Assembly (NCBI GenBank): GCA_021817355.1
Contig: JAKAVI010000186.1
Location: 1 to 12,333 of the forward strand
Reading direction: 5' to 3'
DNA: 12,333 nt
DNA from: Pseudomonadota bacterium
GTDB lineage: Bacteria; Pseudomonadota; Alphaproteobacteria; Micropepsales; Micropepsaceae
The first letter of the stretch is position 1; every line of letters starts with the position of its first letter. This document shows positions 1 through 12,333 of the stretch, one piece after another. A program made the translations under genes and the position numbers. The notes under the pieces were generated by a model. That model saw only the letters and a program-made list of their open reading frames with translations. It ran no database searches and was not told the origin of the DNA.

Positions 1-1
1 C

Positions 2-961
2 ACATCAGACGAACAGGCCGAGTTTCCTCTCGCCATGCTGTACAATTTTGGCGCAGACCTATCGACCATCAACGGCATCACTCCCTCACCCGCCACGAGC
101 AAGTCGTTCAGCCGCATCGAGCCGTCGGTGGGTGCGAACTGCCAGGCACTGAGCTGGCTCAGCCTTTTCGGCAATTGGGCCGTAGCCTATCGCCAACCTG
201 AAATGGGTGGTGGAACCGGTCCCTTCATCGCCATCCCTGCACAAAACGTACATCTGGAGCAGGGGCAGTACTACCAGGGCGGTGCGAAACTGCGATGGGC
301 GAAGCTTGGACCAGCACGGGATATTCTGGTCAATTTAAGCTACTACGACCTCGAATTTACCCACGAAACAATCCCGACGGCTCTGGCCAGTGGTGGCGCC
401 CTGCTTGCTTTCGGCTCTTCGTCCTATAAGGGCGTCAATATCTTTGCCGACGCCTCGCCCTTCAAGAATCTGTTTACCTTCTTCAATCTTGGCATCGTCG
501 ATGCCAAGTTTACCACCTTCATCAACGGTAACGGCAACACGCTGCATGGCGTGCCGGTACCCTACACACCCAACGCCAACTTCAATATCGGCGCCTATTA
601 TCAGTTCTTCCTGGGTGACGGCATCCTGCTGCAGCCGCGTATTTCCTACCAGTTCACCGGCAAGCAGCACATCTACGACAACAATCAGAACCTCACCAGC
701 AACGTCAAACTACCGTCGTTTGGGGTGGTGAACTTCTCGACCTCTCTGGATGTGCCGGTGTCGAATTACGCAGGAATGTTCAAAACTGTGTCCCTCAAGG
801 TGGAAATCGATAATCTGCTCGACAAGAAGTATAACGCTTTTGAGTACATCTCCGCAGGCGGACTTTACGGCGGCAACGGCTGGTCAATCGGCCAAGGTTC
901 GCTCCTGGCTCTGCCCGCTCCTCCCAGAGCCGTCTATGTCACCCTTGGCGTGAGGTTCTGA
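2..961 (+). CDS. TonB-dependent receptor, C-terminal beta-barrel part (5' end outside window)
   Basis: Outer-membrane active transporter of the TBDR family, which takes up scarce ligands (siderophores, haem, vitamins, glycans) using TonB/ExbBD energy. The frame is open from base 2, so the gene starts upstream; the ATG at 35 is internal. The roughly 319 residues visible are all barrel: alternating aromatic/polar strands such as LVNLSYYDLEF, VNIFADASPF and FNIGAYYQFFL, a late VEIDNLLDKKYNAFEY segment (the conserved 'N-L-(T/D)-(D/N)-K-x-Y' region near the TBDR C-terminus), and the final LGVRF ending in Phe, the signal read by the BAM machinery. The plug domain and TonB box are not in the window, so the ligand cannot be guessed. 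An intrinsic terminator lies 87 bp downstream. The family is confident; the substrate is unknown. Confidence 0.9.
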   Translation, partial: TSDEQAEFPLAMLYNFGADLSTINGITPSPATSKSFSRIEPSVGANCQALSWLSLFGNWAVAYRQPEMGGGTGPFIAIPAQNVHLEQGQYYQGGAKLRWAKLGPARDILVNLSYYDLEFTHETIPTALASGGALLAFGSSSYKGVNIFADASPFKNLFTFFNLGIVDAKFTTFINGNGNTLHGVPVPYTPNANFNIGAYYQFFLGDGILLQPRISYQFTGKQHIYDNNQNLTSNVKLPSFGVVNFSTSLDVPVSNYAGMFKTVSLKVEIDNLLDKKYNAFEYISAGGLYGGNGWSIGQGSLLALPAPPRAVYVTLGVRF

Positions 962-1047
962 CACGGAGGCAAGAGCAGTACCCAGGACCAGGTCGTGTTC
1001 CTTTGTGCGGCAGGCTGGCCGCATACATTCTTACTGGCTCCGATCTT

Positions 1048-1105
1048 GACCTTTCGGCGAGAAGCGCTTCCCCTTCCGCATTCTTCGCCGAAAGGTCTTT
1101 TTTTT
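1048..1105 (+). terminator. Intrinsic terminator after the first TBDR
   Basis: A perfect 13-bp stem (GACCTTTCGGCGA at 1048-1060 pairing with TCGCCGAAAGGTC at 1085-1097) closes a 24-nt loop and runs directly into eight T residues (1098-1105). The loop contains a small self-complementary element, GAAGCGCTTC (1061-1070). It sits 87 bp after the TBDR stop and should separate that transcript from the diiron operon. Confidence 0.88.
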
Positions 1106-1238
1106 GCCCCCCGCACGGGCCTGCCTCCTCAGCGGCCAGGCCACGTTCAAGACCCTCCGCGGCTCTGAGGCTGCGAGGTGGGCATGAGCATTTCCCGCAC
1201 CCGATAGAGTGGCAAAACCCTGGCTATCGCTTCCAATT

Positions 1239-1279
1239 TTGACCTGTGTCAACGATGACGTGTACGTCACTTTTAGCAT
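1239..1279 (+). promoter_or_regulatory. Putative FNR/FixK/NNR-type activator box with a class II promoter
   Basis: TTGACCTGTGTCAA (1239-1252) is a perfect palindrome fitting the CRP/FNR-superfamily consensus TTGAY-N4-RTCAA. A -10-like TAGCAT (1274-1279; 4 of 6 matches to TATAAT) would place transcription start near 1286-1287, putting the box centre at about -41, the class II position at which these regulators activate. There is no good independent -35, as expected for an activator-dependent promoter. Which regulator binds (FNR, FixK, NnrR or Dnr-like) cannot be told from the site. Confidence 0.5.
1256..1269 (+). promoter_or_regulatory. Second palindrome TGACGT-GT-ACGTCA, possible operator
   Basis: Six-base arms TGACGT (1256-1261) and ACGTCA (1264-1269) are perfectly complementary around a 2-bp centre. 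It starts 3 bp after the FNR-like box and ends 4 bp before the -10-like element, so a protein bound here would cover the core promoter and most simply act as a repressor. The cognate factor is unknown. The TetR-family protein encoded at 9863 is only one of many possibilities. Confidence 0.35.
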
Positions 1280-1539
1280 GCCCCGGCGTGGGTCGTGCTT
1301 GGCGGAGGCGGCAGGGGCAACTGACGCGGGGAGAGAAGGGACCTGCTTTGCCCGGAAGGCCAGTCTTGGCCGACCGAGCCTCGATCCCGGCCTCCCTGCG
1401 TTGGGCATTTGCGCTCCACAAACACCAAAGCGCACGGCACGGCGACAGCGTCTTGTGCAGAAGGGCCGGCTGAAATCCGCCCTGGCATGGGTGTCGACGC
1501 GCCACGGAGAAGCGACACCAGACGCCAGGGAGGACGTAC

Positions 1540-2421
1540 ATGGCAGATTTTCTTTCCAACTATTCAATTCAGAGATGGCTTGAATCGTGTCCGCAAGGCT
1601 ATCTTGAAGACACGGTTTATGGACACGGGCCAGACGATCACGAACCGGAGTCCATGCTCGATAATGATCTTTTGCGCGAAAGCGAGATTCGCTCAACCGT
1701 ACAGCTGATTGCCGGAGAGCGCTGTGCGCTTGCGGCCTCTTCTGGCCTCATCAATTCGGCTCCCGACCAGGCCAGCAAGGCATTCCTCGCAACCCAGACG
1801 CTCGACGAGGGCCGACATGTCGAGATCTTCACCCAGCGTCTCTACGATCTGGGCATAAAGCCCCAGGATCTGGAAGTCACGATCACCACCTATCTTAATC
1901 CTCACCTGGCGAAATTTGCGGAAGTTTTGCTCGAGAAGGTGGACAAAAAGGACTTTGTCGCCGGCGTAGTCGGTCAGAATATCGTGCTCGAAGGTATGGC
2001 GTTCTCGGTCTTCGAAATGCTGCAGGCTTCCCACGCGGAGACCAATCCCAAATTTGCCCATACGCTGTCCGGTACGATCGCCGATGAGCGACGCCATGTT
2101 GGCTTCGGCGAAAACCGCATCGGTGAGTTAATCCGTCGCTACCCAGAGCGCAAAGCCGACGTCGAACGCATGCAGCGCGACATGTCCAAACACATGCTTG
2201 CTACCTTCCATGTCGCTTTCTCCGGAAGCGCGGCTGCCAATGAGGAGGTCAAGAGGCAGATGGACAGCGGCGCCCGGCCCAAGACCCATGCGGTATACCA
2301 GGGCGTGGACCTTGCGAACGCCTCGACTGAAGAGATGGAAAAGGTTCTTGCCTCGACCGTACTGGGTGAATTCAAGACACGGCTCGCTCGCATCGGCCTG
2401 GAATATCAGTCGCCACTTTGA
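1540..2421 (+). CDS. R2-like ferritin-fold diiron protein A (putative oxygenase/oxidase)
   Basis: 293-aa soluble, all-helical protein with the complete carboxylate-bridged diiron signature: Glu60 (LIAGER), Glu90/His93 (DEGRH), Glu151 (IVLEG) and Glu183/His186 (DERRHVGFG), the 4-Glu/2-His set of the ferritin-like superfamily that includes ribonucleotide reductase R2, R2lox, VlmB-like N-oxygenases and bacterial multicomponent monooxygenases. Such proteins use O2 or peroxide to hydroxylate, N-oxidise or desaturate substrates. I see no radical-Tyr context that would identify a true NrdB, and no NrdA is nearby. The start is set by the Shine-Dalgarno AGGGAGGA (1527-1534), 5 nt before ATG. It heads a three-gene operon; the stop codon overlaps the next gene's Shine-Dalgarno. 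The C-terminal ~80 residues beyond the last ligand helix are specific to this paralogue. The fold is confident; the reaction is unknown. Confidence 0.85.
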   Translation: MADFLSNYSIQRWLESCPQGYLEDTVYGHGPDDHEPESMLDNDLLRESEIRSTVQLIAGERCALAASSGLINSAPDQASKAFLATQTLDEGRHVEIFTQRLYDLGIKPQDLEVTITTYLNPHLAKFAEVLLEKVDKKDFVAGVVGQNIVLEGMAFSVFEMLQASHAETNPKFAHTLSGTIADERRHVGFGENRIGELIRRYPERKADVERMQRDMSKHMLATFHVAFSGSAAANEEVKRQMDSGARPKTHAVYQGVDLANASTEEMEKVLASTVLGEFKTRLARIGLEYQSPL

Positions 2422-2423
2422 GG
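2420..2423 (+). promoter_or_regulatory. Ribosome binding site that fixes the start of diiron protein B
   Basis: GAGG overlaps the stop codon of diiron protein A (TGA 2419-2421) and lies 6 nt before ATG 2430. This favours ATG 2430 over the in-frame TTG at 2418, which would add only four residues and has no Shine-Dalgarno of its own. The arrangement implies translational coupling. Confidence 0.7.
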
Positions 2424-2429
2424 ATCACC

Positions 2430-3206
2430 ATGAGCGGTCAGGACGATCCTCATCAGCTCGATGCATCAGCTTTCCACAAGACGGTGCATTCCTTCGAGTT
2501 CTGGTTCGAGGCCGTGGAGGGATACCTCCACGGCCGCCAATATGGCGTCTCACCGGCAACCCACGAGGCTGAACTCTCCGAACGCCAACGCCAAAGCTTG
2601 ATCACTATCTTGTGCAATTACTGCGTCGGCGAGACCGCGGCACTCGACGCCTCAAGCGGCATGATTGGCTTTGCACCCGACCGCCTCTCGAAAATCTTCC
2701 TTTCAACCCAGGTCGTCGACGAGGGGCGTCATCTCGAAGTCATGCTTCACCGGCTGGGTCAGCTCGGCGTCCGCGATCCCGAAGCCGAAATTCCGCTTCG
2801 TGCCAATCGCAGCCTCCTGAAATTCAAGGAGCGCCTGCTCGATTTCGTTCATGCTAGTGACTGGGAAGCTGCCGTGCTCGCGCAGAACGTAATCCTGGAA
2901 TGCATGGAGTATACCGTGTTCCGCTATCATGCGGCGCACGCCGACCCCATCACATCAGAAATGCTGAACGGGGTGGTCTCGGATGAGCGCCGTCACATGG
3001 GTTTTGGCGAGAACGATCTCGGCCGCAGACTGATCGCCGCGCCGCATGCGCATGAGCGGCTGCTGAAGATAAAGCGCGAGCTTGATCCTCTGATTCTGGA
3101 TACCTTCTCCGAAACCATGGGAGAACTGGGACTAGAGCCGGCCAGCCGGCCCGATCTGGCGAGCGAATATCTCGGTGCCGTGGCAAGGTTGGGGTTTCAA
3201 TCGTGA
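2430..3206 (+). CDS. R2-like ferritin-fold diiron protein B (paralogue of A)
   Basis: 258-aa paralogue of the preceding protein, with all six diiron ligands conserved: Glu68 (CVGET), Glu98/His101 (DEGRH), Glu157 (VILEC) and Glu186/His189 (DERRHMGFGEN). Shared stretches include ASSG[LM]I, APD..SK.FL.TQ, QN[IV][IV]LE and DERRH[VM]GFGEN, so the pair arose by duplication. Between the fourth Glu and the end it is shorter than A and lacks A's extra C-terminal segment. Two intact active-site sets are notable: if the proteins form a heterodimer, neither is an obviously dead structural subunit. The 8-bp gap to A and the 4-bp GTGA overlap with the next gene indicate one tightly coupled transcript. The substrate is unknown; O2-dependent oxidation and peroxide or NO handling are both possible. 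Confidence 0.85.
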   Translation: MSGQDDPHQLDASAFHKTVHSFEFWFEAVEGYLHGRQYGVSPATHEAELSERQRQSLITILCNYCVGETAALDASSGMIGFAPDRLSKIFLSTQVVDEGRHLEVMLHRLGQLGVRDPEAEIPLRANRSLLKFKERLLDFVHASDWEAAVLAQNVILECMEYTVFRYHAAHADPITSEMLNGVVSDERRHMGFGENDLGRRLIAAPHAHERLLKIKRELDPLILDTFSETMGELGLEPASRPDLASEYLGAVARLGFQS

Positions 3207-3499
3207 ATGATCCTCTGGAAACACAGCGCGGCGGAACCGAAAAGCGTCCGCGTCAGATCTTCGAGCTTGAGGAAACCGGTTTCAACGAAGTGCCACCGCG
3301 CTACCGCCGCTTCTACCGGCGTTGGAAAGGTGCCTCGGACTTTCTTGCCCCCAATGAAGTCAAATGCCCGGTCTGCAAGGTCGTGATCCGCTCCCGCGTG
3401 GAGCTTCGCGCCGGAGACCGGGTTTACTGCATGCCGTGCATGTCCCGTCTCGAGGTGGTAGAGGAAAACGGCCAGCTCGTCGCGAAGGTGCTTTATTAA
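3203..3499 (+). CDS. Small double-CxxC (zinc-ribbon or rubredoxin-like) protein
   Basis: 98 aa, starting at GTG 3203, which overlaps the previous stop by four bases (GTGA). A weak GGGG (3191-3194) is the only Shine-Dalgarno candidate, so translation is probably coupled. Residues 1-50 are charged and aromatic (RYRRFYRRW at 34-42). Residues 55-79 carry two Cys pairs, CPVC (55-58) and CMPC (76-79), 17 residues apart, followed by a short beta-like tail. Four Cys in two CxxC knuckles bind one Zn (zinc ribbon) or one Fe (rubredoxin). The Gly that normally follows each knuckle in rubredoxin is absent here (CPVCK, CMPCM), which favours zinc. Placement directly behind two diiron proteins suggests a partner: electron donor, assembly factor or regulatory subunit. 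I do not recognise the family by name. Confidence 0.8.
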   Translation: MNDPLETQRGGTEKRPRQIFELEETGFNEVPPRYRRFYRRWKGASDFLAPNEVKCPVCKVVIRSRVELRAGDRVYCMPCMSRLEVVEENGQLVAKVLY

Positions 3500-3608
3500 C
3501 TTTCCCGCCAAACTGCGCGTGTCGCCCACCCACATCGGACCGCCATCATGACCGCCTGTGCAAAAGTCATTACAGAGCGGCACGGAAGTGCTCGCGCCAG
3601 GCGTAACC

Positions 3609-3644
3609 AAAAAGTGGCCGCCCACATGGGGCGGCCACGCTTTT
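3609..3644. terminator. Bidirectional intrinsic terminator between convergent units
   Basis: A perfect 10-bp GC-rich stem, GTGGCCGCCC (3614-3623) with GGGCGGCCAC (3629-3638), has a 5-nt loop. It is flanked by five A's on the left (3609-3613) and GC plus four T's on the right (3639-3644), so it can work on both strands. It ends the diiron operon from the left and the TBDR gene (stop at 3660) from the right. The 109 bp between 3500 and 3608 hold nothing else I can identify. Confidence 0.85.
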
Positions 3645-3659
3645 AGGCCAAAGGCAGTC

Positions 3660-6008
3660 TTAGAAATACACGCTTACTGAGCCGAACACGGCTCGTCCTG
3701 CACCCACCAGCGCCTGTAGATACTGGTTGCCATTATAATCGAAATTGGCGGTTTCGCGGGCGTAGTACTGCTCGTCCGTCAGATTGTCGACATTGAGCGA
3801 AAGCTTGAGCGCACGCGCTCCTGCGTAGTTGAGTGGTATGGTCTTGTTGATGCCGAGATTGAGCGTGACATAGGACGGAACGGTGATCGCAGGTGACACC
3901 GGTGCACCCGAATAGCCGTTTGATACGTAGCGGGTTCCAACATACTGCCCGTCGAGGTTGACGCGCCAATTGTCATGGGCCCAGACCATGCCCGCAGAGA
4001 GAAGGTCCTGGGGAACGTCCGGAACGCTCTGGCCCGCTGTAAAGGTCGCTCCCACTCCGGTATCGGCGATGGTGGCGTTCGAGGTATAGACAGCCTCGTT
4101 GTGGGCATAGTTGAGGTAGCCATTCCACCGTCCGACGAGCCAGTGACCGAGGTTGTCGCTGAGCATCAGCTCTTCACCCTGATACCGTGCCGAGCCGCCA
4201 TTGCGGGTGTAGGTGAGCCCCGAAACCGGATCGGTCTGGGTAACAAAAATGCTGCGGAAGTCTTCACGGTAATAGTTGAACGCAGCGATCAGGCCACGCC
4301 ACTTGTAGCGCACACCGGCCTCATAGTCGTTGACGTATTCCGGCCTGGCCTGCACCGGAACGATGACCGGATTGCCATTAGCATTGGTCTGGAAGGCGCC
4401 GTAAAAGGCACTGATGTCGGGAAATTTCGTGTTCTGGCCGAAGGCCCCGTAGAACACGAGATTACGCATGGCTTCGACACTGGCGCCGATGGTTGGCGAT
4501 ACATAATGGTCGTCACCGACGTCAGTACCGGGATTGGGGTAGTAAAAACCTAAATTGTCGCTATTGGTCGTATGAGCATAGAGATACTTGACCCCCGGCA
4601 CCACGTGCACGCGGCCATTCCAGAAATGAATATCATCCTGGATATAGGCTGATGCGAGCAGACGGTCGTCATGTTCGTCCCAGGCGTCGTTGTAGCCGGG
4701 CGTCAACGGCATGTTGGGCGAGCCATACCAGTATTCACGGCTGTAGAGCTGGCTGTACGAGAAGTCACCACCAACAGTCACCATGTTGTGAGGCAGGTTG
4801 AGGCTCAGCTTGCTCTGCCCACCGCCCGCAGTACGCTGGTAACCATAGAAGTGATAATCCGTACCGTTCACATTCGATCCGAAAAGTGCCGCCGGATTAT
4901 AAGTCAGCGGGACCGTATAGCCGAGCCAGAACGAGCCATTTGTGCCCTGGTTGGGCAGGTAATAGGGCTGGATCGCGCTCTGATAGAAGGCCGGATTGGC
5001 GTAGGACATGCGCTGGTAGTCGTTACCGATACCATAGAGCTTGATGTCGAAATGCGCGACACGATCGAGCTGGGTGTCATAACCGACAATGGCGAGCCAG
5101 GACGAATTGCGGTTATAGGAATAATCCCAGCTGAGGGGATACTGATAGTTGTAGCCGTTTGACTGGAGCAGAGCGAGCGGTACCGAATGAGGAGAGTATC
5201 CGGTATTGCTGTCGTAGACGAAGACTGCCGTCAGTTTTGACCGGCCGCCGTTCAGATCCTTTTCACCAGAGTAGTAGAAGTTGTCGTTATGATCCTGGCT
5301 GTTCTTGATCCAGCCATCGCTGTAGTCATGTTCGAAGGAGATTAGGTTCTTGAAGCCATCGACCGGCGCAAAGTTGACTGTGGCGTGGTAGCTGAAGGTA
5401 TTGAAGCTGCCATAGCTAACGCCTGCGTCAGCACCAAAATGATCACCAGGCGCACGCGGTACATAGTTGATCGTTCCGCCGAGGGAGTTATAGGTGTTCA
5501 CGGCAGGATTGTTGACACCGCGATGAACCTCAATGGTGTCGATGTCCTGGGGCAACAGGAGGGTGTTGTTGCGCTGGGACGCCGCGTTTGAGGTGCCGGC
5601 ATTGAACTGGTCGTTCAGCGCAACGCCATCAATGGTCTGGCCAAACTGGCCGTCATTGAAGGCACGGAACGTGATGTGCGTACGCATGCCCGCGGGCCCG
5701 GATGTCACAGCCTGAATGGAGGGAACCTGGTTGAGCAGCGTCTGCACCGTCACCCCTGGGCCCGGAGACACATTGCGCAGTACCTGCTGGCTGATCGTAC
5801 TTGTGGAGTAGACCGATTTGAGCGGGATGGTCTGGGAGGCAACATGCTTGCCCGTGATCGTGACGGTTTCGATCGATGAAACCGGATCCGAGGCCCCCGT
5901 ACCGGCAAGGGCTGCCCCGGTGGAAAGTACCAGCAGCAGCGCCGTCGAGCCCGACATGCCTCGACTTTTTCTGCTACATCCCGAAAATCTCATTGACTGA
6001 AGCCCCAT
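3660..6008 (-). CDS. TonB-dependent receptor, full length
   Basis: 782-aa outer-membrane transporter. The basic N-terminus is followed by a signal peptide core (STALLLVLSTGAALA, about 21-35; cleavage likely after ALA), a TonB-box-like ETVTITG (47-53), and a plug domain (about 55-190) with the expected ITFRAFNDG, QTIDGVALND, IDTIEVHRG and the Gly-rich LGGTINYVPR. The remainder is a 22-strand-type barrel ending in SVSVYF with terminal Phe, preceded by the conserved NVDNLTDEQYY segment. ATG 6008 is chosen because GGGAG (6018-6022) lies upstream at proper spacing; in-frame ATGs at 5993 and 5957 would still keep the signal peptide. The ligand is unknown: nothing nearby encodes siderophore synthesis, glycan degradation or vitamin B12 functions. 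The gene is intact and monocistronic, with its own promoter region and a terminator shared with the diiron operon. Confidence 0.95.
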   Translation of the reverse strand: MGLQSMRFSGCSRKSRGMSGSTALLLVLSTGAALAGTGASDPVSSIETVTITGKHVASQTIPLKSVYSTSTISQQVLRNVSPGPGVTVQTLLNQVPSIQAVTSGPAGMRTHITFRAFNDGQFGQTIDGVALNDQFNAGTSNAASQRNNTLLLPQDIDTIEVHRGVNNPAVNTYNSLGGTINYVPRAPGDHFGADAGVSYGSFNTFSYHATVNFAPVDGFKNLISFEHDYSDGWIKNSQDHNDNFYYSGEKDLNGGRSKLTAVFVYDSNTGYSPHSVPLALLQSNGYNYQYPLSWDYSYNRNSSWLAIVGYDTQLDRVAHFDIKLYGIGNDYQRMSYANPAFYQSAIQPYYLPNQGTNGSFWLGYTVPLTYNPAALFGSNVNGTDYHFYGYQRTAGGGQSKLSLNLPHNMVTVGGDFSYSQLYSREYWYGSPNMPLTPGYNDAWDEHDDRLLASAYIQDDIHFWNGRVHVVPGVKYLYAHTTNSDNLGFYYPNPGTDVGDDHYVSPTIGASVEAMRNLVFYGAFGQNTKFPDISAFYGAFQTNANGNPVIVPVQARPEYVNDYEAGVRYKWRGLIAAFNYYREDFRSIFVTQTDPVSGLTYTRNGGSARYQGEELMLSDNLGHWLVGRWNGYLNYAHNEAVYTSNATIADTGVGATFTAGQSVPDVPQDLLSAGMVWAHDNWRVNLDGQYVGTRYVSNGYSGAPVSPAITVPSYVTLNLGINKTIPLNYAGARALKLSLNVDNLTDEQYYARETANFDYNGNQYLQALVGAGRAVFGSVSVYF

Positions 6009-6240
6009 TGGCTCTGCTCCCGCACTGTTGCGCCGCTGGGGTAGGTAAATCCTGTGACACTACGCTAACACTATCTTGTCAGAGGTTTGAATTTCGTCGC
6101 GCGGTAAGCGTTTGCCATGGGACCGTGCTCTTGAGGTCCATCAGCAGCGCGCATCCGGCACTTAAGCCCGTCGCGGGCCAGCTCCCAGACATGGGCGCCG
6201 TTGTGCATCCCCATGTCGCGCCTTGCACGCGAGAAAATAT
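6009..6240 (-). promoter_or_regulatory. Upstream region of the full-length TBDR, with small repeats
   Basis: 232 bp without a gene. On the + strand, two direct copies of ACACTA (6057-6062 and 6068-6073) are spaced one helical turn (11 bp) apart. They lie inside a 5-bp inverted repeat, TGACA (6055-6059) and TGTCA (6077-6081). Read on the minus strand, the stretch contains TGTTAGCG, one half of a LacI-type operator, but the second half does not match. A CTGACA on the minus strand could be a -35, but no good -10 follows at 16-18 bp. This is a plausible regulatory region, not a proven promoter. Confidence 0.35.
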
Positions 6241-6873
6241 TCAGACAGATTTTGCCGCCAGGGTGTCATTGTGGTTCACCCTGCGGGCCATATCGCCAAG
6301 GTTACTAAAAGAATGGCGTGCAATCCGCTCAAAGCTCTGGAGCAATTCCGGGACGAGATCTGTTGTCGCGAGCATGAAGGTAAAGCCCTGGTCACGGAGG
6401 TCTTCGAGTTCCTTTTGGCGCATCAAGTGTGCATCGCCCCCGGGCCCCTTCAGCTTCAGCTCGCGCAGCTCATGGGTGGTATCGAATATTCCTTCCAGGG
6501 CGATCGACAGCCGCACCATGAAATTGTAAACGCGCCCGCGCAGGGCCGACTGCTCAAGATCGCCCAGACGTTCGCGATTGCGCTCGTAGATATCGAGTTC
6601 GCGATGCACCGAGCGCAACAGGCGCATCGTGTACATGCCATAAGGTTCCCCGCGCGAGCGCGCCACTTTGGCTTCGTCTATCAGAATGGAAATGGTTACA
6701 ATCAGCTCGCCGAACAGCAGAGCAGCGCTGCGCTCACGCTCGCGACGCAACACCATGCGTTCCATCTGCGTGGCAGCAAAGCCCCCTAGGGTCGCGAGCA
6801 CCGCGCCCAGCACCACCTGCCATAGCGTAGAAAAGCCTGAGATAAAGTCGAAATCATCGGGGCTCATGGCCAT
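6241..6873 (-). CDS. Membrane-anchored helical protein of unknown function
   Basis: 210 aa. One clear transmembrane segment lies near the N-terminus (TLWQVVLGAVLATLGGFAA, about 16-34), followed at once by a strongly basic, charged stretch (ERMVLRRERERSA, 38-50), which by the positive-inside rule places the remainder in the cytoplasm. A second moderately hydrophobic helix (51-66) may re-enter or pack on the membrane. The rest is predicted helical and charged, possibly coiled coil, with no catalytic motif I recognise. The start ATG 6873 is supported by AAGGAG 8 nt upstream. It lies 51 bp after the multi-pass membrane protein on the same strand and is probably co-transcribed. No family assigned; a sensor, scaffold or accessory subunit of the neighbour are all possible. 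Confidence 0.75.
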   Translation of the reverse strand: MAMSPDDFDFISGFSTLWQVVLGAVLATLGGFAATQMERMVLRRERERSAALLFGELIVTISILIDEAKVARSRGEPYGMYTMRLLRSVHRELDIYERNRERLGDLEQSALRGRVYNFMVRLSIALEGIFDTTHELRELKLKGPGGDAHLMRQKELEDLRDQGFTFMLATTDLVPELLQSFERIARHSFSNLGDMARRVNHNDTLAAKSV

Positions 6874-6924
6874 GCTGCCATCTCCTTGGCGCTTGCCGGC
6901 ACAACTCCAAGGCGCACGTCCGGC

Positions 6925-7920
6925 TCATGATACCGCCGATAGGCGCGCGGCATCAGCCTTGTCTGCTCCGGACACAAGAGACTGATAACCGGAGACCCCC
7001 GCTCCTGCCGCCAGACCATATCCGAGGGTGGCGGTAATCAGCCCGAGTGGCAGCAGCAGGAACCAACGCCTTACCAAGAGGCCATGTATGGCACGCGCGG
7101 TCTGTGTCAGCAGGTCTGCTGCAAACTGCCTGCCATGGGCTTGCGCCTGCGCCAGGGTGTGGGCGAGCGTCCATATTTCGCCTCCGAGTACCAGGACATA
7201 GACAATGATAAAGACAAGAACGAAGGGAACAAAAAGCGCAAGGCCGAGAGCAAAGATACGCAGGACATTGCCCTCCACAAGCCGCCAGGGGCGTATCAGG
7301 TCAAAGCGCTGTTCCGCTACAATCACCGCGGTCACAACGAAAGACAGGCGAATGAAGAGATAGGTCACGACAACGAAGAGCGCGATTCGCCACAGGACAA
7401 AGAAGGTCACCATGGCAATACCGAGGTCCGGGCTTGCGCCAGTTCCAGCAGTGCCGTGGCCGACGGCAACAAGGGCAACCGCGGGCAACACCAGCAGCAG
7501 CGTCGCCGCTATCTGGACGGCCGTGAGAAGTAGGAAGATCACTACATAGGCGCCGAAGACCCGCCAGAAGCTAGCGCCAAAAGAAAGATAGACGCCGGCA
7601 TATCCCGTCCTCTGTCCCAGGGCCCGCTGCGTCAGCCCCGTCATCATCTGAGCCCGGAAAAACAGGCCCGCAACAGCGATCAGCATCGCATAGCGCATGA
7701 ACACGGTGCCGCCAGCGGCAAGGACAAGGAGATTGGGATGGGCGCTTGAAACACCCCTCAGACCATGCGCAAGGGCACCCAGCAGTAGTGGCAGGCTGAC
7801 CACCACGAGTGCGGCGAACAGCACTTCGGATAACCAGACGATCGCGAGATTGCGCAGAAAGCCGCGGATGGCAAAAGCATAAGCTTGGCGCGCTGTTGCG
7901 CCAACTGGAAGGCTGGTCAT
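6925..7920 (-). CDS. Multi-pass membrane protein, possibly related to the GlpQ membrane-domain family
   Basis: 331-aa polytopic inner-membrane protein with about six hydrophobic spans (roughly 25-50, 64-90, 120-152, 166-200, 220-247 and 284-308); the longer ones may be pairs. Before the fifth span it carries RPWRLVEGNVLRIFALGL (210-227), which resembles the 'W-x-L-(T/V)-x-G-N-x-x-R-(I/L)-F' motif I associate with uncharacterised alphaproteobacterial proteins labelled as glycerophosphoryl diester phosphodiesterase membrane domain. No soluble phosphodiesterase domain is present, so enzymatic activity is not implied. ATG 7920 is preceded by a GGGGGAG/AAGGG purine run. It is first of a two-gene minus-strand unit with the anchored protein at 6873. 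The membrane topology is confident; the family link is tentative. Confidence 0.8.
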   Translation of the reverse strand: MTSLPVGATARQAYAFAIRGFLRNLAIVWLSEVLFAALVVVSLPLLLGALAHGLRGVSSAHPNLLVLAAGGTVFMRYAMLIAVAGLFFRAQMMTGLTQRALGQRTGYAGVYLSFGASFWRVFGAYVVIFLLLTAVQIAATLLLVLPAVALVAVGHGTAGTGASPDLGIAMVTFFVLWRIALFVVVTYLFIRLSFVVTAVIVAEQRFDLIRPWRLVEGNVLRIFALGLALFVPFVLVFIIVYVLVLGGEIWTLAHTLAQAQAHGRQFAADLLTQTARAIHGLLVRRWFLLLPLGLITATLGYGLAAGAGVSGYQSLVSGADKADAARLSAVS

Positions 7921-8409
7921 GGCCCTTCTCCCCCTGCCGCACGCGAATTAGTACAAGAAATGCAGGTTGGAGCAACTCAATGCCACTGGACCGGCCCGGG
8001 GCCGCCGGGTGCACGCGCAGGTCAGCCCCGCGCAACAGGCCGTATCGGCACCAGCCGCCCTCGATGCTGCAGGTGTGATCGGGTTCGACGCTGTCGGAAG
8101 TGATCGACTGAAGGGGCGGGCGCCTTCAGGCCGTTAGCCGGCTGCATCACAAGGTCCGGGAACTCGCCCAAGATAGACCTGCCCGAAATTCATGAGGCGG
8201 CCGGCACCCGAGTGCCGTAGCCGCCTCACGCTGCCCCCTTTAATGTGGACACGCCGCGCGCCTCAGCCCCCCAAGCCTCGTCACGCGACAGGTGAACCAT
8301 TGCGTCCCAGGCTCGCGAGTGCAACCCGCAGGACACTGCGAGCTGTATTTTTTGCAATGCAGTGTGGGTATAAAGACACAGATTCTGAGTGCCGCGGCAG
8401 GTCCATTAC
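7921..8409. other. Gene-free interval with three inverted repeats
   Basis: 489 bp between dcd and the membrane-protein pair, with no convincing coding frame. It contains (a) ACACTGC (8333-8339) and GCAGTGT (8359-8365) around a 19-nt loop that includes a run of six T's; (b) the long hairpin at 8194-8227, listed separately; and (c) CTGAAGG (8108-8114) with CCTTCAG (8123-8129). None has a run of T's just after the stem on the minus strand, so none is a standard terminator for dcd, although any may stabilise the 3' end. The promoter of the 7920 gene must lie here, but I cannot place it. Confidence 0.5.
8194..8227. repeat. Long GC-rich inverted repeat (hairpin)
   Basis: GAGGCGGC (8194-8201) and CGGCAC (8202-8207) pair with GTGCCG (8212-8217) and GCCGCCTC (8220-8227). 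This gives 14 base pairs with a 4-nt loop (CCGA) and a 2-nt bulge (TA). It is very stable in either transcript. It lacks a T-tract, so it could be a factor-assisted terminator, a mRNA 3'-end stabiliser, or one copy of a dispersed REP-like element. Confidence 0.6.
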
Positions 8410-9540
8410 CTAATTGTCTCGGAAGTGTTTCGAGAGCTTGAGCCCCTGGCGCTGGTAATTGGAATCCAGGGCACTGCCATAGACCGTCGGCGGTGGATCG
8501 GTCAGCCGTTCGAAGACCAGCCGACCGATGATCTGTCCGTGCTCCAGGATGAAGGGCACCTCACGTGAGCGCACTTCGAGAACACCGCGCGCGCAAGGAG
8601 GCTGACCTTTCTCGTAGCCAAAACCGGGATCGAAGAAGCCCGCGTAATGCACACGAAACTCCCCCACCAGGGGATTGAACGGCACCATTTCGGCTGCGTA
8701 GTCCGGAGGAATGGCGACCGCCTCGCGCGATGCCAGGATGTAGAACTCGTCGGGATCAAGGATGATGCTGCCTTCGGCATTGGCCAGCAGCGGGTCCCAG
8801 TACTCGAATGGATCAAGCAGCCCGCGCTTGTCGACATCGATGATGCCGGTGTGACGCTTGGCCCGCCAGCCGATGCGGTTACCACTTTTACCCTTCAGAT
8901 CGATGCTGAGCGCAAGGCCGTTGTCGATATCAGCCTCGGTATCGACAAGAGGACTTTCTGAGTGCAGCCGCTTGAGCTGGGTATCGGTGAAGACGGGGCT
9001 GCCCCTGCGAATGCGCAACTGGTTGAGCCGCGAGCCCTGGCGCACCAGGATGGGAAAAGTGCGCGGGGAGATTTCCGCGTAGAGAGGCCCCCGATAGCCC
9101 GCTTCAATGCGATCGAAGGCCGGCGCATGATCACTGATCAGACGGGTGAAGACATCAATGCGCCCGGTTGAACTTTTAGGGTTGGCAACCCCCGAAATCC
9201 GTGCCGAGAACTCGGCCCGCTCGAGAAGCGGCACGATGTAGACGCAGCCGGTCTCAAGCACCGCACCCCCTGTCAGATCGATCTCGTGCATGGTGACTGC
9301 CGCAAGCTTCTGGGCCACCGTTGCCTGGGGTCCCGGCAGGAAGCTGGCGCGCACGCGATAGGCTTTGGGGCCCAGCCGCAAATCGATGGAGGCCGGCTGC
9401 AGCTGGTTCTCCTCAAAACTGACATCAGCCATAAGTTCGCGCTTCGCGCCGATCAGCCGGCGCAGCACGTGGCTGGGCAGGATGCCTGTGGAGTGGCGGC
9501 CATAGGGTTCGGCGTCGGCGTCAAGAAAAGGCTCGGTCAT
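8410..9540 (-). CDS. dcd: dCTP deaminase, long two-domain form
   Basis: 376 aa. Deaminates dCTP to dUTP and ammonia in the cytoplasm, feeding dUTPase and thymidylate synthesis. The first domain carries the family signature NPKSSTGRIDVF (120-131), the catalytic-Glu strand GYRGPLYAEISPR (E156 matches Glu138 of E. coli Dcd) and the trimer motif QGSRLNQLRI (168-177). The second half repeats the fold, with DPDEFYILASRE (262-273), GFFDPGFG (301-308) and HGQIIGRLVFERL (334-346), but lacks an evident SSxGR motif, so it is probably structural. About 190 aa is usual for bacterial Dcd; the doubled form is known from Alphaproteobacteria. ATG 9540 has only a weak GGCGAG upstream. It is a single gene on the minus strand, divergent from the TetR gene. 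A housekeeping function unrelated to the neighbours. Confidence 0.92.
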   Translation of the reverse strand: MTEPFLDADAEPYGRHSTGILPSHVLRRLIGAKRELMADVSFEENQLQPASIDLRLGPKAYRVRASFLPGPQATVAQKLAAVTMHEIDLTGGAVLETGCVYIVPLLERAEFSARISGVANPKSSTGRIDVFTRLISDHAPAFDRIEAGYRGPLYAEISPRTFPILVRQGSRLNQLRIRRGSPVFTDTQLKRLHSESPLVDTEADIDNGLALSIDLKGKSGNRIGWRAKRHTGIIDVDKRGLLDPFEYWDPLLANAEGSIILDPDEFYILASREAVAIPPDYAAEMVPFNPLVGEFRVHYAGFFDPGFGYEKGQPPCARGVLEVRSREVPFILEHGQIIGRLVFERLTDPPPTVYGSALDSNYQRQGLKLSKHFRDN

Positions 9541-9862
9541 GGCTCGCCTTATAGGGGCTTGGCCCAGCGCCCGCCATCGCTGACGAGAAAGGATTCACTG
9601 CTTTTACGCAAAAACTCCCCTCTGCCCGCGACGTTTCTCGCGGTTTCGCCGGGGCGTATGAGGAAACCGAGACACCCCTCCCAGGCGCCGTACGTGCGCT
9701 GCGCCAGCGCCCCTTTCTCCGCCAGAGCAGCTTTGAGCCAGATGCCTCACCAGCTACCCAAACCTGGCCGCATCGCGAACGCGCCGAAGCAGCTGTACCA
9801 GCGTTGACAGGCCTGTACCGAGACGGCAGCCTTGTGGCCGATAATCACGATCGATCGATATA
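9541..9862. promoter_or_regulatory. Divergent intergenic region between dcd and the TetR gene
   Basis: 322 bp, no gene seen. A hairpin, CCGCGA (9626-9631) with TCGCGG (9638-9643), lies near the dcd side. Near the TetR side are two direct copies of CTGTACC (9793-9799 and 9813-9819), exactly 20 bp apart, the palindrome ACAGGCCTGT (9807-9816), which overlaps the second copy, and the self-complementary ATCGATCGAT (9850-9859). TATAAT (9859-9864) is a perfect -10 but runs into the TetR start codon. TATAAG on the minus strand lies about 10 nt before the dcd ATG; no -35 is clear for either. Confidence 0.45.
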
Positions 9863-10717
9863 ATGACAAAAACATCAGTGCCAATGCGCAGCCGTGCCAA
9901 AAATCACAAGGCGCGTGTCCGCGAGGCATCGATTGAGCGCATTCTGGACGCTGCCGAGCAGCTCTTTGCCGAGTTCGGCTATCATGGCGTTACGCTCAAG
10001 GATGTCGCCGCCAAGATCGGCGTCAGCTCGGCCCTGATCCACTACCACTTCAATGGCAAGGAAAGCATCTTCGACGCCGTATGGGCGCGTAAGGCGCCGA
10101 TTTCGGTGCATAATCGTCTTGAGGCCATGCGCCGCTATGCGCAGGAGGTGGGGGACAAAGTTACGGTCGAAGGCGCTTTGGGCGCCTGGATCGAGGCCGA
10201 TCTGAAGGTGCATATCGAAGACAGAAAACAGTGGGAGGCGTTCGGTAAAATCGCTGCCCAGGCCAATAGCGCCTCCGGTTGGGGCGCCGAGAAGATGACA
10301 AAATACTTCAACCCTGTGGTGCTCCCGCTCATCGAACTCCTCAAAAAGGCGATGCCGGAGTGCGACGAGGACGTCATTTTTTGGGGCTATCACTTCGTCT
10401 CGGGTGCAATGACCCATAACATGGCGCGCACAGGCAGGCTTGATGAACTCTCAAATGGCCTCTGCTCGTCCGACGATTTCGCGTCGATCAGCCAATATAT
10501 GGCGCGCTTCATGGCCGCGGGCTTTCGCGCGATCTGCAAAAGCGCTGCGGCGAATAAGTCTGCGCCAGCCCAAAGCGCTACGCCAGCTAAGGCCAAAGCT
10601 TTGTCCCACAGCGCCACGGCGGGAAAGCGCCCCGTGCGGGCCAAGCGCAGTCCCCGCAAGAAGGCTGGTGACGCGAGCCCCCATGCGGCGCCGCGGGGGG
10701 CTCGGCGAACGCGCTGA
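9863..10717 (+). CDS. TetR/AcrR-family transcriptional regulator with basic C-terminal tail
   Basis: 284 aa. The N-terminal TetR DNA-binding domain spans about 22-72: RILDAAEQLFAEFGYHGVTL, then the helix-turn-helix with DVAAKIGVSSALIHYHFNGK (48-66) and the ensuing ESIFDAVW. Residues 75-222 form the helical ligand-binding/dimer domain, of unknown ligand. Residues 226-284 are a low-complexity Ala/Ser/Pro/Lys/Arg tail with 16 basic residues and one acidic one, which typical TetR proteins (about 200-220 aa) lack. No Shine-Dalgarno precedes ATG 9863, and a perfect TATAAT overlaps it; ATG 9884 (277 aa) is a real alternative, also without one. Divergent from dcd and convergent with the TBDR at 10769; by the usual TetR pattern it may repress itself or a nearby transporter gene, which is inference. 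Confidence 0.88.
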   Translation: MTKTSVPMRSRAKNHKARVREASIERILDAAEQLFAEFGYHGVTLKDVAAKIGVSSALIHYHFNGKESIFDAVWARKAPISVHNRLEAMRRYAQEVGDKVTVEGALGAWIEADLKVHIEDRKQWEAFGKIAAQANSASGWGAEKMTKYFNPVVLPLIELLKKAMPECDEDVIFWGYHFVSGAMTHNMARTGRLDELSNGLCSSDDFASISQYMARFMAAGFRAICKSAAANKSAPAQSATPAKAKALSHSATAGKRPVRAKRSPRKKAGDASPHAAPRGARRTR

Positions 10718-10740
10718 GCTTGCCTGCAGACAAGCAGCGC
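10711..10740. terminator. Hairpin between the TetR gene and the convergent TBDR, possible bidirectional terminator
   Basis: GCGCT (10711-10715) and GCTTG (10718-10722) pair with CAAGC (10731-10735) and AGCGC (10736-10740). This gives a 10-bp stem with a 2-nt bulge and an 8-nt loop, and it overlaps the TetR stop codon. No T-tract follows on either strand, so termination strength is doubtful. The position between converging genes is the main support. Confidence 0.4.
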
Positions 10741-10768
10741 AAATGCCGGGCGATGGCCGCTAGCAAAC

Positions 10769-12333
10769 TCAAAAGACCTTGGTCAGCCGAATACCGAATT
10801 GGCGCGGCGCGCCCGCATAAAGGCCTCCGGAATTGTTCGAGGCGACATATTGTTCGTCGGTCAGATTGTCCCCATAGAGCGTCACCAGCCAGCTGCCGGT
10901 CTGATACTGAAGCTGTGCACCCAAAAGATTGCGCGCACCAAGGCGGTCACCCAAGGCCGGGTTGTCGAAGATCGATGCCCACTGTCCTGAAATATGCGCG
11001 AAGCTGAGGCGTGGGGTCAGCGTATCGCCACTAGGAAGCTCGAATTCGTACTGGACACCCATATTGTAGGTGACACTGGGAGCGTAGGTGACAGGATGAC
11101 CCTTGACGTTGACGCAGTAAGGGTCACTGCCGCCCGTCTGTGCATTGCAGGTGCCGCTTGCAAGCAAATTGTATCTGGGATCGACCGCCCAGAAATTGGC
11201 GATCGAACTCTTCAGGAGACCGAAAGTGCCAGTGATCGAAAAATGCCCAAACGAGGCTTCAGTCTGACCCTCCAGGCCATAGATTGTCGTCGTTTTGGGA
11301 AGATTGACCTCATAGGTGTTGAACGGAACCCTTGGATCGGAGAGCGTGACCTGGAAGTGATTGTAATCGGTATAGAAGGTATCCAATTCGCTGCGTAGAT
11401 GGCCAGCAAAGACGCTGTTCTTCCAGCCAAACTCATAGTCGGCATCTGTCACTTTGCCAAAAGGCGCCGGGCCACCGGAGGCCGAGGTATAGGTGTTGAG
11501 GCCACCGCCCGTATAGCCGGTCGCGACAAAAGTATAGAGGAAGTTGTTCTTGTTGATCGCCCAGTCGATCGCCGCCTTGTAGGTGATATACGCGGATTGT
11601 TGCGTCTGCTGGTCGAGGTAGGGGGAGGGCGATAGCGTCGTCACCCCGAAGCCGTTGCCGTAACTCCACAGCTTGGCGTTGTTATGGGAGCGGGTCTCGG
11701 TCCAGCGCCCGCCAAGTGAGGCCGACCAGCCATCTCCCAGCTTGGCCTCAATTTGGCCGAAGCCGGCAATGTCGAGATTTGTCGTTTTACCCTGGAAGGT
11801 CCAGGAGGTGTATTGATAGAGATTGCCGAGATTGGGCGTTGGTCCGCCGGGAAAGCGCGGTCCCACCGCGATCCAGAACTGATAGGGCGAACGCCAGCCA
11901 TAATCGTTCTCCTGAGCATAGAGGCCGGCCACCCAGGTCACGCGTTGATGACTTGGAGAAATCAGATCGAGCTCTTCGGAAGATAGGGTCTCATCGACCG
12001 CATCAAAGAATGTCCAGTTGCTGGTGCTGCCAAAATAGGGAAAATCTCCGGGAGCACCGTAATCGGTTCCGTCCAGATCCGTCCGCCACAGCGTGTTGCC
12101 GGGATTATAATCGGAGATGGACTGGAGTTTTGTGCCATCGGAAAATACGTAATCGACAGTCAGGATTGCCCGCTGTTCGCGGTCAAAGCGGGACTCGGGC
12201 GCATTGGCCGTCACGTCGAAAAGATTGCTGTTGTGGTAGGGATTGGGCGTGCCGTAAGGCGCCACCGGCGCGCCTACGGGCAGGAGTTGCGAATAGGGAA
12301 CTGCAGGCGCCGCGCCGAAATCCTGGTAGAGCG
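10769..12333 (-). CDS. TonB-dependent receptor, C-terminal part (5' end outside window)
   Basis: The minus-strand frame is open to the window edge, so the GTG at 12265 is internal and roughly 521 residues are visible. All are beta-barrel: repeated strands such as ILTVDYVFSDGTKLQSISDY, WSASLGGRWTETRSH and RSELDTFYTDYNHFQVTL, the late VTLYGDNLTDEQYVASN segment typical near TBDR C-termini, and the end APRQFGIRLTKVF with terminal Phe. The GAPRQFGIR...F ending and the SELDTFYTDY strand recall the large TBDR groups of sphingomonads and caulobacters whose ligands are mostly unassigned. The signal peptide, TonB box and plug lie beyond the window. It differs clearly from the other two receptors here, so these are not recent duplicates. 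Convergent with the TetR gene, 51 bp away. Confidence 0.92.
   Translation of the reverse strand, partial: LYQDFGAAPAVPYSQLLPVGAPVAPYGTPNPYHNSNLFDVTANAPESRFDREQRAILTVDYVFSDGTKLQSISDYNPGNTLWRTDLDGTDYGAPGDFPYFGSTSNWTFFDAVDETLSSEELDLISPSHQRVTWVAGLYAQENDYGWRSPYQFWIAVGPRFPGGPTPNLGNLYQYTSWTFQGKTTNLDIAGFGQIEAKLGDGWSASLGGRWTETRSHNNAKLWSYGNGFGVTTLSPSPYLDQQTQQSAYITYKAAIDWAINKNNFLYTFVATGYTGGGLNTYTSASGGPAPFGKVTDADYEFGWKNSVFAGHLRSELDTFYTDYNHFQVTLSDPRVPFNTYEVNLPKTTTIYGLEGQTEASFGHFSITGTFGLLKSSIANFWAVDPRYNLLASGTCNAQTGGSDPYCVNVKGHPVTYAPSVTYNMGVQYEFELPSGDTLTPRLSFAHISGQWASIFDNPALGDRLGARNLLGAQLQYQTGSWLVTLYGDNLTDEQYVASNNSGGLYAGAPRQFGIRLTKVF

Follow-up and report, generated by a model that had tools for sequence, protein, structure and literature searches.

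The three adjacent genes A, B, and C in the 12,333-nucleotide stretch of DNA analyzed here (the window) would, in the reading that we lean toward, constitute one low-oxygen (microoxic or dormancy) operon, whose product would be a hetero-oligomeric dinuclear iron enzyme that activates O2 and has a complete metal site in each of its two paralogous subunits, A and B. The open reading frames and their spacings, with 8 bp between A and B and an overlap of 4 bp between B and C (Table 1), agree with an earlier reading made from the sequence alone (the sequence-only reading); for gene B, an alternative TTG start at 2418 is likewise open. What that earlier reading missed is that, judged from its leader plus the leaders and neighbors of its relatives, the trio looks like part of a low-oxygen gene set.

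Table 1. Features of the window that bear on the A-B-C operon
Feature	Position	Strand	Remarks
FNR/FixK-type palindrome TTGACCTGTGTCAA	1239-1252	.	301 bases upstream of A; sole TTGA-N6-TCAA in the window
Gene A	1540-2421	+	Diiron protein with ferritin fold, 293 aa; VlmB is the closest solved structure
A, predicted ligand stretch	1717-2097	+	98-100% conservation in 55 sequences; six columns align with VlmB 6d9f (profile alignment)
A, ligand codons E60, E90, H93	1717-1719, 1807-1809, 1816-1818	+	
A, ligand codons E151, E183, H186	1990-1992, 2086-2088, 2095-2097	+	
Gene B	2430-3206	+	Second ferritin-fold diiron protein, 258 aa, ATG at 2430; paralogue of A
B-only CxxC (C62, C65)	2613-2624	+	Six and three residues before ligand E68
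B, predicted ligand stretch	2631-2996	+	E68, E98, H101, E157, E186, H189; 98-100% conservation in 60 sequences
Gene C	3203-3499	+	98-aa basic four-cysteine ribbon protein, GTG start
C, metal-ribbon motif CPVC-x17-CMPC	3365-3439	+	C55-x2-C58-x17-C76-x2-C79

Genes for TonB-dependent receptors flank the trio in the window (35 to 961, a gene that begins before the window or is incomplete, and 3660 to 6008); such neighbors of the trio recur only in L001 to L003. By eye, a 498-amino-acid open reading frame further along (10769 to 12265) also resembles a TonB-dependent receptor barrel, and no Pfam or NCBIfam model matched it. As the window's neighbors (TonB receptors, a dCTP-deaminase-like protein, and a TetR regulator) recur, if at all, only in the nearest relatives, they were given no weight. 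An Rfam search of the window returned no match.

Conservation and distribution of the trio

A single scan of genome contigs with B as the query yielded 61 first-set loci. Gene C directly followed B in 59 of these, the exceptions being L009, whose contig ends 39 bases past B, and L058, which has a partial B and no C. Gene A lay directly 5' of B in 54 of the 61, including three loci (L003, L044, and L056) in which it is cut or in pieces; its position was truncated by contig ends in L032, L058, and L061, and it was missing beside B in L015, L033, L053, and L054. This amounts to 4 of 58 assessable first-set loci, and among 23 new loci A was not beside B in 6. The genomes of L015, L053, and L054 carry A elsewhere, and a search for A in that of L033 gave only B and distant relatives. 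The three genes are shown to be inherited together, with B and C as a near-inseparable core, and the dedicated small partner proposed by the sequence-only reading does travel with B. Several loci depart from the usual layout: two tandem A genes precede B-C in L018 (1394 to 3326), a second copy of A lies past C in L052 (10372 to 11238), and L065 (8010 to 9456) has A, a B fragment (residues 9 to 63 matched), and C, reflecting either a shortened B or an assembly gap. In L063 (6501 to 8161), two consecutive distant A/B relatives (25 to 27% identity) lie beside a stand-alone A, the B-C pair of the same genome being that of L053.

Judged by record titles, the trio is spread across four phyla; the titles of 58 of the 61 first-set records name metagenome-assembled genomes (MAGs), and our groups were assigned from record titles, some of which read only "bacterium." Three loci titled Proteobacteria (L016, L047, and L053) group with Myxococcota rows in a fast tree of 115 rows, rooted at its midpoint, in which A and B are separated by a branch with an SH-aLRT value of 100. 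Since the A side and the B side of this tree each include members of several phyla, the duplication most likely predates the spread. The distances for A, B, and C correlate only moderately (0.46 to 0.50; 52 rows). Counting the query genomes, C was found in 3 of 240 genomes from one alphaproteobacterial class, in 5 of 249 from one order, in 4 of 296 from one actinobacterial class, and in 9 of 298 for both of two overlapping order-level draws. It is rare in most groups that were sampled, in contrast to the class around L053, where 43 of 90 genomes have it.

Two predicted diiron sites and a basic ribbon protein

A and B share 40% identity over 216 aligned positions (E = 7e-46) and, on sequence comparison, are confirmed as paralogues belonging to the VlmB/ADO/R2lox region of the ferritin superfamily, with the four-helix ferritin fold. 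Each retains an E...ExxH ... E...ExxH ligand set (four Glu and two His, of the R2/VlmB type); the earlier reading is supported on this point, all six predicted positions being kept in A and in B. The two differ in a CxxC found in B, both cysteines of which are 97% conserved in 60 B sequences, whereas A lacks such conserved cysteines; this motif may have a redox or a structural role. The closest fold for each of the two proteins is that of VlmB, at 21 to 22% identity in structural alignments, and VlmB is also the best sequence match of A; for B, the best sequence match among solved structures is ADO (E = 2e-6).

Neither protein scores high enough to join a curated family whose reaction is known, with the exception of B against the broad Pfam model Phenol_Hydrox, which it passes narrowly (25.2 versus a gathering threshold of 24.4 bits; 15.3 for A). 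The trio thus neither fails to co-occur nor falls into a characterized family lacking a small partner, the two outcomes that the sequence-only reading had set against itself beforehand. Four candidate families were rejected individually. For rubrerythrin, A scored 15.2 bits against a Pfam cutoff of 22.8, B gave no match, and C matched no rubredoxin model. NCBIfam models of R2lox reached at best 30.4 bits against a cutoff of 194, and the NCBIfam ADO model TIGR04059 gave 26.1 versus 222.65 bits for B and left A unmatched. In the N-oxygenases AurF, CmlI, and DnfA, finally, a seventh ligand is a histidine; it is placed four residues before the Glu of the second ExxH in DnfA (H209/E213) and Dob3 (H225/E229) (PMC9478400, PMC12154687), a position that holds T179 in A and V182 in B, and the Pfam AurF model gave B 14.1 versus 29.6 bits. 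Taken as a whole, the ligand sets and fold relationships suggest that A and B are, in all probability, an O2-activating dinuclear enzyme.

All four cysteines of C are invariant in 60 sequences, and a conserved aromatic/basic segment (VPxxYRxFYRxW-like) lies ahead of the ribbon. The weak Pfam matches of C are to zinc ribbons and zinc fingers, and the ribbon may hold either zinc or redox iron. Because C is basic (median pI, 8.8) and the paralogues are acidic (pI 4.9 for A and 5.05 for B), docking is plausible, and we consider a complex of A, B, and C, as predicted here, rather likely.

Candidate regulatory sites upstream of the operon

The scan for FNR/FixK palindromes was begun after the box in the window had been noticed. 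Such a box was found within 302 bases upstream of A in all 12 alphaproteobacterial leaders (the window and 11 loci with an A start), versus 7 of 107 other genes in the alphaproteobacterial loci, six of these in L011. The one new alphaproteobacterial locus has two FNR-type boxes, and two of three gammaproteobacterial loci have a box (L026 does not). In the window, the distance from box to start is far for a simple promoter. The box sequence fits NO regulators (DNR/NnrR) as well as O2 regulators (FNR/FixK) and does not distinguish between them.

In loci of the Myxococcota/Binatota type, the leaders carry candidate sigma-54 sites instead. With up to two mismatches allowed, 17 of 28 such loci have a site, versus 1.4 expected, and in 15 of the 17 it lies 49 to 125 bases before the start. 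The control (17 of 233 other genes) is conservative, since some of its hits are CBS or NtrC genes beside the trio. Adding L040, which had been omitted from the scan and has one site at -72, gives 18 of 29, and new Myxococcota-class loci have a site in 13 of 19 cases. Five of the 28 loci, in which A is not adjacent or is in pieces (L015, L033, L053, L054, and L056) were scanned at the B leader, where no sigma-54 site was found; five others (L003, L032, L044, L058, and L061) fall outside all groups, as a contig end cuts the operon start. At the same stringency, none of the 12 alphaproteobacterial, 13 actinomycetotal, and 3 gammaproteobacterial loci has a site. The choice of pattern matters: a strict pattern gave no hit in the leaders, the result above came from a looser one allowing up to two mismatches, and with three mismatches the excess became smaller (19 of 28 loci, 23 hits versus 7.4 expected; 5 of 12 alphaproteobacterial loci, 7 hits versus 3.75 expected). 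Among A genes without a full B behind them (L062 to L066, from three genomes), three of five leaders have a sigma-54 match, L063 and L065 being the misses. The NmpR site of Myxococcus xanthus (GCGCA-N5-TGCGC, up to two mismatches) was also tried upstream of the 28 Myxococcota/Binatota-type operons and rejected, with 17 hits versus 20.8 expected.

An open palindrome scan of the actinomycetotal leaders yielded AGGG-N8-CCCT in 7 of 13, versus 0 of 77 other leaders. This motif, the least secure of the three, was picked out of thousands of candidate palindromes scanned on those 13 leaders. It resembles the OsdR site, given in the available part of the source as AGGGCCGATCGGCCCT, conforming to the site of Mycobacterium tuberculosis (PMC5069765). 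The box is missing from the other 6 of the 13 first-set leaders, and the result was not clearly repeated in a further five: a scan of three of these (L076 to L078) for the exact pattern gave no hit, and the one near match among the five is that of L099, which has a single mismatch. A post hoc consensus with one mismatch allowed is found in 8 of 18 actinomycetotal leaders (9 hits versus 0.57 expected), 13 of the 18 being the discovery set. L076 also has a two-mismatch sigma-54 match, presumably by chance.

As shown by these sequence statistics, in which Fisher values treat related loci as independent and the control genes come from imperfect gene calling with errors remaining, the operon appears to lie behind FNR/FixK-type, sigma-54, and OsdR/DevR-type sites in the respective lineages. 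The corresponding regulators would belong to the Crp/Fnr family, to NtrC proteins acting with sigma-54, and to the NarL-type OsdR/DevR proteins. These three mutually unrelated classes provide a common pointer to low oxygen, with the actinomycetotal leg as the weakest, and this convergence of predicted sites is the strongest evidence for function that we have. Control of the trio by low oxygen is, on these grounds, very probable.

Neighboring genes

Neighbors were counted by tblastn with members of families found in these same loci. The statement of the sequence-only reading that no pathway gene lies beside the trio holds for the window; it fails for many Myxococcota-type relatives, in which low-oxygen regulators adjoin it. 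In 12 of the 28 Myxococcota/Binatota-type loci, and in several gene orders, a gene for a protoglobin histidine kinase is found no more than about 8 kb from the trio, a count that leaves out weak hits in L047 (108 bits) and L056 (68 bits). Genome-wide, a total of 28 protoglobin matches came from these 28 genomes, of which 25 score above 70 bits; five of the genomes have none. CBS proteins are near the trio in 14 of the 28 loci; as CBS domains are abundant (15 to 57 matches per genome), their proximity is less telling than that of the kinase. NtrC-type regulators were found in 11 of the 28 (the weakest, in L056, at 62 bits), hemerythrin in 7, and Usp in 5. In Alphaproteobacteria, a gene for class II ribonucleotide reductase, an oxygen-independent enzyme, is near the trio in L004, L005, and L074; in the first two, it is divergent from A (L004, 4541 to 6997; L005, 3246 to 5603), and a pair of FNR-type boxes is located at or inside its called start. 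No reductase or regulatory-subunit gene was found among the window's genes scanned, the neighbors in relatives being partly identified.

Of the 30 trio genomes (mostly MAGs), 12 have a cbb3 oxidase and 5 a copper nitrite reductase above the cutoff, counts that lean against NO and toward O2. Subunit I of a cbb3 oxidase is on the same contig as C in G264 (C183, about 7.5 kb away), G266 (C6, about 16 kb), and G388 (C5, about 19 kb).

Proposed function and alternatives

We propose that falling O2 would cause these regulators to turn on the operon and that A and B would take up Fe (or Mn/Fe) and pair through the face by which proteins of this fold usually dimerize. The basic ribbon of C might then dock on the acidic A/B surface, either uniting A and B or passing electrons. 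By analogy with VlmB and aldehyde-deformylating oxygenase, the scarce O2 would be spent on oxidizing a substrate that is small or of the acyl type. An O2-using enzyme produced at low O2 is unusual; the cbb3 oxidases are precedents.

The best-surviving alternative is that A and B remove gas or peroxide by direct reduction of O2, H2O2, or NO, with C delivering the electrons in the manner of a rubredoxin, which would give rubrerythrin-like protection on entering anoxia. The low-oxygen-type regulator sites fit such a role too, as do the CPxC-type ribbon in C, the lack of a substrate pathway common to all loci among the neighbors seen, and the hemerythrin genes directly past C in L023 (9065 to 9514), L041 (9053 to 9469), and L049 (8276 to 8728) and one gene further in L034 (10519 to 11040), assigned by Pfam for the L041 copy and by similarity for the other three. 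However, the ligands of A and B are of the R2/VlmB type, with the rubrerythrin scores given above, and the only Pfam resemblances of C are to zinc ribbons and fingers, not rubredoxin; the low count of copper nitrite reductase, the one nitrite reductase type scanned, also argues against NO as a common theme. We regard gas removal as unlikely: since the metal site is of an O2-activating kind, an oxygenase or oxidase working at low O2 is favored over a gas scavenger, and oxidation of a substrate rather than removal of a gas is the somewhat better guess.

As a special case of the oxygenase reading, the enzyme might desaturate, hydroxylate, or deformylate an acyl chain or aldehyde during a hypoxic change of storage lipid or membrane. 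This would suit the closeness of B to solved aldehyde-deformylating oxygenases and the title of the closest fold match, 6d9f, which names aldehyde-deformylating activity, as well as acyl-CoA dehydrogenase genes in 11 of the 56 grouped loci (directly behind C in L042, L045, L046, L052, and L056) and wax-ester/DGAT genes in 5 of the 56. Acyl-CoA genes are, however, abundant in such genomes, and no acyl carrier, acyl-ACP reductase, or desaturase recurs among the neighbors identified. We hold a lipid substrate to be a little less likely even than gas removal.

An N-oxygenase for a natural product, as VlmB is for azoxy compounds, would account for VlmB being the nearest relative of A in both fold and sequence and of B in fold, but the identity is 21 to 22% in the structural alignments, no biosynthetic partners recur among the neighbor clusters identified in the 61 loci and the window, and conservation in four phyla behind hypoxia-type sites is unlike a secondary-metabolite cluster. 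We regard this reading as improbable. Slightly more improbable still is an RNA or protein hydroxylase, with the basic segment of C binding tRNA or rRNA and A/B hydroxylating it, as suggested by the conserved aromatic/basic segment and by a match of B to Pfam MiaE_2 that is below the cutoff (22.4 versus 25.2 bits) and weaker still for A (12.3 bits); against this reading, basic ribbons dock on acidic proteins too.

Returning to the low-oxygen oxygenase, several phyla seem each to have placed the trio under their own, unrelated low-oxygen switch, and what it does should be of broad benefit under oxygen shortage. Many genes in hypoxia and dormancy regulons have no known role. We tentatively suggest, giving this wider view somewhat less than even confidence, that the trio is an undescribed and widely shared component of the low-oxygen or dormancy response: a heteromeric enzyme, its two diiron sites different but each complete and its ribbon protein a dedicated partner, that came independently under FNR/FixK, protoglobin-kinase/sigma-54, and OsdR/DevR control in different phyla and that might spend the last traces of O2 on one essential oxidation.

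Comparison with known systems

Two complete diiron paralogues with a small ribbon protein, and with no reductase or scaffold, are an arrangement that we did not meet in the literature searched, a limited collection of mostly partial texts in which no paper described this trio. In the bacterial multicomponent monooxygenases (soluble methane monooxygenase and the toluene/phenol hydroxylases), two ferritin-fold paralogues and small partners likewise make up one enzyme, the beta paralogue having lost its metal ligands; the trio differs in that both paralogues are complete and no gene for a reductase or regulatory protein accompanies them. From R2lox, the trio proteins are set apart by scores far below the NCBIfam cutoffs. 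VlmB (PDB 8wvr, identical in sequence to 6d9f), the azoxy synthase of valanimycin biosynthesis, is a single antibiotic-pathway protein, for which the available part of the source mentions neither a ribbon partner nor low-oxygen control (PMC11705231). Cyanobacterial ADO has the fold and type of metal site of the trio proteins but, according to the accessible text, is one protein acting after acyl-ACP reductase (PMC7089970), a gene not seen here.

On the regulatory side, the accessible portions of PMC11841059 describe for Myxococcus xanthus an NmpR system with the protoglobin kinase NmpU, the NtrC-like NmpR, a CBS-domain protein, Usp, a cbb3 oxidase, and HemN with hemerythrin. The word "ferritin" does not occur in the main text of that paper or of PMC5069765, and no diiron oxygenase is named in the portions available. 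Although the trio shows no enrichment of the NmpR site, its neighbors are of the same kinds (protoglobin kinase, NtrC-type regulator, CBS protein, Usp, and hemerythrin) as those of the NmpRSTU oxygen-utilization regulon (PMC11841059), and some of its actinomycetotal leaders have an OsdR-type site in common with the OsdR/DevR regulons, as far as these are covered in the available text (PMC5069765).
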